NCBI RefSeq assembly: GCF_003856835.1
Contig: NZ_CP034145.1
Coordinates: 1,426,001-1,490,000, forward strand
Source of the DNA: Haloplanus aerogenes
Lineage (GTDB): Archaea > Halobacteriota > Halobacteria > Halobacteriales > Haloferacaceae
DNA: 64,000 nt
Direction of reading: 5' to 3'
The translations under genes were made by a program, and so were the position numbers. The notes under the pieces are model-generated. The model ran no database searches and had not been told where the DNA came from. It saw only the letters and a program-made list of their open reading frames with translations. This document shows, one piece after another, positions 1-64,000 of the stretch (the first letter of the stretch is position 1; each line of letters begins with the position of its first letter).

Positions 1-270
1 CGCGTCGTGGAGCGTGTCGTCGCCGGCGACCGTGCTGTAGCTGGTGAGCGCCCCGATTTCGACGACTCCGTCGCCCCGATCCACGCCGTGCAGGTCGTCG
101 ATACCCCCGATGTCGATCACGACGTCCGGGCTCGCGAGCCCGGATTTCATCGTCGGGAGGAGACTGTGTCCCCCCGCCAGTATCTCGGTCTGTCCCTCCT
201 GTTCCGCGAGGAGGGTGATCGCCTCTTCGACGCTCTCTGCACGCCTGTATTCGAATTCGGACGGGAACAT
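1..270 (-). CDS. FAD-binding (medium) subunit of CO dehydrogenase/xanthine dehydrogenase family, partial
   Basis: This is the N-terminal 90 residues of a FAD-binding subunit; the left window edge cuts off the C-terminus. The translation opens MFPSEFEYRRAESVEEAI and then has AGGHSLLPTMK, the flavin-binding AGGxS/T motif of CoxM-type subunits. The start codon shares one base with the stop of the upstream large-subunit gene (TGATG arrangement), so the two are translationally coupled in a small-large-medium operon. By family, FAD here passes electrons from the 2Fe-2S small subunit to an external acceptor. The fold assignment is secure; the substrate is not determined by the sequence. Confidence 0.88.
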   Translation of the reverse strand, partial: MFPSEFEYRRAESVEEAITLLAEQEGQTEILAGGHSLLPTMKSGLASPDVVIDIGGIDDLHGVDRGDGVVEIGALTSYSTVAGDDTLHDA

Positions 271-2663
271 CAGTCCGCACCTCCGGGCTCCGCCGTCGCG
301 TTCTGGATCGCCTGCCACACCGTCTCGTCGGTCAACGGCATGTCGATGTGGTCGATGCCGAACGGTTGGAGTGCGTCGGTGACCGCGTTCACGACGGCCG
401 GCGGGGCCGCAATCGTCCCCGCCTCACCGATCCCCTTCGCCCCGAGGGGGTTGTGCGGACTCGGCGTCACCGTGTGATCGGTCTCGTACTCCGGCACCTG
501 CAACGCCTTGGGGAGCGTGTAGTCCTGCATGGACCCGGTGAGGAGCGTGCCGTTCTCGTCGTACTCGACGCCCTCGAAGAGCCCCTGTCCGAGGCCCTGT
601 GCGATGGCGCCGTGTACCTGCCCCTCGACGATCTTCGGGTTGATCTGGTTGCCACAGTCGTCGACTGCGATATATCGCTCGAGGTCGATCTCGCCGGTGT
701 CCGGATCGACTTCGACGACGACGATGTGGGTGCCGAAGGGGAACACTAGGTTCTCGGGGTCGTAGAAGTTCGTGGCCTCCAGCCCGGGCGACGTACCGTC
801 GGGGAGGTCGTGTGCCAGATACGCCTCGCGGGCGACCTCCTTGATGGTCATAGATCGCTCCGGTGCACCGGCGACCTGGAATTCGCCGTCCTCGAACTCC
901 AGGTCTTCCTCGCTCACCTCCAGGTGATGTGCCGCAATCGTCCCCGCCTTCTCGACGACCTCTCGGGACGCCTCGACGATTGCACTGCCGCCGACGGAGA
1001 CGCTCCGAGAGCCGTAGGTGCCCATCCCCATGGGCACTTCATCGGTGTCGCCTTCGATCACCTCGATGTCGTCGTAGTCGACGCCGAGTTCGTCGGCGAC
1101 GATCTGGGCGTACGTCGTCTCGTGGCCCTGACCGTGGCCGGACGTGCCACAGTAGACCGTCACCGCTCCCGACGGGTGGAATCTGACGACGCCGTTCTCG
1201 TAGAGCCCCAGCTGGCCACCGATCTGACCGATGATCTCCGAGGGACCGTAGCCACAGGATTCGTTGTAACACGAGATCCCGATCCCGAGATATCGCCCCT
1301 CTTCGCGGAGATCGGCCTGCTTCTCGCGCAGCGCCTCGAGGTCGGCCATCTCGAGGGCCCGATCCAGCGTCTTGTCGTAATCGCCGGAGTCGTAGACGAG
1401 TCCCGTCGCCGTCTCGTGCGGGAAGTCGTCACGGGGGACGAAGTTCTTGCGACGGAACTCCGTCGGTTCCATGTCCAGTTCCCTGGCGGCGAGCGTTGCC
1501 AGCCGTTCGATGACGTACGACGCTTCGGGTCGGCCGGCGCCACGGTACGGCTCGGTCGGCGTCGCGTTCGTGAACACCTCCTTCACCTCGCAGTAGACGT
1601 TCTCGACGTCGTACTGGCCGGGGAGCATCAGCGCGTATCCGTGGGCTGGCATCAGCGGTCCCCACGTGGAGAGATACCCTCCGAGGTCACCGTACGTCTC
1701 GACCCGGAGCGCCTGGATCGAGCCGTCCTCGTCGACCGCTATCTCGGCAGTGGTCTCTTGCCCACGCCCGTGGCCGGTCGACACGTACGCTTCGGTTCGC
1801 GTCGCCTGCCACTTCACGGGGCGCTCCAACTGTAGCGAACACCAGGCGGTGAGCGTCTCGTCCGGGTGTGCCGAGTCCTTGCTCCCGAAGCCACCCCCGA
1901 CCTCCGGCGCGATGACGCGCATCTTCTGCTCCGGGAAGTCGAGCATGTCGGCCATGAACCGACGGTGGAGGTGGGGGCACTGCGTCCCCATGTGAACCAC
2001 GAGTTCGTCGGCGCTGGGGCGGTAGTTCGCCAGGGTGACCCGAGGCTCCATCGCCGTCGGGAGGAGGCGCTGGTTGACCAGATCCACCGACACCGTCCGG
2101 TCGGCGTCCTCGAACGCCGCGTCGGTCGCCTCCTCGTCACCAACGTCCCACTCGGCGGCGACGTTGTCCGGCGCCTCTTCGTGAATCGTCGGCGCGTCCT
2201 CGTCGGTCGCCTCCCGCGCCTTGGTCACCGCCTCCAGGCGGTCGTACGTTACGTCGATAGCGTCGACGGCGTCGCTCGCACGGTAGCGGTCTTCAGCGAC
2301 GGCGACGGCGACCGGTTGGCCCTGATACCGGACCTTGTCTTGGGCCAGCATCGGATAGGGCGGGCGCTTCAGGTCGGGCAACAGCCAGATCGGTTCGATC
2401 CGTCCCGGCGCATCGCTCGCCTCGACGTCGTCGGCGGTGTAGACGGCGAGCACCCCATCGAGTTCCTCCGCTGCGCTCGTGTCGATGGATTCGATCCGTG
2501 CGTGGCCGTACTGGCTCCGGAGCACCGCCATGTGGACGGTTCCGCGTGGCTCCATATCGTCGGTGAACGTCGCTTCACCCGTGAGCAGTTCCGGGTCCTC
2601 CCGGCGCTCGACCGGCGATCCCTTGAGTTTCTCGGCCTGCCTCGCTTCGATCGAGTCGGGCAT
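270..2663 (-). CDS. Molybdopterin-binding large subunit, xanthine dehydrogenase/CO dehydrogenase (form II) family
   Basis: The 797-residue length is normal for CoxL-type catalytic subunits that hydroxylate a substrate at a molybdenum-cytosine-dinucleotide centre. Visible motifs are EVGGGFGSK (about 254-262, cofactor binding), PYRGAGR (372-378) and GAKGIGEAG near residue 745, which carries the catalytic Glu. The PYRGAGR signature is that of form II (CODH-like, unclear substrate); true form I CO dehydrogenase has an AYxCSFR active-site loop. The protein should therefore be called an aerobic CODH-like hydroxylase and not a proven CO dehydrogenase. It is separated from the upstream small subunit by one base and overlaps the downstream FAD subunit by one base. 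Mo-cofactor genes (moeA, mocA) lie nearby. Confidence 0.93.
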   Translation of the reverse strand: MPDSIEARQAEKLKGSPVERREDPELLTGEATFTDDMEPRGTVHMAVLRSQYGHARIESIDTSAAEELDGVLAVYTADDVEASDAPGRIEPIWLLPDLKRPPYPMLAQDKVRYQGQPVAVAVAEDRYRASDAVDAIDVTYDRLEAVTKAREATDEDAPTIHEEAPDNVAAEWDVGDEEATDAAFEDADRTVSVDLVNQRLLPTAMEPRVTLANYRPSADELVVHMGTQCPHLHRRFMADMLDFPEQKMRVIAPEVGGGFGSKDSAHPDETLTAWCSLQLERPVKWQATRTEAYVSTGHGRGQETTAEIAVDEDGSIQALRVETYGDLGGYLSTWGPLMPAHGYALMLPGQYDVENVYCEVKEVFTNATPTEPYRGAGRPEASYVIERLATLAARELDMEPTEFRRKNFVPRDDFPHETATGLVYDSGDYDKTLDRALEMADLEALREKQADLREEGRYLGIGISCYNESCGYGPSEIIGQIGGQLGLYENGVVRFHPSGAVTVYCGTSGHGQGHETTYAQIVADELGVDYDDIEVIEGDTDEVPMGMGTYGSRSVSVGGSAIVEASREVVEKAGTIAAHHLEVSEEDLEFEDGEFQVAGAPERSMTIKEVAREAYLAHDLPDGTSPGLEATNFYDPENLVFPFGTHIVVVEVDPDTGEIDLERYIAVDDCGNQINPKIVEGQVHGAIAQGLGQGLFEGVEYDENGTLLTGSMQDYTLPKALQVPEYETDHTVTPSPHNPLGAKGIGEAGTIAAPPAVVNAVTDALQPFGIDHIDMPLTDETVWQAIQNATAEPGGAD

Positions 2664-2664
2664 C

Positions 2665-3153
2665 TCAGTCCGCCTCCGACGTGCCGCCCATGTTGTCGGC
2701 AGCCGATTTGACGGCGTTGAGGATGTTTTGATAGCCCGTACACCGACAGATGTTCCCTTCGAGGGCCTCCCGAATCTCCGCGTCGTCCGGATCGGGGTTG
2801 TCCTCGAGGAAGTCGAGGGCGGTCATCATCATGCCCGGCGTGCAGTAGCCACACTGTAAGCCGTGCTCCTTCTGGAAGCTCTCTTGGAGGGGGTGGAACT
2901 CGCCGTCGTCCGACAGCCCCTCGACCGTCTCGACCTCCGTCCCATCCGCCTGCACCGCCAACACCGTACAGGACTTGACGGCGTCGCCGTCGAGGAGCAC
3001 CGTGCAGGCCCCGCACATCGTCGTCTCGCACCCGACGTTCGTCCCCGTATAGCCCAATTCGTCCCGGAGGGCGTGTGCGAGGAGGGTTCGTGGTTCGACG
3101 CTCAGTTCGTGCTCGGTTCCATTAACGGTCAGTCCGATGTCGTGATGTGTCAT
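2665..3153 (-). CDS. 2Fe-2S small subunit of CO dehydrogenase/xanthine dehydrogenase family
   Basis: This 162-residue iron-sulfur subunit has the two expected clusters. The plant-type N-terminal cluster uses C42, C47, C50 and C62. The C-terminal alpha-helical cluster uses C101 and C104 (CGYCTPGM) with C136 and C138 (ICRCTGYQ). It shuttles electrons from the molybdenum site to the FAD subunit. It is the first gene of the operon, and the start at MTHHDIGLTVNG agrees with family N-termini. There is no Tat signal, so the complex is probably cytoplasmic. Confidence 0.94.
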   Translation of the reverse strand: MTHHDIGLTVNGTEHELSVEPRTLLAHALRDELGYTGTNVGCETTMCGACTVLLDGDAVKSCTVLAVQADGTEVETVEGLSDDGEFHPLQESFQKEHGLQCGYCTPGMMMTALDFLEDNPDPDDAEIREALEGNICRCTGYQNILNAVKSAADNMGGTSEAD

Positions 3154-3468
3154 AGTACGTGTAGCGTGCCCGTGCTGGAACAGTACACCTCTAGAACTCT
3201 CGGACGATGTGTGTTATCGCTCCCCATACCGTCTACATGGCGGCTAGCTGATTACTTATAGCTTTGCGTGGCGAGCGAACGGGTCACGCCGAATTGTACC
3301 GCAGGACAGCAATCTACTCTCCGTGACATATCAATTCTGTACCATACATTTATAATGGCCAATGATGAACGTTTCGGCTGGTGTAGACCGTGAAACACAC
3401 TCGCAACGCCGAGACGCCGCGGCTTCGGGGGACAGACCACGCTCGATATCTACCGGGGAGGGGAACGC
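3154..3468. promoter_or_regulatory. Divergent intergenic region between the hydroxylase operon and the membrane-protein gene
   Basis: This 315-base stretch holds no convincing gene. It is AT-richer than its surroundings. It has a TATA-like element at 3346-3357 (catttataatgg), readable on both strands, and a second minus-strand candidate at 3253-3264 (aagctataagta). The nearer one would give the hydroxylase operon a leader of about 75 bases. A purine-rich stretch (accggggagggg) directly precedes the plus-strand start at 3469 and can serve as its ribosome binding site. No clear operator was seen. Confidence 0.45.
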
Positions 3469-4026
3469 ATGGTTAACGCCACGGCGTTCGGGATGTCCGG
3501 TCTCGTCCTCCCGCTGTTCGTCTGGTTCGTCGCCATTTACCAGGATTACGAGCTAAACGAGGCGGAACTCAAGGGGATCGCAGCCGTCGAATTCACCGGC
3601 TTTCTGACGCTGTTCGTCATGGGGCTCTGGCATACGATCGATAACACCTTCGGTGGCGCCGTCAGCCTCCTCTTCACGGCGATTCCGCTCCTGTACGGCC
3701 TGCTCTGGCTGATCGCCGCGATCATTCACTGGTACGGTGCGGACATGAAGCCACTCGGCATCGTCGCTCTCGTCCAGATTCCGGTGCAACTCCTCCTAAT
3801 TGTGGGGCTTTTCGCCGTCGGTGCCCCCATCTCGTGGGGTGTCGTCATCGATCTGCTCATCTACGCGCCGTTCACCCTCGGTGGGTTCTACCTCTTCACT
3901 CACGGGTACATGATGCCCGCCGCGAAGCGATACACCGGCTGGATCTCGCTGCTCGCAACCATCGCGACCATCCACGTGATGTTCGTCGGTTCGGGCATCA
4001 TCGGGCCGATCCTCCCCGGGATTTAA
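3469..4026 (+). CDS. Six-helix integral membrane protein (possible small amide/urea-channel-like transporter)
   Basis: This 185-residue protein is almost entirely hydrophobic. Six predicted membrane helices lie at about 3-23, 37-56, 63-85, 95-115, 122-146 and 158-180. Size and helix count match AmiS/UreI-type channels, and the stretch YGLLWLIAAIIHW loosely recalls the GVLWL helix of that family, but the match is weak. It sits just before a PxpA (5-oxoprolinase A) gene with a short gap, so uptake of an amide or lactam substrate would fit the context. That function is inference. The start is supported by a strong GGGGAGGGG ribosome binding site 4 bases upstream. Confidence 0.7.
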   Translation: MVNATAFGMSGLVLPLFVWFVAIYQDYELNEAELKGIAAVEFTGFLTLFVMGLWHTIDNTFGGAVSLLFTAIPLLYGLLWLIAAIIHWYGADMKPLGIVALVQIPVQLLLIVGLFAVGAPISWGVVIDLLIYAPFTLGGFYLFTHGYMMPAAKRYTGWISLLATIATIHVMFVGSGIIGPILPGI

Positions 4027-4061
4027 TCTCTCGGGGGGTCTCTCTCCGAGTATCGGCCGCC

Positions 4062-4823
4062 ATGGCTCACCACATCGACATCAACTGCGACATGGGGGAG
4101 AGCTTCGGCAAGTACACCAAAGGGCGGGACGCCGAGGTGATGCCCTACGTCACGACGGCGAACATCGCCGGCGGATATCACGCAGGTGACCCACACGTCA
4201 TGCGGCGAACGGTCGCCCTCGCCGACGACCACGACGTCGATGTCGGCGTCCATCCGGGCCTCCCCGACAAACTCGGCTTCGGCCGTCGAACGATGGACGC
4301 CTCGCCCGAGGAAGTGCGAGACTACGTTGTCTACCAACTCGGCGCACTGCGAGCGTTCGCCGACCAGCTCGGCGTCCCGTTCCAGCACGTCAAACCCCAC
4401 GGCGCGATGTACACGATGCTCTCCGAGAGCGAGGAGCACGCCCGGGCGGTGATCGAGGGCATCCTGGAGGTCGACGAGGATCTGATCTACCTCGCGACGG
4501 ACATGAACATCTACGAGGTCGCCCAGGAGTACCCCATTCGAACCGCGTTCGAGGGCTACGTCGACCTCGATTACCGGTCGGATCGGAGCGTCGTGATCCC
4601 GAAAGAGAAGACGGCTCGTGATCCGGAACTCGTCGCCGACCGATTCATCAGCATCGCGACCGAGGGCGTCGTGGAGACGCCGTCCGGCGAGCAGCTCGAC
4701 ATCCCCGCCGAGAGCATCTGCGTCCACGGGGACACCCCGAACGTCGTCGAGATTCTGGAGGCAATCCACGACCGCCTCGACGACACCGACATCGAACTGA
4801 CGAGCGTTGCCGACATCGTCTGA
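4062..4823 (+). CDS. pxpA: LamB/YcsF family protein, 5-oxoprolinase subunit A-like
   Basis: This 253-residue protein has the family signatures DINCDMGESFG at the N-terminus, ANIAGGYHAGDP, VHPGLPDKLGFGRR, HVKPHGAMY and CVHGDTPN. In bacteria PxpA works with PxpB and PxpC in ATP-dependent cleavage of 5-oxoproline to glutamate. No PxpB or PxpC is in this window, although an unrelated hydantoinase/oxoprolinase pair lies at 34.7-38.5 kb. The preceding membrane protein is likely co-transcribed (35-base gap). The usual Cys of the AxCGYH motif is Gly here. The family is certain; the reaction in this organism is inferred. Confidence 0.9.
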   Translation: MAHHIDINCDMGESFGKYTKGRDAEVMPYVTTANIAGGYHAGDPHVMRRTVALADDHDVDVGVHPGLPDKLGFGRRTMDASPEEVRDYVVYQLGALRAFADQLGVPFQHVKPHGAMYTMLSESEEHARAVIEGILEVDEDLIYLATDMNIYEVAQEYPIRTAFEGYVDLDYRSDRSVVIPKEKTARDPELVADRFISIATEGVVETPSGEQLDIPAESICVHGDTPNVVEILEAIHDRLDDTDIELTSVADIV

Positions 4824-4987
4824 TACGGATCGTCGTCCGCCAGTTCTGGCGGTCGCTGCCCCCGCGGTCGACGACCGTCGGTAAACGATCACGACGATCC
4901 GGACGAGCGAACGCCCGTCCGGGTCGACCGCACGCCGTCGCCGAGTGCCTCCGCCCTTTATGACCGAACGGCGTCTAACACCCGTGT

Positions 4988-6193
4988 ATGACACGCGAGA
5001 TGGTGTGGCGGGCGGCGACGACCGATCGCCTCCTCGAGTTGCGGGAGGCGGTTCTGGCCGAGCAGCCGACCGAAACGATAGCACTCGCCGACGTAGCGGG
5101 ACGGACCCTCGCCACTGATCTCGTCGCCGAGCGGAATCTACCGTCGGTGTCCCGGTCGACGATGGACGGCTACGCGTTCGACGCCACCGACGACTATCCA
5201 CTGACGCTCCGTGACGAGGAAGTCTTCCCCGAGGACGAACCACCCGCGCTCGCGTCGGGTGAGGCGATCCGCATCTTCACCGGCGCACCGCTCCCGCCGG
5301 AGGCCAACGCCGTCCTCAAACAGGAGCAGGCGGTCGTCGAAGACGGATATCTTCGTGGCGATCCCATCACGCCCGGCACCTACATCTACGAGCGCGGGAG
5401 CAACGTCAGCGCAGGCGAGCGACTCTTTGAGATGGGTGAACGTCTCACACCGAAGGACACGCTCCTGCTCGGTGATCTCGGCTACGACGCGGTCGAGGTG
5501 CACGAGCGGTTCGACGCCGCCCTCTTGGCGACCGGCACCGAGATCCACGAGGGGCGCCAGAGGGACCTCGACTCGCCGATGCTGGCGAGTCTCCTCCAGT
5601 CGTGGGGGCACGAGCCAACCCACGAAGGAACCGTCCCCGACGAGTACCATCGCGTTCGTGACCGCATCGCCGACCTGGCTGACGACTACGACGTGGTCGT
5701 CACCACCGGCGGGACTAGCGTCGGCGACAAGGATCACGTCGTGCGGGCGCTCGAGGAACTCGGCGAGGTGCTCTTCCATCGCGTCCGGATCCGTCCGGGT
5801 AAGCCCCTCGCTGTCGCTCGTCTGCCCGACTACGGTGCCGTCGCCGTCGCCATCCCCGGTAAACCGGTCGGCGCACACGCCGTCACGACGCTGGTCGCCC
5901 GGGCCTTTTTCACCGGCGAGACGGCGCTCCCGACGGTGTCCGCCACCTTGACGACCGACGTGGGAATCGGCGTCTCGGGCTTCGAGTACGTCGTTCCCGT
6001 CCTGTTGGACGGAGACGAGGCGACGCCGCTCGGACACGCCGAGTCGCCACTGTCGGTCTACGACGAGACGTTCGATCCGAGCGTCCTGTCGTCGAGTACC
6101 CGCGCCTCGCGGGCCGACGGCTTCTTCGTCACCGAGAACGACCGAACCTCGGGCGACAGCGTCGCCGTCGTCCCCTACGCAGTGGTCGAATGA
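4988..6193 (+). CDS. moeA: Molybdopterin molybdenumtransferase MoeA
   Basis: This 401-residue MoeA inserts molybdate (or tungstate) into adenylylated molybdopterin. Motifs seen are STMDGYA (57-63), FTGAPLPPEAN, GTEI, TTGGTSVGDKD (the MPT-binding MoCF fold) and RPGKPLAVA. The usual LPGNPVS motif is IPGKPVGA here, an Asn-to-Lys change in an otherwise normal protein. A TATA-like stretch (cctttatgac) about 30 bases upstream supports the start. The gene overlaps mocA by four bases (ATGA), so the two cofactor steps are coupled. The nearby Mo hydroxylase and W oxidoreductase are the likely clients. Confidence 0.93.
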   Translation: MTREMVWRAATTDRLLELREAVLAEQPTETIALADVAGRTLATDLVAERNLPSVSRSTMDGYAFDATDDYPLTLRDEEVFPEDEPPALASGEAIRIFTGAPLPPEANAVLKQEQAVVEDGYLRGDPITPGTYIYERGSNVSAGERLFEMGERLTPKDTLLLGDLGYDAVEVHERFDAALLATGTEIHEGRQRDLDSPMLASLLQSWGHEPTHEGTVPDEYHRVRDRIADLADDYDVVVTTGGTSVGDKDHVVRALEELGEVLFHRVRIRPGKPLAVARLPDYGAVAVAIPGKPVGAHAVTTLVARAFFTGETALPTVSATLTTDVGIGVSGFEYVVPVLLDGDEATPLGHAESPLSVYDETFDPSVLSSSTRASRADGFFVTENDRTSGDSVAVVPYAVVE

Positions 6194-6852
6194 CGCCAGA
6201 CCTTCCAGTCGTCGACCCGCCCGACTCCGTCGCCGATCCGGTTCGCGAGAAACGGGTGGCTGGCGTCCTGCTCGCGGCAGGGACGAGTTCGCGGTTCGGC
6301 GAGCGAAACAAACTGCTGGCGACGCTGAACGGCGAGCCACTGGTTCGCCACGCCGCCCGCACTCTCGCCGACGCGGCCGTCGATCCATTGGTGGCTGTGG
6401 TCGGTGCGGACGGCGACCGGGTCGCGGCCGCACTCGATGGCCTGGGCTTCTCGGTGGTCGAAAACCCGAACCACGCCGAGGGGCAGGCCACGAGCGTCCG
6501 GGCGGGGGTGCGCGCCGTGCGGGACGCGAGCGACGTGGCCGGTGCGGTGTTCGCACTCGGGGATATGCCCCTCGTCGCATCCACGAGCGTCGACGCCCTC
6601 GTGGCCGCCTATCGGGCGAACGAGGCGACGGCCCTGGCGGCCGCCTACGACGGCGAGCGTGGGAATCCGGTGCTGTTCGACTCTCGATATTTCGACGCGC
6701 TGGCCGATGTCGACGGCGACGCTGGGGGCCGGGATATCCTGCTCTCGGGCGGCGATTCGGTGCTGGTCGAGACGGGGGACCCGGGTGTCAGACGGGACGT
6801 CGACACGCGGACGGACCTCGACAGGATTCGGGAACGAGGAACCCGCTTTTGA
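6190..6852 (+). CDS. mocA: Molybdenum cofactor cytidylyltransferase-like nucleotidyltransferase (MocA/MobA family)
   Basis: This 220-residue GT-A-fold nucleotidyltransferase has the nucleotide-binding loop LLAAGTSSRFGERNKLL (27-43), ALGDMPLV (metal-binding Asp) and RGNPVLF. The TSSRFG form of the loop and the NKLL ending favour MocA over the MobA guanylyltransferase. MocA makes the cytosine dinucleotide form of the cofactor that XDH/CODH-family large subunits require, and one such subunit lies 3.5 kb upstream. It starts inside the moeA stop (ATGA). Confidence 0.88.
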   Translation: MTPDLPVVDPPDSVADPVREKRVAGVLLAAGTSSRFGERNKLLATLNGEPLVRHAARTLADAAVDPLVAVVGADGDRVAAALDGLGFSVVENPNHAEGQATSVRAGVRAVRDASDVAGAVFALGDMPLVASTSVDALVAAYRANEATALAAAYDGERGNPVLFDSRYFDALADVDGDAGGRDILLSGGDSVLVETGDPGVRRDVDTRTDLDRIRERGTRF

Positions 6853-7037
6853 GTGGTTCCTACCGGGTGATACGGATCGTTGTACCCTGGTACCGGCTGT
6901 CGCCGTCCCCGTGACTTGCAGAGCCGTTCGGGCGTGGAGAATCGTTCCCCAGATCCGATCGCGAAGCGGTGCGCCGAGGACGAGGCCGAAGCGGACTCCG
7001 AGACGTCGACCCGGTCGCCGGCTGATTCGGGGCAGGC

Positions 7038-7047
7038 GTTTAATAGC
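7038..7047 (+). promoter_or_regulatory. TATA box of the aldehyde ferredoxin oxidoreductase gene
   Basis: The element gtttaatagc lies about 27 bases before the ATG at 7069, the spacing expected for a leaderless haloarchaeal transcript. It argues for that start and against longer in-frame extensions upstream. The rest of the 216-base gap (6853-7068) shows nothing else recognisable. Confidence 0.6.
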
Positions 7048-7068
7048 GCAGCCGACCGAAACCCAACC

Positions 7069-8745
7069 ATGCTCACGCTGGAGGGACCACTTCTCACGGT
7101 CGATGTGGAATCGCGACACGTCCAGACCGAAGCCATCGACGACGTTCTCGACTCGTTCATCGGCGGCCGGGGTGTCGCCACCCGTCTCGCGCACGAACGG
7201 ATCCCGTTCGACGCCGATCCGTTCGGCCCGGAGAACCGCCTCTACTTCACGACGGGGCCGATGCAGGCCTCATCGATGAGTTTCACCGGGCGAACGTCGG
7301 CGACGGCCGTCTCGCCGCTGACTGACGGGCTTCTCTCCGCCAACGCCGGCGGCTTCGTCTCCCGGAACCTGCTCGGCACCGGTAACGCCGCGGTCGAACT
7401 CGTCGGCCGGAGCGACGAACCGCTGATGCTCCACGTCCGCGAGGACGGCGTCACCTTCGAGGAGGTGCCCGACCTCGTCGGCGCGGAGGTGCCCGAAGTC
7501 ACCGACTACGTCGAGACCGAACACGACCTCGCGGCGGAACACGTCGTCTGTATCGGCCCGGCGGGCGAGAATCGGGTGCGCTTCGCCTGCATCATGACCA
7601 GCGAGACGCGAGCGTTCGGGCGCGGCGGCCTCGGCGCGGTCATGGGGTCGAAGAACGTGAAGGCGATCACGTTCGACGGCGACGCGATTCCCGACGTGGA
7701 GATCGACGCCGAGGCGGCCGAGATCCACCGCGAGGCGGCGACCAGCGACCACATCATGAAACGGCAGGGGACCGCGAGCGTCACGGATCTCGCCAACGAA
7801 ATCGGCTCCTTCCCCACCCGCTACTTCGAGGACGTCCGCTACGAGAAGTTCGAGCAGATCAACGGCGACCGGGTGGAGGAGAAGAAATTCAAGAAAGGAA
7901 CCTGTTCGCAGTGTGCGTTCGCCTGCAAACTGCCGACGAAAGACGAGGCGTCGGGCGTCGAGACGGAGGGTCCGGAGTTCGAGACGATCATGGCCTTCGG
8001 CGGCAACTGCGAGGTGGACGACATCGTCTCCATCATGCAGTCGAACCAGCTCTGTGATCGGCTGGGAATGGACACCATCTCCTGTGGCAACGCGGTGGCG
8101 GCCTACCTCAAGGCGAACGACGCCTTCGGCGACTCCGAGTTGATCCACGAGACGGTCGAGGACATCGCGTACCGCGAGGGCGACGGCGATCTGTTGGCGG
8201 AGGGCATCCACCGCTTCCACGACGACCTCGGCGTCGGCGACTGGACGGTCAAGGGCATGACCTTCTCCGCTCACGACGGTCGCACGCTCAACGGACAGGG
8301 CCTCGGCTTCGCCACCGCCAACCGCGGTGCCGATCACATGTACGCGACCTTCTACGCCTACGAGTACCCCCTCGTCGACGCGTCGGAGGCGTTCGAACCG
8401 GCGGGGCTCTCGCCAGCCAAGGCGGAGAAACTGGTCGAACTGGAGAACAAGCGAGCGGTGGAGGACTGTGGCGTCATCTGTCGGTTCTCCCGCGGCATGA
8501 TGACCGAGGAGCGCTTCGAGAAACTGTTCGACGCCGACTTCGACGATCTGCTCGACGTTGGCGGGCGCGTCGTTGAACTCGAACGCCACTTCAACAACCA
8601 GCGCGGCTTCGACCGGTCGGACGACGACCTGCCCTACGAGTTGCCGGACTTCGACACGGCGCTCGACACCTACTACGAGACGCGGGGATGGACCGACGAG
8701 GGCGTCGTCCCCGACAGCACCGTCGAACCTGCGAGCGCGGACTGA
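7069..8745 (+). CDS. aor: Aldehyde:ferredoxin oxidoreductase family protein (tungsten enzyme)
   Basis: This 558-residue protein is somewhat shorter than the roughly 600 residues of Pyrococcus AOR. The 4Fe-4S ligands are visible as C279, C282 and C286 (TCSQCAFACK), with the distal Cys in DCGVIC in the C-terminal part. The N-terminal region carries GGRGVATRL and the TGRTSATAVSPLT and ACIMTSETRAFGRGGLGAVMGSKN stretches typical of tungstopterin binding. It oxidises aldehydes to acids and reduces ferredoxin; a ferredoxin gene follows 380 bases downstream. The start is set by the TATA box at 7038. Confidence 0.92.
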   Translation: MLTLEGPLLTVDVESRHVQTEAIDDVLDSFIGGRGVATRLAHERIPFDADPFGPENRLYFTTGPMQASSMSFTGRTSATAVSPLTDGLLSANAGGFVSRNLLGTGNAAVELVGRSDEPLMLHVREDGVTFEEVPDLVGAEVPEVTDYVETEHDLAAEHVVCIGPAGENRVRFACIMTSETRAFGRGGLGAVMGSKNVKAITFDGDAIPDVEIDAEAAEIHREAATSDHIMKRQGTASVTDLANEIGSFPTRYFEDVRYEKFEQINGDRVEEKKFKKGTCSQCAFACKLPTKDEASGVETEGPEFETIMAFGGNCEVDDIVSIMQSNQLCDRLGMDTISCGNAVAAYLKANDAFGDSELIHETVEDIAYREGDGDLLAEGIHRFHDDLGVGDWTVKGMTFSAHDGRTLNGQGLGFATANRGADHMYATFYAYEYPLVDASEAFEPAGLSPAKAEKLVELENKRAVEDCGVICRFSRGMMTEERFEKLFDADFDDLLDVGGRVVELERHFNNQRGFDRSDDDLPYELPDFDTALDTYYETRGWTDEGVVPDSTVEPASAD

Positions 8746-8766
8746 GAGCCGGTGCGCCGTCGAGGC

Positions 8767-9454
<688 letters not shown>

Positions 9455-9522
9455 CTGGGATACTTCAGGTCACTCCCGTTCATTCACGAATAATTAAGTA
9501 TGTTACCGTGGTACAAGGTCGC

Positions 9523-10272
9523 ATGGAGCTGACCGAGCAACTGAACTTCGATCACGAGGATCGCAGGGACATCTACGAGTACGTCGAGTCTCAGGGGACG
9601 GTCCGGGCCGATCAGGCCCGGCGCGCGCTGAACCTCGGCCCCGAAGCGTTCGGTCACCACCTCACGATCCTGCGCCGCGACGGCTACATTCGACGGGACG
9701 GGAACCACCTCAGCGTCGCGTATCAGGACGAGGACGTGGAGGAACACGATACGGACGACCTCGTGTACACGATCCGAGCGGCCGAACAGCGCGACCTCTC
9801 CGGTCTGGTCGGCGTCATCCGACAGGTCGCTCGGGAGGGGACGTACATCGAGGCGGAGACGGTGGCGGATCTGCTGGACCACGAGGAGGTGATCCTCCGG
9901 CACACCGAGACCCGATCCCGAATGGTGTTCGTCGCCTGCGTCGACGACGAGGTGGTCGGGTGGGTCCATCTCGACCTGCCGGAGATGGAGAAACTCGAAC
10001 ACACGGCGGTGCTGACGGTCGGCCTCCTCCCCGAGTACCGGGGCCACGGCATCGGGACCGCGTTGCTCGACCGCGGCTTCCGCTGGGCCTGTGAACACGG
10101 CTTCGAGAAACTCTACAACAGCGTCCCCGCGACCAACGAGGACGCCATCTCCTTCCTCGAAGCACACGGCTGGGAGACCGAGGCGGTGCGCGAGGACCAC
10201 TACAAGATCGAGGGCGAGTACGTCGACGAGGTGATGCTGGCGACGTTCCTCGACTGTGACGCTCGGCTCTAA
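9523..10272 (+). CDS. GNAT acetyltransferase with N-terminal winged-helix DNA-binding-like domain
   Basis: This 249-residue protein has two parts. Residues 10-72 resemble a winged helix (VRADQARRALN, then GHHLTILRRDGYIRRDG). Residues 80-240 form a GNAT fold with VGWVHLDLPE and the acetyl-CoA loop LLPEYRGHGIGTALLDRG. The fusion suggests either a regulator that senses acyl-CoA or an acetyltransferase brought to DNA or to a partner. A TATA-like element gaataattaag at 9488-9498 sets the start. It ends three bases from the convergent tmcA stop. Confidence 0.85.
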   Translation: MELTEQLNFDHEDRRDIYEYVESQGTVRADQARRALNLGPEAFGHHLTILRRDGYIRRDGNHLSVAYQDEDVEEHDTDDLVYTIRAAEQRDLSGLVGVIRQVAREGTYIEAETVADLLDHEEVILRHTETRSRMVFVACVDDEVVGWVHLDLPEMEKLEHTAVLTVGLLPEYRGHGIGTALLDRGFRWACEHGFEKLYNSVPATNEDAISFLEAHGWETEAVREDHYKIEGEYVDEVMLATFLDCDARL

Positions 10273-10275
10273 CGG

Positions 10276-12516
10276 TCACCCGTCCCGCTCCTCGTACCGC
10301 CGCCGCTCTTCTCGCGCCGCCTCGGGTCCGTACCGGTCGACCAGCGGCCGGTACGCCTCGCCCAGTGCCCGCATGCACTGTCGCGTCGAGACGTAGTCGA
10401 GATCCGCCGCGACCCGTTCCCACGAGTGGGCCTGAAGCGGTTTGCGGACGAGGAGGCGTTCGGCCCGGGCCGACAGGTCGGCGACGGGATCGGTCAGGTG
10501 TGCCATCGCCAGATTGCGGAAGGCGCCCGGTGCGGCGTCGTAGAGTCCCGGGCCGTAGGCCGCGGCGGTGACGACGCGCCACTCGTGGTCGGTGAGGTCG
10601 GGGGCGAGCGAGTGGTCGGTCGCTCGTAGCATCGCCCGTGCCACGTCCGGATCGAGGTCGTCGAGGGCGTCCGAGAGGCCGTCGCGCATCCGCGCGCAGA
10701 ACCGACGGGCGTGGCGGTCGTGCAGGTCGTGACCCGCGGGGCTCGTCGGCCGGAGCATGATCGCGGAGTACTCGCCGCTCGTGGCGTTGCGCGTCGTCGA
10801 GCAGTGGACCGTCCGGTAGCCGTTCCGTTCCCAGAAGCGGACGAGCCGCGGGGTCGCGCCGTAGCCGACGCCGAACCAGTCCACGTCGGCGTCGAACTCG
10901 TCGTGACACGCGGCGAGGAGCCGGGAGCCGAAGCCCGTCGACCGGATGGCGTGGTGCGTGGCGATGCGGAGAACGCGGTAGCCGACGGGTGTCCCGCCGT
11001 CGATGTCGCGCAACTGGCTCGTCAGCACGTCGGGGAGCATGTTTCCACGCACGCGCGCCCCTTCGTACATATCGACCCGGAGCGACTCGGGGAGGCCGCC
11101 CTCGCGGGCCAGGAGGGCGACGGCGGCGACGTGGCCGTCGATACAGAGCGCCCGACAGTCCAGGTTCGGGGCGTCGAGCAGGCGCGCGAGGTCGTCCGGC
11201 TCCGTCCGGTAATGTGCGAGGACGAGGAGGCCGAACGCCTCGCGGAGCAGGTGTTCGTCCGCGAGGAGGGCGGCGGCGTCGAGCGCGCGGTACGTCGCGT
11301 CCGCGGGCGTCGCGTCCGCGACGAGCTGGTCGGCGGCGGGGCGAGCGTCGAGCAGGAGGGCGCGGAAGGCCCAGATTTCGACGGGGTCGCCCGCGGCGTA
11401 GCGGATGGGTTCGTCGAGGCGAACGTCGATCACCGCGTGATCGCTCTCGGCCAGCCGGTCACGGAAGCGCACGTCGAAGCCGCGGCCGGTCCCCTCGTAG
11501 CCGTGGACGGTGGTGACGAACGCGACGGCAGGGGCGTCGAGGTAGGCGGCGAGTCGGCGGACGGGCAGGGCGGCGGCCTCGTCGACGATCAGGGCGTCGG
11601 GGTCGCCCGGCAGGTCGACCGCCGCGGCGGGGTCGGTGAACCGGACGCGGCCGCCACCGGTCGCCGTGAGGTCGTGGGTCTCGTCGTCGGCGTTCTCCAG
11701 TCGCCCGAGCGTCGAGAGCAGGGCTTCGGCCCGCTCGAACACCTCCGCCGCGTTGCGGTAGGCGGGAGCGGTGACGAGTACGTCCCGTCCCTCGGCAGCG
11801 AGGCTACCGGCGGCGAGACCGGCCGCGGCGGATTTCCCCCGGCCACGGTCGGCCTCGACGACGACGGCCGCCCCGTCGCGGAGGCCTTCGAGCGCGTGCA
11901 GGGCGTCGGCCTGATCGCTCGTGAGGCAGGCGTCGTACGCCGCGGCGGAGGCGGTCGCATCGTCCGGCGTCGACGGCGACGTTCGGGGACGCGCCGGCGG
12001 CGGATCGGTAAGACCGTCGCGTTCGACGATGCCGGCGTCCACGTCGACGACGGCGACGCCGGGGTGGGCACGCAGGGTGTCGACCAGTCGCCGGCGGAAG
12101 TGACCGGTCACGTCGGCGGTGGTGTAGGGCGGGACGGCGAGGCGTTCGTCGGCGTAGTCGTCCCCCGGCCACTCGTCGAGCGGCGGCGTCACGAGGACGA
12201 GGAGGCCGCCGCCGTCGACGGCGCCGACGACGCGCCCGAGGACGTTCGCGGAGAACCCGGCGTGACAGTCGAGGACGACCGCATCGCGCGTGGTCCCGAG
12301 GAGGCGGTCGGCGCGGTCGGGGTGGCAGTGGTCGGCGCCGGCGATGCCGCCGCCGCCGGTAGTGACGACCGTCGCTGCCGGATCCCCCATCGCGTCGAGT
12401 ACGTCGCGGGCGGCGTCGAGTCCGCGGCCACGGTCGCCGGCGAGGGTCAGCAGTCGTCGTTCGTTCGCCCGCTCGGCTTCGGCCCGGAGGGCGGCGACGC
12501 GGTCGGCGAGATCCAT
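10276..12516 (-). CDS. tmcA: tRNA(Met) cytidine acetyltransferase TmcA
   Basis: This 746-residue protein has the TmcA/NAT10 layout. An N-terminal DUF1726-like domain is followed by a helicase-like ATPase with Walker A ADRGRGKSA (about 223-231) and the DEAAALP Walker B-like motif. A GNAT domain then carries RIATHHAIRSTGFGSRLL, and the C-terminus is a tRNA-binding domain. It forms N4-acetylcytidine in tRNA and, in archaea, probably other RNAs. The start chosen, MDLADRVAALRAEAERANER, matches family N-termini; an in-frame ATG at 12570 would add 18 residues with no family support. Confidence 0.93.
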   Translation of the reverse strand: MDLADRVAALRAEAERANERRLLTLAGDRGRGLDAARDVLDAMGDPAATVVTTGGGGIAGADHCHPDRADRLLGTTRDAVVLDCHAGFSANVLGRVVGAVDGGGLLVLVTPPLDEWPGDDYADERLAVPPYTTADVTGHFRRRLVDTLRAHPGVAVVDVDAGIVERDGLTDPPPARPRTSPSTPDDATASAAAYDACLTSDQADALHALEGLRDGAAVVVEADRGRGKSAAAGLAAGSLAAEGRDVLVTAPAYRNAAEVFERAEALLSTLGRLENADDETHDLTATGGGRVRFTDPAAAVDLPGDPDALIVDEAAALPVRRLAAYLDAPAVAFVTTVHGYEGTGRGFDVRFRDRLAESDHAVIDVRLDEPIRYAAGDPVEIWAFRALLLDARPAADQLVADATPADATYRALDAAALLADEHLLREAFGLLVLAHYRTEPDDLARLLDAPNLDCRALCIDGHVAAVALLAREGGLPESLRVDMYEGARVRGNMLPDVLTSQLRDIDGGTPVGYRVLRIATHHAIRSTGFGSRLLAACHDEFDADVDWFGVGYGATPRLVRFWERNGYRTVHCSTTRNATSGEYSAIMLRPTSPAGHDLHDRHARRFCARMRDGLSDALDDLDPDVARAMLRATDHSLAPDLTDHEWRVVTAAAYGPGLYDAAPGAFRNLAMAHLTDPVADLSARAERLLVRKPLQAHSWERVAADLDYVSTRQCMRALGEAYRPLVDRYGPEAAREERRRYEERDG

Positions 12517-12592
12517 GCCCGCCGCTACCCCGGCGGCGACCAAGGGCCTTTTCCCGTGTGCCGGGCTCACACGCTGTGACGGCTTTGAAAGC

Positions 12593-12602
12593 GCTTTTAT
12601 GG
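12593..12602 (+). promoter_or_regulatory. TATA box of the L7Ae-S28e-L24e-Ndk operon
   Basis: The element gcttttatgg at about 12593-12602 predicts a transcript start near 12625. The L7Ae start is at 12711, so this operon carries a leader of about 85 bases, unlike the leaderless genes around it. Confidence 0.55.
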
Positions 12603-12631
12603 GGGCCCCAGCTATTGAAGCGTACAGCCTG

Positions 12632-12694
12632 TCCGGGGTTGATGATGCGCCTCGCCATCAGGGATTCTGCCTGGTGAGGTGCGCGAGCCCACGG
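12632..12694 (+). promoter_or_regulatory. Structured leader of the L7Ae mRNA with kink-turn-like core
   Basis: The leader can fold into a ten-pair stem, GCGC-CTCGCC (12647-12656) with GGTGAG-gt-GCGC (12673-12684), below which lies an internal loop. One side of that loop is TTGATGA (12639-12645), a box-C-like sequence, and the other side begins GA (12685-12686). An outer GGG/CCC pairing (12636-12638 with 12688-12690) closes it. GA facing GA next to a short bulge is the core of a kink-turn, the RNA motif L7Ae binds. Autoregulation of l7ae through its own leader is known in other archaea; here it is inference. The fold was drawn by eye and is imperfect. Confidence 0.4.
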
Positions 12695-12710
12695 GCGGGG
12701 GGTACAAATC

Positions 12711-13073
12711 ATGTCAGTTTACGTCAATTTCGATGTTCCGGCGGATCTCGCCGAGAGCGCCATCGAGGCGCTCGAAGTAGCGCGAGACACAGGCAGCGTA
12801 AAGAAAGGCACCAACGAGACGACGAAGGCAGTCGAGCGTGGGAACGCGGATCTGGTCGTCATCGCGGAGGACGTCCAGCCGGAGGAGATCGTGATGCATC
12901 TCCCCGAACTCGCGGACGAGAAGGGGATTCCGTACGTGTTCGTCGAGACGCAGGACGACGTGGGCCACGCGGCCGGCCTCGAAGTCGGCAGTGCCGCCGC
13001 CGCCATCGTTGACGCGGGCGACGCCGAAGAACAGGTCGAAGACATCGCCACGAAGGTCGAGGACCTCCGGTAA
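12711..13073 (+). CDS. rpl7ae: Ribosomal protein L7Ae
   Basis: This 120-residue kink-turn-binding protein is part of the large ribosomal subunit and of archaeal C/D and H/ACA RNPs and RNase P. Family motifs are [20 protein letters not shown] and [23 protein letters not shown]. It is the first gene of the L7Ae-S28e-L24e-Ndk cluster common in archaea, followed after six bases by S28e. The upstream leader may provide autoregulation. Confidence 0.98.
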
Positions 13074-13079
13074 GCGACC

Positions 13080-13304
13080 ATGAGCGCCGAAGAGAGTGCC
13101 AGCGACTCGATGCCGGCGGAAGTCATCGAGATCGTGGGCAAGACCGGGATGCACGGCGAGGCCATGCAGGTCAAATGTCGCATCCAGGAGGGATCGAACC
13201 AGGGGCGAATCATCACGCGCAACGTGCTGGGTCCCGTCCGCGAGGGCGACATCCTGCAACTGCGCGAGACACAGCGCGACGCCGACTCCATCGGAGGACA
13301 GTAA
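13080..13304 (+). CDS. rps28e: Ribosomal protein S28e
   Basis: This 74-residue small-subunit protein has the highly conserved core [14 protein letters not shown] and [18 protein letters not shown] with C-terminal LRETQRDA. The acidic N-terminal extension (SAEESASDS) is a haloarchaeal feature. Its stop codon shares a base with the L24e start. Confidence 0.98.
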
Positions 13305-13501
13305 TGGTCGACACACGCACCTGCGACTACTCGGGCGAGGAGATCGAACCGGGTACCGGAACGATGTACGTCAAGACCGACGGCACCATCCTGCACTTCA
13401 AGGACTCGAAGGCCGAGAAGAACTACTTCCTCGGCCGCGAGGCGCGCGATCTCGAGTGGACCCAGGAAGGCCAGGCCGCCGGCGGTCAGGGTGAGGAATG
13501 A
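13304..13501 (+). CDS. rpl24e: Ribosomal protein L24e
   Basis: This 65-residue protein is an archaeal/eukaryotic L24e. It contains [19 protein letters not shown] and [15 protein letters not shown]. The usual four-Cys zinc site is reduced: only the N-terminal C7 remains, as in other haloarchaea, where acidic proteins often lose structural zinc. It overlaps the ndk start by four bases (ATGA). Confidence 0.96.
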
Positions 13502-13962
13502 GCGACGCCGAGCGCACCTTCGTGATGGTCAAGCCCGACGGCGTCCAGCGGGGCCTGATCGGCGAGATCATCTCGCGGTTCGAGGACCGCGGCCTCAAAC
13601 TCGTCGGCGCGAAGTTCATGCAGATTTCCGACGAACTCGCCCACGAACACTACGGCGAACACGAGGGCAAGCCCTTCTTCGAGGGCCTCGTCGACTTCAT
13701 CACCTCCGGGCCCGTCATGGCGATGGTCTGGGAGGGGCAGGACGCCACCCGGCAGGTCCGCACCATGATGGGCGAGACCGACCCCGCCGAGTCCGATCCG
13801 GGCACCATCCGCGGTGACTTCGGTCTCGACCTCGGCCGCAACGTCATCCACGGCTCCGACCACGAGGACGAGGGCGCGAACGAGCGCGAGATCGACCTCT
13901 TCTTCGACGAGGACGAACTGCAGGACTACGAGCGGATCGACGAGACCTGGCTGTACGAGTAG
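13498..13962 (+). CDS. ndk: Nucleoside diphosphate kinase
   Basis: This 154-residue enzyme exchanges the gamma-phosphate between nucleoside triphosphates and diphosphates. Key features are [15 protein letters not shown] and the phospho-accepting His in NVIHGSD (about H118). It is last in the ribosomal cluster. In many archaea infB follows, but here the next gene is a convergent regulator whose stop directly abuts the ndk stop. Confidence 0.97.
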
Positions 13963-14679
13963 CTACGTCTCGCCGAGATACCCGGTAACGAGTCTTTCTT
14001 CCGCTCGGCGCAGCCGGTACGAGAGCGTCGACCGCGGCACGTCCATAATCTCTGCTAGCTCGTCGAGCGTGATTTCGCGCGGCGTTCGGTAGTAGCCGTG
14101 GTCGAGCGCGGCCCGCATCGCCCGTCGTTGATCCGGCGGGAGCGAGACCGAACCCAGCGAGTCGTGTCCCCACCCCTCGGCTTCGCCGAGGTGACCCATA
14201 CGAAACGAGAGCCCCGAGCGCAGATTCGCGCTCAGGGCGTCGTAGAGCAGGCCCACCTTCTCGTCCGACTGCATGCAGATGCGCCAGCCGTGTCGTTCCT
14301 CCCGTCGAATGGTGCAAAAGAGCGATCCAGCCGGGAGATACCGGGCCGAGAGCGTCTGGATGGTGTCGCCGTTCTCGATTCCTTCGAGGTGGGTGTAGAT
14401 CACGCGCTCGTTGTCCGACCGGTCCAGTACGTCGTGGGTCCGTGTGGCCCGACAGTCCGTCTCGGTCACCGACGCGGTCCGAACCGTCTCGTCGAGGAGC
14501 AGTCGTTCGACCGCATCGAGCGCCGCTGTCGGGCCGGTTAGCCGCTCGACGCGCCAGAAGCTGTCCCCGCTCACGCAGCCGTGTAACGCTTCGGCGACGA
14601 GCGTCGGGTACTCGATGAACACGTCCATCACCTGATCGGCTCCCTTCTCGTACACGATGTCGAACGTGAACTCGCGCAT
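13963..14679 (-). CDS. Bat-type HTH (HTH_10) transcriptional regulator
   Basis: This 238-residue haloarchaeal regulator has a variable N-terminal sensor half and a C-terminal HTH_10 domain (about 175-238). The HTH has the typical LPPDQRRAMRAALDHGYY followed by ITLDELAEIMDVPRSTLSYR. It is divergent from the methanethiol-oxidase-like gene. A perfect inverted repeat sits between them, so it probably regulates that operon. The start MREFTFDIVYEKGAD is chosen because the DNA upstream of it does not look coding. Confidence 0.86.
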   Translation of the reverse strand: MREFTFDIVYEKGADQVMDVFIEYPTLVAEALHGCVSGDSFWRVERLTGPTAALDAVERLLLDETVRTASVTETDCRATRTHDVLDRSDNERVIYTHLEGIENGDTIQTLSARYLPAGSLFCTIRREERHGWRICMQSDEKVGLLYDALSANLRSGLSFRMGHLGEAEGWGHDSLGSVSLPPDQRRAMRAALDHGYYRTPREITLDELAEIMDVPRSTLSYRLRRAEERLVTGYLGET

Positions 14680-14775
14680 CAGATTTCCTCCGGATCGCCG
14701 TGGGGCACCGCCAACACACCCCGGAGTACGCCGGCCAGCGCATAATACTTCCCTAAGGTAGACCGGCCAACACGT

Positions 14776-14791
14776 GTTGTCGCTCGACAAC
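14776..14791. promoter_or_regulatory. Candidate operator: perfect 7-2-7 inverted repeat upstream of the SBP56 gene
   Basis: GTTGTCG-ct-CGACAAC is an exact palindrome with a two-base centre. It ends seven bases before the TATA region cattatttatgt (14797-14808-ish) of the plus-strand gene and overlaps a second small palindrome, AACACGTGTT (14769-14778). The position just upstream of BRE/TATA is typical of archaeal activator sites. The divergent bat-type regulator is the obvious candidate to bind it. Confidence 0.5.
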
Positions 14792-14796
14792 TCAAT

Positions 14797-14808
14797 CATT
14801 ATTTATGT
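14797..14808 (+). promoter_or_regulatory. TATA box of the SBP56/methanethiol oxidase operon
   Basis: The element cattatttatgt lies about 30 bases before the ATG at 14835. It indicates a leaderless transcript and supports that start over the in-frame ATGs at 14805 and 14820. Confidence 0.55.
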
Positions 14809-14834
14809 GTGTCCTGTGTATGATAGTGTCTGCC

Positions 14835-16238
14835 ATGAGTACTGACGAACCAAGCCAGTCGACGGAAGAGCACGGACACGAACACCACGAAGTAGAGGGA
14901 CCGGGCTACCCGACGCCCGGGGCGATGCGGACCGAGTCGGAACGCGAGAAGACGGCGTTCGTCATCGCGCTCCGCGTCGGGATGGACGTCGACGGCTCCG
15001 ACTTTATCGGCGTCGTCGACCTCGACCCCGAATCGGACACGTACAGCGAACTGGTCGATACCGTCGAGATGCCGAACAAGGGCGACGAACTCCACCACTT
15101 CGGCTGGAACACCTGTTCGTCGTCGTGTCACACCGAGGGCCTGGTGCGGGATCACCTCATCGTCCCCGGTCAGCGGTCCTCGCGGATCCACATCCTCGAC
15201 GCCGAGGATCCGCGGAACATGGAGATCGAGAAGGTCATCGAGCCCGAGGAAGTGTTCGAATACGACCTGTCGGCACCGCACACGGTTCACTGCGTGCCCG
15301 GCGGAAAGATCGTCATCAGTATGCTCGGGGACGCCGACGGCGGACTGCCGGGCGGCTTCCTCCAGCTCGACCAGGAGGACTTCTCCATCGATGGTCACTG
15401 GGAGGTCGACCGCGGCGAGATGGAGATGAACTACGACTACTGGTACCAGCCCCGTCACAACGTGCTGATCTCGTCGGAGTGGGCGGCCCCGGAGACCTAC
15501 TACCCCGGATTCGACCTCGACGACGTGGAAGAAGGCAAGTACGGCGACAGCATCCACATCTGGGACTGGGATGCCAAAGAACATCGGCAGACCCTGGAGT
15601 TCGGCGAGGACGGGCTCATCCCGCTCGAAGTGCGGATGTCGCACAACCCCGAGGAGACCCAGGGGTTCGTCGGCGCCGCACTCTCCTCGAACATCATCCA
15701 CTTCTACGAGGAAAGCGATGGTCACTGGGATTGGGACGTGGTCATCGATGTCGAGGACCGCGAACACCCCGACTGGGACATGCCCGTCCCCGGTCTGGTT
15801 ACCGACATCGTCCTCTCGCTGGACGACCAGTACCTGTTCTTCTCGAACTGGCTGCACGGCGACATGCGGATGTACGACGTGAGCGACTTCGGCAACCCCC
15901 GGCTGGTCGACCGGATCTGGGCCGGCGGCAACTTCGCCGACCGGCAGGAGATTCAGGGCACCGAAATCCGTGGCGCGCCCCAGATGCTCCAGCTCTCCCG
16001 TGACGGCAAGCGCGTCTACTGGACCACGTCCCTGTTCTCCTCGTGGGACAACCAGTTCTACCCCGAAATCGGCGAACAGGGCTCGCTGATGATGAAGGCG
16101 GACGTCTACCCCGACGAGGGACGGATGGAACTCGACGAGGACTTCCTCGTCGACTTCGGCGACGCGCCGGGCGGCCCGGCTCGCGCCCACGAGATCCGCT
16201 GGCCCGGCGGCGACTGCACCAGCGACGTCTGGCAGTAG
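14835..16238 (+). CDS. Selenium-binding protein 56 family / methanethiol oxidase
   Basis: This 467-residue beta-propeller protein is of the SBP56 family, whose characterised bacterial members oxidise methanethiol to formaldehyde, sulfide and hydrogen peroxide and need copper. The family's Cys motif is present as NTCSSSCHTEG (C94, C98), and HHFGWN, SAPHTVHCVPGGKI and LRMSHNPEETQGF-like stretches follow the family pattern. A His-rich stretch (HGHEHHEVEGPGYPTP) is at the N-terminus. It abuts a 2Fe-2S ferredoxin gene and a ZIP-like membrane protein gene. The fold is certain; the substrate is inferred from the family. Confidence 0.88.
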   Translation: MSTDEPSQSTEEHGHEHHEVEGPGYPTPGAMRTESEREKTAFVIALRVGMDVDGSDFIGVVDLDPESDTYSELVDTVEMPNKGDELHHFGWNTCSSSCHTEGLVRDHLIVPGQRSSRIHILDAEDPRNMEIEKVIEPEEVFEYDLSAPHTVHCVPGGKIVISMLGDADGGLPGGFLQLDQEDFSIDGHWEVDRGEMEMNYDYWYQPRHNVLISSEWAAPETYYPGFDLDDVEEGKYGDSIHIWDWDAKEHRQTLEFGEDGLIPLEVRMSHNPEETQGFVGAALSSNIIHFYEESDGHWDWDVVIDVEDREHPDWDMPVPGLVTDIVLSLDDQYLFFSNWLHGDMRMYDVSDFGNPRLVDRIWAGGNFADRQEIQGTEIRGAPQMLQLSRDGKRVYWTTSLFSSWDNQFYPEIGEQGSLMMKADVYPDEGRMELDEDFLVDFGDAPGGPARAHEIRWPGGDCTSDVWQ

Positions 16239-16553
16239 ATGCATCGGGTCACCCTCGAGTGGCGCGACGGCGGCGAGGCGACCATCGAGGTCGCCGACGG
16301 CGAGACGGTCATCGACGCCACCGAACGGGAGAACCTCGGCGTCCCGTACGGCTGCCTGTACGGCGCCTGTGGCACCTGTACCGGCCGCCTGTTGGAGGGT
16401 GACCTCGTCCATGTCGACCGTCCCAACGGGCTGAAGCCCCGCCACCGGCAGGACGGGTACGTCCTGCTCTGTGTGGCCGAGCCACGCTCCGACTGCCGAA
16501 TCGAGGTCGGCGCGCAGGTGCAGGCTGACCTCGTCCCAAATCCGTGGAAATGA
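16239..16553 (+). CDS. 2Fe-2S ferredoxin
   Basis: This 104-residue plant-type ferredoxin has cluster ligands C39, C44, C47 and C78 in GCLYGACGTC and LLCVA. The gene starts on the base after the SBP56 stop and ends inside the ATGA start of the next gene, so the three are one operon. It may feed or drain electrons for the oxidase; the partner is not shown by the sequence. Confidence 0.92.
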   Translation: MHRVTLEWRDGGEATIEVADGETVIDATERENLGVPYGCLYGACGTCTGRLLEGDLVHVDRPNGLKPRHRQDGYVLLCVAEPRSDCRIEVGAQVQADLVPNPWK

Positions 16554-17266
16554 CCACCTCGTTCCGGCGCGGGCTCGCCGTCTTGGCGGGCCTCGCGTCA
16601 CTGTCGACGCCCGCGGCCGCCCACGGCGTGAGCGCCGCCGCGACCGGCCTCGGCTTCCCGCTGGTGGTAGTGAGCGTCGTCGTCGTCAGCCTCCTCGGTG
16701 GCGGCCTCGTGTTCGTGGTGTACGAGCGTGTCCGCCGGCCCTCGGCACCGCTCCACCGGGCCGTGGTCCCCCTCCTCGTCTTCGCGCTCGGCGGCGCCGC
16801 GCTCACCCTCGCGCTCACGCGCTCGGCGACGACGGCCGTCGCGGGGACGCTCGTCGGCGCGAGCATCGTCTTTCTCGCCCGCGACGCAGCGGTAACCGAT
16901 TGCGGCGTCTGTGCCGACGCCGCGCTGGGCGCCGTGACGCTCCACCGAGGGCTGGAGGGCGTCGTCCTCGCCACCGTCTACGCCGCCGACGCCGCCCTCG
17001 GCGTCCTCGGGGCGCTCGTCGTCGCCGTCCACGCCGCCGCCGAGACGGCCGCCGTCGGCTCGCTGTACGCCCCTGCCGGGCGTCGGTACGCTCTCGGTGC
17101 CGTCTGTCTCGTGCAGGCCGGCTTCGTCGTCGGCGTCGCCGCTGGATGGGGCGTCGTCGACGCCGTGCCCACCGGTGTCGAGGCCGGGATTCTCGCACTC
17201 GTCGGAGGTGTCCTCCTCGCCGTCGGCGGGCGTGAGGCGCACCGGCGGCATCTGGTGACGGCGTAG
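16550..17266 (+). CDS. ZIP-like polytopic membrane protein (paralog 1), possible metal transporter
   Basis: This 238-residue protein has a signal-like N-terminus ending PAAA-HG, so the predicted mature N-terminus is His25. About seven hydrophobic helices follow. The core carries TDCGVCADAALGAVT (C118, C121), then HRGLEG (H132, E136) and HAAAET (H161, E165). The HxxxEG and HxxxE pairs in successive helices recall the metal site of ZIP transporters. It is coupled by ATGA to the ferredoxin gene. A close paralog lies at 21940 behind another copper-enzyme operon. A copper or zinc supply role is inference. The ATG at 16550 is preferred to a GTG at 16544. Confidence 0.78.
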   Translation: MTTSFRRGLAVLAGLASLSTPAAAHGVSAAATGLGFPLVVVSVVVVSLLGGGLVFVVYERVRRPSAPLHRAVVPLLVFALGGAALTLALTRSATTAVAGTLVGASIVFLARDAAVTDCGVCADAALGAVTLHRGLEGVVLATVYAADAALGVLGALVVAVHAAAETAAVGSLYAPAGRRYALGAVCLVQAGFVVGVAAGWGVVDAVPTGVEAGILALVGGVLLAVGGREAHRRHLVTA

Positions 17267-17268
17267 AC

Positions 17269-18048
17269 TCACACCGGCTCGCCGTCTTCCCACAGCAGTT
17301 CGAAGAGTTGTGAGAGCGTCGCGTAGAGGTGGGGGCTCGTCGTCGAGATGCCGACGTAGCCGTCGTCGTTCGGTGCCTTGAACGCCAGGAGGACGTTCGT
17401 GCCGTCGTAGGTGTAGAGCCGACCACGGATGTCCTGAACGAACCGCATTTCCATCATCTCGGTCGTCCGGTCGCGCACCGCCGCGTCTATCTCGCGGTCG
17501 TCGGAGATCAGCGCCCGAATCTCGACGCCTGCCGCGGCCTTGGCCGCGAGGAGTTCGGCGTGGTGGTTGGCGATGCGCTCGAAACTCTCCGGCGTCGTGA
17601 TCATCAGTATCTCCTCGCTCGCGTCCTCCGCGAGCCGTTCGAGCTTTTCGAGGATGTGGTGGCGGTTCGGATACGACCAACTGATGTCTACCTCGTCCGT
17701 CGCCGTGCCGTAGTCGGCGTCGTCGACGGCGTTCAGGAAGTGTTCGCCCAGGCCCTGAATCTCGTCGAGTTTCCGGACGTGTTCGCGTCGCTTGAACTCC
17801 CGAAACTGGGAGACGGCCCGGTTCGCTTCGACCGGCCCGAACTTCTTCGGTCGCCCTTCCTGGACGACGACGAACCCCTTCGTCTTCAGCGAGTCGAGGA
17901 CGCCGTAGACGCGCGACTGCGGCACCCCCGCCCGATTCGCGACTTCCTTCGCCGTCGACGTCCCACCCTGTAACAGGCCGACGTACGTCGACGCCTCGTA
18001 CTCCGAGAGCCCCATCTCCTGTAGGTACATCTCAGACTGACTATGCAT
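17269..18048 (-). CDS. TrmB-family transcriptional regulator
   Basis: This 259-residue protein has an N-terminal winged helix (about 10-75: MGLSEYEASTYVGLL, then TAKEVANRAGVPQSRVYGVL) and an alpha/beta effector domain with WSYPNRHHILEKLERLAE. TrmB proteins sense small molecules and can act as repressor or activator. The gene is convergent with the ZIP-like gene and divergent from the amine oxidase operon. A palindrome next to the amine oxidase promoter is its likely target. The effector is unknown. Confidence 0.9.
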   Translation of the reverse strand: MHSQSEMYLQEMGLSEYEASTYVGLLQGGTSTAKEVANRAGVPQSRVYGVLDSLKTKGFVVVQEGRPKKFGPVEANRAVSQFREFKRREHVRKLDEIQGLGEHFLNAVDDADYGTATDEVDISWSYPNRHHILEKLERLAEDASEEILMITTPESFERIANHHAELLAAKAAAGVEIRALISDDREIDAAVRDRTTEMMEMRFVQDIRGRLYTYDGTNVLLAFKAPNDDGYVGISTTSPHLYATLSQLFELLWEDGEPV

Positions 18049-18132
18049 GTGTCTCCCTGAACCTCATACTACTTGCAATTTGTCCTGATAATCCGTCTTG
18101 AGGCAAACGATTGTATTCATTTTTCACCGTTT

Positions 18133-18148
18133 ACCACTCGGGAGTGGT
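18133..18148. promoter_or_regulatory. Candidate operator: perfect 7-2-7 inverted repeat upstream of the amine oxidase operon
   Basis: ACCACTC-gg-GAGTGGT is an exact palindrome with a two-base centre, ending about seven bases before the TATA element at 18155. Size and placement match the repeat upstream of the SBP56 gene, although the arm sequences differ. TACCACT and AGTGGTGA resemble the split half-sites that haloarchaeal TrmB proteins bind, which fits the divergent TrmB-family gene. Confidence 0.5.
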
Positions 18149-18154
18149 GAATTA

Positions 18155-18164
18155 GGTATAATGC
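18155..18164 (+). promoter_or_regulatory. TATA box of the amine oxidase operon
   Basis: The element ggtataatgc predicts a transcript start near 18187. The amine oxidase starts at 18273, so the mRNA has a leader of about 85 bases that contains a short ORF. The DNA here (18050-18270) is clearly AT-richer than its neighbours. Confidence 0.55.
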
Positions 18165-18198
18165 AACACACCGTCGTCTATTCTACGTGATTCAGACG

Positions 18199-18282
18199 AT
18201 GATCGACCAACGATATGCGATAAAGAACGACGAACGATTAGTGATGGAGGCAATCGATGGGGTGATCACCGAATGGCAGTAG
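18199..18282 (+). CDS. Possible 27-residue leader ORF overlapping the amine oxidase start
   Basis: An ATG at 18199 opens a short ORF (MIDQRYAIKNDE, then RLVMEAIDGVITEWQ) ending in TAG at 18280-18282, in a different frame from the amine oxidase gene and overlapping it by ten bases. It lies just after the predicted transcript start. The overlap would allow translational coupling. It may equally be chance; no homology was recognised and no strong ribosome site was seen. Confidence 0.25.
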   Translation: MIDQRYAIKNDERLVMEAIDGVITEWQ

Positions 18283-20216
18283 ACCTCGACGAGACGGCGG
18301 TGACCCACCCGCTCGACCCCCTCGCGACCGAGGAGATTTCGGCCGCCGTCGACGTCCTTGAAGCCGAGTGGGACGTGGCCGACGACGCGGTGTATCACAA
18401 CGTCGTCCTCGACGAACCGGAGAAGGAGTTCGTCAAGGCGTACGAGGACGGCGATCACTTCGACCGCGAGGCGTTCATCGTCGTCCGACAGGACGGCGAG
18501 ACGTACGAAGCGACAGTGTCGATCACGGGTGAGGAACTCCTCGGTGTCGAACACATCGAGGGCGTTCAGCCCGCGATCACGCCGCCGGAGGTCGAACAGG
18601 CCGAACAGGCCGTCATCAACGATCCCGAGTGGCAGGAGGCGGCCGCCAAGCGCGGCGTCGAGAACTTCGATCTGGCGATCGTCGATCCGTGGCCCGCGAG
18701 CGGGTTCGAACCCGACTCCCACGACGACCGGCGACTCGTCCGCGGCCTCTCGTGGATTCGGACCGAGGAGGAGGACAACGGTTACGCCCGCCCCATCGAG
18801 GGTCTGTTCGCCTTCGTCGACCTCGACGAGATGGAGGTCGTGAAAATCGAGGACAACGGCGTCGTCGACGAGGACAGTCCTCTGCCGCCGGAGGACGCCG
18901 ACTTCCGGGCCGACCGGGTCGACACCCGCGACGACTTCAAACACCTCGACGTGGTGCAACCCGAGGGCCCGAGTTTCGAGGTCGACGGCCAGACCGTCGA
19001 GTGGCTGGACTGGGAGTTCCAGGTCGGCTGGACGCCCCGCGAGGGTCTCGTCTTCCACGACGTGACCTTCGATGACGACGGCGAGCAACGGAAGGTGCTC
19101 CACCGCGCGTCCGCTTCGGAGATGGCCGTCCCCTACGGCGACAGCGACCCCAACCACTCCTGGAAGGACGCCTTCGACATCGGTGAGTTCCACGTCGGCC
19201 GGATGGCGAACGTGCTGACCGAGGGCTGTGACTGCCTCGGCGAGATGCACTACTTCGACGTGGTGATGAACGACACCAACGGCGATCCGAAGACGATGCC
19301 CAACGCCATCTGTATGCACGAGGAGGACGACGGCGTCCTCTGGAAACACACGGAGTGGCGAAAGGGCCACACCGAAGTCCGTCGCCGTCGTCGTCTCGTC
19401 GTTTCCTTCATCGCGACCGTCTACAACTACGACTACGGCTTCTACTGGTACTTCTACCCCGACGGCTCCATCGAGGGCGAAGTCCGCCTGACGGGCATCG
19501 ACTCCAACGGTGCGGTGCCGGCGGATTCGGACTCCACCGACAGCAACGAGGAGTACGAAGTCGTCGCCCCGCAGGTCAAGACGCCCATCCACCAGCATCA
19601 CTTCAACTTCCGGCTGGACTTCGACATCGACGACACGCCGAACCGGGTGAAGGAGGTCCACAACGAACCCATCGGCAGCGAGCGCAAGAACGGGTTCAAG
19701 GCCGCGGAGACGCTGCTGGAGACCGAACAGGAGGCCCGCGACGACATCGACCCGCTGAAGGGGAAACACTGGCGCGTCGAGAGTACGGAGACGACGAACT
19801 CCTACGGACGGCCGTGTGGCTTCAAACTCGAACCCCACTCGAACGTGAAGTCGCCGGCCAAGCCCACGTCGAGCGTGAAGCGCCGCGCCGGCTTCATCCA
19901 CAACAACTTCTGGGTGACGCCGTACGACGAGGACGAACAGTTCGCGGCGGGCGACTACCCCAACCAGAACGACGAGACGACGGGACTGGCGGAGTGGACC
20001 GAACAGGACCGCGACATCGTCGGCGAGGACGTGGTGCTGTGGTACACGCTCGGCGTCAACCACGTCACTCGTGCGGAGGACTGGCCGGTCCTACCCGTCG
20101 AAATCGCGAGCTTCCACCTCAAGCCCGAGGGCTTCCTCGACAGCAACCCCTCGATCTCGCTCCCGCCGGAGCCGTGCCACACCGAACACGACCTGACCTC
20201 GGTAGGTGACGACTGA
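18273..20216 (+). CDS. tynA: Copper amine oxidase (topaquinone type)
   Basis: This 647-residue enzyme deaminates primary amines to aldehyde, ammonia and hydrogen peroxide. The self-processed cofactor tyrosine is Y386 in TVYNYDYGFYW. Copper ligands are H440 and H442 (HQHHFNF) and a third His in NHVTRAEDWPVLP (about H597). The catalytic-base Asp lies in DAFDIGEF (about D302), followed by the family stretch GCDCLGEMHYFD. There is no signal peptide, so it is cytoplasmic. Its stop overlaps the amt start by one base. Regulation is probably by the divergent TrmB-like protein. Confidence 0.93.
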   Translation: MAVDLDETAVTHPLDPLATEEISAAVDVLEAEWDVADDAVYHNVVLDEPEKEFVKAYEDGDHFDREAFIVVRQDGETYEATVSITGEELLGVEHIEGVQPAITPPEVEQAEQAVINDPEWQEAAAKRGVENFDLAIVDPWPASGFEPDSHDDRRLVRGLSWIRTEEEDNGYARPIEGLFAFVDLDEMEVVKIEDNGVVDEDSPLPPEDADFRADRVDTRDDFKHLDVVQPEGPSFEVDGQTVEWLDWEFQVGWTPREGLVFHDVTFDDDGEQRKVLHRASASEMAVPYGDSDPNHSWKDAFDIGEFHVGRMANVLTEGCDCLGEMHYFDVVMNDTNGDPKTMPNAICMHEEDDGVLWKHTEWRKGHTEVRRRRRLVVSFIATVYNYDYGFYWYFYPDGSIEGEVRLTGIDSNGAVPADSDSTDSNEEYEVVAPQVKTPIHQHHFNFRLDFDIDDTPNRVKEVHNEPIGSERKNGFKAAETLLETEQEARDDIDPLKGKHWRVESTETTNSYGRPCGFKLEPHSNVKSPAKPTSSVKRRAGFIHNNFWVTPYDEDEQFAAGDYPNQNDETTGLAEWTEQDRDIVGEDVVLWYTLGVNHVTRAEDWPVLPVEIASFHLKPEGFLDSNPSISLPPEPCHTEHDLTSVGDD

Positions 20217-21553
20217 TGACGGGGTTCCTGCAGATCGATCCGTCCGTCGTCGCCGAGGGGGTCAACCTCCTCTGGGTCATGGTCGCCACCTTCCTCGTGT
20301 TCTTCATGCACGCGGGCTTCGGCATGCTCGAATCCGGGCAGGTCCGCTCGAAGAACGTCGCGAACCAGTTGACGAAGAACGTCCTGACGTGGGGCGTCGG
20401 CGTCCTCGCGTACTTCATTGTCGGCGTCGGCGTCTCGGCTATCGTCGCGGGAATCACCTCGGGTAGCGGCGTCAGCCTCGCGAGTGCCTACGCCTACTAC
20501 TCCGGCGGATCGACGGCGTGGGCGAGCATCCTCTTCGGCGCCGCGTTCTCGATGGTCGCCGCGTCCATCGTCTCCGGTGCCGTCGCCGAACGCGCCCAAC
20601 TGCGTGGCTACCTCGTGTTCACGGTGCTCGTCGGGGCACTCATCTACCCCGTCGCCACCGGCCTGACGTGGGGTGGCGGCTTCCTCTCGGTCCTCGGCTT
20701 CCAGGACTTCGCCGGTGCCGCCGTCGTCCACATGACCGGCGGTGTCTGCGGGCTGGTCGCGGCGTACATCGTCGGCCCGCGTGTCGGCCGGTTCGACGCC
20801 GACGGCTCCCCGAACGTCATCCCCGGCCACTCCCTGCCCTACGCCATCCTCGGGACGCTGATCCTCGCGTTCGGCTGGTACGGCTTCAACGTCGGCACCG
20901 CCGTCAACGTCTTCCAGGTCACCGACGCTGGCGAACTCGCACTCGCCGACTACGCCTACGCGGGTCGTGTCGCGATCAACACGGCCCTCGTCATGGGCAC
21001 CGGCAGCATCGGTGCTGCCGCGGTGAGCGTCGTCCGTAGCGGCAAGGTCGACAGCCTCATGACCGCAAACGGCCTGCTGGCCGGTCTCGTCAGCGTCTGT
21101 TCCATCGCGGCGGTGGCGAGTTGGCCCGCGACGCTCGTCGTCGGGTTCATCGCCGGCGTGCAGGTCGTCCTCGTCTTCGATCTGCTGGAGAAGTTCGGCA
21201 TCGACGACGTGTGTGCGGTCTTCCCGGTTCACGGCTCCGCGGGTCTCCTCAGCGCCCTCGCCTACCCCTTCGTCAACACGACCGCCGCCTTCTCGGTCTC
21301 CCAGTTGGTGACCCAGATCGTCGGCGTCGTCGTGCTGGCAGTGTGGGCCGGCGTGATCACCTTCCTCATCTACGGGCTCCTGAAAGCTCTCGGCTGGGCC
21401 CGGGTGAGCGAGGCACACGAACGCGAGGGGCTCGACTCCTCGGAACACGGCATCGTCACCTACCCCGAATTCGGCGACAACACCGTCGGCAGCGCGGGGC
21501 GGCCGGGCGGTACGACCGCCGCCGACGGCACGGGGGTGTCCGACGATGACTGA
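20216..21553 (+). CDS. amt: Ammonium transporter Amt
   Basis: This 445-residue transporter has about eleven helices. The signature [15 protein letters not shown] is near residue 33, and the pore twin His residues are in VVHMTGG (about H172) and FPVHGSAG (about H339). A hydrophilic C-terminal tail ([15 protein letters not shown]) is the usual GlnK contact region. It lies between a copper amine oxidase and glnB and overlaps both, so ammonium released from amines may be sensed or retained by this module. Confidence 0.96.
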
Positions 21554-21893
21554 GATCGAGATGGTGATCGCCTACATCCGCCCGGACACGCTCGGCGCGG
21601 TGAAACAGGCCGTCGCCGAAGCCGGTGCTCCCTCGATCACCGTCTCGAACGTCTCCGGCCGCGGCTCCCAGCCCGCGAAGAAGGGCCAGTGGCGCGGCGA
21701 GGAGTACACCGTCGACCTCCACCAGAAGACGAAAGTCGAGTGCGTCGTCGCCGACGTGGACGGTTCGGACGTGGCCGACGCCATCCGCGACGCCGCCCAC
21801 ACGGGTGAACCCGGCGACGGCAAGATATTCATCATGCCCGTCGACGACGCGATTCAGGTTCGCACGGGCAAGGAGGGCCCCGACGCGGTCTGA
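21546..21893 (+). CDS. glnB: PII nitrogen regulatory protein (GlnB/GlnK family)
   Basis: This 115-residue PII protein overlaps amt by eight bases, the classic amtB-glnK pair. It contains the T-loop region [14 protein letters not shown] with GEEYTVDL (uridylylatable-type Tyr present), [10 protein letters not shown], and the nucleotide-binding [17 protein letters not shown]. It should block Amt according to ATP/ADP and 2-oxoglutarate status. Confidence 0.96.
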
Positions 21894-21939
21894 TCTGATT
21901 CCCACTCCCCGCCACACACCATCGTCAGCCCTCCCTTCC

Positions 21940-22689
21940 ATGTTCCACCACGTACTCCACTGCCGTCCGACCACTGCCAGCCGACGGCTCCGCCGGGCCG
22001 TCACCGCCGCCGTCGGCACGGCCCTCCTCGCCGCCCCCGTGGCCGCCCACGGTGCGGCCGAGCGCGCCGTCGGCGTCACCTTCCCCGCCGTCGTCGTCGG
22101 CTCCGTCGTCGCCAGTCTCCTCGGCGGCGGTCTCATCCTCGCGGCGCTTGACCGCCTGCCCCGCTGGCGGCGAGCCGTCCCGTTCCTCGTCCTCGCGCTC
22201 GGCAGCCTCTCGCTCGTCCTCGCCGTGGCCGACCGGCCATCCGGCGCGCTCTTCGGTGGCGTCGTCGGCGCGGGGGCCGTCGCCCTCGTCCGTACTCGCT
22301 CTGTCACTGACTGTGGTGCCTGCGCGGACGCCGCGCTCGGTGCGGTGACCTTCCACCGCGGCTTCGAAGGCGTCGTCCTCGCCACCGTCTACGCTGCCGA
22401 CGCCGCACTCGGCCTCCTCGGTGCGGCCGTCCTCGCCCTCCACGCCGCGGCCGAGACGGCCGCCGTCGGGTCGCTGTACGCCGCAACCCGTCGCCACGCC
22501 GTCGCCGCCGTCTGCCTCCTGCAGGTCGGCTTCGTCGTCGGTGTCGCCGTCGGCTGGGGTGCCGTCGACGCCGTGTCGCCGACCGCCGAAGCCGGACTCC
22601 TGGCGTTCGTCGGGAGCGTCCTCCTCGCCGTCGGTGCTCGCGAGGGATACCACCGCTACGCCGACCGACAGTCGACTCTCGCGGCGTAA
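21940..22689 (+). CDS. ZIP-like polytopic membrane protein (paralog 2), possible metal transporter
   Basis: This 249-residue protein is closely similar to the product at 16550. The N-terminus is signal-like, ending APVAA-HG (predicted mature His37). The core TDCGACADAALGAVT (C125, C128) is followed by HRGFEG (H139, E143) and HAAAET (H168, E172). Around these motifs the two paralogs are nearly identical over 55 residues. It follows glnB by 46 bases and is probably part of the amine oxidase operon. The linkage to a second presumed copper enzyme suggests metal delivery; this is inference. Confidence 0.77.
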   Translation: MFHHVLHCRPTTASRRLRRAVTAAVGTALLAAPVAAHGAAERAVGVTFPAVVVGSVVASLLGGGLILAALDRLPRWRRAVPFLVLALGSLSLVLAVADRPSGALFGGVVGAGAVALVRTRSVTDCGACADAALGAVTFHRGFEGVVLATVYAADAALGLLGAAVLALHAAAETAAVGSLYAATRRHAVAAVCLLQVGFVVGVAVGWGAVDAVSPTAEAGLLAFVGSVLLAVGAREGYHRYADRQSTLAA

Positions 22690-22741
22690 GTCGACGGGTG
22701 AGCAACAGGGCTATACGCTCGACACCCTCACACGCCGTCAG

Positions 22742-23184
22742 ATGCTGTTTCCCACGCATCTCGTCGCGGCGTACGTCCTCGGGAGATGGTGGACCTCTCG
22801 ATCCCCCTGCTCGTCGCCGGCGCGGCCCTCCCCGACCTCGTGGACAAGCCGGCGGCGATGGTCGGGATTGTCGACCTCTACCAGTCGGCCGGGCACTCGC
22901 TTCTCCTGCTCGTCGTGGGCTTCGCCGTCGTCTTCCTCCGCCGCGAGTGGACGCCGCTCTGGCTCGGCTGGGCGTCACATCTCCTCCTCGACGCCGCTCA
23001 CATGCTTCTCAACGGCCGAGCGGACGATATTCTATTTCTGGCGTGGCCGGCAATCGAACACACGCCCGCGGTCGATCTCCCGCCCATCGCCTTCTTCCAG
23101 CACTACCTCGGGACGCCGTCGTTTTACGCCGAGTTCGTCGTCTGGGGATTACTGGGATACGTACTGATAGCCGACGGCGAATGA
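22742..23184 (+). pseudogene. Metal-dependent hydrolase-like membrane protein (DUF457/YdjM type), frameshifted
   Basis: A leaderless promoter (ctatacgctc at 22711-22720) points to the ATG at 22742, which encodes MLFPTHLVAAYVLGRW, the standard N-terminus of this membrane family. The family sequence then continues in another frame from about 22786 (VDLSIPLLVAGAALPDLVDKP, then DLYQSAGHS and WASHLLLDAAHMLLNG) to the stop at 23184. Adding one G in the run agatgg-tggacc (22783-22794) would join them as LGRWVDLSIP. This is either a one-base deletion or a sequencing error. An ATG at 22786 could still start a truncated 132-residue product lacking the first helix. Confidence 0.72.
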
Positions 23185-23220
23185 GAGCAACCCGACGCCG
23201 AGCGAGAACGTGTCACTCAC

Positions 23221-23230
23221 TATTAATTTA
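23221..23230 (+). promoter_or_regulatory. TATA box of the TOBE-domain gene
   Basis: tattaattta lies about 30 bases before the ATG at 23258, indicating a leaderless transcript and supporting that start. Confidence 0.55.
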
Positions 23231-23257
23231 AGGCCTCGGCGGACGTTACTCGGAGCG

Positions 23258-23464
23258 ATGGCACTCAGTGCCCGTAACCGGCTCAGTGGAACCGTACAGA
23301 GCGTCGAAACCGACGGCCTGATGGCCGAAGTCGAGATCGAACTCGACGCCGATCAGGTCGTCACCGCCGTCATCACGTCGGGATCGGTCGACCGCCTCGG
23401 TGTCGAGGAAGGGAAAGAGCTCAGCGCCGTCATCAAGGCGACCGAAGTGATGGTCGAGAACTAA
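23258..23464 (+). CDS. TOBE/Mop-domain molybdate-binding protein
   Basis: This single 68-residue TOBE (Mop-like) domain reads MALSARNRLSGTVQSVETD at the N-terminus and ends in SAVIKATEVMVEN. SARNxLxG and the closing IKATEVMV are the usual molybdate/tungstate-binding molbindin motifs. Free-standing Mop proteins store or buffer oxyanion, which fits the Mo and W enzymes encoded 15-20 kb upstream. It ends in a four-base convergent overlap with the methionine synthase gene. Confidence 0.88.
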   Translation: MALSARNRLSGTVQSVETDGLMAEVEIELDADQVVTAVITSGSVDRLGVEEGKELSAVIKATEVMVEN

Positions 23465-24525
23465 TCCGCGCTAACTTCCGGCCCGAGATCGATCTCGCCG
23501 GCGTCGAGTTCGGCCTCGATCTCCCGGGTCGCCGTCACCATATTCTCGATTTTCTGGCGCGCCACGTCACGCGGCAGGAGTTTCACGCCGCAGTCGGGGC
23601 TGACCGTCAGGCGCTCCGGGGGAACGACCTTGAAGCCCTCTTTGATGTTCTCCTTGATCTCCTCGACGCTCTCCACGTCCGTCGTGTGCACGTCGACGAC
23701 GCCGAGGGCGAGGTCGGTCGTGAACTCGGGGTCGGTGAACACGTCGATCTGCTCGTAGTCGCCGTTACAGAGTTCCACGTCGAACTCGTCGATGGGGTAC
23801 TCCAGCAGTTCGGGGTAGATGCGGGAGTAGTCGCCGTAACAGACGTGGAGGCCGATGCGCACTTCGTCGGGGATGTCCGCGACGATGCGGTCCAGACACT
23901 CGCCGACGATGGCGTAGTCGTCCGGTGTCGTCGCCAGCGCGGGTTCGTCGATCTGGATGTAGCGTGCGCCCGCCTCCACGAGCGCTTCGATCTCCTCGTT
24001 GACGAGATCCGCGAGCGCGTAGGAGAGTTCGGCGTCGTCCTCGTAGGCCTCGTTGAACGACCACGAGGCGAGGGTGTAGGGACCGGTGATCGGCATCTTC
24101 ACCGGCTTGCTCGCGGCGGCGTGGGTGAACTCGAACTCGTCGACCAGCCACGACTCGTCGTACTCGACGTCGTCGACGACGGAGGGCTTGTCGAAGTAGT
24201 TGTGCCCCCACACCTTCACGGGCCCGTTGAACTCGTAGCCCTCGATGCGGTCGGCGAAGAACTCGACCATCTCGTTGCGGCGCATCTCGCCGTCCGAGAC
24301 GGTGTCCAGCCCCGTCCGCTCATGTTCGTCGATGATGACGCGACAGGCGTCGTCGTGGGCCTCGTGGAGGTGGTCCTCCGTGAACTTCGAATCGGGGTCG
24401 TCCGCGAGGTCGGACACCCGGTTGAGCCACTTGGGCTTCGGGTAGGAGCCGACGATGGAGGTCAGCAGGAAGTGCTCGTTCGGGTGGTCGTCGGGGCGGA
24501 ACTGCTCGCGGTTGTTCTCGCTCAT
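23461..24525 (-). CDS. Methionine synthase, catalytic (MetE C-terminal-type) protein
   Basis: This 354-residue protein matches the catalytic half of cobalamin-independent methionine synthase. Zinc ligands are visible as H227 and C229 (LHVCYGD), E251 and C312 (SPDCGVK), with the substrate region IQIDEPALA. Bacterial MetE is about twice this length. Archaeal enzymes of this size take methyl groups from a donor other than folyl-triglutamate, for example a methylcorrinoid protein. It overlaps the upstream partner by four bases, so the two are made together. Confidence 0.9.
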   Translation of the reverse strand: MSENNREQFRPDDHPNEHFLLTSIVGSYPKPKWLNRVSDLADDPDSKFTEDHLHEAHDDACRVIIDEHERTGLDTVSDGEMRRNEMVEFFADRIEGYEFNGPVKVWGHNYFDKPSVVDDVEYDESWLVDEFEFTHAAASKPVKMPITGPYTLASWSFNEAYEDDAELSYALADLVNEEIEALVEAGARYIQIDEPALATTPDDYAIVGECLDRIVADIPDEVRIGLHVCYGDYSRIYPELLEYPIDEFDVELCNGDYEQIDVFTDPEFTTDLALGVVDVHTTDVESVEEIKENIKEGFKVVPPERLTVSPDCGVKLLPRDVARQKIENMVTATREIEAELDAGEIDLGPEVSAD

Positions 24526-25508
24526 GCGTCCACCTCCGCGAGCGCGGCGGCGTCACCGAGCGCCGCGAGTTTGTCCTCGAACTTGTTCACCGGCAGGTAG
24601 AACAGTTCGGTGTTGGAGGTGACGTAGGCTCGCTCGAAGTCGGTGTGGGTGTTGTCGTCGACCCACTCGACGCGGTCGCGGATCGTCTCCGGCGACTCGA
24701 CGAGCGTGTTCTGGCCGTCGACGAGGCCCATCGAAATCTGCGATTTCGTGCCGTACTCGTTGATGTTGTAGAGCGAGGCGTCGGCGTCGGTGACGAAGTC
24801 GAAGCCGATGGCGTCCACGTCGGCGTCCATCAGGTGCGCGTACGTCTTCTCCGGCACTGCGCCCCAGTAGGTGTGGACGACCACGTCGGCGTCGGTGGCG
24901 TCGGCCACCGCGTCGATGGCGGCGCTCGCGCGTTCGTTCGTGTCCTCGTCCGGCGCGTTCTCGACCAGCGAGGGTTCGAGCAGGAACAGCGTCTCGTGGC
25001 TCGGGAACGCGTCGACCTCGCCAGCGAGGAACTCGGCGATAGCGTCGAGGAAGTCCGCCTCGTCGCCGTAGTACTCGTCGGTCGCGAGGTCGGCGAGCGA
25101 GTACGGGCCCGGCAGAACGGCCTGCAGGTCGTCGGCGTCGACGGCATCCAGTTCGGCGGCCACGTCGCCCGAGGGCGTGAGTTCGCCCCGTACCTGCGGG
25201 TCGCGGTAGAAGTTGTTGTTGTCGTAGTAGCGAACGATCCCGCCCGTCTCGACGTTCTCGTGAACCGTCAGCGGGTGGGCGAGCATGTCGTCCCAGCGAA
25301 GCTGTCCCTCGACGACGCGGTCGAGGCCGGCGTCGACCTGCGCGTCGACGACCTCGCTTCGCGCGCGATCGTAGGCGTCGACGATCTCCGGCCCCTCGTC
25401 GCCGCTGACGAGATCGCCCTTCTGATGGCCTTTCAGCTCCGATAGTTCGTCTTTCGCCCAGTCGGGAAGCGGATACAGTCCCGGTGTGGTGGCGACCAGT
25501 TCGGTCAT
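24522..25508 (-). CDS. MetE-like protein (N-terminal-type partner of methionine synthase)
   Basis: This 328-residue TIM-barrel-like protein is related to the UROD/MetE superfamily. It starts TTPGLYPLPDWAKDELSE and contains LPGPYSLADLATDEYYGD and VHTYWGAVPEKTY. The zinc triad Cys residues of the catalytic protein are absent. It is translationally coupled (ATGA) to the catalytic gene and probably forms the other half of a split methionine synthase or presents the methyl donor. The exact role is not established by the sequence. Confidence 0.83.
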   Translation of the reverse strand: MTELVATTPGLYPLPDWAKDELSELKGHQKGDLVSGDEGPEIVDAYDRARSEVVDAQVDAGLDRVVEGQLRWDDMLAHPLTVHENVETGGIVRYYDNNNFYRDPQVRGELTPSGDVAAELDAVDADDLQAVLPGPYSLADLATDEYYGDEADFLDAIAEFLAGEVDAFPSHETLFLLEPSLVENAPDEDTNERASAAIDAVADATDADVVVHTYWGAVPEKTYAHLMDADVDAIGFDFVTDADASLYNINEYGTKSQISMGLVDGQNTLVESPETIRDRVEWVDDNTHTDFERAYVTSNTELFYLPVNKFEDKLAALGDAAALAEVDA

Positions 25509-25532
25509 CGAATTTGGCTTGGTGATGCCGTC

Positions 25533-25544
25533 GCTTAATATTTG
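25533..25544 (-). promoter_or_regulatory. TATA box of the methionine synthase operon
   Basis: On the minus strand the element reads caaatattaagc, about 30 bases before the ATG at 25508. Flanking ttggctt and aaaccaaa stretches could form a loose inverted repeat around it, but the match is weak. Confidence 0.5.
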
Positions 25545-25570
25545 CTAAACCAAAATATGTCCTACAGTTA

Positions 25571-26185
25571 TTATTCGAGTCGAAGGATCGACAGCACCTC
25601 GAAGGGGTACGACTCCTGCCGGACCGTCGAGACGGCGAAACCGTTCGCCTCCGCGCGGTCGACGACCGTCTCGAACCCGGTGAGACTGCTCACGAGGAGG
25701 AGGACGACGCCGTCCGGCCGGAGCACCCGCCCCACCGTATCGAGGAAGGGATCGATCACCTCGCGGCCGGACTCGCCGCCGGAGAGCGCCCGCTCCATCG
25801 AATCGTCCCACTCGTTGTCCGGATCGGTGGGGAGGTAGGGCGGGTTGAAGGCGACGGTGTCGAACGCCTCGTCACGGAAGGGTTCCACGAGGTCGGCGCG
25901 GACGACCGGCACCCCCCGGTCCCGTGCCTGCCGGCAGGCCGCGAGGTTGTAGTCGCTGGCGACGACCTCGGCGTCCGTCTCCGTCGCAATCCGCTCGGCC
26001 ACCCAGCCCGATCCCGTGCCCACTTCGAGCGTTCGGCCACGGGCGTGTTCGACCGCCGCCTCTGCGAGGAGACGGGAGTCCTCCGCGGGCTGGTACACCT
26101 CACGCTCCAGTCCACGGCGCTCCGCGAGATCGTCGCGGGTAGTCGTGTCCCCGGACTCGCCGGCGCTCGTGTCGTCGTCACTCAT
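25571..26185 (-). CDS. HemK2/Mtq2-type protein or RNA methyltransferase
   Basis: This 204-residue SAM-dependent methyltransferase has EVYQPAEDSRLLAEA, the SAM loop LEVGTGSGWVAE and the catalytic NPPYLP motif. The VYxPxEDS opening and short length place it with the archaeal HemK-related Mtq2 group that methylates a Gln of release factor, possibly with other targets. It is last in the ksgA-mscS operon, overlapping mscS by eight bases. An acidic N-terminal tail (SDDDTSAGESGD) precedes the domain. Confidence 0.88.
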   Translation of the reverse strand: MSDDDTSAGESGDTTTRDDLAERRGLEREVYQPAEDSRLLAEAAVEHARGRTLEVGTGSGWVAERIATETDAEVVASDYNLAACRQARDRGVPVVRADLVEPFRDEAFDTVAFNPPYLPTDPDNEWDDSMERALSGGESGREVIDPFLDTVGRVLRPDGVVLLLVSSLTGFETVVDRAEANGFAVSTVRQESYPFEVLSILRLE

Positions 26186-27293
26186 CCCCGTCCCCGCCTC
26201 CGTCGGGCGTCGGCGCTGCCCGGTCAGCGCTCTCGGCGATGGCGAAGCCACCTTCCTCGGTCCGGCCCATGAGTTCGCGCTGCGGGAACGGGATCTTGAT
26301 CCCTTCCTCCTCGAAGGCGTCGGTGACCGCCTCGATGACGGCCGTTCGCGCCCGCCACATCCGCCGGGAGCTCGGGTTATCGATCCACACCCGCACCCCG
26401 AGGACGATGGCGGAGTCACCGAAGCGTTTGCCGACCACCTGCGGCGTCGGCACCTGCAACACCTCGTCGAGACCGCGCACCGTCTCTCGGGCGATTTCGG
26501 CCGCGCGCTCGGGGTCGTGATCGTAGTCGACGCCGACCTCCACCTCGATGCGGAGGCGGCCCTTGCGCGTCCGGTTGGTGATCGGCTGGCCGCTCACCTC
26601 GTCGTTCGGGAGCATCACGTACTCCCCGTCGAACGTCTGGATGCGCGTCGTGACGATGGTAATCTCCGTGACGATCCCCTCGCGGTCACCGATCTCGACC
26701 CAGTCACCGATCTCGAACGGCCGAGAGAACATGAGGACAAAGCCCGCGAGAGCGGCGCCCAGCGTCTGTCTGGCCGCCATCCCAACCACGATGCCGAGAA
26801 AGCCCGCCCCGACGATGAGGCTCCCGAGGTTCTGGGTGAATAGCCCTACCACCACCAGCACGGCGAGCGTGTAGAGGGAGACCTGTGTGAGTCGGTAGAT
26901 GATTTCGCGCTGGTGTTCGCTGATGGTGGAGCGTTGACCGGTGAACTCGCCGATTACGCGGCCCACGAAGCCCGTCAGCGCGTACGTCGTTGCGAGGATG
27001 ACCACCGAGAGCAACACGCGCCCGGCGATGTCCTCCAGCCCGAGACTCCGGTAGGAGCGCTGGAGCGGCCCGATCAGATCCCACAGGAGGACGACCGCGA
27101 TGATGCCGCCTCCGGTCGCCAGCGTGACGAGCGCCGACACCGTGACGTTCGGGAGCGACTGCTTCGTCGACTCTCGACCCCGTCGCCACCGGCGGGCGCC
27201 GAACCGCACGGCGAGGACGGCCGCGACGACGAGTAGCGTCGCGACCGTTCGCCCGACCGTCGATCCGTCCGCGATCGCCAGCAGATTAGCCAT
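26178..27293 (-). CDS. mscS: Small-conductance mechanosensitive channel (MscS family)
   Basis: This 371-residue protein has about five helices, of which the pore helix is glycine- and alanine-rich (GAGFLGIVVGMAARQTLGAALAG region). The MscS beta domain follows with FEIGDWVEIGDREGIVTEI and the signature VMLPNDEVSGQPITN. The channel releases osmolytes on hypo-osmotic shock. It sits between ksgA and the methyltransferase, overlapping both by eight bases. ATG at 27293 is preferred to the GTG three codons earlier. Confidence 0.93.
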   Translation of the reverse strand: MANLLAIADGSTVGRTVATLLVVAAVLAVRFGARRWRRGRESTKQSLPNVTVSALVTLATGGGIIAVVLLWDLIGPLQRSYRSLGLEDIAGRVLLSVVILATTYALTGFVGRVIGEFTGQRSTISEHQREIIYRLTQVSLYTLAVLVVVGLFTQNLGSLIVGAGFLGIVVGMAARQTLGAALAGFVLMFSRPFEIGDWVEIGDREGIVTEITIVTTRIQTFDGEYVMLPNDEVSGQPITNRTRKGRLRIEVEVGVDYDHDPERAAEIARETVRGLDEVLQVPTPQVVGKRFGDSAIVLGVRVWIDNPSSRRMWRARTAVIEAVTDAFEEEGIKIPFPQRELMGRTEEGGFAIAESADRAAPTPDGGGDGDE

Positions 27294-28131
27294 CCGTCCC
27301 ACCCCGCTCGACGGCGAGGCGGGCGAGGGCGGCGAAGTCGTCCGGTGCCAGATCGCCCGCGCGCTTCGAGACGAGTTCCTCGTCGGCCGCCGCGACGACC
27401 GCGTCCGGATCGTCCAGTCCCGAGATGTGGGCCGTGTTGCGGATGGCGTTCCGTATCGTCTTCCGACGCTGGGTGAACACTGCCTTCACGAACCGCAGGA
27501 AGAAGTCCTCGTCGTCTACCTCGTAGTCGGGGGCCCGGGGCGTCGTTCGCACCACCGCGCTGTCGACGGCCGGTGGCGGCGAGAACGCCTCCGGCGGCAC
27601 CGGTTCGACTACCTCCACTGCGGCGTAGTGCTGGGCGCTCACCGACAGCCGCCCGTACTCGCTCGTCCCTGGTTCGGCGGCCATACGCTCCGCGAACTCC
27701 CGCTGGAACATGAGGACGGTCGGGATGCCGAGCGGGAGCAGACGGAACGTGATCTCGCTGGAGACGCCGTAGGGCAGGTTCGAAACGCTCGCGGTGGCGT
27801 CGGCCGGCAGATCGATTTCGAGAGCGTCGCCCTGGCGCACGGTCAGGTGGCCCGCCGCCCGCTCGTCCGCGAACTCCTGTCGAAGGAACGCCACGAGATC
27901 CGGATCGCGCTCGATCACGGTCACCTGATCACTCGTCGCCAGCAGGCGGTCGGTGAGCGCACCGGTGCCACCGCCGATTTCGAGGACGTGACTCCGGTCG
28001 GCGTCGGCCGGCAGATACGTCGGCAACCGATCGAGCACCCGCTCGTCGACGAGGAAGTGCTGATCCCGGTCGGGGTTTCCACGTACACCTGCCCGCTGGA
28101 GCAACCGATCCGGATCGCGCGACGCTGTCAT
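27286..28131 (-). CDS. ksgA: 16S rRNA dimethyladenosine transferase KsgA/RsmA
   Basis: This 281-residue methyltransferase dimethylates two adjacent adenosines near the 3' end of 16S rRNA. Motifs are DQHFLVDERVLDRL, the SAM loop VLEIGGGTGALT and the catalytic SNLPYGVSS, with VFTQRRKTIRNAI in the C-terminal domain. A TATA element at 28156-28167 supports ATG 28131; a GTG two codons upstream is possible. Confidence 0.96.
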   Translation of the reverse strand: MTASRDPDRLLQRAGVRGNPDRDQHFLVDERVLDRLPTYLPADADRSHVLEIGGGTGALTDRLLATSDQVTVIERDPDLVAFLRQEFADERAAGHLTVRQGDALEIDLPADATASVSNLPYGVSSEITFRLLPLGIPTVLMFQREFAERMAAEPGTSEYGRLSVSAQHYAAVEVVEPVPPEAFSPPPAVDSAVVRTTPRAPDYEVDDEDFFLRFVKAVFTQRRKTIRNAIRNTAHISGLDDPDAVVAAADEELVSKRAGDLAPDDFAALARLAVERGGTDG

Positions 28132-28155
28132 CGTCACCGATAACGCGCGAACCGG

Positions 28156-28167
28156 GGTAAATTTCCC
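28156..28167 (-). promoter_or_regulatory. TATA box of the ksgA-mscS-methyltransferase operon
   Basis: On the minus strand the element reads gggaaatttacc, about 30 bases before the ksgA ATG. It indicates a leaderless transcript for this operon. Confidence 0.5.
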
Positions 28168-28233
28168 GTTTCCCGGATGTCGTCGCCATCACCAAAGAAT
28201 CATACCGACGCGTGGACCACGTGACGCCACGTC

Positions 28234-28905
28234 GTGATCGGTCCCGCATCCGTCGTCGTCGCGTTGCTCCAGTTCGGCATCCTCGCGACGCTCGTCGAAG
28301 CCGGTCGCCAGCGGAACGTCGCCGCGGCGGTCAACGCCCTCGTCGCTCTCGCCGTCACGCTCCTCCCGTGGGCGCTCGAACGAGCCGCGGTCTTCGTCGC
28401 CGGCCCGGCGCTCCCCCTGTGGCTCGGTGTCGCCGGCCTCCTGCACGCCATCGGGATGCTCGGCCCGTACGATTCCGTCTGGTGGTGGGATCACGTCACC
28501 CACTTCGTCTCCGCGGCGCTCGTCGCCGCGCTGTTTCACGCCGTCGTCGTCGTCGGCTACGCCGGCGCGGCGCCGTTCGGCGCCGTCCCCGCCGCGACCG
28601 TCCTCTTAACGTTCGCCGCGGGCATCCTGTGGGAACTCGGTGAACTTATCGCGCGGGAACTCGGCGAGCAGTTCGACATCGAACCCGTTCTCGTCCACTA
28701 CGGGTGGATCGACACCCTGCTGGATCTGGGGTTCGACCTCGTCGGGGCCGTTCTCGTGGTTCTTTTCGACCTGCGCGTGTTCGTCCCGCTCGCCGAACGA
28801 GTCGCGGGGCCGAATCGACGGCTCGTCCTCTGGGGCGTCGTCGCCGTCGTCGTCGGGTCGGTGTTGCTGGTGCTACTGATTACGGCGCTGCGTATCGAGC
28901 GGTGA
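28234..28905 (+). CDS. Polytopic membrane protein, YjdF/DUF2238-like
   Basis: This 223-residue protein has about six helices. It contains YDSVWWWDHVTHFVSAAL, AAGILWELGELIARE and WIDTLLDLGFDLVGA. The conserved DHxTHF, WE and DTxxDLxxD residues in helices resemble the YjdF-type family, which has no settled function. It begins with GTG; no in-frame ATG lies upstream. It is inserted on the opposite strand between DUF655 and ksgA, genes that are usually adjacent in archaea. Confidence 0.75.
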   Translation: MIGPASVVVALLQFGILATLVEAGRQRNVAAAVNALVALAVTLLPWALERAAVFVAGPALPLWLGVAGLLHAIGMLGPYDSVWWWDHVTHFVSAALVAALFHAVVVVGYAGAAPFGAVPAATVLLTFAAGILWELGELIARELGEQFDIEPVLVHYGWIDTLLDLGFDLVGAVLVVLFDLRVFVPLAERVAGPNRRLVLWGVVAVVVGSVLLVLLITALRIER

Positions 28906-28908
28906 CTT

Positions 28909-29517
28909 CTACTCCACGAACGTCCGGTACTTGAGGTCCTCGTCGCGGAGTTCTTCCAGAATTCGGTCGACGAGGACGCCCTTGGGATCGTGGAGGCCCG
29001 CGATCCGCTCCTCCAGTTCCTCGAAGCTCTCGAACGGCGCCCGCTTGCGCTCGTCGAGCACGTCGTTGCGGAGTTTCTTCCCGATTCCGGGGAGGAGGTT
29101 GAGCTGGTGGAGGCGGAGGGTGATCGGCTGGGCGTCGTTGTAGAAGTCGACGAACCGCCGTTCGTGGCGGTCGACGATCTCCTCGACCACGTACTCCAGT
29201 TCGGAGTGGGCGGCGTTCGAGAGATCGTCGTATCCAACCTCGCGGATGCGGCTAACCGACTTCCGTTCGTCCTCGGGCACGAGGACGATCCGATCGCCGA
29301 TGCTCACGTCCGCGTCGTCGGTGAGCGTGAGTTCGAGCAGCCGAAACTCCGACTCCCCGAGGGCGTACGCCAGCGGCGACTTCTTGTACTGCGGTCGGTC
29401 GTCTTCCGGCCGGCCGTGTGGCAAGTGGTCGAGTACCACCGCGTACGACCGCTCCGTCTCCTCCGCGGCGTCGACGCCCTGGTCGTCGCTGGCCTCTCCG
29501 CTCTCGGAGGTCGTCAT
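28909..29517 (-). CDS. DUF655 family helix-hairpin-helix RNA/DNA-binding protein
   Basis: This 202-residue archaeal protein has an OB-like N-terminal half (AVVLDHLPHGRPED, then IGDRIVLVPE) and a C-terminal helix-hairpin-helix region LLPGIGKKLRNDVLDERK. The family is typically encoded between rpoF and ksgA and is thought to bind nucleic acid. A TATA element (minus strand ggtttaaata at 29541-29550) sets a leaderless start at 29517 after an acidic N-terminal tail. Confidence 0.88.
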   Translation of the reverse strand: MTTSESGEASDDQGVDAAEETERSYAVVLDHLPHGRPEDDRPQYKKSPLAYALGESEFRLLELTLTDDADVSIGDRIVLVPEDERKSVSRIREVGYDDLSNAAHSELEYVVEEIVDRHERRFVDFYNDAQPITLRLHQLNLLPGIGKKLRNDVLDERKRAPFESFEELEERIAGLHDPKGVLVDRILEELRDEDLKYRTFVE

Positions 29518-29602
29518 ACCAGACGTGTACGGTGACGGACTATTTAAACCGTCGGCCGTTCCCAGATTCGGAGGACAGCGCCGCGGCGTAACCGCCACGC
29601 TG

Positions 29603-30508
29603 TCAGCCGAAGTCCTCTCCGAAGTCGACCGCCCGGAGTTCGCCGGCAATCTGTGTCCGGAAGCGGTGTTCGACGCGCTGCCACGACGGCGACTCGCGCC
29701 CTTCCGCGTAGTGTAACACACCGATCGGATAGCGATAGGGCGCGTAGTCGAGAGCGATGCCTGCGGCGTAGTCGCCGGGCACCGATCGCTGGACGACGAG
29801 GTAGTTCCCTTCTTCCTCGCTCGCCCGCGACACTGCCGCCCGGTCGACGGCGTCGAGATGGTCGACCAGCGGGTCCGTCTCCACGGCCGCCGTGAGCGAT
29901 TCGGCGATCGTGGTGTCGTCGCTGCTCACGACGATCCAGAGTCGGTCCCCGACCGCCGCCGTGTAGCCACCGTAGCCGAGGAACGTGTATCGCTCGGTGT
30001 CGCCACCCAGCCGCCGCCAGCCGTCGCCGACCATCCCCTCGACGGTCGTCGACGCGTCGAAATCGCCGCGGCCGAGCGTCACGTTCGAGAGCGATCCCGG
30101 CTGGACGTGGACGAGTTCGAACGCGTCCGACTCGGTGTACGCCGGTGGTCCCGACCCCAGCCACCCGTCGCGGAGGCGCTGGCCGATGTTCTGGTCGTCG
30201 ACGCTTCCGAGGAGGCCGGCGGCGTCGACGTACCGCGCCCAGACGTAGGATGCGTCGGGCATCTCGGGGTGGGTTGGCGTCCGCGCGAGCATCGCCGCGA
30301 ACCCGATGGACTCGTCGAGCGGCGCGCGGGGGGTGGCGGTGGCGGTTGGCGTGGCCGTCGGCGTCGCCGTCGCGGTGTCGGTCGCCGTGCCCGTCCGCGT
30401 GGGAACCGGCGTGGGGTCGTCGTCCGCGTCGGTGGAACAGCCCGCAAGCGAGAGTGCGCTGGCACTCCCCACCGCCTCGAGGAAGCGTCGCCGGGTGACG
30501 CGTGGCAT
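29603..30508 (-). CDS. Tat-exported lipoprotein, unknown function
   Basis: This 301-residue protein starts MPRVTRRRFLEAVGSASAL, a twin-arginine signal, followed by the lipobox SLAGCS. A Thr/Pro/Ala-rich linker (about residues 32-62) then leads to a compact extracellular domain of roughly 230 residues. That domain contains FAAMLARTPTHPEMPDASYVW and LGYGGYTAAVGDRLWIVVSS. It should be anchored to the outer membrane face. No family was recognised. A divergent TATA element (aagtataaat, minus strand, 30531-30540) fits a leaderless transcript. Confidence 0.85.
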   Translation of the reverse strand: MPRVTRRRFLEAVGSASALSLAGCSTDADDDPTPVPTRTGTATDTATATPTATPTATATPRAPLDESIGFAAMLARTPTHPEMPDASYVWARYVDAAGLLGSVDDQNIGQRLRDGWLGSGPPAYTESDAFELVHVQPGSLSNVTLGRGDFDASTTVEGMVGDGWRRLGGDTERYTFLGYGGYTAAVGDRLWIVVSSDDTTIAESLTAAVETDPLVDHLDAVDRAAVSRASEEEGNYLVVQRSVPGDYAAGIALDYAPYRYPIGVLHYAEGRESPSWQRVEHRFRTQIAGELRAVDFGEDFG

Positions 30509-30564
30509 ACGAGTCGGTTGGGCTACGGCGATTTATACTTGCCCCAGCAGGCGGCCGTTCCGGG

Positions 30565-30574
30565 ACGTTTATCC
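30565..30574 (+). promoter_or_regulatory. TATA box of the phosphomevalonate decarboxylase gene
   Basis: The element acgtttatcc lies about 29 bases before ATG 30598 and sets the start. The in-frame sequence upstream of that ATG is therefore untranslated promoter DNA. Confidence 0.55.
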
Positions 30575-30597
30575 GCCCGTCCGACGCCCTTTCGGGC

Positions 30598-31566
30598 ATG
30601 AAAGCGACCGCGACGGCCCACCCGATTCAGGGGCTGGTGAAGTACCACGGGATGCGCGACCCCGAACTCCGCCTCCCGTACCACGACAGCATCAGCGTCT
30701 GCACGGCGCCGAGTCGCACGACCACGACCGTCGAGTTCGGCGCGACCGACGAGGACGTGTACGTCGTCGACGGCGACCGCGTCAAGGGGCGCGGTGCCGA
30801 GCGTATCGACGCCGTCGTCGACCACGTCCGCGACCTCGCGGATCTCGACGACCCCGTCCGGCTGGAGAGCGAGAACTCCTTCCAGTCGAACGTCGGGTTC
30901 GGCTCCTCGTCGTCGGGATTCGCCGCCGCCGCGATGGCGCTCGCGGAGGCGGCGGGCCTCGATCTCACCCGGCCCGAAATCTCGACCATCGCCCGTCGCG
31001 GCTCCTCGTCCGCCGCCCGCGCCGTCACCGGCGCCTTCTCTCATCTCTACGCCGGCCTCAACGACCACGACTGCCGCTCCGAGCGCATCGAGACGAATCT
31101 GGAGGACGACCTGCGGATCGTCGCTGCGCTCGTCCCCTCGTACAAGGAGACCGAACAGGCCCACGAGGAGGCGGCGGACAGCCACATGTTCCAGGCGCGG
31201 ATGGCCCACGTCCACGGCCAGCTCGCGGAGATGCGGGACGCCCTGCGCAACGCCGAGTTCGACCGTGCGTTCGAACTCGCGGAACACGACTCGCTCTCGC
31301 TCGCGGCGACGACGATGACGGGGCCCGCGGGCTGGGTGTACTGGCAACCCCGCACCATCGCCGTCTTCAACACCGTCCGCGCGCTCCGGAAGGAGGACGT
31401 GCCGGTCTACTTCTCCACCGACACCGGCGCGAGCGTCTACGTCAACACGACCGCCGAGTACGTCGACCGCGTCGAATCCGCCGTCGCGGACTGTGGCGTC
31501 GAGACCGACGTGTGGGAGGTCGGTGGTCCCGCCGAGGTGCGTCCGGAGCGCGACGCGCTCTTTTGA
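30598..31566 (+). CDS. mvaD: Phosphomevalonate decarboxylase (GHMP kinase superfamily)
   Basis: This 322-residue member of the mevalonate decarboxylase group contains AHPIQGLVKYHGMRD, SFQSNVGFGSSSSGFAAAAM (the GHMP ATP loop) and ARRGSSSAARAVTGA, with YFSTDTGASVYVNTT near the C-terminus. In haloarchaea this protein acts on mevalonate-5-phosphate, giving isopentenyl phosphate that a kinase then converts to IPP. That substrate is known from Haloferax and inferred here. The encoded pathway makes archaeal lipids. Confidence 0.92.
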   Translation: MKATATAHPIQGLVKYHGMRDPELRLPYHDSISVCTAPSRTTTTVEFGATDEDVYVVDGDRVKGRGAERIDAVVDHVRDLADLDDPVRLESENSFQSNVGFGSSSSGFAAAAMALAEAAGLDLTRPEISTIARRGSSSAARAVTGAFSHLYAGLNDHDCRSERIETNLEDDLRIVAALVPSYKETEQAHEEAADSHMFQARMAHVHGQLAEMRDALRNAEFDRAFELAEHDSLSLAATTMTGPAGWVYWQPRTIAVFNTVRALRKEDVPVYFSTDTGASVYVNTTAEYVDRVESAVADCGVETDVWEVGGPAEVRPERDALF

Positions 31567-31588
31567 GCGGCGTCTCGTAGCTGTTGCT

Positions 31589-31620
31589 CGCTGCTCGCCA
31601 CCCCTGTGTGGTGAGCAGCG
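31589..31620. terminator. Hairpin between convergent genes
   Basis: CGCTGCTC (31589-31596) pairs exactly with GAGCAGCG (31613-31620), and ACC with GGT extends the stem around a three-base bulge. It fills the 55-base gap between two convergent stop codons, so it may mark transcript ends for both. No T-run follows, so a terminator role is uncertain. Confidence 0.35.
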
Positions 31621-31621
31621 T

Positions 31622-32173
31622 TCACGACCTACGAGAACGCTGCTCTTCTTCCCACTCCGCCCGGTGTTCGTACGCCGTCTCCCCGTCGATCCGGAGCCAC
31701 AGGATCGCACTCGACAGGTTGGCGCGTCGCTCGCCGGGATGGCTCGGGTCGCGCGACCGGTAGTTGAGTTCCACCGTCGTGTCCGGTGGATACTCCCTCG
31801 CGACGTTGACGGTGTGGTAGCTCCGGTCGTAGCGGTCCACGGTCGGCGTCACCGTCTCGAATCCGTCGGGGACGGCGTCGGCGCCGAACCGCCCGCCTCG
31901 GTCCTCGGCCGCCCCCAGCGCGTCGATAATCGCGCTGAAGTCCGCGATGGCGTCCATCGGCCCCGCCATCGGCAGGTCGCTCCGCTCGGCGAACGCGTGG
32001 GCCGCGGCGAGGCCCGGCGGGCGTAGTTCCGTCCCCTCCAGCAGCCCGGCGTACTGCGCGTCCGCGACGGCGCGGCTTCCGCGCTCCGGTAACTGGGCGT
32101 CGAGGACGCGTCGCAACTCCGCCGGATCGTCGACCGCGTGTGCCGTCCAGCAGACGAACCCCTCGATGTCCAT
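31622..32173 (-). CDS. Conserved haloarchaeal hypothetical protein
   Basis: This 183-residue soluble acidic protein starts MDIEGFVCWTAHAVDDPAEL and contains RSYHTVNVAREYPPDTTVE and the basic tail EEEQRSRRS. The start is supported by a TATA element read on the minus strand as gatatttata (32201-32210), 28 bases upstream. No domain was recognised. It diverges from the NADH dehydrogenase gene. Confidence 0.75.
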   Translation of the reverse strand: MDIEGFVCWTAHAVDDPAELRRVLDAQLPERGSRAVADAQYAGLLEGTELRPPGLAAAHAFAERSDLPMAGPMDAIADFSAIIDALGAAEDRGGRFGADAVPDGFETVTPTVDRYDRSYHTVNVAREYPPDTTVELNYRSRDPSHPGERRANLSSAILWLRIDGETAYEHRAEWEEEQRSRRS

Positions 32174-32256
32174 TCGTTCGAGGGTGACGGCGCCGGCACG
32201 TATAAATATCGGCTCCACCGTCGTCGTCTTCTTAACCGTGCGGTCCAACCTCCGGT

Positions 32257-33387
32257 ATGCGCGTCGTCGTTCTCGGTGCCGGGTACGCCGGTCTCACGCT
32301 CGCCCGTCGCCTCGAATCCAGACTCCCCGAGTCGGTCGACCTCGTCGTCGTCGACGAGTCCGACCGACATCTCGTCCAGCACGAACTCCACCGCGTGATC
32401 CGCCGGCCGGCGGTGGAAGACGCCATCACCGTCCCCCTCCGGGACGTACTCGACTGGGCGACCGTTCGGACCGCTCGCGTCGAGGATATCGACCGGGAGG
32501 CCCGTCGCATCCACCTCACGGACGACGCCCTCGACTACGACTACGCGGCCGTCTGCCTCGGCGCCGAGACGGCGTTTTACGACCTGCCCGGCGTCCACGA
32601 ACACGGCCTGCCGCTGAAGCGACTCGACCACGCCCACCGCATCCGCGAGGCGTTCCTCGACGCCTGCGAGGCGGACGGCCGTGCCGTCGTCGGCGGGGCC
32701 GGCCTCTCGGGCGTGCAGGTGGCCGGCGAACTTGCGGCGGTGGCCGCCGAACGCGACGCCGACGTGGACGTGACCGTCCTCGAACGCCTGGACTCGGTCG
32801 CGCCTGCCTTCCCCGAGGCGTTCCAGTCGGCCGTCCGCGACGCCCTCGATGCGGCCGGCGTGACGGTGCGGACGAACGCTCGCGTCACCGGCGCGACGGC
32901 CGAGGCGGTCGAACTCGACGGTCGGACGATACCGTACGACACGTTCGTGTGGACCGGCGGCATTCGCGGTCCCGACGCGATGGGGAGCGACCGGCCGGTC
33001 GTTCGGGGTGACCTCCGACTCGATGACCACACGTTCGCCGTCGGTGACGTGGCACGGGTCGTCGATGCCGACGGCGAGGCCGTCCCCGCGAGCGCGGCGG
33101 CTGCCATCCGCGAAGCCCGGACCGTCGCGACGAACCTCGACCGCCTCGTCCGGTGGGAACTGGACGGGCGGGGAACCGACGAGTTCCCGCCCAAACTCGA
33201 CCCGTTCCGGTTCGACGCGCCGGGCTGGATCGCGTCGATCGGTGACGACGCCGTGGCGACGGTCGGCCCGAAGGTGTTCACCGGCGGCCCCGCGCGGGCG
33301 ATGAAGGCGACGGTCGGCGCCGGTCACCTCTCCTCCGTCGGCGCGATCAGTCGCGCGGCCGACCTCGTCACCGAAGAACTCGGATGA
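32257..33387 (+). CDS. Type II NADH dehydrogenase-like FAD-dependent oxidoreductase
   Basis: This 376-residue flavoprotein has the FAD motif VVVLGAGYAGLTLARRL at the N-terminus, the NAD motif VVGGAGLSGVQVAGEL near residue 148, and the FAD-closing TFAVGDVARVVD. This is the NDH-2 arrangement: rotenone-insensitive NADH oxidation, with quinone reduction at the membrane surface. There are no membrane helices. A TATA-like element ttcttaaccg at about 32229 supports the ATG. Confidence 0.87.
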   Translation: MRVVVLGAGYAGLTLARRLESRLPESVDLVVVDESDRHLVQHELHRVIRRPAVEDAITVPLRDVLDWATVRTARVEDIDREARRIHLTDDALDYDYAAVCLGAETAFYDLPGVHEHGLPLKRLDHAHRIREAFLDACEADGRAVVGGAGLSGVQVAGELAAVAAERDADVDVTVLERLDSVAPAFPEAFQSAVRDALDAAGVTVRTNARVTGATAEAVELDGRTIPYDTFVWTGGIRGPDAMGSDRPVVRGDLRLDDHTFAVGDVARVVDADGEAVPASAAAAIREARTVATNLDRLVRWELDGRGTDEFPPKLDPFRFDAPGWIASIGDDAVATVGPKVFTGGPARAMKATVGAGHLSSVGAISRAADLVTEELG

Positions 33388-33468
33388 GCTGGCGGTGGGT
33401 CACGCGGCGTGTGGCACGGGTGCGTGACAGGTGGGTTTAATGGGCGTCGACCCGGGACTAGAGATAGG

Positions 33469-34068
33469 ATGACCGCGAGCGAGGGGGGGACCGTACTCAT
33501 CGTCGACGACGACCGTGAGGTCGTTCGTACGTACCGACGGTATCTCGAAGACACGTACACGATTCGCGAGGCGTACGACGGCGAGGACGCCCTCGAAACG
33601 CTCGACGGCGACGTGGACGTGGTGTTGCTCGACCGGCTGATGCCCGGCGTGTCCGGCGGCGAGGTTCTCGACCGGATTCGCGAGCGAGAATACGACGTCC
33701 GGGTCGCCATGGTGACCGCCGTCGATCCCGACTTCGACATCGTCGATATGGGGTTCGACGACTACATCACCAAGCCCACGACCCGTTCGGAGCTTCGAGA
33801 GACGATCGAGGAGTTGCTCACGCTCGACCAACACGCCACCGACGTCCGGGAGTATCACTCCCTGCTCGTGAAGGCCGCCGCGTTGCACGAAGGGAAGTCG
33901 ACGTACGAACTGGACGAGAATCCCGCGTACGCCGAACTCAAATCCCGGATCTCGGATCTCGAAGCGACGCTCGAATCCGAGGCCGAGCGTCTGACCGACG
34001 ACTCGCGGTTCGTCGCGACGCTCCGCGCAATCGACACCTCGATAACACGGGAGGAGACCGATGGCTGA
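33469..34068 (+). CDS. Response regulator with HalX domain
   Basis: This 199-residue protein has a receiver domain (phospho-acceptor D55 in VVLLDRLMPG, acidic pair D13-D14, K102 in YITKPT) and a C-terminal HalX helical domain (about 125-195: HSLLVKAAALHEGKSTYELDENP). HalX receivers are a haloarchaeal output type without a known DNA-binding fold. The stop overlaps the next gene by eight bases, so the KaiC-like partner is made with it. No histidine kinase is adjacent. A TATA element (gggtttaatggg, 33433) supports the start. Confidence 0.93.
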   Translation: MTASEGGTVLIVDDDREVVRTYRRYLEDTYTIREAYDGEDALETLDGDVDVVLLDRLMPGVSGGEVLDRIREREYDVRVAMVTAVDPDFDIVDMGFDDYITKPTTRSELRETIEELLTLDQHATDVREYHSLLVKAAALHEGKSTYELDENPAYAELKSRISDLEATLESEAERLTDDSRFVATLRAIDTSITREETDG

Positions 34069-34726
34069 AGGCGACGCCAGAGCCAACCGCTACGCGCTCG
34101 CGGACACCTTGCCTCTCGACATCGACAGTCTCGATCAGGGGATGAACGTCCTGGTGTCCGGTCCGCCGATGTCGGGCAAGCGCCGGCTCGTGTTCGACCT
34201 CCTCGCCCCCGAGACCGTCCCGGCAGACCCAATCGTCGTGATGACGACCGACGATCCGGACTCGCGTATCCGGACGCAGTTCGAGGATCGGGACGTTCGA
34301 TTCGACCCGTCGACCTTCCGCGTCGTCGACGCGACCGGCGCACCGGGAGACTCCGAGCCCTCGATCCATCGCGTCTCCTCGCCAGCCGACCTCACCGGCA
34401 TGGGCGTCGCGTTCACGCAGGCCGTCGATCAGATGGGAACGCCCGACCGTCTCCGGCTGGGCTTCGTCTCTATCTCGACACTCCTCCAGTACGTCGACGC
34501 CGAACGCGCGTTCTCGTTCCTGCACGTTCTCTCCCGGCGGACGAGCGCCGCAGGCTATCTCGGCGTCTACAGTATCGACCCGACGACCCACGAAGACCGG
34601 TTCGTGAACGTCGTCACCTCAATTTTCGACGCCGCAATCGAGATTCGTGAGGAAGATGGCGGCCGCGAACTCCGGGTTCGCGGCCTCTCCGACGTGGCCC
34701 CCGAGTGGACGGCGTTCCCCTACTAG
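34061..34726 (+). CDS. RecA/KaiC-like P-loop protein coupled to the HalX regulator
   Basis: This 221-residue protein resembles single-domain KaiC/RAD55-like haloarchaeal proteins. The P-loop reads SGPPMSGKRRL, where the usual Ser/Thr after GK is Arg. The stretch RLRLGFVSISTLLQYVDAERAFSFLHVLSRR matches the core sheet of the family. It overlaps the response regulator by eight bases, suggesting a joint signalling role. It ends in a four-base convergent overlap with hyuB. Confidence 0.78.
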   Translation: MAEGDARANRYALADTLPLDIDSLDQGMNVLVSGPPMSGKRRLVFDLLAPETVPADPIVVMTTDDPDSRIRTQFEDRDVRFDPSTFRVVDATGAPGDSEPSIHRVSSPADLTGMGVAFTQAVDQMGTPDRLRLGFVSISTLLQYVDAERAFSFLHVLSRRTSAAGYLGVYSIDPTTHEDRFVNVVTSIFDAAIEIREEDGGRELRVRGLSDVAPEWTAFPY

Positions 34727-36426
34727 TCGTCCAGCTCGGTCGGATCGAGTCCGTACACCTGCCGGACGGTCGCTGTCGACACCTTGCCGAGTCGCAGATC
34801 ACGCGCCACAGCCTCGGGTTCGCGGTCGGCCGGGTCACCGAAGCCGCCGCCGCCCGGCGTCCGGATACTCACCATGTCGCCGGCGTCGAGGTCGTGCGTG
34901 GATTTGCCCGGAATCGTTCGGGGGTCGTCGTCGGCCCGCGTCAGGTAGTCCTCGCCCACCGCGCCAGCGACGCCGCCTGCGAGACCGTACGGCGGATATC
35001 GCCGTCGGTCGGCGAGGAGGCTGAAGGCGATGCCATCGGTCAGCACTTCGATGTCGCGGCGGAGGCCGAGGCCGCCACGGAACTCGCCGGCGCCGCCGGT
35101 GTCGGGCCGGAACGCGTATCGCTGGACTCGAACGGGATAGACCGTCTCCAGCACCTCCGCCGGCGTGTTGAGCGTGTTGCTCATGTGGGCGTGGACCCCG
35201 TCCATCCCGTCGGCGCCCGTTCGGCCTCCGTAGCCGCCGCCGATAGTCTCGTAGAAGGCGAACGGCTCTCCCTCCCGGTTCGTCCCGCCGAAGGTGACGC
35301 TGTTCATCGTCCCTTGCGCGGCGGCGACGGAGCGCTCCGGCGACTCCTCGCCGAACGCCCCGAGGAGGGCGTCGGTCGCACGCTGGGAGATTTCGAGGTT
35401 GCCGCCGACCACCGCGGCGGGCGGTTGGGCGTTGACGACCGTCCCTTCCGGCGCCCGAATCTCGATGGGGCGGTACGTCCCCGCGTTCGGCGGCACGTCC
35501 GGGTCGGTCACACAGCGCACGGCGTAGTACGTCGCGGACGCCGTCACCGCGAGGGGGGCGTTGATCGCGCCCGGCACCTGCTCGCTCGTCCCTTCGAAGT
35601 CGACGACGAGTTCGTCACCGTCGACGGTCACCGCGACGGCGATGCGGATGTCCTCGGTTCCCTGCCCGTCGTCGTCGAGGCGGTCCTCGAACTCGACGGT
35701 GCCGTCCGGTAACTCGTCGATTTCGGCGCGCATCCGGCGTTCGGCGTAGGCTTTGATCTCCGTCGTCGCCGCCTGCAGGGTGCCGAGGCCGTGCCGGTCG
35801 GCCAGATCCCGCACCCGTTCGACCGCCGTCCGGTTGGCCGCTCGCTGGGCGCGGAAGTCGCCTCGCCGCTCGTCCGGCGTCCGCACGTTCGTCAGCAGGA
35901 GATCGAACACGTCCTCGACGGGGCCGCCGCCGTCGTACAGTTTCACCGGCGGGACGCGAATCCCTTCCTGGAAAATCTCCGTGGAGTCGGCGGCGACGCT
36001 ACCCGCGCGACCGCCACCCACGTCCGCGTGGTGGGCGCGGTTGGCCGCGATGGCGACCAACTCCCCGTCGACGAAAATCGGCGTCACGAGCGTCATGTCC
36101 GGCAGGTGGGCGCCGCCGTGGAAGGGGTCGTTCAGAAGGATGGCGTCGCCGTCCTGCAGTTCGGAGGGCGGGTAGGCTTCGATAGCCGCCGCCACCGAGT
36201 ACGGCATCGCGCCGAGGTGGACCGGAATGTTCTCGGCCTGACTGATCATCTCGGCCGCGGCCGTCCCGTCCTCGTCCACCACGTCGAACAGCGCACACGA
36301 GCAGTCGCGGCGGTCCTTGATATTGGGCGAGTAACTCGTGCGCACGAGCGTCGCGTTCATCTCCTCCGCGACGGCGACGCAGGCGTTGCGCAGGACTTCC
36401 AGCGTGACGGGGTCGATCTCGCTCAT
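34723..36426 (-). CDS. hyuB: Hydantoinase B/5-oxoprolinase family protein
   Basis: This 567-residue HyuB-type subunit opens MSEIDPVTLEVLRNACVAVA and contains NDPFHGGAHLPDMTLVTP, ANRAHHADVGG and the glycine-rich GGYGGRTGADGMDGVHAHMSN. With HyuA it forms an ATP-dependent ring-opening enzyme for hydantoins, 5-oxoproline or related compounds, or an acetone-carboxylase-like enzyme. It is translationally coupled to hyuA (ATGA). The actual substrate cannot be read from the sequence. Confidence 0.93.
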   Translation of the reverse strand: MSEIDPVTLEVLRNACVAVAEEMNATLVRTSYSPNIKDRRDCSCALFDVVDEDGTAAAEMISQAENIPVHLGAMPYSVAAAIEAYPPSELQDGDAILLNDPFHGGAHLPDMTLVTPIFVDGELVAIAANRAHHADVGGGRAGSVAADSTEIFQEGIRVPPVKLYDGGGPVEDVFDLLLTNVRTPDERRGDFRAQRAANRTAVERVRDLADRHGLGTLQAATTEIKAYAERRMRAEIDELPDGTVEFEDRLDDDGQGTEDIRIAVAVTVDGDELVVDFEGTSEQVPGAINAPLAVTASATYYAVRCVTDPDVPPNAGTYRPIEIRAPEGTVVNAQPPAAVVGGNLEISQRATDALLGAFGEESPERSVAAAQGTMNSVTFGGTNREGEPFAFYETIGGGYGGRTGADGMDGVHAHMSNTLNTPAEVLETVYPVRVQRYAFRPDTGGAGEFRGGLGLRRDIEVLTDGIAFSLLADRRRYPPYGLAGGVAGAVGEDYLTRADDDPRTIPGKSTHDLDAGDMVSIRTPGGGGFGDPADREPEAVARDLRLGKVSTATVRQVYGLDPTELDD

Positions 36427-38456
36427 GGCTCGATCACCACGTTCCCCAAGTCGTCGACGTGTGCGTCCGCCTCCGGCGGGACGACGGCCGTGCTCTCGAC
36501 GCCTTCGATCACTGCGGGGCCGTCCAGTTCGGCACCCGGGCCGAGCGCCGACCGGTCGTAGATCGGTGTCTCGCCCGTCTCACCCCCGAACGTCGCCGGG
36601 CGGGTCGTCCGTGGGGTCGGGTCCGTCGTGCCGCCCTCCGCCATCGACAGCGCGGGCGGGTCGACGACGCCCCGGGAACGCAGGCGGACCGTCACGAGTT
36701 CGACCGGTTCGTCCGGCGAGGCGTGGCCGTACCGGCGCTCGTGGCGCTGGTGGAACCGATCGGCGACGGTATCGAGGGTGTCCGCGTCGAGTCGCCCTTC
36801 GGGTACCGGCACCCGGAGGTCGAACGACTGCCCCCGATATCGCAGGTCGACGGCGCGTTCGAATCGCCGTCTGTCGGCGGGGTAACCCTCCGTCTCCAGT
36901 CGTTCGCGGCCCTCGGCTTCCATCCCCTCGAATCGCTCGGTCAGGTCGGCGGGGTCGACCTCGGTCCACGGTCGCACCGCGGAGACGCCCTCCTCGTACA
37001 CCGCGTCGCTGATGAGGAGGCCGAGCGCGGAGAGGACGCCGGCAGACCGCGGGACCACTACCCGCGGCACGTCGAGTTCGGCGGCGAGTTCGGCCGCGTG
37101 GAGCGGTCCCGCGCCGCCGTAGGCGACGAGCGAGAAGTCCCGGGGGTCGTGGCCGCGTTCGACGGAGACCACCCGAAGGGCCCGTTCCATGTTCGCGTTG
37201 GCAACGTCCAGAATCCCCTGAGCCGCTTCCTCGACACTCAGGCCGAGCGGGTCGGCCACCGACTCCCGCACCGCCTCGCGGACCGTCGACTCGTCGGCGC
37301 TCCCCTCGAAGAAGGAGGCGGGGTCGATGCGACCGAGGAGGAGGTGAGCGTCGGTGACGGTCGGATCGGTGCCGCCGCGGCCGTAACAGATGGGGCCGGG
37401 GTCGGCGCCCGCGGACCGCGGGCCGACCCGGAGGCTCCCGCCTTCGTCGACCCACGCGATGGATCCGCCGCCCGCGCCGATGGTGTGGACGTCGACCATG
37501 GGGACGTTCACGGGGTAGTCCCCGACCTGTCCCTCCGTCGTGACGACGGGGTCGCCGTCGCGGACGAGCGACACGTCACACGAGGTGCCGCCCATGTCCA
37601 TGGTGAGGACGTCGTCGAAGCCGGTTTCGCCGGCAACGTGGGCGGCGCCGCGGACGCCCGCCGCCGGTCCGGACAGCAGGGTGTTCACCGGGCGCTCGCG
37701 GGTGACCTGTGCCGACGCCACGCCGCCGTTCGACTGCATCACTTTCAGCGCGGCGGGGACGCCCGCCTCGGCGACGCCCTCCTCCAGACGGCCGAGATAG
37801 CGGTTCATCACGGGTTTGAGGGCGGCGTTGATCGTCGTCGCCAGCGTGCGCTCGTACTCCCTGATCTCGGGGAGCACCTCGCTCGACAGCGAGATTTCGC
37901 CGTCGACGCCCTCCTTGTGCAGGAGGTCGCGTACCCGGCGCTCGTGGGCGTCGTTTTCGAAGGCAAAGAGGAACGCGACGGCGACGCTCTCCACGTCCGC
38001 GTCGGCGACGGTCCGGGCGATGGACCGGGCCTCTTCCTCGTCCAACGGTTCGACCACCTCACCCCGCCGGTCGAGGCGTTCGACCACCTCGTAACGACGG
38101 TCCCGGTCGACGATGGGCGAGGGTTTCTCCGCCCGAAGATCGTAGAGGCTGGGGCGCGTCTGGCGACCGATTTCGACGGCGTCGCGAAAGCCCTCGGTCG
38201 TCACGAGCGCCGTCTCGGCCCACTCGCGTTCCAGCAGGGCGTTGGTCGCGACGGTGGTTCCGTGACCGAAGAAGGCGACGGCTTCGGGATCTACGTCCCC
38301 CTGTTCGCTCGCGGCGTCGAGGCCGTCGAGGACGCCCCGATCCGGAGAATCTGGCGTCGAAGGTACCTTCAGCATCGTCAGGCCGGATTCGTCGGCGACC
38401 ACCACGTCGGTGAACGTGCCGCCGACGTCGACCCCAACTCGTGCGTCGGTTTCCAT
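36423..38456 (-). CDS. hyuA: Hydantoinase A/5-oxoprolinase family protein
   Basis: This 677-residue ASKHA-fold subunit has phosphate-binding GVDVGGTFTDVVV (7-19), FGHGTTVATNALLER, TLLSGPAAGVRGAAH, TMDMGGTSCDVSL and VHTIGAGGGSIAWVD, the nucleotide and metal site. It is the ATP-binding partner of HyuB. The start is set by a minus-strand TATA element (gggatttatcag, 38478-38489) 28 bases upstream. A PxpA-type 5-oxoprolinase subunit gene lies 32 kb away in the same window. Confidence 0.94.
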   Translation of the reverse strand: METDARVGVDVGGTFTDVVVADESGLTMLKVPSTPDSPDRGVLDGLDAASEQGDVDPEAVAFFGHGTTVATNALLEREWAETALVTTEGFRDAVEIGRQTRPSLYDLRAEKPSPIVDRDRRYEVVERLDRRGEVVEPLDEEEARSIARTVADADVESVAVAFLFAFENDAHERRVRDLLHKEGVDGEISLSSEVLPEIREYERTLATTINAALKPVMNRYLGRLEEGVAEAGVPAALKVMQSNGGVASAQVTRERPVNTLLSGPAAGVRGAAHVAGETGFDDVLTMDMGGTSCDVSLVRDGDPVVTTEGQVGDYPVNVPMVDVHTIGAGGGSIAWVDEGGSLRVGPRSAGADPGPICYGRGGTDPTVTDAHLLLGRIDPASFFEGSADESTVREAVRESVADPLGLSVEEAAQGILDVANANMERALRVVSVERGHDPRDFSLVAYGGAGPLHAAELAAELDVPRVVVPRSAGVLSALGLLISDAVYEEGVSAVRPWTEVDPADLTERFEGMEAEGRERLETEGYPADRRRFERAVDLRYRGQSFDLRVPVPEGRLDADTLDTVADRFHQRHERRYGHASPDEPVELVTVRLRSRGVVDPPALSMAEGGTTDPTPRTTRPATFGGETGETPIYDRSALGPGAELDGPAVIEGVESTAVVPPEADAHVDDLGNVVIEP

Positions 38457-38538
38457 ACCGGAGTCACGGCGCTGGGGCTGATAAATCCCGGTTGCCCAGA
38501 GACGGCAACTTGAAGCGGCCGGCGCGGTAAGGGGACGT

Positions 38539-38913
38539 ATGAGCACGACGGTCTCACAGCTGGAGGAACTCGGACGGGAACTCGGCGAGGAAATCGCCGA
38601 GACGCCGGCGTACGAACGGTTCGAGGCGGCGAAGCAGGCGGTTCAGGACGACGACGAGGCCCAGGAGATGATCGCGAAGGTCGAACGCCTCCGCGACGAG
38701 TTCGTCGCCGCCCGCGAGACGGGCGAAGCGACACAGGAACACGTCGCGAAACTCCAGCAGGCCCAGAACGAACTCCACTCGATGGACGTGATGGAGGAGT
38801 ATCTGAACGCGCAGGAGGCACTCCAGAGCCAGCTCGAAGCGATCAACCGGGCGATTTCGGAACCGCTGGCCGTCGACTTCGGCGGCGAAGCGGGCGGCTG
38901 CTGTCACGACTGA
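38539..38913 (+). CDS. YlbF/YmcA family helical protein
   Basis: This 124-residue, nearly all-helical protein contains LGEEIAETPAYERFEAAKQAV and VERLRDEFVAARETGEATQEH. The C-terminal tail GGEAGGCCHD carries a vicinal Cys pair and a His. Bacterial YlbF and YmcA form a complex that affects RNase Y and development; what the archaeal members do is unknown. The Cys tail could bind metal. Confidence 0.83.
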   Translation: MSTTVSQLEELGRELGEEIAETPAYERFEAAKQAVQDDDEAQEMIAKVERLRDEFVAARETGEATQEHVAKLQQAQNELHSMDVMEEYLNAQEALQSQLEAINRAISEPLAVDFGGEAGGCCHD

Positions 38914-38962
38914 GCGACCCGCCGTCTGTCGACGCGAAAAAAGAACTCACGACCCCGGCGTG

Positions 38963-39586
38963 TCATTCGGCACAACAGAGGGCGCACCAGTACTGCCCGT
39001 CCAGTACCTCGTCGGGACTCGTCTCCGGCGGGCACGTCCCGAGTGGATCGTACACGAACACGCACTGGTCGTTCGGGTGGTTCAGGAACCCCGGGAAGAA
39101 CTCGAACAGATCGGCGAGCGTTTCGCAGTCGAAATCCACGTCGAAAAACGACAGTAGGTCGAGAAGCGCTGCGACCTGATTCATGCCGCCGCTGATCGTC
39201 GCCATCTCTCCCGAGACGACCGGCTCTTCGCTCTCGAAATCCGCCCATATCGCCCCCGTGATGACGGCGTCGTCGTCCGGTGCCGGCGGGAACGTCTGCC
39301 CCTCGTCGAGGCGCGTGAACTGCGTCGGGAATATCGGCACCGTCACGTCCGTGTGCGTTCCCGGTTCGAGAAGCTTGTACCCGATGAGCGACTCCAGACT
39401 CTCCGGACCCGGTTCGAGACCGACCGCCGGATCGGACGCGTGAATCCCCACGACGAACGCGGGCTCGGCCGGATCGCCCTCGCGTGCGAACTCGGGATGC
39501 ACCGCCGGGTCGATGTCGACCGGGTCGGTGTCTTCTTCGAACGTTACTTCGGCGACGGTTATGGTCGAATACACTGGTATCGACAT
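38963..39586 (-). CDS. Hypothetical protein with C-terminal Cys motif, partner of the SipW-type protein
   Basis: This 207-residue acidic protein has no signal peptide or membrane helix. It starts MSIPVYSTITVAEVTFEEDT and ends QYWCALCCAE, with further Cys residues in DFDCETLADLF and DPLGTCPPE. It follows the SipW-type gene by one base on the same strand, so the two are co-expressed. No family was recognised. The clustered cysteines suggest metal binding or disulfides. Confidence 0.7.
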   Translation of the reverse strand: MSIPVYSTITVAEVTFEEDTDPVDIDPAVHPEFAREGDPAEPAFVVGIHASDPAVGLEPGPESLESLIGYKLLEPGTHTDVTVPIFPTQFTRLDEGQTFPPAPDDDAVITGAIWADFESEEPVVSGEMATISGGMNQVAALLDLLSFFDVDFDCETLADLFEFFPGFLNHPNDQCVFVYDPLGTCPPETSPDEVLDGQYWCALCCAE

Positions 39587-39587
39587 G

Positions 39588-41195
39588 CTACGGTGGACTC
39601 CCCGCGGGTTGGTCGTTGATCGTGATGCTCGGTTCCGCGTCGTCGACCGGTTCGTCGTTCATCCCGCCCCCATCGTTGTGGCGACACTGTTCGGTGTAGA
39701 AGCCGAGGTCGAAGGCTACGGAGTCGGACTGCACCTCGTTGCCGTGGTCCACCGGGAGTTCCCACTCGAAGCCGACGTGGTGTCGATCGGGTGCCGGAGT
39801 GTAACACTCGCGGGTCGGTGCCGTGCCGTCGGTTGGACGCCCGTCCGCGATTTCGGTGAAATCGGTGACCGGCCGACCGTCCAGTGGGATGCCGACACCC
39901 TGCGAGAACAGGTCCATAGTCTCGCGGAGCGTGCCGGAGAAGAACACTTCTTCCGGCTGCCGGTTCCAGTCGTCGACGATCTCCCAGACGTGAACGGTTT
40001 CGAGCCGACACACTGGGTCGACGATGTCGATTTCCACCAGGCAGAATCCCCCTTCTTCTTGGGGATTCCGTAACCAGACCCCGCCGCCCGGGACCGTCGG
40101 ACACTCCATGTCGACACACTCTCCCGGGTCGGCCACCGGTCCTTCGGGAGCATCGACACAGAGGATCCATATCGGATCGCCCACGTCGATCCAGTCCCAG
40201 GCGTCGATCTGTGACGGCGAATCGACGCCCGGAATGTCGGCGATCACTCCTTCGCACACACACCGCTCTTGGGGCCCGTCGGTCCGCGTCGCACAGGGCA
40301 GATCCGTCCAGTCGGGCTTCCACTCCCACACGTCGACCGGCTGATCCGGTCGGCTACAGAATCGCTCGAGCGGGGTGATTTCGATCCGACAGATCGCACT
40401 CCCGCTCGGGTGAACCACGTAGACGTGTCCCTTGTCGATGGGACAAATGTTCGATCCCTCACACCACACGTAGATTTCGTCTCGTGCGAACCAGCCACAC
40501 CCGGGCGGGATGTGGTCGACGCTCGCCTTGCAGACCAGCAGGTCCTGTCGGTGACCGATCCGCTCCACGCAGGGTGTCGGCCGCCACGGTCTGTTGTTAC
40601 CGTTCTTGTCGTACCACACCGTCGTCTGAATGGTATCGGCCAGTTCTCCACGGCCCGGGAGCTGCTCGTCCGGATCGTCGGCTTCGGGTTCCGTTACACC
40701 GTTCTCGGCATTTGACAGTAACTCGCCGTTCATCCAGACGTACCCCGGATTGTCACAGAGCGCGAAGTCGAACGTCACCTCGCCGAAGTCGCCCGGCTTC
40801 ACGTCTTCCAGTTCGATCACCGGTTTCTCGAGGTCGTCGGGCACGTCCGCCAGCACCTCACAGGGATCGGCCGTCCCCTCGTTGAGGCGCTTTCGAGCCT
40901 GCTTGTCCGGAAACTGCTCCTGCAGCGTCGCGTCCATGAACCCCTGCAGGTCGTCGACGACCAACTCGCCGTCCTCCATGTGGGCGTGTTCCGCCTCGTC
41001 CTCGCTCCAGTCGCTGTAGTGTTCTTCCCAGCTCACCTTCATATCGAGCGTCCCAGCCGTCAACTGATTGTTCTCGAACGTCTCTTGGTCGCTGAAGAAG
41101 GCACTCGTCCCCAGTCCCGCGCCCGCCGACGCCGCACCCACGGTCCCCAGCGCCGCGAGCGCCTTCCGCCGCGACAGTTCGAACTCGTCTGGCAT
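39588..41195 (-). CDS. SipW-type signal peptide protein (TasA/camelysin-like) with duplicated Cys-rich insertion
   Basis: This 535-residue secreted protein starts with the SipW-dependent-type signal (ELSRRKALAALGTVGAASAG, then TSAFFSDQETF) and a TasA-like strand region LTAGTLDMKVSW. The usual C-terminal landmarks are present: SGTLRETMDLFSQGVGIPLDG and AFDLGFYTEQCRHN. Between VWYDKNGNN (about 193-201) and PEEVFFSGT (about 414) lie two related Cys-rich modules (about 203-299 and 300-413). Each has a CRxE/CLVEI core and a VWE motif. I see this as an insertion into the domain; haloarchaeal relatives normally lack it. The start at 41195 has a GGGGGGAG ribosome site. Confidence 0.85.
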   Translation of the reverse strand: MPDEFELSRRKALAALGTVGAASAGAGLGTSAFFSDQETFENNQLTAGTLDMKVSWEEHYSDWSEDEAEHAHMEDGELVVDDLQGFMDATLQEQFPDKQARKRLNEGTADPCEVLADVPDDLEKPVIELEDVKPGDFGEVTFDFALCDNPGYVWMNGELLSNAENGVTEPEADDPDEQLPGRGELADTIQTTVWYDKNGNNRPWRPTPCVERIGHRQDLLVCKASVDHIPPGCGWFARDEIYVWCEGSNICPIDKGHVYVVHPSGSAICRIEITPLERFCSRPDQPVDVWEWKPDWTDLPCATRTDGPQERCVCEGVIADIPGVDSPSQIDAWDWIDVGDPIWILCVDAPEGPVADPGECVDMECPTVPGGGVWLRNPQEEGGFCLVEIDIVDPVCRLETVHVWEIVDDWNRQPEEVFFSGTLRETMDLFSQGVGIPLDGRPVTDFTEIADGRPTDGTAPTRECYTPAPDRHHVGFEWELPVDHGNEVQSDSVAFDLGFYTEQCRHNDGGGMNDEPVDDAEPSITINDQPAGSPP

Positions 41196-41300
41196 GCGTT
41201 CACTCCCCCCGTGGGGAACGTCCCCCGGCGGAGTCGAACCGCCGACTGGTGCCTTCCGAGACGGCCAGAAGTAGTATCTGAAACTCATTAGCTAATTGGG
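41196..41300 (-). promoter_or_regulatory. Structured leader upstream of the SipW-type operon with a tRNA T-arm-like hairpin
   Basis: A minus-strand TATA element (acgttttattgtt, about 41325-41337) predicts a start near 41300 and a leader of about 105 bases. The leader holds the hairpin GGCGG-TTCGACT-CCGCC (41227-41243), indistinguishable from a tRNA T arm, then GGGGAcgTTCCCC, then the ribosome site. No matching D arm, anticodon arm or acceptor 5' strand is present, so this is not a tRNA gene. It could be a regulatory fold or a tRNA remnant. Confidence 0.4.
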
Positions 41301-41403
41301 GATTACTCCGCTGCCGCATTCTTAACAATAAAACGTTATCAATAGATGGCAGAACGACGGCCGATCCGAGGGTTCAAATCCGAGTGAGCGGCCACCCCGC
41401 CCC

Positions 41404-42030
41404 ATGCTCGCTATCGCCGGCGGCAAGGGCGGCGTGGGAAAGACGACGACGGCGCTCGGGCTGTCCGCGGCGCTCGACGCGCCGGTCGTCGCGGCCGACG
41501 CCGACCCGGACATGCCCGACCTGCACGCGCTCGCGGGCGTGGACCGCGAACCGACGCTCGCCGCACTCGACGGCCACGACATCGAGACCGTCGTCCAGCC
41601 CCACCCCGACGAGTCGGACGTGACGTTGCTCCCCGCGCCGCCTATCGATACCGATGCCGACGCAGTCGCCCGCTCGCTCACCCGACTGGCTGCCAGCGAC
41701 CGACGTGCGGTCGTCGACTGTCCTGCCGGGGCCGGTCCGGACGCCGCGGCGCCGCTCCGAACCGCCGACGCGACGCTGCTGGTCACCACGCTCTGTGCGC
41801 CGGCCCTCCGCGATGCGGCGAAGACGGCGGCGATGGCCCGCACCCTCGACGCGCCGCCCTGTGGCGTCGTGTTGACGCGCACCCGGTCGGCGCCGGACGC
41901 CGTCGTCGAGTTACTCGGCTGCCCGGTGGTGGCCTCGGTACCGACTGCCGACGCCCCGATCCTCGACGACGACGGCGTTCGCGCCGCCTATCGACGGCTC
42001 GCCGCCGATCTGGGAGAAGACATATTATGA
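41404..42030 (+). CDS. MinD/ParA-type ATPase
   Basis: This 208-residue deviant Walker A ATPase reads MLAIAGGKGGVGKTTTALGL at the N-terminus, with VVAADADPDMPDLH and the Walker B-like VVDCPAGAGPD. It is shorter than cell-division MinD (about 260) and lacks an obvious membrane-targeting helix. Haloarchaea carry several MinD-like paralogs, some tied to positioning of surface machinery. It is followed by a KaiC-like gene 21 bases downstream with its own TATA-like element. Confidence 0.88.
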   Translation: MLAIAGGKGGVGKTTTALGLSAALDAPVVAADADPDMPDLHALAGVDREPTLAALDGHDIETVVQPHPDESDVTLLPAPPIDTDADAVARSLTRLAASDRRAVVDCPAGAGPDAAAPLRTADATLLVTTLCAPALRDAAKTAAMARTLDAPPCGVVLTRTRSAPDAVVELLGCPVVASVPTADAPILDDDGVRAAYRRLAADLGEDIL

Positions 42031-42051
42031 CGCCCCACATACGCGTTGGGT

Positions 42052-42681
42052 ATGGCTGACCGTCTCCCGACGGGTATCTCCGTCCTCGACAGGCAGCTCG
42101 ACGGCGGGATTCCGCCGGGGAGCATCCTGTTGCTGACCGCCGATCCGGCCAGCCAGTCCGAATCCTTGCTGTACGAGATCGCGGCCGCTCGGGGGACGCT
42201 GTACGTGACGACCGTCCGGTCGGAACAGGCGGTGCGCGACGCCGTCGACCGGTACCAGGGGCGCGTCGACCGGCTGACGATCCGTGACGCGGGTGATTAC
42301 CCACCCATCGACAACGCCACCCGCCTCGTGAAGGATCTCCCCGAGAGTTCGAACCTCCTCGTCGACGTCGTCGATCCGCTGGAGGAGGCGGACCCGGCCC
42401 GCTATCGGGCGTTCCTCAACGAACTCCAGACGCACATGGTCAACACGGGGTCGATCGCAGTGTTGCACGCCATGCATGGTCACGGCGATCCGCCGGTCAA
42501 CCGGACGCTCTCCGAGCACATGGCGGACGTGGTGTTCGACCTCCAGACCGACACGGACGGCTCACAGATCGTCAACCGCCTCGCCGTGCCGAAGTTCCGC
42601 GGCGGCGGTGCGCTCGAAGAGACGATCAAGCTCAAACTCACCGACGGCGTCACCATCGACACCAGCCGCGACATCGCCTGA
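42052..42681 (+). CDS. KaiC/RAD55-like protein with degenerate P-loop
   Basis: This 209-residue protein opens MADRLPTGISVLDRQLDGGI, the standard KaiC-family start (TGIxxLDxxLxGGIPxGS). The Walker A position reads TADPASQSESLL, so the GxxxxGKS/T loop is lost and ATP binding is doubtful. The rest (LYVTTVRSEQAV, then NLLVDVVDPLEEAD) keeps the family fold. It is probably a signalling or scaffolding relative. A TATA-like element (catattatga, 42021) sets the start. Confidence 0.8.
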   Translation: MADRLPTGISVLDRQLDGGIPPGSILLLTADPASQSESLLYEIAAARGTLYVTTVRSEQAVRDAVDRYQGRVDRLTIRDAGDYPPIDNATRLVKDLPESSNLLVDVVDPLEEADPARYRAFLNELQTHMVNTGSIAVLHAMHGHGDPPVNRTLSEHMADVVFDLQTDTDGSQIVNRLAVPKFRGGGALEETIKLKLTDGVTIDTSRDIA

Positions 42682-42690
42682 TACTCCGTC

Positions 42691-42951
42691 TCACACGACG
42701 GCGTACGCCGCCGTTCCGACCGTCACGGCGACCGTCAGCAGCATCCAGAGTCGCGGGTTCTCGAACGCGCTCCCGGTCGATCCCTTGCCCAGAAACAGGT
42801 AGCCGAAGTAGACGGCGACGGGGGAGAGTCGGAGGAGCGGGCTGACCGCCACGCCGAGTCCGTACCGCAAGGCGAGCGTCAGCGCGACGGTACAGCCGGC
42901 CGCGACGGCAGCGACCCGGAGGTCGGCCGCGACGGCGTCGGGGATATCCAT
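42691..42951 (-). CDS. Small membrane protein, unknown function
   Basis: This 86-residue protein starts MDIPDAVAADLRVAAVAAG and has two to three hydrophobic helices (about 10-33, 38-54 and 66-86). The loop GKGSTGSAFENPRLW between the last two resembles small haloarchaeal membrane proteins of no known role. It is convergent with the KaiC-like gene. Confidence 0.65.
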   Translation of the reverse strand: MDIPDAVAADLRVAAVAAGCTVALTLALRYGLGVAVSPLLRLSPVAVYFGYLFLGKGSTGSAFENPRLWMLLTVAVTVGTAAYAVV

Positions 42952-42994
42952 GATCGGTGGTGAACGGAGCGATACGAGAAGCCGTCGATGTCGG

Positions 42995-43993
42995 CTACTC
43001 TTCGATATCCTCTTCGAGTTCGTCGACGATCTCGTCGGCGTCCACGTCGACGTCTTCGAGGGCTTCCTCGACGTCACCGGCACCGGCGCCGCCCATGCCG
43101 CCCATCATACCGCCCATACCGCCCATCATACTGCCCGTGCCGTCGATGGTCTCCTGGACGATGACACGGTCGAGGTCGAGGCGGTCCATGATCTGCTGGG
43201 CGATCTGCTGCTTCTGGAAGAGCCACTGCTGGTTCATCGTCATCTGCGGCGTGGCCTCGATGTACAGCGTCTCCTTCTCGACCGTCTGGGTCTCGGTCTC
43301 GTACTCGGGCTCTTCGTCCTCGTCCTCGGACTCGACCTCGACCTGCACTTCCTCTTCGACCTCGTCGGTCTGGATCCACACCTCGGGGGCGTGGTCGAGG
43401 TACATGCCAAGGAGGCCCTGCGCCCGTTCCTCGGGGTCGTCGACGACGTCGACGACCTCGTACTCGTATTCGAGGTCCTCGCCGGCGAGGGGGTGGTTGA
43501 AGTCGACGCGGGCGCGGCCGCCGATGATCGTCTCGACGTGACCCTGCTGTCCGTCGACGTTGACGTGGGCGCCGGGGTAGCGGTCGTCCTCGTCGATCTT
43601 CTCGGCGCTGACGGTGCGCACGTCGTCGGGGTCGAACTCGCCGAAGGCGTCGACGGCGTCGATGTGGACGGTGTTCTCGGCACCGACTTCCTTGCCGATC
43701 AGGTCCTCGTTGACCGCCTCGAAGACGTGGCCGGCACCGACGACGATGATTCGGGGCTCGAACTCGTGGCCCTCCTCGTCGATTTCGGCCTCCTCGGCGA
43801 CCTCCTGATAGGTCGTGTCGACGACCGTCCCGTCGTCCGCGGTGCGGACGGTGTAGTTGATGCGGACGAAGTCGTCGTCCTGCAGGCCGGATGCCTCCTC
43901 GGTCTCGGTCTCGGTCTCTGTCTCCGCCTCGGGGTCATCGGCCGCGTCGGCGTCTACCGGCTCGTCGGCCGATTCGGCCTGTTCGTCACTCAT
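42995..43993 (-). CDS. FKBP-type peptidyl-prolyl isomerase with SlyD-like insert
   Basis: This 332-residue cytoplasmic isomerase has a long acidic N-terminal tail (about 1-35, mainly Asp/Glu/Thr). The FKBP core follows with FVRINYTVRTADDGTVVDT, ending at RVDFNHPLAGEDLEYE, and an IF-type chaperone insert. The C-terminal domain holds Glu-rich stretches and the run MMGGMGGMMGGMGGAGAG, then DVEEALEDVDVDADEIVDEL. The Met-Gly run is unusual and could be a flexible or metal-contacting linker. The start is fixed by a minus-strand TATA-like ttcttaaggg about 28 bases upstream. Confidence 0.92.
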   Translation of the reverse strand: MSDEQAESADEPVDADAADDPEAETETETETEEASGLQDDDFVRINYTVRTADDGTVVDTTYQEVAEEAEIDEEGHEFEPRIIVVGAGHVFEAVNEDLIGKEVGAENTVHIDAVDAFGEFDPDDVRTVSAEKIDEDDRYPGAHVNVDGQQGHVETIIGGRARVDFNHPLAGEDLEYEYEVVDVVDDPEERAQGLLGMYLDHAPEVWIQTDEVEEEVQVEVESEDEDEEPEYETETQTVEKETLYIEATPQMTMNQQWLFQKQQIAQQIMDRLDLDRVIVQETIDGTGSMMGGMGGMMGGMGGAGAGDVEEALEDVDVDADEIVDELEEDIEE

Positions 43994-44085
43994 ACAGTCC
44001 ACAACTCCCGTGCGACCCTTAAGAATCACGTTTCCTGTCTCGCCGTGTCGCGAGGCTTTTCCCACCCGCCCGCGACGCCCCGTGT

Positions 44086-44628
44086 ATGTACGAAGTCGAG
44101 TTGAAGGTCCGAGCGGATCACGACGCCGTTCGGGACCGACTCTCGGCGCTCGACGCCGACCACGTCGGCGCCGTCACACAGGTCGACACCTACTACGACG
44201 CTCCGCACCGCGACTTCGCGGAGACGGACGAGGCGCTCCGCATCCGACGTGAGAAGAGCAACGACGAGACGACGACCCGCGTCACCTACAAGGGCCCCCT
44301 CGTCGAGCGCGAGTCGAAGACCCGCCGCGAGGTCGAGACGGGCGTCGAGGACGGTGACCACCTCGACGACATCCTCGGTTCGCTCGGCTTCACCCCCGCC
44401 GCCGTGGTCGAGAAAGAGCGGGATCGCTACACGCTCGACGGCTACACGGTCACGCTGGATACGGTCTCGGAGGTGGGCGAGTTCGTCGAAATCGAGCGCG
44501 AGACCCCCGAATCGGAGCTGGAGACGGTTCGCGAGAGAGCCATCGAGCGCCTGCGTGATCTCGGCCTCGACCCCGACGCGCAGATCCGCACGTCGTATCT
44601 CGGTCTCCTGCTGGATTCCTCAGAGTAA
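44086..44628 (+). CDS. CYTH-domain protein (CyaB class IV adenylate cyclase-like)
   Basis: This 180-residue CYTH protein has the N-terminal metal/phosphate motif ExExK (E3, E5, K7 in MYEVELKVRA), then DTYYDAPHRDF, ALRIRRE, RVTYKGPLV and the C-terminal FVEIERE. Family members bind triphosphate compounds and act as cyclases or as tri- or thiamine-triphosphatases. Which one applies here is open. The gene stands alone. Confidence 0.88.
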   Translation: MYEVELKVRADHDAVRDRLSALDADHVGAVTQVDTYYDAPHRDFAETDEALRIRREKSNDETTTRVTYKGPLVERESKTRREVETGVEDGDHLDDILGSLGFTPAAVVEKERDRYTLDGYTVTLDTVSEVGEFVEIERETPESELETVRERAIERLRDLGLDPDAQIRTSYLGLLLDSSE

Positions 44629-44687
44629 TACTTCGGTCGCGAAAGGTTTCCGCAAGTTATAGCACCCGGCAGTGTGAACCTCCGCCG

Positions 44688-45908
44688 ATGAGCGACCGGA
44701 ACATCCGTATCGAGTCCGTCGACCGGCGCGCGGTCGAGGACCAGGAGGTGGAGATCGTCGAGCGGAAAGGGATCGGACATCCCGACTCCCTCTGTGACGG
44801 GATCGCGGAGAGCGTCTCCCGCGCCCTCTCGAATCTCTATCTCGATCGCGTCGGGGAAGTGCTGCACTACAACACGGACGAGACGCAGTTGGCTGCCGGC
44901 AACGCCTCCCCCGCCTTTGGCGGCGGCGAGGTGGTCGAGCCGATCCACGTGTTGATCGTCGGGCGCGCCACCCGACAGTACGAGGCCGACGACGGTACCT
45001 CGTACACCCTCCCCGTCGACTCGGTGGCGCTCTCGGCCGCCCGCGACTACCTCGCCGAGACCGTCCCCGAACTCGACTTCGGGACGGACGTGGTGGTCGA
45101 CGTGCGCCTCGGCGAAGGGAGCGGCGACCTCCAGACCGTCTTCGGCGAGGACGGCGCCGCCGTCCCCATGGCCAACGACACGAGTTTCGGCGTCGGCCAC
45201 GCGCCCCTGACCGAGACGGAACGGATCGTCCTCGAAGCCGAGGAGTACCTCAACGGCCCGTACGCCGACGACCACCCCGAACTCGGTCCCGACGTGAAGA
45301 TCATGGGCAAACGTGAGGGCGATCGGATCGACCTCACGGTGGCCGCGGCGATGATCGACAGCTACCTCGCCGACATGGCGGCGTACCGCGACGCCGTGGC
45401 GAACGTTCGCGAAGCCGTCACCGACCTCGCGGAGTCCTACACCGACCGCGCCGTCTCCGTCGAGGTCAACACCGCCGACGACTACGACGAGGGCTCCATC
45501 TACCTCACCACTACCGGCACCAGCGCCGAACAGGGCGACGACGGCTCCGTCGGCCGCGGCAACCGCTCCAACGGCCTCATCACGCCAAACCGACCGATGA
45601 GCATGGAGGCCACGAGCGGGAAGAACCCCGTCAACCACATCGGGAAGATCTACAACCTCCTCAGCACGCGCATCGCGGAGACGGTCGTCGACGAGGTGGA
45701 CGGCATCCGCGACCTCCGGGTGCGCCTCCTCAGCCAGATCGGCCGTCCCATCGACCAGCCACACGTCGCGGACGCCTTCGTCGTCACCGACGACGGCGTC
45801 GACCTCACCGACATCGAAAGCGACATCCAGACCATCGTCGACCGCGAACTCGCCGCGGTGACCGACGTGACCCGTGACGTGATCGAGGGCGACCTGCGGA
45901 CGTTCTGA
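44688..45908 (+). CDS. mat: S-adenosylmethionine synthetase, archaeal type
   Basis: This 406-residue protein is an archaeal MAT. It contains [45 protein letters not shown] and [20 protein letters not shown]. It makes SAM from methionine and ATP; the methionine synthase pair is at 23.5-25.5 kb. A TATA element (aagttatagca, 44654) about 29 bases upstream fits a leaderless transcript. A perfect hairpin and then a long tandem repeat follow its stop. Confidence 0.95.
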
Positions 45909-45910
45909 CG

Positions 45911-45931
45911 CCGGTCGTAATCGACGACCGG
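45911..45931 (+). terminator. Perfect hairpin after the SAM synthetase gene
   Basis: CCGGTCGT (45911-45918) pairs exactly with ACGACCGG (45924-45931) around the loop AATCG, starting two bases after the metK-type gene's stop codon. It is a plausible transcript end, although no T-run follows. Its right arm touches the first unit of the tandem repeat. Confidence 0.45.
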
Positions 45932-46490
45932 ATCGAACCACGGTCGTTTCACTCCCTGATTCGAGCCGCCCTCCGGAACGGATCGAACCACGGTCGTTTC
46001 ACTCCCTGATTCGAGCCGCCCTCCGGAACGGATCGAACCACGGTCGTTTCACTCCCTGATTCGAGCCGCCCTCCGGAACGGATCGAACCACGGTCGTTTC
46101 ACTCCCTGATTCGAGCCGCCCTCCGGAACGGATCGAACCACGGTCGTTTCACTCCCTGATTCGAGCCGCCCTCCGGAACGGATCGAACCACGGTCGTTTC
46201 ACTCCCTGATTCGAGCCGCCCTCCGGAACGGATCGAACCACGGTCGTTTCACTCCCTGATTCGAGCCGCCCTCCGGAACGGATCGAACCACGGTCGTTTC
46301 ACTCCCTGATTCGAGCCGCCCTCCGGAACGGATCGAACCACGGTCGTTTCACTCCCTGATTCGAGCCGCCCTCCGGAACGGATCGAACCACGGTCGTTTC
46401 ACTCCCTGATTCGAGCCGCCCTCCGGAACGGATCGAACCACGGTCGTTTCACTCCCTGATTCGAGCCGCCCTCCGGAACGGATCGAACCA
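45929..46490. repeat. Perfect 50-bp tandem repeat, 11 full copies plus a partial
   Basis: A 50-bp unit beginning gatcgaaccacggtcgtttc starts at 45931 and recurs at 45981, 46031, 46081 and so on to 46431, with a ten-base partial copy at 46481-46490. All copies read identical to one another. The unit length is not a multiple of three and contains TGA, so it is not coding. It has no unique spacers, so it is not CRISPR. It fills nearly all of the 611-base gap between the SAM synthetase gene and thiI. Exact identity suggests recent expansion or ongoing homogenisation. No homology to known replication or recombination sites was recognised. Confidence 0.97.
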
Positions 46491-46519
46491 CCCTAGTACT
46501 CCGACGGCGTAGCTACCCC

Positions 46520-47722
46520 GTGACCGTGGACGACGCCGATCCGACACCCGACACCGTCCTCGTGAGCTTCGGCGAACTCGGAACAAAGAGCCGCGAGGTC
46601 CGTGGGAAGATGACGCGTCGCCTCCGCGACAACGTGGCCGCCCTCCTCGACGACCGCGGCATCGACGCCACCGTGGATCGCGAGTGGGCGCGGATCGTTA
46701 TCCACGCCGACGACCCCGACCGTGCCGCCCGCGTCGCCGCCGACGCCATGGGCGTCGTCTGGGCGCGCCCCGCCGTCCGCTGTGCCGCCAATCTCGACGC
46801 CATCGAGGAGACGCTCGCCGCCCTCGCCAGCGACGCCGACCCGGTCGACACTTACGCCGTCCGCGCGCGCCGCGCCGGTGACGCCGACGACCACCCATTC
46901 ACCAGCCGCGACATCGAACGCGAGGGCGGTCGCGCCGTCGGCGTCGCCACGGACGCCACGGTCGATCTCGACGACCCCGACCGCACGTACCACGTCGAAG
47001 TGCGCGGCGCGCGGGCGCACGTGACCGCGACCACCTACGAAGGGCCGGGTGGCCTCCCCCTCGGGACACAGGAACCGCTCGTCGCCCTCGTGAGCGGCGG
47101 CCACGACTCCCCCGTCGCGGCCCACGAGGTGATGCGCCGCGGGGCACCGGTGATTCCGGTCTACGTCGACCTCGGCGTCTACGGCGGCCCGGACCACGTG
47201 GCGCGTGCGGTGGCGACCGTCGGCCGACTCGACCGCTACGCCCCCAACTTCGACTGTCGGCTCCGGGTCGTCCCCGGCGGCGACCTCGCCGAGACGCTGA
47301 TCGAGGACGTCGAAGACACCCGGATGCTCTCGTGGCGGCGCGCGCTCCTCCGTATCGCCGAAACCGTCGCCGAACACGAGGACGCGGCGGGCATCGTCAC
47401 CGGCGAGGCGTTGGGTCAGAAGTCGAGCCAGACTGCCGCCAACCTCACTGCCACCGACGCGGCGATCGACCTGCCCGTGCATCGCCCGCTCCTCACGTGG
47501 GACAAACCCGACATCCTCGACCGGGCACGCGCCATCGGCACCTACGAGGACTCGTCGATCCCCGTCGGCTGTGAGCGACTCGATCCGCCCTTCCCCGAAA
47601 CCGGTGCGACCCGCGAGGCCGTCGAGGCGGCCGAACCCGCCGACTTCCTTGACCGGGCCGCGGCCGCCGTCGATGATCTGCGGATCGTGACTGTCGACAC
47701 CGCCGACGCCGACGCTCGGTAG
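46520..47722 (+). CDS. thiI: tRNA 4-thiouridine synthase / thiazole biosynthesis protein ThiI
   Basis: This 400-residue protein has an N-terminal ferredoxin-like and THUMP region (VLVSFGELGTKSREVRGKM, then YHVEVRGARAHVTATTYEG) and a PP-loop ATPase SGGHDSPVAA (about 192-201), with TGEALGQKSSQT. It adenylates and thiolates U8 of tRNA. The C-terminal rhodanese domain of E. coli ThiI is absent, as in other archaea. It starts with GTG; a second in-frame GTG follows two codons later. Its promoter region is taken up by the 50-bp repeat array. Confidence 0.92.
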   Translation: MTVDDADPTPDTVLVSFGELGTKSREVRGKMTRRLRDNVAALLDDRGIDATVDREWARIVIHADDPDRAARVAADAMGVVWARPAVRCAANLDAIEETLAALASDADPVDTYAVRARRAGDADDHPFTSRDIEREGGRAVGVATDATVDLDDPDRTYHVEVRGARAHVTATTYEGPGGLPLGTQEPLVALVSGGHDSPVAAHEVMRRGAPVIPVYVDLGVYGGPDHVARAVATVGRLDRYAPNFDCRLRVVPGGDLAETLIEDVEDTRMLSWRRALLRIAETVAEHEDAAGIVTGEALGQKSSQTAANLTATDAAIDLPVHRPLLTWDKPDILDRARAIGTYEDSSIPVGCERLDPPFPETGATREAVEAAEPADFLDRAAAAVDDLRIVTVDTADADAR

Positions 47723-47767
47723 CCCGCCGGCGCAACCGCTTTAGGGGAGCCTTCCGATTCACCGGCC

Positions 47768-48217
47768 GTGACGCAGGTGTGTCTGGTCGGCGCGGACGAC
47801 GTCGATCTGCGATACGAACTCCTCTCGCGCGAGACGGCGCGGGCGGCGCTCGCGACCTACGACCTCCACGAACCCTTCGCAAACACGGTCGCCGTCGACA
47901 CCGTCAGCCTCGGCGCCGCCGTCTCCCTCCTGAACGACCTGAACTGGTATCTCGTCCGTTTCGCCGACCGTGCGCTGGTCCGGGAGCCGAGCATCTCGAC
48001 GAGCGAGTGGCTCTCTCGCGATCTGGCCGAACGCGTCCGCGATGGCGACGTGCCGCCCGAGGAGACCGATATCTACCTGCAGGTGTACGGCCTCGACGGC
48101 GACGACCTCGTCGAACCGATGTACGCCACCCGCGTCGACGGCCGGATTCCGGAGTACGACCTGCGGGACGTGGACGACACGCTCGTCGTTCGGGTCACGG
48201 AAGACGAATTTCGGTAG
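47768..48217 (+). CDS. DUF5804-like conserved haloarchaeal protein
   Basis: This 149-residue soluble protein starts with GTG and reads MTQVCLVGADDVDLRYELLS, with YDLHEPFANTVAVDTVSLGAA and YDLRDVDDTLVVRVTEDEFR. It resembles a conserved haloarchaeal family of unknown function that I associate with DUF5804. It follows thiI after 45 bases and may be co-transcribed. Confidence 0.75.
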   Translation: MTQVCLVGADDVDLRYELLSRETARAALATYDLHEPFANTVAVDTVSLGAAVSLLNDLNWYLVRFADRALVREPSISTSEWLSRDLAERVRDGDVPPEETDIYLQVYGLDGDDLVEPMYATRVDGRIPEYDLRDVDDTLVVRVTEDEFR

Positions 48218-48266
48218 ATCAGCCGCGAGTGACCGCGTATTCGCGTCAGTCCGGCGCGACCGGCCG

Positions 48267-49169
48267 TCAATCGCGACTGTAGTCGAACAGCCCTGTCGAC
48301 ATGTAGCGCTCGCCGCTGTCCCAGAACACCGTCACGACCAGCGGATCGTCCGTTTCCAGCCGCTCGGCAACCCGTTTCGCACCGATGCTCGACGCGCCGC
48401 TCGACTGTCCGACCAGAATCCCCTCCTCGCGTGCGAGGCGGCGACACTCCGCTTCCGCGGCGTCGAGGGTGACGTTCTCCACGCCGTCGAGCAAGTCGGT
48501 GTCGACGTTCTCGGCGACGAATCCGGGACCCATCCCCTGAAAGTCGTCCGCGCCGGGGTTGCCCGTGAGGAACTGGTTGTCTTCGGGCTGGACGCCCACG
48601 ACTTCCATGTCGGGGAACGTCTCTTTCAACCGCCGACCCGTCCCCGAGATGGTGCCGCCGGTGCCGACGCCACAGACCAGCGCGTCGACCGTCCGGTCAC
48701 CTACCTGTTCGATGATCTCCGGCCCGGTCGTCTCGTAGTGGGACTGCGGGTTCGCGGGGTTCTCGAACTGGTACATCTGCACCATCCCCTCGGCCTCCAG
48801 TTCGTCCGCCCGCGCCCGCGCTTCCTCCATCTCGCCGTCGACGAGTTCCAGGTCGGCGCCGTACGCTTTCATGATCTGGCGGCGCTCCGGCGACTTCGAG
48901 GACGGCATCACGAGCGTCACGTCGTAGCCCTTCGCGGCGCCGACGACGGCGAGGCCGATGCCCGTGTTCCCGCTCGTGGGTTCGACGATGGCGTCGCCGG
49001 GTTCGAGTTCGCCCGCCTCCTCCGCGGCCTCGACCATCGCCTTCGCCGGGCGATCCTTCGCGGAGCCACCGGGATTTTTCGACTCGATTTTCGCCGCGAC
49101 CGTCGTCCCCGGTGGGGACTCGATCTGTACCAGCGGCGAGCCGATGGCGTCGAGAATACTGTCGTGCAT
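48267..49169 (-). CDS. cysK: Cysteine synthase A (PLP-dependent)
   Basis: This 300-residue fold-II PLP enzyme has the cofactor Lys at K38 (PGGSAKDRPA), the substrate loop TSGNTGIGLA, MPSSKSPERRQ, and the phosphate-binding GVGTGGTISGTGR. It makes cysteine from O-acetylserine and sulfide. It is monocistronic, and the next gene on the same strand (ligA) ends 48 bases upstream. Confidence 0.93.
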   Translation of the reverse strand: MHDSILDAIGSPLVQIESPPGTTVAAKIESKNPGGSAKDRPAKAMVEAAEEAGELEPGDAIVEPTSGNTGIGLAVVGAAKGYDVTLVMPSSKSPERRQIMKAYGADLELVDGEMEEARARADELEAEGMVQMYQFENPANPQSHYETTGPEIIEQVGDRTVDALVCGVGTGGTISGTGRRLKETFPDMEVVGVQPEDNQFLTGNPGADDFQGMGPGFVAENVDTDLLDGVENVTLDAAEAECRRLAREEGILVGQSSGASSIGAKRVAERLETDDPLVVTVFWDSGERYMSTGLFDYSRD

Positions 49170-49217
49170 GGGCGCCCGATTCGCGGCCGGCGCGTAAATC
49201 GGTGATGGAACGGGCGG

Positions 49218-51254
49218 CTACACCCGCGACAGAATCCGCTCCTCGAACGCCGTCGGATCGAGCGTCTTCACCCCTTCTGCCTCCGCTTGCTCTCGCTTCC
49301 GCGTCCCCGGATTCTCACCGACCACGAGGTAGTCCGTTTCGCCGCTGACCGAGGAGGTGACGTTCGCGCCGTGGGTCTCCAGCAACTCCGTCAGCTCCGA
49401 CCGGGTGTAGCCCGGCACGCTCCCGGTGAACACCACCGTCAGCCCGTCCAGTTCGTCGCCGCGCTCCTGCCGTTCGGGTTCGACACCCGCGTCGAGGAGG
49501 CGCTCCACCATCTCGACGTTCGCCTCGGAGTCGAAGTAGTCGACGACGGCCTCCGCTACCTCCGGCCCCACGTCGTCGACGGCGCGGAGGTCCTCGACGG
49601 TCGCGTCCAGCAACTCGTCGAGCGAGAACGCGGCGGCGAGCGCTCGCGCCCGTTCCGTCCCGACGTGCCGGATGCCGAGCGCGTAGATAAACGTGCCCAG
49701 AGCCACGTGCTTGCTCGCCTCCAGTTCGGCGAGCAGGTTGTCGGCCGATCTCTCGCCCCACCCGTCCAGCGCCACGAGGCTGTCACGATCGAGGTCGTAG
49801 AGGTCGGCGAGCGACTCGATCAGCCCCGCCTCGACTAGCTGGTCGGCCGCCTCCGCACCCAGACCCTCGATGTCCATCGCGTCGCGCGAGCAGAAATGCT
49901 GGAGGGAGCGGCGCAGTTGGGCGGGACACGACGCGTTCGTGCAGTAGTGGTGTTCGCCCTCTTGGGCGACGTTGCCGTCACAGACGGGGCAGGCGTCCGG
50001 CATCTCGAAGTAGCCGTTGCCACCCTCCGTCACCTCGACCACCTCGGGGATCACGTCGCCCGCGCGTTCGAGGCGGACGCTCGCACCCTCCCGTACCCCC
50101 AGCCTCTCGATCTGCGAGGCGTTGTGGAGGGTGGCACGACTGATCGTCACGCCCTGTACGTCCACGGGGTCGAGGAGGGCGACCGGCGTCAGCTTCCCCG
50201 TCCGTCCAACCTGTACGATGATGCGCTCGACGGTCGTCTCGCCGGTCCGCGCAGGGAACTTGTAGGCGAAGGCCCAGCGAGGGTGGCGCGCGGTCGACCC
50301 CAGTTCCTCGCGAGCGTCGAAGTCGACCACCTTGGCGACGATGCCGTCGATTTCGTACTCCAGGTCGTCGCGCTCGTCCATGAGCCGGTTGCGGTAGTCG
50401 ATCACGGCGTCCACGTCGTCGACGACGGTCGTCTCGTCGTTGACGCGGAAGCCGAGGTCGCGGAGCAGGTCGAACGCTTCCGTCTGGGCGTCGAGGTCGG
50501 CCGAGGTGTCGATCACGTCGTAGAAGAACACGTCGAGCGGGCGATCCGCGACCGTCTCGGGGTCGAGGAGGCGGACCGTCCCCGCCGCGGCGTTGCGCGG
50601 GTTGGCGAAGGGGTCGTCGCCGCGTTCGATCCGGCGCTCGTTCAGTTCCTGAAAGCCCGAACGGGGCATGTACACCTCGCCGCGGACGGCGAGGAAGTCG
50701 GGAGCGTCGTCGGGGAGGTGGAGGGGGACGCTGCGGATGGTGCGGACGTTCGCAGATACGTCCTCGCCCCGTTGGCCGTCGCCACGGGTGACGGCGCGGT
50801 CGAAGGCGCCGTCCTCGTACACCACCTCGACGGAGAAGCCGTCGAACTTCGGCTCCGCGGAGTAGTTCACCTCGCCCACGCGGTCACAGATCCGCCGGTC
50901 GAACTCGCGGATTTCGTCCACCTCGCCCGACGACTGCAGGCTCAGGAGGGGCACGACGTGTTCGACCGTCTCCAACTCGTCCAGCGGTTCGCCGCCGACA
51001 CGCTGGGTCGGCGAGTTTTCGTCGTGTAAGTCGAACGCGTCCTCTAACGCCTGCAGGCGCTCGAACAGTTCGTCGTAGGCACGGTCGGCGATCACGGGGT
51101 CGTTCTCGACGTAGTAGCGGTAGTCGTGGTACTCGATGGCTGCGCGCAGGTCGGCAACCTGCTCGCGGGCCTCGTCCTCGTTCAGTTCGTCGACCGGCGC
51201 GAACGACGTGTCCGGGTCGCGCACGTACGGGTTGTCCGCTGGTTCCTCGACCAT
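49218..51254 (-). CDS. ligA: NAD-dependent DNA ligase LigA
   Basis: This 678-residue bacterial-type ligase has domain Ia (YHDYRYYVENDPVIADRAYD), the nucleotidyl-transfer Lys K136 in AEPKFDGFS, the OB fold and a four-Cys zinc finger (CPVCDGN, then CTNASCPAQ). HhH repeats and a C-terminal BRCT domain (GLTVVFTGSVPGYTRSEL) follow. Haloarchaea are known to hold this bacterial enzyme, acquired by transfer, beside an ATP-dependent ligase. The start MVEEPADNPYVRDPDT is chosen from family N-termini; in-frame ATGs at 51350 and 51365 would add a poorly conserved tail. Confidence 0.93.
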   Translation of the reverse strand: MVEEPADNPYVRDPDTSFAPVDELNEDEAREQVADLRAAIEYHDYRYYVENDPVIADRAYDELFERLQALEDAFDLHDENSPTQRVGGEPLDELETVEHVVPLLSLQSSGEVDEIREFDRRICDRVGEVNYSAEPKFDGFSVEVVYEDGAFDRAVTRGDGQRGEDVSANVRTIRSVPLHLPDDAPDFLAVRGEVYMPRSGFQELNERRIERGDDPFANPRNAAAGTVRLLDPETVADRPLDVFFYDVIDTSADLDAQTEAFDLLRDLGFRVNDETTVVDDVDAVIDYRNRLMDERDDLEYEIDGIVAKVVDFDAREELGSTARHPRWAFAYKFPARTGETTVERIIVQVGRTGKLTPVALLDPVDVQGVTISRATLHNASQIERLGVREGASVRLERAGDVIPEVVEVTEGGNGYFEMPDACPVCDGNVAQEGEHHYCTNASCPAQLRRSLQHFCSRDAMDIEGLGAEAADQLVEAGLIESLADLYDLDRDSLVALDGWGERSADNLLAELEASKHVALGTFIYALGIRHVGTERARALAAAFSLDELLDATVEDLRAVDDVGPEVAEAVVDYFDSEANVEMVERLLDAGVEPERQERGDELDGLTVVFTGSVPGYTRSELTELLETHGANVTSSVSGETDYLVVGENPGTRKREQAEAEGVKTLDPTAFEERILSRV

Positions 51255-51348
51255 CTCGCTGTCGGGTGAGGGGTCGCCGGGTAGGAATAGGTAGCGACTC
51301 GACTGCCGGAGCGCGAGGGTTAAATCCGCGGGCGTGGTACGACGCTCC

Positions 51349-51729
51349 ATGTCTCTGGAAACCATGGAACCGGCTGGCGAGTGGAGCGGTGACGAGCAGG
51401 TACGCGAACGCCTGGGGCGGGAGGACCTGACCTACCTCGTCTGGGGTGCGGACTGGTGTGGCGACTGTCAGGGGCAGTTGCCAGCCTTCGCCGCCGCCCT
51501 CGACGCCGCGGGCGTCCCCGCCGACCGGATCGAACAGTTCCCCGTCGACGACGACAAGCAGGGCGAGGGCGTCGACGAGTACGGTATCGAGTACATCCCG
51601 ACCGTCGTCGTGGAACGTCAGGGGGAGGAGATTGCCCGATTCGTCGAAGAAGAACCCGTTTCTATCGCCGAGTATCTCGCGGAGCAGATTGCGGCGGCGG
51701 ACGAGGCGCCGGCGAACGCCGACGACTAG
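51349..51729 (+). CDS. Thioredoxin-fold protein with WCGDC active site
   Basis: This 126-residue thioredoxin has the redox motif WGADWCGDC (C37, C40), a non-canonical CGDC in place of CGPC, and the cis-Pro region YIPTVVVERQG. CGDC lowers or shifts the redox potential in related proteins. A TATA element (gggttaaatccg, 51318) gives a leaderless start at 51349. It ends in a four-base overlap with the convergent DUF255-type gene, itself a thioredoxin-fold protein. Confidence 0.88.
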   Translation: MSLETMEPAGEWSGDEQVRERLGREDLTYLVWGADWCGDCQGQLPAFAAALDAAGVPADRIEQFPVDDDKQGEGVDEYGIEYIPTVVVERQGEEIARFVEEEPVSIAEYLAEQIAAADEAPANADD

Positions 51730-53900
51730 TTCAACCAGTCTAGCGCCGCCTTGAGGTCAGTCTGCGGCGGCGAACAGGTGAAGTCCCGACAGGCGTACGC
51801 CGTGGGCTCCCCGTCCTGCGCCTCCCGGTTCGCCCAGATGGGGGGCACCTCGTCGATACCGAGCGAATCGAGCCACGGATCGAGGTCGTCGTCGCTCGCC
51901 GGGCGTGGCGCGACGACGCCCGTCAGCAGGGGCGTCTCGGCCAGCGTCTCCCGCCACGACGCGGGCACCTCGTCGGCCGCGAGCGTCAGTTCCACCGGGC
52001 CGCGAGCGTGGGCGTCCGCCGCGAGGACGAGCGACGCGTGTTCGAGCGGACTGCTCCGAATCCGGTCGGCGTGGGTCGCGAGCAGTCGTTCGGTTATCTC
52101 GCCGAAGTCCTCGTCGGGGACGAACAGGTCGAGTTCGTCGAACAGGCCGGCCGCGACGCCGAGACTCGACGGCGTCGACTGGTCGTTCAACTCCTGTGGC
52201 CGGGTCACTAGCCCCTCGCCGTGTTCGGGCGTGTAGTAGAGGGTGCCCGCCTCGTCGTCCCAGAACTCCGACCGGATGGTGCGCGCGAGGTCGACCGCGA
52301 ACGCGAGGTGGTCCACCTCTCCGGTCACCTGATAGCAGTCGAAGGCGCCCGTCGCGAGGAAGGCGTAGTCGTCGAGGTAGCCCTCGACCTGCACGTCGCC
52401 GCCCTTGAACCGTCGCTTCAGCCGTCTCTCGTCCGCGTCCCAGAGGTGGTCGCGCACGAAGTCGAGGGCGTCGGTGGCCGTCGCAACGAGCGCCGGATCG
52501 AGGGTTCGCGCCCCGGTCGCGATGCCCGAGATGGCGAGGCCGTTCCACCCCGCGAGCACTTTCTCGTCGCGGGCGGGCCGCGGGCGCTCGGCGCGGGCGT
52601 CGAAGGCGCGGGTCCGGGCCGCCATGAGGACGCGCTCGACCGTCTCCTCGGAGAGGTCGTACGTCTCGGCTAGGTCCTCGTACCCCGCCGAGACGGTGAG
52701 GACGGTCGTCCCGCCCTCGAAGTTACCGCCGGACTCGACGCCGTAGCGGTCACAGAACAGGTCGGCGGCCGTCTCGGCGTCGACCGTCGCGTCCGCAGCC
52801 TCGATCGGGTCGTCGCCCATCGCCGCGCGCACCTCGTCGGGCGTCCAGACGTAGAAGGCGCCCTCCTCGTCCTCGGGCTCCTCGCCCTCGTCGAGCCGGG
52901 CGTCTGGCGTCCGGCTCTGGGCGTCGAGCGTGCTGTAGAACCCTCCCTCTGGGTGCTGGAGTTCGCGTTCGAGGAAGGCGACCGTCTCGCTTGCGACGCG
53001 GGCGTACCGTTCCGCGCCCGTCGCCTGCGCGGCCTCGAAGTACAGCCGCGGCAACTCCGCGTTGTCGTACAGCATCTTCTCGAAGTGCGGGACGGTCCAC
53101 TCGCGGTCGGTGGCGTAGCGGTGGAAGCCGCCGCCGACGTGGTCGTAGAGGCCGCCGGCGGCCATGGCGTCGAGCGTCTCCGTCACCACGTCGCCGGCCG
53201 CCTCGTCGCCGTCGAGCGTCGCGGCGCGGAGCAACAGGTCGAGGCGGCGGGGTTGGGGGAACTTCGGCCCGCCGGCGCCGAACCCGCCGTGCGTGCGGTC
53301 GGCGCTCCGGATGGCTGCCGCCGTCGCCGACTCCAGCACGTCCGATTCGGGTGGCTCGCCCGGTTGCTCCGGCGTCGATTCGAGTTCGTCGGTGATCGCC
53401 GCCGTCCACTGCTCCGCGCGGTTCTCGATCTCGCCGCGATCCTCCTGCCACGACCGGGACACGTCCTGCAGGAGCTGGAGAAATCCGGGGCGGCCGCGCT
53501 TGGGGTCTCGGGGGAAGTACGTGCCGACGTAGAACGGTTCGCCTTCCGGGGTGAGAAAGACGGAGAGCGGCCACCCGCCGCCACCGGAGACGAGTTGACA
53601 GATGGTCTGGTAGACGCTGTCCACGTCCGGGCGCTCCTCGCGGTCGACCTTGATCGGGACGAACCGCTCGTTGAGGACCGTCGCCACCTCGTCGTCCTGG
53701 AAGCTCTCCGCCTCCATCACGTGACACCAGTGACAGGCGGCGTAGCCGACCGAGAGGAAGATGGGCACGTCGTGTTCGCGCGCCGTGCGTAACGCTTCCT
53801 CGTCCCACGGCTGCCAGTTGACCGGATTGTCCGCGTGTTGTTCGAGATAGGGGCTGGCCTCCTCGTCGAGACGATTCCGATCCGTCGGCGTCGTGGGCAT
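51726..53900 (-). CDS. DUF255 thioredoxin-domain protein (YyaL/SSP411 family)
   Basis: This 724-residue protein begins with the DUF255 thioredoxin domain (LDEEASPYLEQHADNPVNW, then CHWCH, with C56 and C59). A long alpha/alpha-toroid region related to six-hairpin glycosidases follows, with GGLYDHVGGGFHRYATD, HFEKMLYDNAEL and ARDEKVLAGWNGLAI. The family is widespread with no settled function; the CxxC suggests redox activity. It is a single gene convergent with a thioredoxin. Confidence 0.93.
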   Translation of the reverse strand: MPTTPTDRNRLDEEASPYLEQHADNPVNWQPWDEEALRTAREHDVPIFLSVGYAACHWCHVMEAESFQDDEVATVLNERFVPIKVDREERPDVDSVYQTICQLVSGGGGWPLSVFLTPEGEPFYVGTYFPRDPKRGRPGFLQLLQDVSRSWQEDRGEIENRAEQWTAAITDELESTPEQPGEPPESDVLESATAAAIRSADRTHGGFGAGGPKFPQPRRLDLLLRAATLDGDEAAGDVVTETLDAMAAGGLYDHVGGGFHRYATDREWTVPHFEKMLYDNAELPRLYFEAAQATGAERYARVASETVAFLERELQHPEGGFYSTLDAQSRTPDARLDEGEEPEDEEGAFYVWTPDEVRAAMGDDPIEAADATVDAETAADLFCDRYGVESGGNFEGGTTVLTVSAGYEDLAETYDLSEETVERVLMAARTRAFDARAERPRPARDEKVLAGWNGLAISGIATGARTLDPALVATATDALDFVRDHLWDADERRLKRRFKGGDVQVEGYLDDYAFLATGAFDCYQVTGEVDHLAFAVDLARTIRSEFWDDEAGTLYYTPEHGEGLVTRPQELNDQSTPSSLGVAAGLFDELDLFVPDEDFGEITERLLATHADRIRSSPLEHASLVLAADAHARGPVELTLAADEVPASWRETLAETPLLTGVVAPRPASDDDLDPWLDSLGIDEVPPIWANREAQDGEPTAYACRDFTCSPPQTDLKAALDWLN

Positions 53901-53984
53901 GGTCGTAGTTCGGCGCCCAGACAGGTAAAGGCCAAGAACACCACTGCGGTCGCGTCAGTCACCTGTCGAACGACTAGGCCAATC

Positions 53985-53996
53985 GTTTTATATATG
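53985..53996 (+). promoter_or_regulatory. TATA box of the histidine kinase gene
   Basis: The element gttttatatatg lies about 22-28 bases before ATG 54014 and suggests a leaderless transcript. No other signal was seen in the 113-base gap. Confidence 0.55.
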
Positions 53997-54013
53997 CTTG
54001 CCAATCCTCGCAT

Positions 54014-55090
54014 ATGGACGTACCGGCGTGGGAACGGCGACTCGCCGGCCATGCCCCCTCGCTGCTCGCCATTCTGGGCGGCGTCGTCGCCGTCGTCTCG
54101 CTCGCGAACTTCTTTCGTGACGTCGAGACGCTCGGCCTCGGTGTCTTCCCCACCGTCTCGCTCGGCCTCTGTCTCCTGCTGTCGGTCGGTCTCCTCGGAC
54201 TGAGCCACTGGCTCGCCGGGAGCGACCTCCCGCTCGCCGACGCGTGGACCGTGGTCCGGTGGTCGCTCGGTGGCATGATCGGATTCGGGACGCTGGCAGC
54301 ACTGACGGTCGGCATCCGACTCGCAGAGGGACGGACCGTCGACGGGGCGGCGCTCGGCATCATCGTGATGGGATCGGGCGGCGGTATCGGCGGCGGCGTC
54401 GCTGGCATCTACTACGCCCGTGCGAATCGCGCGGCTCGCGACGCCGATCATCGCCGTGACGCACTCGTCTTCCTGAACAGTCACCTCCGTCACAACGTGT
54501 TGAACGCGGCGCAGGTCATCCAGGGGTACGCCACGCTCCTCGACGAGCGCGTCGACGACGTGACGTATCTCGCCCCCATCGAACGACGGAGCGCCGCCAT
54601 CGCGTCGCTCATCGACGACATGCGAGAACTGGCGGATCTCTTCTCCGGCGAACGCACGCCGGCGCCCATGGATATCTCGACGGGTATCCTCCGGGAAGTC
54701 GAGGCTGCCCGATCGGCCCACGAGGCGGCGACGTTCGAGGTGGACGTACCGCCGGAACTGTACGTGATGGCGACCGGGGCCGTCTCGGCCGTCTTCGCCA
54801 ACCTCATTCGCAACGCCATCGAGCACAACGATCGGGCGGAGCCGACGGTGTTCGTCTCGGCCGAGCGCACCCCCCGGACGGTGGCGGTCCGCATCGCCGA
54901 CGACGGGCCCGGAATCCGGGACGACGTGAAGACACACCTGTTCGATTCGGCCATCGAATCCGGCGAGGGACGTGGCATCGCCCTCGTGAAGACGCTGATG
55001 AACCACTACGGCGGCGACGTGTCCGTCCGCGACAACGACCCCCGCGGGACCGAAGTCGTCGTCGAGTTCCGGCGACCGCCGCCGGAGTGA
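54014..55090 (+). CDS. Membrane sensor histidine kinase
   Basis: This 358-residue kinase has about four helices (13-33, 43-68, 80-103 and 112-134). A haloarchaeal HisKA domain follows (SHLRHNVLNAAQVIQGYATL, phospho-His about H160) and then an HATPase_c domain with NLIRNAIEHND, ADDGPGI and GRGIALVKTLMNHYGG. The signal is sensed in the membrane part with no PAS or GAF domain. No response regulator is adjacent; the HalX regulator at 33.5 kb is one possible distant partner. Confidence 0.92.
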   Translation: MDVPAWERRLAGHAPSLLAILGGVVAVVSLANFFRDVETLGLGVFPTVSLGLCLLLSVGLLGLSHWLAGSDLPLADAWTVVRWSLGGMIGFGTLAALTVGIRLAEGRTVDGAALGIIVMGSGGGIGGGVAGIYYARANRAARDADHRRDALVFLNSHLRHNVLNAAQVIQGYATLLDERVDDVTYLAPIERRSAAIASLIDDMRELADLFSGERTPAPMDISTGILREVEAARSAHEAATFEVDVPPELYVMATGAVSAVFANLIRNAIEHNDRAEPTVFVSAERTPRTVAVRIADDGPGIRDDVKTHLFDSAIESGEGRGIALVKTLMNHYGGDVSVRDNDPRGTEVVVEFRRPPPE

Positions 55091-55166
55091 GACGGACCGT
55101 CGTCACTGACTGACACCGGCCCGGACGACGGCGGGGCTATAACCCACCAGCCGACCAAGGTGTCCT

Positions 55167-56012
55167 ATGCATTCACTCGACGACACCTGTGACACCTTCG
55201 ACATCGGCGGCGACCTGCCCGTCAACCGCCTCGGCTTCGGGGCGATGCGAATCACCGGGCCGGATATCCTCGGCGACCCCGCCGACGTGGCCGAGGCCCA
55301 TCGCGTCCTCGAGCGCGCCCCCGAACTCGGCGTCGACTTCGTCGACACCGCGGACGCGTACGGCCCGGGAACCAGCGAACGTCTCCTCTCGGCGGCGAGC
55401 GTCCCCGACGACGCCGTCGTCGCCACGAAGGGTGGCCTCCTGCGCTCGCCCGACGGCGACTGGCTCCGCCACGGCGACCCCGACTACTTGCGTAACGCTG
55501 CGCTCTGCAGTCTCGACCGCCTCGGCGTCGACACGATCGACCTGTACCAGTACCACGCGCCCGATCCCGACGTACCCATCGAGGACGCGATGGCGGCGCT
55601 CGCGGACCTCAAGGATCGGGGCCTCGTCCGGCACGTCGGCGTGAGCAACGTCTCGGTCGATCAGCTCGAACGCGCCCGCGACGTGGTCGAGATTGCGACG
55701 GTCCAGAACGAGTACAACGTCGCCGAGCGCACCCACGACGACGTGCTCGCCGTCTGCGAGGAGGACGGTATCGGCTTCATTCCGTACTTCCCCATCGGCG
55801 GCGGTGCCCTCGGCGAGAAAGCGGCGGTGCTAGAAGACGTGGCGACGGCCCACGACGCCACGCCGCGACAGGTGGCGCTCGCGTGGCTCCTCCACCGGTC
55901 GCCCGTGATCCTCCCCATCCCGGGCACGTCCAGCGTCGACCACCTCGAATCGAACGTCGCCGCCGCCGCCCTCACGCTCACCGACGACGAGATGACCCGG
56001 CTGTCAGCCTAG
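55167..56012 (+). CDS. Aldo/keto reductase
   Basis: This 281-residue TIM-barrel NADPH reductase has a catalytic tetrad visible as D60 and Y65 (VDTADAYG), K88 (VVATKGG) and H130 (DLYQYHAPDP). The strand motifs are RHVGVSNVSVDQL, and the NADP-binding end is IPGTSSVDHLESNV. The substrate is unknown. It overlaps the convergent zinc-finger gene by nine bases. Confidence 0.9.
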   Translation: MHSLDDTCDTFDIGGDLPVNRLGFGAMRITGPDILGDPADVAEAHRVLERAPELGVDFVDTADAYGPGTSERLLSAASVPDDAVVATKGGLLRSPDGDWLRHGDPDYLRNAALCSLDRLGVDTIDLYQYHAPDPDVPIEDAMAALADLKDRGLVRHVGVSNVSVDQLERARDVVEIATVQNEYNVAERTHDDVLAVCEEDGIGFIPYFPIGGGALGEKAAVLEDVATAHDATPRQVALAWLLHRSPVILPIPGTSSVDHLESNVAAAALTLTDDEMTRLSA

Positions 56013-56207
56013 TCGGAACGTGTGCTCACGGCTCGCGTCACAGCTCGGGCAGACGTGCCGGTAGACGACGCGCCGGCCGTCCGTCCGACTCGTCCAGTTG
56101 GCGCCGTGGTCGACGTAGCCACACGCCGGACACTTCTTCTGGGTGGTTTCGTAGCGCCGTCGGAGCCGGTCGAGCGCCGTACTCCCTGCTATGCCATTCG
56201 TTGCCAT
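56004..56207 (-). CDS. Small haloarchaeal zinc-finger protein
   Basis: This 67-residue protein has two CxxC knuckles, KCPACGYVDHG and HVCPSCDASREH, forming one zinc ribbon. It resembles the HVO_0649-type conserved zinc-finger family. The start is fixed by a minus-strand TATA element (agtttatatt, 56231-56240) 28 bases upstream. Confidence 0.83.
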   Translation of the reverse strand: MATNGIAGSTALDRLRRRYETTQKKCPACGYVDHGANWTSRTDGRRVVYRHVCPSCDASREHTFRLG

Positions 56208-56249
56208 CCCACACACCTTTCGGCTCCAGAAATATAAACTATCGCCTCG

Positions 56250-57569
56250 TCAGGGTCCGAGATAGCCCCACGCCAGCAACCGGTCGCCGTCGCCGTCGAT
56301 CCAGCGCTCCCCGATGTCGTCGCGGTAGTAGCAGTTCGGCACGACGATGTCGTCGATACGGTCGTACGCCTGCTCACGGGCCGCCTGCATCGTCTCACCC
56401 ATCCCCGTCACGACGAGTGGCATTCCACTCTCGCCGGCCGCCCGCCACTGGCCGTCGACGCGTTTCGCGTCCTCGATGTGGACGCCCGCCGGCGGTTCGC
56501 CCGACGGCGTATCGAACACCACCGCCGCGTTTCGGGAGTTCTCGTCGTACGTCTTCGGATCGTCGAAGGGGAAGGGCGGCAAGACCAGTCGGACGGCGAT
56601 GGCGTAGCCGTCGTACACCTGCAGATTCGGGTCCTCGCCGCGCGCGAGACGGTAGAAGAACTCGCCGGTCGGGGACTCGAACGTTTCCTGCTGGAGCGTG
56701 ATCGTCGGGTAGCCGAAGCGGGGCGTGAACTCCAGCGGATAGACTCCGTCGCCGTCGACGATGCAGTTGAGGTCGATACTGCCGACGTAGCCCTCCGATG
56801 CGAGCCACGATTCGAGGGGTTCGAGCGTCGCCGCGAACAGCCGGTTACGCCCCGCCCAGAACGTCGAGGTCCCCATCTCTCCCGTTGAGGGGCCGATGTT
56901 GCCCGGGAAGAGTTTCTTGTGCTCGAAGTTGAAGTTGATCGGGTCGACGAACCGCTCGCCGTCGAAGAAGCCACAGATCGCCACTTCGACGCCGTCGACC
57001 TTCCGCTGGAGCTGGAAGCCCTTCATTCGGTGGCCCCACGCCTTCTCGTAGGCCTGCAACACGTCGATCACGTCGCTTCCGTCGTCCTCCCGGCCGACGT
57101 ACAGCAGGCGTTTGACGTTCTGTACCTCCCCCAGCGGTTTGATGACGTACGGCGCTGAGTTGTCGCGGACGTGATCGATCGCCGCGTCGAACGACGTGAA
57201 CTCGCGGTGATCGAGCGTGTTCACGCCGTGCTCTTCGAGCACCGACATCGCGTAGCCACGGTCCGCTTCGAGACGGTCGGTGTTCGGGGTCCCGCCGACG
57301 ACGGCGTGGCCTTCGGCCCGCAACTCCTCGGCGAGTTCACCGGTCTTCGCCTCGTCGCCGACCCAGATGTCGTCGAAAACGATCACGTCGGCCCAGTCGA
57401 CTTCGGCGCGCCAGTCGTCGGTCTTGGAGACGAAGCCGTCGGCAATCTCCCGGTCCGACGACGCCTCGATGTAGTATTTTACCTCGTGGCCCTCGCAGTG
57501 GACCTGCCACGCGAGGTCACCGATCAGCGCCACGTCCGCCGAGACGAAGAGGAATCGTCGGGAGTCCAT
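56250..57569 (-). CDS. PurD-like ATP-grasp protein
   Basis: This 439-residue ATP-grasp protein resembles phosphoribosylamine-glycine ligase. The N-terminal Rossmann-like part reads RRFLFVSADVALIGDLAWQV, and the ATP-grasp core contains YVIKPLGEVQNVKR, FNFEHKKLFPGNIGPSTGE and LEFTPRFGYPT. True PurD starts with a GGREHA motif near the N-terminus, which is missing here. It is therefore likely a haloarchaeal paralog acting on another amine or acid. There are no purine genes around it. Confidence 0.75.
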   Translation of the reverse strand: MDSRRFLFVSADVALIGDLAWQVHCEGHEVKYYIEASSDREIADGFVSKTDDWRAEVDWADVIVFDDIWVGDEAKTGELAEELRAEGHAVVGGTPNTDRLEADRGYAMSVLEEHGVNTLDHREFTSFDAAIDHVRDNSAPYVIKPLGEVQNVKRLLYVGREDDGSDVIDVLQAYEKAWGHRMKGFQLQRKVDGVEVAICGFFDGERFVDPINFNFEHKKLFPGNIGPSTGEMGTSTFWAGRNRLFAATLEPLESWLASEGYVGSIDLNCIVDGDGVYPLEFTPRFGYPTITLQQETFESPTGEFFYRLARGEDPNLQVYDGYAIAVRLVLPPFPFDDPKTYDENSRNAAVVFDTPSGEPPAGVHIEDAKRVDGQWRAAGESGMPLVVTGMGETMQAAREQAYDRIDDIVVPNCYYRDDIGERWIDGDGDRLLAWGYLGP

Positions 57570-57667
57570 GCTCTCTCGACACGCGGTGTACGCAAAACGT
57601 CACCGCCGAATCGAGGCGACGATCGAACGTCACTCTCGGGCGTCAGCGCCACCGTAGGACGCCCACG

Positions 57668-58447
57668 TCACGTTCGGAGACACGTGAGTTCGGGCTGATA
57701 GTCGTCGACGAGCGTCTCGACGAGCGCGTCGACGGTGGCCGAGTCGAACGTCCAGAACCCGGTGTATCGGTTTGTCTCGGTTTCGTGTGCGAGGAGGGCG
57801 CCGTCGTCGTACTTTTCCGGCCCGCTGTAGATGACGAACCAGTACTCGCCGACCAGACTGCCGGATTCGTCGCCGTAGGCCGTGACCGCACCCCAGTCCT
57901 CGGGTTCCCAGTCCGTCTGGCCGTACACCGTCGTCTCGACGGATGCCTCGGCGATCTTGCGATAGCGCGTCCACGTCGCTGGCGCGCTCTCGAAGGTACT
58001 CAGGCGCTGAACGCCGGCGTGAAGGGATCCAGCCCCGCGGCGCCAGGCACGCGATTCGAGCAACTGGGAGACACAGACCAGCGGGAGCCGTCGCTCGCCG
58101 GTCAGCGAGTAGACGTTCTGGTCGAGTCGAGCGAGAAACCCCTCGACGATGGGTCGCTGTCGAACGTCTTCGGTGAGGTCCGCGAGCGAGGCGTCGCGAA
58201 GCGCGTCGAACAGGTAGTCGTGGAGTTCCTTGATCCCGACCGCCCCGAGACACGCGTCGCCGTCGGTGAGGACGAGAAACGCGTCCGGCAGTTCCGCCGC
58301 CGTCACGTGGCCCGTCTCTAGATCGAAGCGCTCGAAGTAGTCGACGATAGCGTCGACCTTGGCGTCGACTTCGGTTCCGTTCACGACGAGGAGCCGTCTG
58401 CGCCGCGACTCCAAGTCGTCGATGAACTGTTGGAGGGGTCGTGACAC
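57668..58447 (-). CDS. DICT sensory domain-containing protein
   Basis: This 259-residue soluble protein begins (GTG start) SRPLQQFIDDLESRRRRLLV. The DICT module is recognisable in SLHAGVQRLSTFESAPATWTR, VYGQTDWEPEDWG and EYWFVIYSGPEKYDDGALLA. DICT domains are thought to sense light-related or other signals for transcription factors; the C-terminus here has no obvious HTH. A minus-strand TATA element ttattagtgc (58481-58490) supports the GTG start. Confidence 0.83.
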   Translation of the reverse strand: MSRPLQQFIDDLESRRRRLLVVNGTEVDAKVDAIVDYFERFDLETGHVTAAELPDAFLVLTDGDACLGAVGIKELHDYLFDALRDASLADLTEDVRQRPIVEGFLARLDQNVYSLTGERRLPLVCVSQLLESRAWRRGAGSLHAGVQRLSTFESAPATWTRYRKIAEASVETTVYGQTDWEPEDWGAVTAYGDESGSLVGEYWFVIYSGPEKYDDGALLAHETETNRYTGFWTFDSATVDALVETLVDDYQPELTCLRT

Positions 58448-58527
58448 GGCTACCGTTCCGCCTGCCTGTTGGACGCCGACGCACTAATAACTGCGCCGTC
58501 GCGGCCGAGGGGCATGCGCTCGCGTCG

Positions 58528-58770
58528 TCACCCGAGGAACGTGGCGACGAACAGGAGCGCGAAGCCGAGGGAGAGGCAGAGCCCGCCGATTCGGCCGATC
58601 CAAGTGTGTTCTCGAACGTCCGCTCGGTTGGTTTCTATCCGGTAATCCTGAAACTCCGGGTTGTACTCGACGTAGTTGGGCATCTGGAAGAACTCGACGA
58701 ACACCAGCGCGCCGCCGAGGGCGCCGAGTGCCGAGCCGAGCAACCGGAGTGCGTTCGCCACCGCGACCAT
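58528..58770 (-). CDS. Small two-helix membrane protein, unknown function
   Basis: This 80-residue protein has a first helix (about 5-28: VANALRLLGSALGALGGALV) and a second (about 58-79). Between them lies a polar loop with YVEYNPEFQDYRIETNRAD. The layout is typical of conserved haloarchaeal small membrane proteins. The function is not recognised. Confidence 0.65.
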   Translation of the reverse strand: MVAVANALRLLGSALGALGGALVFVEFFQMPNYVEYNPEFQDYRIETNRADVREHTWIGRIGGLCLSLGFALLFVATFLG

Positions 58771-58867
58771 GCTCGTTCCGTCGGTGGCGGGGGGTAATAG
58801 GGGTTATCGTCCCGGGCGAGCGCCGACCTCCCGGACGTTTATGTCGGATGCCGCGGCCAGCCCCCCC

Positions 58868-60484
58868 GTGTCCCGACGCCTGCGTCTCGTCGTCGTCGTC
58901 CTCGTCGTCGCCGCCGTGGTTCCGACGACGACACCCGTTGTCGACGCGACCACCGCTAACGCGACCACCGCCGACGCCGACATCGTCGCCACCCTCCCTA
59001 ACCCAACCGCCGACGGCGACACGGGCGAGTTCGTCGTCCTTCGGGTACCCACCACCGAAGCCAACTGGACGCTCGACGACGGCGAACGCGTCGTCGCTCT
59101 GCCCGCCGACCGGCCGGCGGCCCGCGTGGCCGTCGGCGCCGATCCGAACGCGACGCGACGGCTCGCGGACGCCCCCGTCGTCGCCGTTTCCCACCTTTCG
59201 CTGTCGAACAGTGGCGAACGCCTCCGCCTCCGGCGAGACGGCGTCGTCGTCGCCACCCTCGCCTACCGCGACGCGCCCGAGGGTGAACGCCTCGTCCGAA
59301 CCGACGACGGCACGCGGTGGCGCCCCGTCGGCTACCGCCCACGCGACGTGCATCGCTACGGTCCTGCGACTGTCACCGGATTCGTCCTCCCCGACACGCC
59401 GTCGGTGCCGGTCGAGACGCTCCGTGGTGCCCGCGACCGCATCTTCCTCGCCGGCTACACGTTCACCAGCGACCGGGTCGCGGCGGCGTTGATCGCCGCG
59501 GAGCGTCGCGGCGTCGACGTGCGCGTCCTCGTCGACGCCGATCCGGTCGGCGGGCGGACGGCGCGCGGGGCCGACACGCTCGACCGCCTCGCGGCCGCGG
59601 GCGTCGACGTGGCGGTCCTCGGCGGTCCGCGCGCTCGCTTCGACTACCATCACCCGAAGTACGCCGTCGTCGACGACCGGGCGCTCGTCACGACGGAGAA
59701 CTGGAAGCCCGCGGGCGTGGGTGGACAGAGTAGCCGGGGCTGGGGTGTCGTCGTCGAATCGGCGCCCGTCGCGGCCGACCTCGCCGGCCTCTTCCGCGCC
59801 GACGCCGGGTGGCGGGACGCGCTCCCGTGGGGGCGGTTCCGACGCGGGAAGACGTTCGAGGCCGGGATGCCGGCGGAGGGCTCCTACCCGTCGCGGTTCG
59901 ACCCGACCACCGCGACTGCCGCCGGGGTGCGCGTCCTCACGGCGCCCGGCAACGCCGAGTCGGCGCTCGTTGGCGTGATCGACGGCGCGGGCGACCGGGT
60001 CGACGTGATCCAACCCACCATCGGCCGTCGCGACGGGCCGCTCCTCCGCGCGACGATTCGGGCGGCCGAGCGCGGCGTCACAGTCCGGATCCTGCTCTCG
60101 GGGGCGTGGTACGTCGCCGAGGAGAACGCGGCGCTCGTCGAGTGGCTGAACGGGGTCGCCGACCGACGTGACCTCCCGCTGACTGCGCGCGTCGCCGAGC
60201 CGAGCGGGCGATACGAGAAGATTCACGCGAAAGGCGTCGTCGTCGACGACACCGTGGTCGTCGGGAGCCTCAACTGGAACGCAAACGCCGTCTCGGAGAA
60301 CCGCGAGGTGGCGCTCGCCGTCCGGAGCGAATCGCTCGCGAGCTACTTCCGGGAGACGTTCGCGGCGGACTGGCGAGGTGGACGCGGCGGTGGGCGGACG
60401 ACGTGGGTGATCGTGGCCGGTGCGCTCGCGGCGCTGGTGCTCGCCCTCGTCGTCGCGCGGAAAACGATCAGGTTCGGCCGGTGA
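58868..60484 (+). CDS. Secreted/membrane-anchored phospholipase D-like protein with lamin-tail-like N-terminus
   Basis: This 538-residue protein has a Sec-type signal (SRRLRLVVVVLVVAAVV) and a lamin-tail-like domain (about 40-150, GEFVVLRVPTTEANWTLDDG). Two PLD HKD motifs follow, HHPKYAVVDD and IHAKGVVVDD, and a C-terminal anchor helix (IVAGALAALVLALVVARK). It should act outside the cell on phosphodiesters, either phospholipid or nucleic acid. A TATA-like cgtttatgtc at 58836-58845 favours the GTG at 58868; the in-frame ATG at 58841 lies inside that element. Confidence 0.85.
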   Translation: MSRRLRLVVVVLVVAAVVPTTTPVVDATTANATTADADIVATLPNPTADGDTGEFVVLRVPTTEANWTLDDGERVVALPADRPAARVAVGADPNATRRLADAPVVAVSHLSLSNSGERLRLRRDGVVVATLAYRDAPEGERLVRTDDGTRWRPVGYRPRDVHRYGPATVTGFVLPDTPSVPVETLRGARDRIFLAGYTFTSDRVAAALIAAERRGVDVRVLVDADPVGGRTARGADTLDRLAAAGVDVAVLGGPRARFDYHHPKYAVVDDRALVTTENWKPAGVGGQSSRGWGVVVESAPVAADLAGLFRADAGWRDALPWGRFRRGKTFEAGMPAEGSYPSRFDPTTATAAGVRVLTAPGNAESALVGVIDGAGDRVDVIQPTIGRRDGPLLRATIRAAERGVTVRILLSGAWYVAEENAALVEWLNGVADRRDLPLTARVAEPSGRYEKIHAKGVVVDDTVVVGSLNWNANAVSENREVALAVRSESLASYFRETFAADWRGGRGGGRTTWVIVAGALAALVLALVVARKTIRFGR

Positions 60485-62401
60485 TCAGTCGTCCCCGTGA
60501 TCGAGCGCCGCCGCGCTCGACAGTTCTTCGTCGAGTTCCGCGTCGGCCATCTTCTCGACGAGGCTCTCGATGACCTCGCTGCGCATGCCTTTCACGAACT
60601 TGATCGAGCCGACGACGAGGTGACCGCCGCCGGAGACGCCGCCGCCGACGACTTCTTCGTCGAGTTCCGCCACCATCTCGGGGATGTCGAGGCGGACGCC
60701 GTCGGATCGGAGGACGGCGAAGTCCGGACCGTAGCCGATGGTGATGACTGGGTCGCCCGTCTCCTCGACTTTGCGGTCGTGGAGGTTGCCGGTCGTCTTC
60801 CCGGGCGCGGGGTAGGTGAAGCGGTGCGCGAAGTCGTCGAGGTCGACGCGGTAGAGGTGGGCGTCGTTCGACAGCCGTTCGTGTTCGACGTGGGGGTCGA
60901 GCGCGGCGAGTTGGCGGTCGATGTCGCGCTCGGCGCGATCCGCAAGGAAGTCGACGAGTTCCTCGTGGCGGCGCTCGTCGTCACAGTCCACGTTGAGCAC
61001 GTCGCTCACGAGCGTCTTGCCCTCGCTGTAGCGGAGCCAGTGGGCGGCGTAGTCGAGCGCCTCGCCGATCCGGACGAGGTCATCGCGGCCGTAGCCCTCC
61101 TCGTCCGCGAGGTCGACGAAGTCGGCCATCGTCTCGGCCTTCGAGCGGTCGGCCAGCCCCGCGACGGCGGGGACGTGCCGGAGTTCGTCGGTCATCTCGG
61201 GGTCGATCATCCGCGCGAGTTCGACACACATCATCCCCGTCGTGATGCGGTAATCCTCGTCGACGAGGTAGGGGTTGACGTGGGCGTCCAGCAGGTCGTT
61301 CACCGCGTCGGGGTCGGGGTGGTGGTGGTCGACGACGACGATGGGCACGTCGTAGTGGGCGAGATTCTCGTAGGCAGGCACGTCCTCCTCGGTGCTCCCG
61401 TTGTCGAGCATGAGCAGGAGGGGGAGTTTCTGCCCGTGGCGCTCCCGGCCTTCGAGCGCGAAGTTGAGGTCACGGGTCACGTCCTCCATCTCGTAGTACG
61501 GCGCCTTGCTCGGGAGGCGCTTGATGAGGTGACGCGGCGCGTCGTCGTCGTCGTGAACGGTTCGGATGAAGCGTTCGAGCGCCACCTGCACGGGCAGGGA
61601 GGCACACATCCCGTCGCCGTCGGCGTGGTGACGAACCCGGATCGGACGGCCTTCGAGGACGGTCCGGCGGAGTTGCTGGGCGACGTCGCGGAGGTCGGGT
61701 CGGAGTTTCTCGAACGCCTCCCACTCGACGAGCGGATCGACGTCGTGCGGTTCGGCGCGGTCGGTCAGGCCGGCGTCGACCTCGGCACGCACGCGTTCGG
61801 CGTCCTCGTCGGTCAGGCGCGTGAGCGATTCGACTTCGATCTGGGGGCTCCCCTCGTGTTCCTCGACGGTGCCGGCGATCCGGACGGCGTCGCCGAGTTC
61901 GACCTCCGGGTAGGCTCGCACGCCGGCGTCTTCGAAGGCGGTGCAGGCGACGATCCCGGTGGCGTCACAGCACCGGAAGACGGTCGGGCCGGCGGTCTGC
62001 TTGATCTGGCTGACCGTCGCTTCGATGGTCACCGTCTCGCCGATGTCGAGGGCTTCGATGGGCGTCACGGTCGGGTGGTGATCGACCGCGACCGTCCGGT
62101 AGTCGTCGAGGTCGGCCTCCGCGAAGGCGACGTCACCGTTCTCACGGATCTCGTCGAGTCGGACGAGTAGGCGGTCGCTCACGTCGTAGTCGCCGGTCAG
62201 GTTCGACTCGTGAACGAGGCCGGAGACGTCGTCCGAGATGTCGACGAAGACGCCGTAGGCGACGACGCCGTTGACGACGGCGTGGTAGTAGTTGCCGACC
62301 TCGATATCGTCGGCGGTGCAATCGGGTGCGAGATCGTAGACGATGGGACGGGAGTCGTCGTCCGTGTCAGTGCCGGAATCCCCGGCAGTCCCTGCGGTCA
62401 T
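60485..62401 (-). CDS. RecJ-like DHH-family phosphoesterase with S1 and OB domains
   Basis: This 638-residue protein has an N-terminal S1 domain (VGNYYHAVVNGVVAYGVFVD), an OB fold (VTIEATVSQIKQTAGPTVFR) and then DHH and DHHA1 domains. The DHH part contains RHHADGDGMCAS, LLMLDNGS and VVDHHHPDPD, and the C-terminus has GGGVSGGGHLVVGSIKF. It resembles archaeal RecJ homologs tied to the replisome or RNA decay. The first DHH motif is HADGDG, so metal binding is kept. The start is set by a minus-strand TATA element (ggcttaactt, 62424-62433). Confidence 0.9.
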   Translation of the reverse strand: MTAGTAGDSGTDTDDDSRPIVYDLAPDCTADDIEVGNYYHAVVNGVVAYGVFVDISDDVSGLVHESNLTGDYDVSDRLLVRLDEIRENGDVAFAEADLDDYRTVAVDHHPTVTPIEALDIGETVTIEATVSQIKQTAGPTVFRCCDATGIVACTAFEDAGVRAYPEVELGDAVRIAGTVEEHEGSPQIEVESLTRLTDEDAERVRAEVDAGLTDRAEPHDVDPLVEWEAFEKLRPDLRDVAQQLRRTVLEGRPIRVRHHADGDGMCASLPVQVALERFIRTVHDDDDAPRHLIKRLPSKAPYYEMEDVTRDLNFALEGRERHGQKLPLLLMLDNGSTEEDVPAYENLAHYDVPIVVVDHHHPDPDAVNDLLDAHVNPYLVDEDYRITTGMMCVELARMIDPEMTDELRHVPAVAGLADRSKAETMADFVDLADEEGYGRDDLVRIGEALDYAAHWLRYSEGKTLVSDVLNVDCDDERRHEELVDFLADRAERDIDRQLAALDPHVEHERLSNDAHLYRVDLDDFAHRFTYPAPGKTTGNLHDRKVEETGDPVITIGYGPDFAVLRSDGVRLDIPEMVAELDEEVVGGGVSGGGHLVVGSIKFVKGMRSEVIESLVEKMADAELDEELSSAAALDHGDD

Positions 62402-62558
62402 ACAACTGTGTGGTGGGTGCCCGAAGTTAAGCCTTGCAGAATCCGGCGCCCCCGCTACGCACATCCGGAACCCTTAGAAGGCGACACCACCGACTCGGAG
62501 ATATGCGGCTCTTCCGGTCCGAACACTCCGTCGACCAGCCGAGACGGGAGGCCGGCCC

Positions 62559-62984
62559 ATGACGACGGTCGTCGCACAGGGCACGTTCGACATCCTCCAC
62601 CCCGGCCACGTTCACTACCTCTCCGACGCCGCGGCGATGGGTGACCGCCTCCACGTCATCGTCGCTCGCAGCCAGAACGTCACCCACAAGCCCGAACCGA
62701 TCCTCCCCGGGCGCCAACGGCGCGCGATGGTCGACGCCCTCGCCGTCGTCGACGAGGCCCACCTCGGCCACCCCGACGACATCTTCGTCCCCATCGAACG
62801 CATCGACCCCGACATCATCGTCCTCGGCTACGACCAGCATCACGACGAGGACGGCCTCCGGCGGGCGCTCCGCTCGCGGGGCATCGACTGCGAGATCAGA
62901 CGTGCCTCGGCGCGCGAACCGGAGGACGACGAACTCTGCTCGACGGGCCGGATCGTGGATCGCATCGTCGAGCGTCGCTGCTGA
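62559..62984 (+). CDS. ribL: FAD synthase, archaeal RibL type
   Basis: This 141-residue nucleotidyltransferase has [17 protein letters not shown] (HxGH, H14 and H17) and the second motif [11 protein letters not shown] near the C-terminus. It joins FMN and ATP into FAD without a kinase domain. The nearby flavoproteins (NDH-2-like, FAD hydroxylase subunit) are clients in general. It is probably translated from its own transcript; the 157-base gap before it shows no strong element besides acccttagaa. Confidence 0.92.
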
Positions 62985-63070
62985 TCGGGCGGCGACGATT
63001 CTCAGTGACGAACTGACGACAAAGAGCGGCCGCTATCGAGCGTCGGATAGAAACAAGACGGTCGTGTGGT

Positions 63071-63871
63071 TCAGGCTCGGATCGGCGCCTGCGACAGCGT
63101 CTCGTCGTGGGCGCGGATCACGTCGTCGTCGGGTTCTTCGAGGTCACCGGACGAGCCGCTCTGTTGCTCTTCGAGGTACTGCTGGTACTCCTCCTGCGAG
63201 ACGACTTGAATCTCGAAGTACATCTGGGAGTGCGCGACACCACAGAACTCGGCACAGTAGCCCTGGTAGGTTCCCTCCTCGGTGGCGACGGTCTTGATGA
63301 CGTTCGACTGGCCGGGCATGGCGTCCTGCTTCAGGCCCAGCTTGGGCACGTGGAACGCGTGTAACACGTCACTCGATGTGACGTTGAAGTAGACGTCCTG
63401 TCCGGCTGGTATCACCACCGTCGGCGACGTGCTCGCGATCTGGACGTCTTCCTGCGGATAGCTCGCTTGCCAGCCCCACTGGAACGCGTCCATGTGGACG
63501 ACTACGTCGTCGTCTTCGGGGGCGATCTGCTGTTCGTCCTGCTCGAAGGTGACGTTCTCGTTGGCTAACACGCCGTAGGAGGCGATGCCGACGAACAGGA
63601 GGATGATGGCCGTCGCGACCGTCCACGTGATCTCGAGTCGGCGGTTCTCCTTGGTCGGCTTGGCTTCGTCGGCGTCCTTGAACCGATAGACGGTGTAGAT
63701 CAGAATACCCTCGACGAGGAGGGTAATCGGGACGGCGACGAGCAGCAGTTTCTCGTTCAGACCATAAATCAGCTCTGCGGACTCTGATGGCTGGGCAACC
63801 ACGGGGTCGGCGGCGAGGGAGAGAACCACCGCCGAGAGCAGCGACGCCAGCACGAGGCGCGACCGTTTCAT
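63071..63871 (-). CDS. coxB: Cytochrome c oxidase subunit II
   Basis: This 266-residue subunit has a signal peptide (KRSRLVLASLLSAVVLSLA), two membrane helices (about 42-63 and 81-102) and the CuA domain. The CuA ligands are complete: H171 (HAFHVP), C206, C210, H214 and M217 in GYCAEFCGVAHSQM. The aromatic-rich FQWGWQ lies before them. It takes electrons from a blue copper protein or cytochrome. The acidic tail is haloarchaeal. It is the only oxidase gene in the window. Confidence 0.94.
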   Translation of the reverse strand: MKRSRLVLASLLSAVVLSLAADPVVAQPSESAELIYGLNEKLLLVAVPITLLVEGILIYTVYRFKDADEAKPTKENRRLEITWTVATAIILLFVGIASYGVLANENVTFEQDEQQIAPEDDDVVVHMDAFQWGWQASYPQEDVQIASTSPTVVIPAGQDVYFNVTSSDVLHAFHVPKLGLKQDAMPGQSNVIKTVATEEGTYQGYCAEFCGVAHSQMYFEIQVVSQEEYQQYLEEQQSGSSGDLEEPDDDVIRAHDETLSQAPIRA

Positions 63872-63896
63872 ACTCTATGGGCCGTTAGAATCTCCC

Positions 63897-63908
63897 CCCT
63901 AAATAGCT
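63897..63908 (-). promoter_or_regulatory. TATA box of the oxidase subunit II gene
   Basis: On the minus strand the element reads agctatttaggg, about 30 bases before ATG 63871. The rest of the window to 64000 shows no gene. Confidence 0.5.
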
Positions 63909-64000
63909 ACTGATAGGGACGGCAAGGAACCACACGGTGTGGCGGGGGCGGTCCGCTGGGCGCGTGTCGTCGCCACGTGAGAAAAAGCGCGGTACATAAA

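Follow-up and report, generated by a model that had tools for sequence, protein, structure and literature searches.

The intergenic region upstream of thiI in Haloplanus aerogenes is filled by a perfect tandem array of a 50-bp unit, which is probably an ectopic, recently amplified copy of a hairpin element that haloarchaea carry in the tails of tRNA genes. Within the window (the whole 64-kb stretch of DNA that we analysed), Tandem Repeats Finder placed the array at positions 45929-46491, with a period of 50, 11.3 copies, 100% match, 0 indels and a score of 1126. The next-best tandem repeat in the window scores 87, a gap of more than tenfold. By direct comparison within the assembled sequence, the array consists of eleven identical 50-bp units (45929-46478, minus-strand unit TTCCGGAGGGCGGCTCGAATCAGGGAGTGAAACGACCGTGGTTCGATCCG) and a 13-bp partial twelfth unit, CGGATCGAACCAC (46479-46491, minus strand T-loop-like GTGGTTCGATCCG), and the period-50 identity spans exactly 563 bases. 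The initial annotation had described eleven full copies and one partial copy, all identical; we found no mismatch or indel among them, and its start at 45929 is correct, while the end it gave at 46490 lies one base short of the true end at 46491. The unit is also, as it had proposed, non-coding and without spacers. Identity as a CRISPR array was rejected, the units being identical, head-to-tail and devoid of unique spacers.

The minus strand of each unit carries a hairpin core, TCGAATCAGGGAG...CGACCGTGGTTCGA. The 32-bp element core of the first unit lies at 45933-45964 (minus strand TCGAATCAGGGAGTGAAACGACCGTGGTTCGA) and recurs every 50 bp; the remainder of this unit, at 45965-45978, reads GCCGCCCTCCGGAA on the plus strand. 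Read on the minus strand, the thiI unit is GGCTCGAATCAGGGAGTGAAACGACCGTGGTTCGATCCG plus a short spacer, in other words the core and arms of the family described below without an acceptor copy. Unlike the array, the relatives of the unit sit inside larger modules that also contain another hairpin and a copied tRNA 3' end.

Both flanking genes lie on the plus strand and had been named correctly. Upstream is the archaeal-type S-adenosylmethionine (AdoMet) synthetase gene (44688-45908; PF01941), and downstream is thiI, a tRNA 4-thiouridine synthetase-like gene (46520-47722; PF02568, ThiI_fer, THUMP); the immediate neighbour products tested were the AdoMet synthetase, ThiI, CYTH, DUF5804 and PALP proteins. 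The hairpin noted earlier at the end of the upstream gene is real. It follows the AdoMet synthetase stop codon as an inverted repeat, CCGGTCGT-N5-ACGACCGG (45911-45931; arms at 45911-45918 and 45924-45931), read from the sequence, and shares its last three bases with the start of the array. On the other side, a BRE/TATA-like element, CGGATCGAACCACCCTAGTAC (46479-46499, plus strand), precedes the GTG start of thiI by about 25 bp and, judging from its position and conservation, would act as the thiI promoter. CGGATCGAACCAC is present both at the start and at the end of the array, and in the window its end copy is followed by CCTAGTAC. The view that the array occupies the thiI promoter region is partly right: the array adjoins the promoter-like TCGAACCACCCTAGTAC about 25 bp before the start codon, but the element itself is undisrupted. 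Because the promoter-like element has been kept, the array would be expected to have little or no effect on thiI, and it is probably a neutral accident.

Comparison with relatives reveals the site as it exists without the array. In nine congeners the AdoMet synthetase gene is followed directly by thiI, with neither an array nor a tRNA gene between them. Most of these congeners keep a TCGAACCACCCTAGTAC-like sequence about 25 bp before the thiI start, with a variant in two (G002 and G003). A TCGAACC(A)CCCTAGTA-like sequence is likewise common to most congeners and intact at the edge of the array, and the partial twelfth unit equals their native promoter-proximal sequence. Taking eleven units away restores the gene-junction arrangement of the relatives. 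Perfect copies, together with the absence of the array from nine congeners, support the earlier suggestion of recent expansion. Read on the minus strand, the native sequence (GTGGTTCGATCCG) looks like a tRNA T-loop, and it has GTGGTTCGA in common with the element's end. As a separate observation, the AdoMet synthetase-thiI spacers of G002 and G007 (L077, L082) contain another palindromic insert, ACTGT.TACCGGTGGTTCGCCG...CGGCGAACCACCGG...TGACTTACA.TAAACCGTA; at the thiI locus of G009 a relative lies in the other flank (L076 flank).

The location of the array next to a promoter-like element, with each unit repeating the upstream half of that element (CGGATCGAACCAC), could suggest a cis-regulatory array in which repeated hairpins or protein-binding sites tune thiI transcription by copy number. 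We regard this as very unlikely: the array is missing from nine congeners with the same gene order, the units do not include the TATA-like part, the same core is found at many unrelated tRNA loci, and perfect copies suggest a recent rather than a selected structure. Phase variation, a protein-binding array and a replication or partition site, all raised in the initial annotation, are unsupported. The core of the unit is a dispersed element tied to tRNA genes, a link that the letters of this stretch alone could not show.

That tie emerged from searches with the unit itself, which had been recommended earlier. When two array units were searched against 40 related genomes, the 32-bp core was found at other places in other species; reading these sites revealed tRNA genes beside nearly all of them. 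A covariance model of the core, R1, was built from 80 modules. It matches 74 of the 81 sampled Halobacteriales genomes, and 312 genomes from the rest of the phylum gave no match; within the genus, all 12 genomes have it. The genome under study has 27 R1 matches, 11 in the array and 16 elsewhere. Each of the 16 non-array copies lies 3' of a tRNA gene and on its strand, and together they belong to 13 of the 47 tRNA genes; the chance of such placement for a random position is 0.0013 per locus, or about 1e-38 for 13 loci. Among distinct matches from other genomes, sampled from the better-scoring part of the match lists, 168 of 183 lie 3' of an ARAGORN tRNA gene on the same strand, and several of the remaining 15 show a tRNA 3' end just upstream in the sequence. 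A pattern scan of one-genome-per-species contigs gave almost only haloarchaea among the matches listed, of which 104 of 123 are 3' of a tRNA on the same strand, one of these being a chance bacterial match.

In this genome, only the thiI array lies away from tRNA genes. Its eleven R1 matches (E 1e-8 to 8e-8) have both the core and the inverted T-loop-like arms of the family, but the 64-kb window holds no tRNA gene, nor is there one among the RF00005 hits near it. Because the copy is ectopic and has no adjoining tRNA, we file the array as a displaced derivative of the tRNA-tail family and not as a typical member.

Modules of the family have a fixed order when read on the tRNA strand. The tRNA 3' end is followed by a first hairpin (consensus about CTGC.CGAACGAACGTGAGGAGC) with a conserved, CGAACGAACGTGAG-like loop region, then by a 5' arm such as GGATTCGAAT, the motif CAGGGAG, a variable hairpin, CGACCGTGG and finally a direct copy of the tRNA T-loop/acceptor 3' end. 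The 5' arm is the inverted complement of the 3' side of the T-loop and not a copy of the 5' strand of the T-stem; in most of the 80 modules it carries GGATTCGAA, not GGTTCGAA. Across the same 80 modules, the arms track the host tRNA, with 124 double-changed pair cells where shuffles average 51; sliding the partner by one column lowers arm pairing from 91.5% to below 48%. A further comparison, in which the 5' arm appeared closer to the true tRNA than to the copied tail (52 vs 14 sites), was set aside because the site set was partly picked by a pattern that fixes the sequence of the copy. The loop motif of the first hairpin, when sought in the 64-kb window, occurs only at chance level. Tandem G-A/A-G mismatches (CGAAC...GTGAG and GGGAG...CGACC) occur in the first hairpin (e.g. 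L049, between 1418 and 1450) as well as in the core; similar mismatch motifs look common in haloarchaeal intergenic hairpins.

Copies linked to tRNA genes fold strongly as hairpins on the tRNA strand (z about -6). This, along with strict orientation and distance and paired arms, is what one would expect if the modules were co-transcribed as tRNA trailers and acted as structured RNA, the thiI array being an antisense or stray copy. We consider such an RNA element unlikely, since DNA folding of the modules is equally significant (z -6), the thiI array has no tRNA for co-transcription, and no Rfam family matches. The arm mismatches point the same way: G-U and A-C mismatches number 46 and 42, whereas selection at the RNA level predicts a bias toward G-U. 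With the two types equally common, selection on the core as a tRNA-strand RNA is unsupported. In Rfam searches, the array and four element loci yielded nothing other than tRNA genes, and hits in the window were at chance level.

Relationships among the cores bear on where the inserted copy came from. The 32-bp core of the array is identical (32/32) to modules located 3' of tRNA-Leu(taa) in two congeners, G003 and G007, which also share the short TGAAA hairpin of the unit; identity to modules of G001 is 94-95%. The part of the unit formed by its 5' arm and spacer (ATCCGTTCCG-GAGGGCGGCTCGAATCAGGGA) has its best match, 28/32, in the tRNA-Val(tac) module of the same genome and also matches other Val-type modules. 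No donor module with the exact hairpin of the array is left in this genome, and the best full-core matches belong to other species.

A Val-type 5' arm, in a family where nearly every other copy is tRNA-linked, might also indicate a relic of a lost tRNA gene that formerly separated the AdoMet synthetase gene from thiI, with only an amplified module left behind. This is a very remote prospect: none of nine congeners has a tRNA at the junction, their spacers are short with a continuous native promoter-like sequence, and the unit has no acceptor copy.

Within the genus, the mean distance between cores is 0.37 for the same tRNA in different genomes and 0.51 for different tRNAs. Since cores are more alike at the same tRNA, much of the family has been passed down in place and is not freely mobile. 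Identical 26-base hairpins nevertheless recur from one tRNA to another, both in this genome and in a congener, and identical or near-identical hairpins are also found in other genera; therefore, some movement or conversion of cores from locus to locus has taken place as well.

Haloarchaeal integrative elements duplicate tRNA 3' ends, according to two accounts (PMC3119063, PMC7921747), and the modules could be passive scars of such elements that used a tRNA 3' end as their attachment site. However, scars of unrelated elements would not share a single core, and one conserved core precedes the tRNA copy at a dozen or more tRNA isotypes (at least twelve) across the order. Mobile DNA gave no true copy either: the core was absent from phage and plasmid records, and the strict pattern had 0 matches in viral contigs. 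A looser pattern had 120 matches in viral contigs, which were rejected because they are without T-loop arms and look like chance. We consider the scar explanation quite unlikely.

Tandem growth is a habit of the whole family. Modules linked to tRNA genes often form tandem repeats with periods of 88-123 bp and 96-100% identity, including near-perfect arrays in this genome (115 bp x 3.2 and 113 bp x 2.2) and elsewhere (111 bp x 4.2, 106 bp x 3.2 and 94 bp x 2.6), and the 12 congeners bear from zero to three full modules behind tRNA-Leu(taa). The closest parallel to the thiI array is a core-only array of 47 bp x 4.2 located 3' of tRNA-Val(tac) in G006 (L332:774-969). The partial copy in a tRNA-linked array is typically the 3' end of the tRNA itself, and the one at thiI is again native sequence. 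Here the 13-bp native T-loop-like sequence is duplicated and the acceptor end is absent. MITEs and small mobile repeats have terminal inverted repeats and move to new sites; here there are inverted arms and an ectopic site that is new within the genus, but no transposition was seen. Assembly easily goes wrong where perfect repeats exceed the length of short reads, and the copy number could in principle be an assembly artefact. The clean period, the two clean junctions and the presence of similar arrays in independent assemblies of other species make this improbable.

Two other features were seen in the tails of tRNA-Leu(taa). A second class of tRNA-tail modules, with the core GGGATTCG...CCGGACGAGCGAAGCGAGTCCGG...GGTTCGAATCCCC, is present 3' of this gene (L323, L328); it likewise ends in the tRNA 3' end and is intermixed with the main class. 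In addition, a block of about 100 nt (AAGCGAAAAGCGATCGTACGGGG...CTTGCCGCCCTGAATTGGTCCCCGCTGACGCTTCGGCCCTCCAGACGAAGCGTCA), conserved and non-coding, lies 100-400 bp 3' of the gene (L318-L329) and is present, at least partly, in 11 of 12 congeners. Its copy in this genome (L322) has no Rfam match; the block is possibly an unannotated RNA.

From these end products we infer both a capture route and an expansion route. A fragment of a module, comprising the 5' arm and the core and probably of tRNA-Val(tac) type, would have been captured beside the thiI promoter, where the native GTGGTTCGATCCG imitates a T-loop. The likely route is template switching or recombination via short homologies, ATCCG on one side and GTGGTTCGA on the other; the proposed capture junctions comprise 5 and 9 bp of homology. 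A template switch would leave the native site at ATCCG, copy the arm and the core, and return at GTGGTTCGA, duplicating the native 13 bp. The resulting 50-bp unit could then have grown to eleven copies through slippage or unequal exchange. For the family as a whole, the most likely function is that of a small non-autonomous mobile or recombinogenic hairpin, which fits the displaced copy as well as the sharing of cores and the growth in tandem. Tentatively, and with somewhat less than even confidence in the full combination, we suggest that tiny hairpins colonise tRNA tails across the order by adopting an inverted T-loop arm and an acceptor copy of the host tRNA, that they spread between tRNA genes via homology-guided template switching or an enzyme, and that they now and then reach T-loop-like sites elsewhere, the thiI promoter among them, and amplify there.

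Several known systems resemble this family in part. Bacterial REP/BIME sequences are dispersed short imperfect palindromes that can cluster in tandem; REPs are partnered by a RAYT transposase, show no tie to tRNA genes and carry no copy of a host gene end. Both they and the present family are dispersed and form tandems, but the latter is tied to tRNA genes and copies the end of the host tRNA. Integron attC sites are imperfect hairpins in direct tandem arrays; this is a resemblance only, and the present arrays are without gene cassettes. Closer to hand, the small mobile repeats SMR-A and SMR-B of Haloquadratum walsbyi are non-coding, about 80-110 bp long and contain inverted repeats; SMR-A inserts into palindromes, and the mobilising enzyme is unknown (PMC3119063). 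The present family is similarly haloarchaeal and non-coding with inverted repeats, but, compared by description, it differs in lying 3' of tRNA genes with a copy of the host tRNA 3' end. Partial tRNAs adjacent to full tRNAs have been described in Haloferax gibbonsii (PMC7921747), an account whose available text describes neither a core or hairpin nor a family or tandem array. Topic searches and searches with core sequence words, run on the main texts of freely accessible papers, found no published description of the tRNA-tail element, and the family is apparently undescribed.

The array next to thiI exposes a widespread repeat family that tracks tRNA genes in nearly all sampled Halobacteriales. 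It raises the question of how a short non-coding element comes to match dozens of tRNAs, and whether it helps or burdens them. Model haloarchaea are amenable to such work, and mobility, transcription and an effect on tRNA processing are open to direct test. The partial tRNA remnants that annotators note beside full tRNAs may be explained by tRNA-tail modules.
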